This document shows, piece by piece, positions 1-6,151 of a stretch of 6,151 nucleotides of DNA. Location: positions 1 through 6,151 of the forward strand of contig JAISVE010000118.1 in NCBI GenBank assembly GCA_031271725.1, read 5' to 3'. Each line of letters begins with the position of its first letter. Positions within the stretch are counted from its first letter, which is position 1. The DNA comes from Bacteroidales bacterium (GTDB lineage Bacteria > Bacteroidota > Bacteroidia > Bacteroidales > P3). Made by a program: the position numbers and the translations under genes. The notes under the pieces were generated by a model. It was not told the origin of the DNA, searched no databases, and saw only the letters and a program-made list of their open reading frames with translations.

Positions 1-1400
1 CGGGCAAGGTTGCCAATCCAACGCAGGGCAATCATACCTGTAGAGCCATTGCGATGCTTAGCGATCTTAACATAACTTTTGCCAAGTGTGGAATTTCCCT
101 GTTCATCCTGCGTTATGCCATAGTATTCGGGACGATAAATAAACGACACTATATCGGCATCCTGCTCTATTGCACCCGACTCACGCAAATCTGAAAGTTG
201 CGGCTGTTTGTCGCCACCTCGCGTTTCCACCTGACGACTCAACTGTGCAAGTGCTATTATCGGTATGCTGAGTTCTTTTGCCAAGGCTTTTAATTGACGT
301 GATATCTGGCTTATTTCCTGTTCGCGATTACCGCCTTTTATGCTTACTCCACCCTGCATAAGTTGCAAATAGTCGATAAATACCGCTTCTATTTTGTGTT
401 TTTGTTTGAGGCGTCTGCACTGTGCACGAAGTTCGTACATTGTTATAGCGGAACTGTCGTTTATGTAAAGGGGAGCTTCTCCAAGCACCGCCGATTTTTC
501 AACAAGACGTTCCCATTCCATCTCGGAAAGTTCACCACGCTTTAATTGTTCACCCTTTATTTCCGCCTCACTCGAAACAAGGCGTTGTACAAGTTCTACT
601 GCAGTCATTTCAAGGGAGAAAAATGCAACAGGGCGTTTAAAATCAATAGCCATATTACGTGCCATTGAAAGTGCAAAAGCAGTCTTACCCATACCGGGGC
701 GCGCCGCCACAATAACAAGGTTACCTTTTTGCCAACCGTTTGTAATTCTATCCAACTCGGTAAAACCTGACGGAATACCGCTCATAGAGTCCTGCAATTT
801 GCTTACTTCCTCAATATTTTCGCGCACCTGCGATATAAGCATTCGTATATCCTGATACTCGTTGTGGAAGTTGGCATCACCTATATCAAGCAGTTTTTGC
901 TCGGCACGGTCAAGAGTCTCAATAACGTCAGCGGTTTCGGAAAATGCCTCTTTCGTGATTTCCGCTGCCGTCTTTATAAGTTCACGCTGAATAAATTTCT
1001 CCTGAACAATCTTTGTGTGGTATTCTATATGTGCAGATGACGAAACCCTGTTTGTGAGTGATGATATGTATGCCGCTCCGCCTACTGCTTCGAGTTCGCC
1101 GTTTTTTCTGAGTTGTTCGGTTACGGTTAAAATATCCACGGGGCGCGATGTTGCAACAAGAGTTTGCATTGTCTTAAATATCGCTTGATGTTCGGGAAGA
1201 TAGAAAAAATCAGGTCTTAGAATATCCCCTACTGATATTTGGGCGTTTTCATCAATCATAAAAGCCCCAAGTATCAAGCGTTCTACTTCCACTGCCTGCG
1301 GAGTGAGTTTGCCCTGTTCAAGATTTATTCTATCTGATAATGGGGTTGAGAATGCCCCTCTTATAGCGTTTTTACGTGTTGTTTGTGTTGTATAGTCCAT
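1..1400 (-). CDS. dnaB: Replicative DNA helicase DnaB (3' end cut by window edge)
   Basis: This is the hexameric ATP-dependent helicase that unwinds DNA at the replication fork and interacts with primase. Translating from the ATG at 1398-1400 gives 466 uninterrupted residues with no stop before the window edge, so the extreme C-terminus (probably a few dozen residues) is missing. The N-terminal DnaB domain covers about residues 34-135 (VEVERLILGAFMID, then the LRPDFFYLPEHQAIF block). After a linker, the RecA-like domain starts near SGIPSGFTELDRITNGW. Walker A is ARPGMGKTA with K239/T240, the catalytic glutamate lies in FFSLEM (E264), and Walker B is FIDYLQLM with D343. Further on are the LAQLSRQVE and SDLRESGAIEQDAD blocks and the KHRNG arginine-finger region (R450). 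The first 30 or so residues are a basic/polar extension typical of Bacteroidota versions. It has its own promoter just upstream and seems separately transcribed from the preceding operon. The domain order and every motif fit DnaB; a phage or plasmid copy is less likely given the housekeeping neighbours. Confidence 0.97.
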   Translation of the reverse strand, partial: MDYTTQTTRKNAIRGAFSTPLSDRINLEQGKLTPQAVEVERLILGAFMIDENAQISVGDILRPDFFYLPEHQAIFKTMQTLVATSRPVDILTVTEQLRKNGELEAVGGAAYISSLTNRVSSSAHIEYHTKIVQEKFIQRELIKTAAEITKEAFSETADVIETLDRAEQKLLDIGDANFHNEYQDIRMLISQVRENIEEVSKLQDSMSGIPSGFTELDRITNGWQKGNLVIVAARPGMGKTAFALSMARNMAIDFKRPVAFFSLEMTAVELVQRLVSSEAEIKGEQLKRGELSEMEWERLVEKSAVLGEAPLYINDSSAITMYELRAQCRRLKQKHKIEAVFIDYLQLMQGGVSIKGGNREQEISQISRQLKALAKELSIPIIALAQLSRQVETRGGDKQPQLSDLRESGAIEQDADIVSFIYRPEYYGITQDEQGNSTLGKSYVKIAKHRNGSTGMIALRWIGNLA

Positions 1401-1438
1401 CTTTTGCAAATTTTACAAAAAATTTTGTAGAGCAAAAG
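1401..1438. repeat. Nested inverted repeats in the dnaB leader/promoter
   Basis: Two perfect 7-bp inverted repeats are nested here. The inner pair is TACAAAA (1414-1420) and TTTTGTA (1423-1429), separated by AA. The outer pair is CTTTTGC (1401-1407) and GCAAAAG (1432-1438), and its right arm lies within the -7 box. They sit across the predicted transcription start and up to the base next to the dnaB ATG, a position where a repressor could act. The region is very A/T-rich, so chance is a real alternative. Confidence 0.4.
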
Positions 1439-1463
1439 TAAGAAAAAAGGATTACTTCAGCAA
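1433..1463 (-). promoter_or_regulatory. Bacteroidota-type promoter of dnaB
   Basis: Reading the minus strand, TTG (1461-1463), a 20-base spacer and TACTTTTG (1433-1440) match the Bacteroidota primary sigma factor consensus (TTG, 19-21 bases, TAnnTTTG). Transcription should start around 1426-1430, giving a short leader of roughly 28 bases before the dnaB ATG. No Shine-Dalgarno sequence is present. Assignment is by consensus match only. Confidence 0.7.
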
Positions 1464-1520
1464 TACAATAACTCTGTGAAAAATCGGTTAATTTATTGTT
1501 GATAAAATGTTAGCAGACTG

Positions 1521-2297
1521 TTAAAACCTGCCGCTTGCACCGCCGCCGCCAAAAGATCCTCCTCCGAAACCACCAAAGCCGCCGCTTCTTCCACTGCTAC
1601 CACCTCCGAAACCGCCCCTACTGCTTCCACCACCAAAGCCACCCAAACCACCAAAGAGAATAAAAGGACGGCTGCCGGATTTATTTCCACTGCTTGGAGG
1701 ATGTTTGCCTCGCATGCCAATCGCAATAAAAATAATAATTGCGCCGAATATAGCAATTAGAACAACTATTGCCGCTGTAGTATTGCTGTCATAGTCCGCT
1801 GCCGTTATTTCGCCGGCAGCAAGTGATTTCAACACTTCAAGTCCTTTCATCATTCCCTCGTAATAATTGCCCTCTGCATAAAAGGGTATCATTTCATTGT
1901 CGATAATGCGTTTGCAAATTGCATCGGGAATTGCTCCCTCAAGCCCGTAACCGACAGAAATGTTTACTTCGCCGCTTGTTTCGTTGCGGGGCTTTAGCAG
2001 CACAACTATTCCATTGTTGTATTTTTTATTTCCAACGCCCCAACTTTCGCCTATTTCGTAGGCAAACTGTGCAACATCGTATCCGCCTAAATCATTTACC
2101 GTAACAACAGTTATTTGGTTTGACGTGCTATCGTTAAAAGCCACCAGCACTCGTTCCATCTCCGCCCGCTGTTCTGACGTAAATACATTTGCAAAATCAT
2201 TTACAAGACGGGGTGGATAGGGCTTTTGCGGGACTTGTGCAGTCGCAAACGTTACGCTTGTTATTGCAAACAATAATGTATATAAGATTTTTTTCAT
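1521..2297 (-). CDS. Secreted/membrane-anchored TPM-domain protein (YgcG-like) with glycine-rich tail
   Basis: This 258-residue protein belongs to the TPM-domain family (YgcG-like; plant relative TLP18.3/Psb32). Its bacterial role is poorly defined; an envelope function is inferred. Residues 1-20 form a signal peptide with a basic MKK start, a hydrophobic core and an ATA cleavage site before Q21. The TPM domain follows (about 32-160) with hallmark segments: VNDFANVFT, SNQITVVTVNDLGG, ESWGVGNKKYNNGIVVLL (84-101), then VGYGLEGAIPDAICKRII and a tyrosine-rich YAEGNYYEGM segment. One membrane helix spans about 175-195, followed by a basic patch and a tail (216-258) made almost entirely of Gly, Ser, Phe and Arg. 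That layout places the TPM domain in the periplasm and the glycine-rich tail in the cytoplasm. It lies 46 bases downstream of lemA, a recurrent pairing in Bacteroidota, so the two probably work together. The start is chosen because it gives an intact signal peptide. Weakly supported phosphatase annotations for this domain should be treated with caution. Confidence 0.9.
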   Translation of the reverse strand: MKKILYTLLFAITSVTFATAQVPQKPYPPRLVNDFANVFTSEQRAEMERVLVAFNDSTSNQITVVTVNDLGGYDVAQFAYEIGESWGVGNKKYNNGIVVLLKPRNETSGEVNISVGYGLEGAIPDAICKRIIDNEMIPFYAEGNYYEGMMKGLEVLKSLAAGEITAADYDSNTTAAIVVLIAIFGAIIIFIAIGMRGKHPPSSGNKSGSRPFILFGGLGGFGGGSSRGGFGGGSSGRSGGFGGFGGGSFGGGGASGRF

Positions 2298-2320
2298 AAG
2301 TATTGTAAACTGTAATGCAG

Positions 2321-2328
2321 CAAAATTA
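2321..2328 (-). promoter_or_regulatory. Possible internal -7 box before the TPM gene
   Basis: TAATTTTG on the minus strand matches TAnnTTTG in the 46-base gap between lemA and the TPM gene, 23 bases before the ATG. No TTG occurs at the expected -33 spacing, so at most this is a weak secondary promoter within the operon. Confidence 0.25.
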
Positions 2329-2343
2329 TACTACACTTTTACC

Positions 2344-2925
2344 TTAAAACTTTACTTCCGGAGCCTTATCCGCACCTTCGGCAGCTTCAAAATAGCCCTT
2401 CTTTTCAAAACCGAACATCCCCGCTATAATATTGCTCGGAAAACGGCGAATAGCAACATTATACTTTTTTACTGCATCGTTAAACTTCATACGTTCAACA
2501 GTAATACGATTTTCCGTTCCCTCCAACTGCGCTTGCAATTCCTTAAAGTTAGCAGTGGTTTTAAGGTCGGGATAACGTTCAACAACCACCATTAAACGCT
2601 GCAATGCACCCGAAAGATTTTGCTGTGCACTTTCAAATTTTGCAACATCTTCCTCGCTCAAACTTGACGGATCTACCTTTACGCCCATTGCCGCCGTACG
2701 CGCTTCAATAACTTCCTGTAAAGTGCTGCTTTCAAATTCTGCCGACCCTTTAACAGTATTTACCAAATTAGGTATCAGGTCTGCCCTGCGCTGATAAACG
2801 CTCTCTACTTGCGCCCAGGCATTTGCAACACTTTCTTCTTTATTAACAAGACGGTTGTACATTGAAATAAGTGTTATTCCCAATAACACTATCACGATTA
2901 AAATAATCCAAGTTGATTTTTTCAT
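2344..2925 (-). CDS. lemA: LemA family membrane-anchored protein
   Basis: A 193-residue LemA-family protein, of normal length for the family. Residues 5-22 form one hydrophobic signal-anchor helix after a positively charged MKK start, with no lipobox cysteine, so the helical body is predicted to lie outside the cytoplasmic membrane. Signature blocks include NKEESVANAWAQVESVYQRR followed by ADLIPNLVNTVKG (28-60), YPDLKTTANFKELQAQLEGT (118-137), and the C-terminal RFPSNIIAGMFGFEKKGYF segment (161-179). The body is mainly long helices, consistent with the known antiparallel helical-bundle fold. The biochemical role is unknown; LemA proteins often sit beside TPM-domain or membrane-protease genes, and here the TPM gene follows directly. 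The ATG at 2923-2925 is the only start that keeps the membrane anchor. No Shine-Dalgarno is visible. Confidence 0.95.
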   Translation of the reverse strand: MKKSTWIILIVIVLLGITLISMYNRLVNKEESVANAWAQVESVYQRRADLIPNLVNTVKGSAEFESSTLQEVIEARTAAMGVKVDPSSLSEEDVAKFESAQQNLSGALQRLMVVVERYPDLKTTANFKELQAQLEGTENRITVERMKFNDAVKKYNVAIRRFPSNIIAGMFGFEKKGYFEAAEGADKAPEVKF

Positions 2926-2940
2926 AATTGTATTTTTTGA

Positions 2941-2959
2941 GTAACTTAAGACAAGTTAC
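2941..2959. repeat. Hairpin between pgi and lemA
   Basis: A perfect 7-bp inverted repeat, GTAACTT/AAGTTAC with a 5-base loop, lies in the middle of the 47-base pgi-lemA gap, 13 bases after the pgi stop and 15 bases before the lemA ATG. In the direction of the genes it is followed by TCAAAAAATA rather than a T-run, so it is not a standard terminator. It could be an mRNA stability or processing element, or affect lemA translation. Confidence 0.45.
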
Positions 2960-2972
2960 AATTTTTGAAAAA

Positions 2973-4394
2973 CTATTTTCCCAGCAATCTAAACATTTCC
3001 TTTTTATATGCCTCCACACCCGGCTGGTTAAAAGGATTTACACCAAGAGTATAACCACTCAAACCGCAAGCATATTCAAAAAAGTAGATAAGTCCACCAA
3101 GCGTATGCTCATTCAAAACAGGGATTTCAAAACGAATAACAGGCACACCGCCCTGCTCGCTGTGCGCCATACAGGTTCCTTCTTCCGCCTTTGCATTAAC
3201 GTAAGATAAACGTTTGCCCGCTACAAAATTCATACCGTCCGCATCATTATCTGCGACCGGAACTTCAAGAGTATGTTTTTGGCTGTTAAGCGACAATACA
3301 GTTTCAAAGAAAAACCTTTCACCCTCCTGAATATATTGCCCAAGCGAATGCAAGTCGGTAGTAAAACCCGCAGACGAAGGAAAGATACCTTTATTTTCCT
3401 TTCCCTCGCTCTCGCCAAAAAGTTGCTTCCACCATTCTATAAAATAAAAAAAACGCGGATCATACTGTACCATTAACTCCATTTTTTTACCTTGACGGTA
3501 AAGAGTATTACGCAGCAAAACATATTTTGCGCAAGAGCAGTTTTCAAAATCAGGCTTCTCAACACGCACTTTTTCACGCATTTCGCAAGCACCCTGCACA
3601 AGCGAAGCCACATCTACCCCAAGCACTGCAAGCGGAAAAAGTCCGACAGGAGTGAGAACGGAATAACGTCCGCCGACATTATCGGGTATAACATAAGTCT
3701 TGTAGCTCTCTTGAGTTGCAAGCCCTTTTAATGCACCACGCTCCTTATCAGTAATCGCCACAATACGCTTTGAAGCTTCTGCCGCTCCGTATTTATCAGT
3801 AAGATGTTTGCGCAAAATGCGGAATGCAATTGCGGGCTCGGTAGTTGTGCCGCTTTTCGAAATTACGCATATTGTATATTCTTTACTGTCCAAGTACGGC
3901 AACAATTCCGCAAGATAGTCCTCGCTCAACTGATGCCCCGCATAAATAATTTCAGGAACTCTTGATTTACCTGCATTATTATTGGGAGCCTTTAAAAACT
4001 CAGAGGTCAAGGCACGCGAGTCGAGTAAAGCGGAGTTATCTAATGGATAATGAGCATTTACGAGATGAGGCGTAACGCAGAGATTTGAGGAATTTAGAGG
4101 CTCCTTATTGCGGAAGAACGGCTTCAACGCTTCTTCTACCGCACGAGTACCAAGATAAGAGCCACCGATACCGATGCAAACAAGCACTTCGCTTTTAGCA
4201 CGAAAATCAGCAGCAGTATCTTTAATATCTTTTAGAAATTCGGGAGTAATTTCAACAGGCAAATCTACCCAACCGAGAAAATCATTACCCTTGCCGTTTT
4301 TATTGTAGAGTTCGCCGTAAGCGCGGGTTACATCTACTTTAACAGCATCACTACCGGCAATATTACCGATATGTTTAAGGTCAAGATTTATCAT
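2973..4394 (-). CDS. pgi: Glucose-6-phosphate isomerase carrying an in-frame mobile-element insertion
   Basis: Cytosolic Pgi interconverts glucose 6-phosphate and fructose 6-phosphate in glycolysis and gluconeogenesis. The start is the ATG at 4392-4394, overlapping the transporter stop (ATGA). The frame stays open 33 codons further upstream, but those residues overlap the transporter gene and do not resemble Pgi. The 473 residues include GIGGSYLGTRAVEEAL (75-90), the phosphate-binding SKSGTTTE (179-186), the signature DNVGGRYSVLTPVG (238-251), GESEGK with probable catalytic base E328, TDLHSLG with H349, and the C-terminal signature YTLGVNPFNQPGVEAYK with K464. All catalytic landmarks are intact. 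Residues 96-137, between the SIS-domain helix and IIYAGH, are encoded by a 120-bp palindromic element plus one copy of its target duplication. Without them the protein would be about 431 residues, near the roughly 445 I recall for Bacteroides homologues, and the local spacing would match. The insertion lies between the core blocks, probably in a surface loop, so activity is likely retained. Confidence 0.96.
   Translation of the reverse strand: MINLDLKHIGNIAGSDAVKVDVTRAYGELYNKNGKGNDFLGWVDLPVEITPEFLKDIKDTAADFRAKSEVLVCIGIGGSYLGTRAVEEALKPFFRNKEPLNSSNLCVTPHLVNAHYPLDNSALLDSRALTSEFLKAPNNNAGKSRVPEIIYAGHQLSEDYLAELLPYLDSKEYTICVISKSGTTTEPAIAFRILRKHLTDKYGAAEASKRIVAITDKERGALKGLATQESYKTYVIPDNVGGRYSVLTPVGLFPLAVLGVDVASLVQGACEMREKVRVEKPDFENCSCAKYVLLRNTLYRQGKKMELMVQYDPRFFYFIEWWKQLFGESEGKENKGIFPSSAGFTTDLHSLGQYIQEGERFFFETVLSLNSQKHTLEVPVADNDADGMNFVAGKRLSYVNAKAEEGTCMAHSEQGGVPVIRFEIPVLNEHTLGGLIYFFEYACGLSGYTLGVNPFNQPGVEAYKKEMFRLLGK
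3979..3984. repeat. Target-site duplication, left copy (TTATTG)
   Basis: TTATTG directly abuts the left terminal repeat and is identical to the six bases abutting the right one, the expected product of a staggered-cut insertion. In the protein these bases contribute to the asparagine run N138-N139. Confidence 0.8.
3985..3996. repeat. Left terminal inverted repeat of the pgi element
   Basis: GGAGCCTTTAAA pairs with the right-hand end at 11 of 12 positions; the single difference is T versus C at the eighth base counted inward. Confidence 0.85.
4093..4104. repeat. Right terminal inverted repeat of the pgi element
   Basis: TTTAGAGGCTCC, reverse complement GGAGCCTCTAAA, mirrors the left end. Confidence 0.85.
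4105..4110. repeat. Target-site duplication, right copy (TTATTG)
   Basis: The second TTATTG lies immediately outside the right terminal repeat. Deleting the element with one copy gives coding-strand CGC AAT AAT AAT GCA, a clean R-N-N-N-A junction in Pgi. Confidence 0.8.
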
Positions 4395-5404
4395 AATACT
4401 AAAGAAACTATCCAATAAAACAGTATTGCCAAAGCAGCACTTACGGGAATAGTCAGAATCCAAGCCACAAGTAAGCGTTTTGTTACTCCCCAACGCACTG
4501 CCGACAAACGTTTAGTTGCCCCTACACCCACTATAGCTCCGGTAATCGTATGCGTAGTGCTGACAGGTATTCGCAAAATTTCCGTCAAGAAAAGTGTTAA
4601 TGCGCCCGCAGTTTCGGCAACAACACCTTCCAACGGCGTTACTTTTGTTATGCGTGAGCCCATTGTTTTGATAATACGCCAACCGCCCGACATCGTGCCG
4701 AGTGCTATCATAGTGAAACAAGATAGCGGCACCCAGGTAGGAATATCGGTAATATCAGTAATACTGCCATGTGCAAACAATGCCGCAGCAATAATACCCA
4801 TAACCTTCTGCGAATCGTTCATACCGTGTCCCAAACTAAACAATGCAGAGGATACAAGTTGAAGACGTTTAAACCATTTATTTGCCTTGTGTGGATTTAC
4901 TTTTCGACAAATCCTGAATACAAGTGTTGTCAATAAAATAGAAATTATCATACCAATAAGCGGCGCAAGAACAATAAATGCTGCAATTTCGAGCACACCT
5001 TTTGCACCAAACCAGTGAATGGCATCCAGGTTAAAAATTGTGCCTGCCAAAGCCGCACCTGCAAAACCACCAATAAGTGTATGCGAGGATGAAGACGGAA
5101 TACCAAACCACCAAGTTAATAAGTTCCATGCAATAGCTGCCAGCAATCCCGACAGTATAACAGGAAGAGTAATAAATTCCTCAAAAACTACTTTTGACAC
5201 AGTGTTGGCTATGCCGAACTCACCTATAATATATTTGCATATAAAAAATGCGAGAAAATTAAATGCAGCTGCCCAAATAACAGCCCAAAGCGGCTTTAAT
5301 ACCTTTGTAGAAACAATTGTTGCAATAGAATTGGCAGCATCGTGAAAGCCGTTTATATAATCAAAAATAAAAGCAAGTGCTATACATGTTATCAGAAGTG
5401 TCAT
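4391..5404 (-). CDS. pit: PiT-family inorganic phosphate transporter
   Basis: A 337-residue polytopic inner-membrane protein of the PiT family (PF01384), low-affinity phosphate permeases typically driven by cation symport. The family's internal duplication is clear. Each half has a GxxD/N-rich motif, GFHDAANSIAT (19-29) and GHGMNDSQKVMG (192-203), and a later SS/STTH motif, GIPSSSSHTLIGGFAGA (101-117) and IPVSTTHTITGAIVGVGATK (279-298). About ten hydrophobic segments are visible, with a short basic loop around 165-181 between the halves. It is compact, resembling archaeal and Bacteroidota versions rather than the roughly 500-residue E. coli PitA. It follows the DUF47 gene by 3 bases, the usual pairing for this subfamily, and its TGA overlaps the pgi ATG, suggesting translational coupling. 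Substrate direction and coupling ion cannot be read from the sequence. Confidence 0.96.
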   Translation of the reverse strand: MTLLITCIALAFIFDYINGFHDAANSIATIVSTKVLKPLWAVIWAAAFNFLAFFICKYIIGEFGIANTVSKVVFEEFITLPVILSGLLAAIAWNLLTWWFGIPSSSSHTLIGGFAGAALAGTIFNLDAIHWFGAKGVLEIAAFIVLAPLIGMIISILLTTLVFRICRKVNPHKANKWFKRLQLVSSALFSLGHGMNDSQKVMGIIAAALFAHGSITDITDIPTWVPLSCFTMIALGTMSGGWRIIKTMGSRITKVTPLEGVVAETAGALTLFLTEILRIPVSTTHTITGAIVGVGATKRLSAVRWGVTKRLLVAWILTIPVSAALAILFYWIVSLVL

Positions 5405-5407
5405 ACG

Positions 5408-6070
5408 CTATGCAAATTTTACTACTATTGTTTTTATTGATTTACCAACGTTGTCGGCATCGTCTGTAGTACGTTCAAGTTCCTGCATTATCTCCTTTAA
5501 TTTTACAAGTTCTAAAACATAACTCTTATCGTTGTCTGCTTTGGTAAAAATATCAGTAATAAAATTTTCGTAAAGATCGTCTGCTTTATTTTCGAGTATG
5601 TGCAACTTATCACATGTACTCGTTATTGACGCCCCGTTTTTATGAACATTTTTCAGTTCGTCTGTCATAACATCAATCAGCTTGCATTGTTCTTTTACGA
5701 TATGTGCCATATCGCCGAAATGCTTGGGCAGCTCTATGGGTTCATACATTATGACACGTTTTGAAGTGCTGTTTATTCTGTCCAGAACATTGTCGATTTT
5801 ATTTGCAAGATTGTGCAAATCTTCTCTATCAAAAGGAGTTATAAAAGTGTCATTAAGTTCCTTGTAGAGATAGCCGATTAAGCCGTCTCCTTTTGTTTCA
5901 AGACGCTTGATTGTTTTTTGCAATTCCTTCTGCCCTTCAAGAGTCTGTGTTTCCATCAGTTTGATGCAATAGTCGGAACATTCTAAAAGATTGGAAGACA
6001 TATCCCTTAAAATCGGAAAAAATTTGTCTTCGCTTGGAATTAGTTTGTGAAGAATAGTATTCCACTTCAT
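5408..6070 (-). CDS. DUF47/PhoU-like phosphate transport accessory protein
   Basis: A 220-residue soluble, almost wholly helical protein of the DUF47 family (PF01865, divergent PhoU), normal in length. Family features are the start MKWNTILHKLIPSEDKFFPI, the PFDREDLHNLANKIDNVLD block (79-97), and two ExxxD acidic motifs of the PhoU type, E58TKGD62 and E160NKAD164, expected to bind metal ions, followed by the C-terminal QELERTTDDADNVGKSI segment (196-212). DUF47 genes are characteristically found immediately upstream of PiT transporters, as here, where the transporter starts 3 bases after the stop; a role controlling or assisting phosphate flux through that permease is inferred from this pairing. 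It is the first gene of the apparent operon, behind a Bacteroidota promoter. There is no signal peptide or membrane helix. Confidence 0.94.
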   Translation of the reverse strand: MKWNTILHKLIPSEDKFFPILRDMSSNLLECSDYCIKLMETQTLEGQKELQKTIKRLETKGDGLIGYLYKELNDTFITPFDREDLHNLANKIDNVLDRINSTSKRVIMYEPIELPKHFGDMAHIVKEQCKLIDVMTDELKNVHKNGASITSTCDKLHILENKADDLYENFITDIFTKADNDKSYVLELVKLKEIMQELERTTDDADNVGKSIKTIVVKFA

Positions 6071-6117
6071 AATTATAAGTATTTTTTAGATAAGTGTTAT
6101 GACCTGTAGTTTCGGCG

Positions 6118-6150
6118 CAAATTTACAACCAATTTTATTTTTATCATCAA
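6118..6150 (-). promoter_or_regulatory. Probable promoter of the DUF47-pit-pgi-lemA-TPM operon
   Basis: On the minus strand TAAATTTG (6118-6125) is an exact TAnnTTTG -7 box, with TTG at 6148-6150, 22 bases upstream (slightly longer than the usual 19-21). The leader would be about 45 bases, A/T-rich and without a Shine-Dalgarno. The window ends one base beyond the TTG, so upstream regulatory sites cannot be judged. Confidence 0.6.
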
Positions 6151-6151
6151 T

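Follow-up and report, generated by a model that had tools for sequence, protein, structure and literature searches.

A MITE-like palindrome probably inserted in frame into the glucose-6-phosphate isomerase gene of a Bacteroidales bacterium

Stem-loop repeats located near gene ends include the SPRITE/terminator-like repeats and the REP elements, and protein-coding palindromes have reportedly been found in Wolbachia. The Rickettsia palindromic elements (RPE), in the passages available from two papers, are about 105-150 bp long and palindromic, carry terminal inverted repeats, and lie in frame in conserved protein genes (PMC10969869, PMC2229807); one Rickettsia count, as excerpted, places nearly half of the RPE copies in ORFs (PMC10969869). 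MITEs, including BrickBuilt of Porphyromonas gingivalis, are likewise short, with inverted ends, short AT-rich duplications, and high copy number (compared here by description, from excerpts of PMC5771137 and PMC10969869). Four candidate structured RNAs of 80-132 bp (HMP2_4205, HMP2_1065, HMP2_1032, and HMP2_4078) are palindromic and come mostly or wholly from Bacteroidetes, and three of them are predicted terminators, according to the available part of the source (PMC8040213).

The window analyzed here is the whole 6,151-nucleotide stretch of contig JAISVE010000118.1 from a Bacteroidales bacterium, and it carries a palindromic element inside the pgi gene. Like the RPE as excerpted, this element is palindromic, has inverted ends, and lies in frame in a conserved gene. 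It differs in that the host belongs to another phylum and internal coding copies are rare (one among 202 other copies, versus nearly half in the excerpted Rickettsia count); moreover, the resemblance of the Bacteroidales palindromes to the RPE is one of behavior, with no sequence link claimed, and the two coding copies use different frames of the element. In contrast to MITEs and BrickBuilt as described, copies with unlike ends here have a conserved double-motif hairpin core in common, and compared with SPRITE and REP the Bacteroidales family is longer (about 120-165 bp), sense-oriented, and built on an asymmetric conserved core. By description in the excerpted source, the HMP2 palindromic RNA candidates may be the same family (PMC8040213). 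The portions of the open-licence PMC literature consulted describe no palindrome that codes in frame in Bacteroidota, and core strings sought in paper text gave nothing relevant among the matches listed. We propose, with considerable confidence, that a MITE-like non-autonomous palindrome, one of a family widespread in Bacteroidales, entered pgi by transposition and was tolerated in frame.

The palindrome inside pgi

The insert-bearing pgi gene (2973..4394, minus strand) encodes a glucose-6-phosphate isomerase of 473 aa, as identified by Pfam PF00342, homologue alignment, structure match, and frame analysis; the ORF list also allows the frame to start farther upstream, at a TTG. PhoU_div, PHO4, Pgi, LemA, and TPM-domain proteins are among the minus-strand products that a domain scan found in the window. 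A minus-strand coding stretch within window positions 1-1400 seemingly runs off the window start.

The original prediction had described a palindrome with 11/12 inverted ends inside pgi, an abutting perfect TTATTG duplication, and a 126-bp insertion that keeps the frame, and all three were borne out. The inverted-repeat scan, model R1 (below), frame, and fold delimit an element of 120 bp (3985..4104, minus strand), the core sense being that of the pgi strand and the translation in the pgi frame starting from codon 97. Its terminal inverted repeats of 12 nt, GGAGCCTTTAAA on the left (3985..3996) and TTTAGAGGCTCC on the right (4093..4104) in plus-strand coordinates, are 92% (11/12) complementary. 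A 6-bp direct repeat, located by sequence reading and a direct-repeat test, abuts the element at 3979..3984 and 4105..4110; it reads TTATTG, or CAATAA in the sense of pgi, and could alternatively represent a 5-bp duplication with one lost G. Palindrome plus one duplicate amount to 126 bp, or 42 codons, through which the pgi frame is open. The conserved core extends from GCGTTA to GCCTTG with the inner pair TGCTCA/CTCCGC (4008..4078, minus strand), the motifs having been placed by reading against a 16-copy alignment.

The surrounding 500-bp region contains a single inverted repeat of at least 11/12 that spans 80-160 bp in total and is abutted by a perfect 6-bp direct repeat; 300 dinucleotide shuffles of that region contained none. 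The element folds with a z of -2.75 as DNA (2/200 shuffles equally good) and, in the mRNA sense, at -28.6 kcal/mol with a z of -4.24 (0/200 shuffles equally good). Rfam returned no match at E<=1 in window positions 3800-4300. A simple scan for intrinsic terminators (a GC stem followed by a T-run, short loops only) made no call at the element, its one weak site (4163-4176; shuffles mean 0.2) lying outside.

Homology searching scored 7999 Pgi homologues, and 20 of the 119 others among the matches listed were aligned. Checking residues 96-137 against relatives, as the original prediction proposed, found the 42 insert residues absent from all 20, including the five closest (78-80% identical); a search with Pgi residues 94-139 gave 2 candidates, with the window's own protein as the sole scorer. 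Without the insert, the loop reads R-N-N-N-A-G-K-S-R-V before P-E-I-I-Y, and in the relatives it is about 7-14 residues long as read from the 20-relative alignment. Because this length varies, the empty site is resolved at the protein level and not to the exact base; the empty site anticipated in relatives is thus there in the protein, whereas the site with a single CAATAA is beyond resolution at these distances. One close relative (P0004) carries a glycine-rich extension of its own at the same position, from which the loop appears to tolerate changes in length.

Sense frame 1, which is that of pgi, is the sole open one of the six in which the element can be read. The AlphaFold model of the window Pgi (21-row alignment) has a mean pLDDT of 84.1 and is mostly confident outside the insert; its sole segment with pLDDT below 50 comprises residues 97-144, the insert plus the loop, between helix 78-90 and strand 148-152. 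The best solved structure match, 3ifs_A, aligns with query residues 18-96 and 144-473 and not across the insert. As modeled, Pgi gains from the insert a seemingly flexible loop of 42 residues.

The closest relative in the genome contig collection is the Bacteroidales MAG Kf353_bin105 (L001), whose sample we take to be termite gut. Excluding the insert, pN/pS between the two pgi genes is 0.20 over 425 shared codons, indicating constraint, and since this value mostly averages the time before the insertion it is no proof of present function. The other 431 pgi codons contain no stops and no frameshifts, and the alignment-invariant residues, including R243, E328, H349, and K464 (presumably catalytic), are present. 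A real insertion into a pgi that is on its way out, with Pgi dispensable or inactive in the lineage or strain, would be compatible with the insertion proposed here at the DNA level. The insert looks young, since the palindrome is sharp and the direct repeats are retained, and with one open frame in six a lucky open outcome is not rare, both of which suit a dying gene; the 431 undamaged codons, the invariant residues, and the mostly confident model outside the insert argue against one, and we consider such decay unlikely.

The palindrome family in Bacteroidales

When the element (query 120-132 bp) was compared by BLAST with 149 genomes from the family of the nearest relative, two short matches came up, one of them a family member (L083, genome G060), and this partial match was the entry point to palindromes with a common core. 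The short, chance-like matches L081 and L082 (G001) and L084 (G008) were rejected as copies. No near-identical copy of the window element was found by BLAST in the 149 family genomes, phages, and plasmids; phages and plasmids also gave no match to the element of the second coding copy (L184, below), and viral contigs gave none to the exact 19-mer. The nearest genome, G001, had no family match among the scored candidates (23 and 11).

Two exact core patterns matched 13 times in 4 of the 149 family genomes and 12 times in 5 of 295 genomes of an order sample, with 0 matches for the reversed-pattern control in each; one of the 12 (L102) was read as chance. In the alignment of 16 copies, window included, the motif pairs GCGTTA/GCCTTG and TGCTCA/CTCCGC are nearly fixed and mostly non-pairing. 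The stems between the motif pairs covary, with double changes at 19 of 30 pairs in this alignment. Paired cells reach 91.0%, a share that falls to 74.9% in shuffles and to 34-48% (maximum 48.1%) in slid versions; the comparison with slid versions is a favored one because this alignment also supplied the structure. One of five covariation measures, "further pair types", was not above shuffles (38 vs 35.0; 66/500). Copies outside those 16 show more motif variation, such as GTCA/CTCC.

A covariance model, R1, was built from the 16 rows, and the score of the window copy (81.2 bits) is not independent evidence because that copy is among them; the exact-pattern matches are independent. R1 found the family in 15 of 149 genomes of the nearest family sample (E<=0.01), in at least 81 of 295 genomes of the order sample (E<=1e-6), and in 6 of the 16 genomes to which earlier loci had led (E<=0.001). 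Copy numbers are lower bounds, since only 23 (149-genome survey) or 11 (295-genome survey) candidates per genome were scored. Among the 16, Marinilabilia salmonicolor JCM 21150 (G442) contains at least 149 copies (149 of 150 candidates scored), two MAGs at least 87 each, an Alistipes MAG at least 36, and two genomes one; the remaining 10 gave no copy, including those behind Alistipes sp. dk3624, Bacteroides cutis, B. muris, B. heparinolyticus, Parabacteroides distasonis, and Symbiothrix dinenymphae. Some of the M. salmonicolor JCM 21150 copies (loci L240, L246, and L270-L289) form close opposite pairs, as at L286 (1001-1127 on the plus strand and 1160-1286 on the minus strand).

Around the same core the arms differ and, read by eye, are terminator-like with A- and T-runs, GTGTGATAAYGGGC-like, AGTGCTTGCAAG, or GGGAACCTCTAAAAAC. 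The window ends, GGAGCCTCTAAA...TTTAAAGGCTCC, resemble the GGGAACCTCTAAAAAC type. That type abounds in G453, a MAG (Kf353_bin76) to which L054 belongs and which shares its sample prefix with L001. Ends of the form GGGAACYTCTAAAAACT, which resemble the GGAGCCTCTAAA of the window, gave 154 matches there with no more than 1 mismatch, against 0 for the reversed control, and a core within 150 nt was lacking at 5 of 30 ends checked. Of 18 copies with pattern-fitting ends, 11 lie between direct repeats of at least 4 bp, versus 18.7% of mismatched pairs; 5 of the 18 have no direct repeat, one of these being cut by a contig end. For copies with window-like ends, the direct repeats are mostly 4-5 bp or none, versus 6 bp in the window. 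Perfect 6-bp repeats occur at 6 of 7 G238/G315 loci of the AGTGCTTGC type, with a control (8/54) that is high because the targets are TA-rich, and 3 of 4 Marinilabilia rows, two of which are one copy, have direct repeats of at least 4 bp (control 2/12).

By its core motifs and covarying stems, the element is placed in a large and diverse Bacteroidales palindrome family. Terminal inverted repeats, a target-site duplication, and dispersed multicopy relatives, none near-identical, are the features by which it is MITE-type. The original prediction named two outcomes that would tell against it, residues shared by relatives and a lack of other copies, and neither was seen: the aligned relatives lack the residues, and other genomes of the Bacteroidales do contain related copies. 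The likeness among copies is one of core motifs, fold, and end type, however, and not of near-identical sequence.

Positions of the copies and a second coding case

Copies were surveyed in two sets. The first, 155 model rows minus eight duplicates or neighbors, holds 147 copies, mostly from the nearest relative's family; the second, 63 rows minus eight, holds 55, or 56 with L291 added (Marinilabilia, G453, and others). Both sets without L291 make up the 202 other copies, which were listed or fetched, are not a random sample, and are not independent events because many loci are orthologous between related genomes (G050, G060, G072, and G012).

In the first set, a same-strand frame of at least 100 codons ends in the first 25 nt at 98 of the 133 copies with room and an opposite-strand one at 3; shifting the test to eight other positions gives 4-9 and 3-12, respectively. 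Gene ends in the second set are at 13/45 on the same strand and 3/45 on the opposite strand (shifted 0-2 and 0-5). The pgi copy has the same sense relative to its gene as the gene-end copies. At L083-L097 and L110-L239, stop codons of the upstream genes often fall within the first bases of the left arm of the palindrome, so that a protein may take its final codons from the arm. The sense bias of the family at gene ends could stem from selection for an RNA function or from targeting.

If the family were a 3'-end RNA element (terminator or stabilizer) and not a transposon, the pgi copy would be a stray. Such a role would suit the many arms with A-runs and T-runs and the first-set copies, 98 of 133 at same-strand gene ends and 3 opposite, but the second set has only 13 of 45 there, direct repeats flank copies of two end types, and copy number rises to at least 149. 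Terminator function and mobility are also mutually compatible, and we judge that the family is quite unlikely to be an RNA element in place of a mobile one.

Of 203 family copies, 75 have no open sense frame. A screen for frames open for at least 40 codons on both sides passed nine copies besides the window, which were then filtered by Pfam and reading. Eight of these (all but L184) were not counted as coding, having no Pfam domain and resembling antisense or chance frames; the Pfam scan covered one of the two L181 frames, the L134 frame has masked letters, and the lack of a Pfam domain does not equal the lack of a gene. In-frame copies inside a recognizable gene thus number 1 in 202 others, L184, whose protein has UvrD_C and PDDEXK_1 domains, one on either side of the insert, and whose copy is translated in a different frame of the element from that in pgi. 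The G050 orthologue (L291) has the insert, and the G060 and G072 orthologues do not (protein-level empty sites). G453 copies taken by their ends, which partly overlap the second set, include 0/20 that are in-frame coding, and recurrence in many genes of one genome was not seen among the 202 copies in other genomes, with their single case. A protein search with the L184 insert peptide returned 0 of 19 candidates at E<=10, its own protein included, and says little because that gene is absent from the database.

Vertical inheritance of the L184 insert in two species was rejected, as dS and sliding identity indicate that the 3' part of the G050 gene, insert included, is G012-like. Over the 42 codons of the shared insert there are 7 nonsynonymous changes versus 1 synonymous change, giving no sign of peptide constraint. 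The UvrD/PD-(D/E)XK gene of G050 (L290-L293, aligned 1-kb stretch) is a mosaic with a G060-like upstream part (0.94-0.98), and it is G012-like from the palindrome onward; because of this mosaic, the coding palindrome seems to have been moved by recombination. The analogy with RPE made in the original prediction holds for in-frame, stop-free copies in conserved genes (pgi, L184/L290, and L291) and fails as a description of the family, for which coding insertion is not a habit.

The probable insertion into pgi and its meaning

The insert in pgi has an anatomy of its own, is absent from the aligned relatives, has a core related to the family, and keeps the frame open, all of which supports the predicted in-frame coding insertion of a transposable palindrome. 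An assembly chimera or misjoined repeat, in which the assembler pasted the palindrome into pgi, could be suspected from the single short contig (6151 bases, listed as the longest contig of its source) and from the tendency of high-copy palindromes to break assemblies; a misjoin is not expected to leave an insert that abuts a perfect 6-bp duplication, has a length divisible by three, and lies in the one open frame, and with this anatomy in 0/300 shuffles the explanation is very improbable. That the insert is a lineage-specific, immobile protein loop with coding DNA palindromic by chance, for which only the variable loop length in relatives speaks, is hardly credible given a core that matches a multi-genome family by motifs and covarying structure and comes with inverted ends and direct repeats.

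For the favored transposition into pgi, the palindrome would have been moved by an enzyme acting in trans, and we know of no autonomous partner of the Bacteroidales palindrome family. Insertion would have duplicated about 6 bp of an AT-rich target, and selection would remove out-of-frame insertions in needed genes. This one may have stayed because, together with its duplication, it is a multiple of three, entered in the one stop-free frame of six, and lies in a length-variable loop between helix and strand, and the isomerase probably still works despite a disordered loop of about 42 residues. As a speculation that we hold to be doubtful, the two motif pairs, read single-stranded in nascent RNA or ssDNA, might steer a mobile hairpin sense-wise into the 3' ends of transcribed genes, the pgi and UvrD/PD-(D/E)XK copies being surviving in-frame misfires.

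With a glycolytic enzyme of a Bacteroidales as one case, another gene as a second, and a defined parent family across the order, the frequency with which mobile DNA turns into protein becomes testable beyond the intracellular Rickettsia and Wolbachia. The parent family itself, with its many sense hairpins behind stops and its two fixed motif pairs, calls for an explanation as a feature of Bacteroidales transcripts. If true, steering by the motifs would make the family a novel type of mobile element in Bacteroidota, guided by structure and directed to the ends of transcripts.
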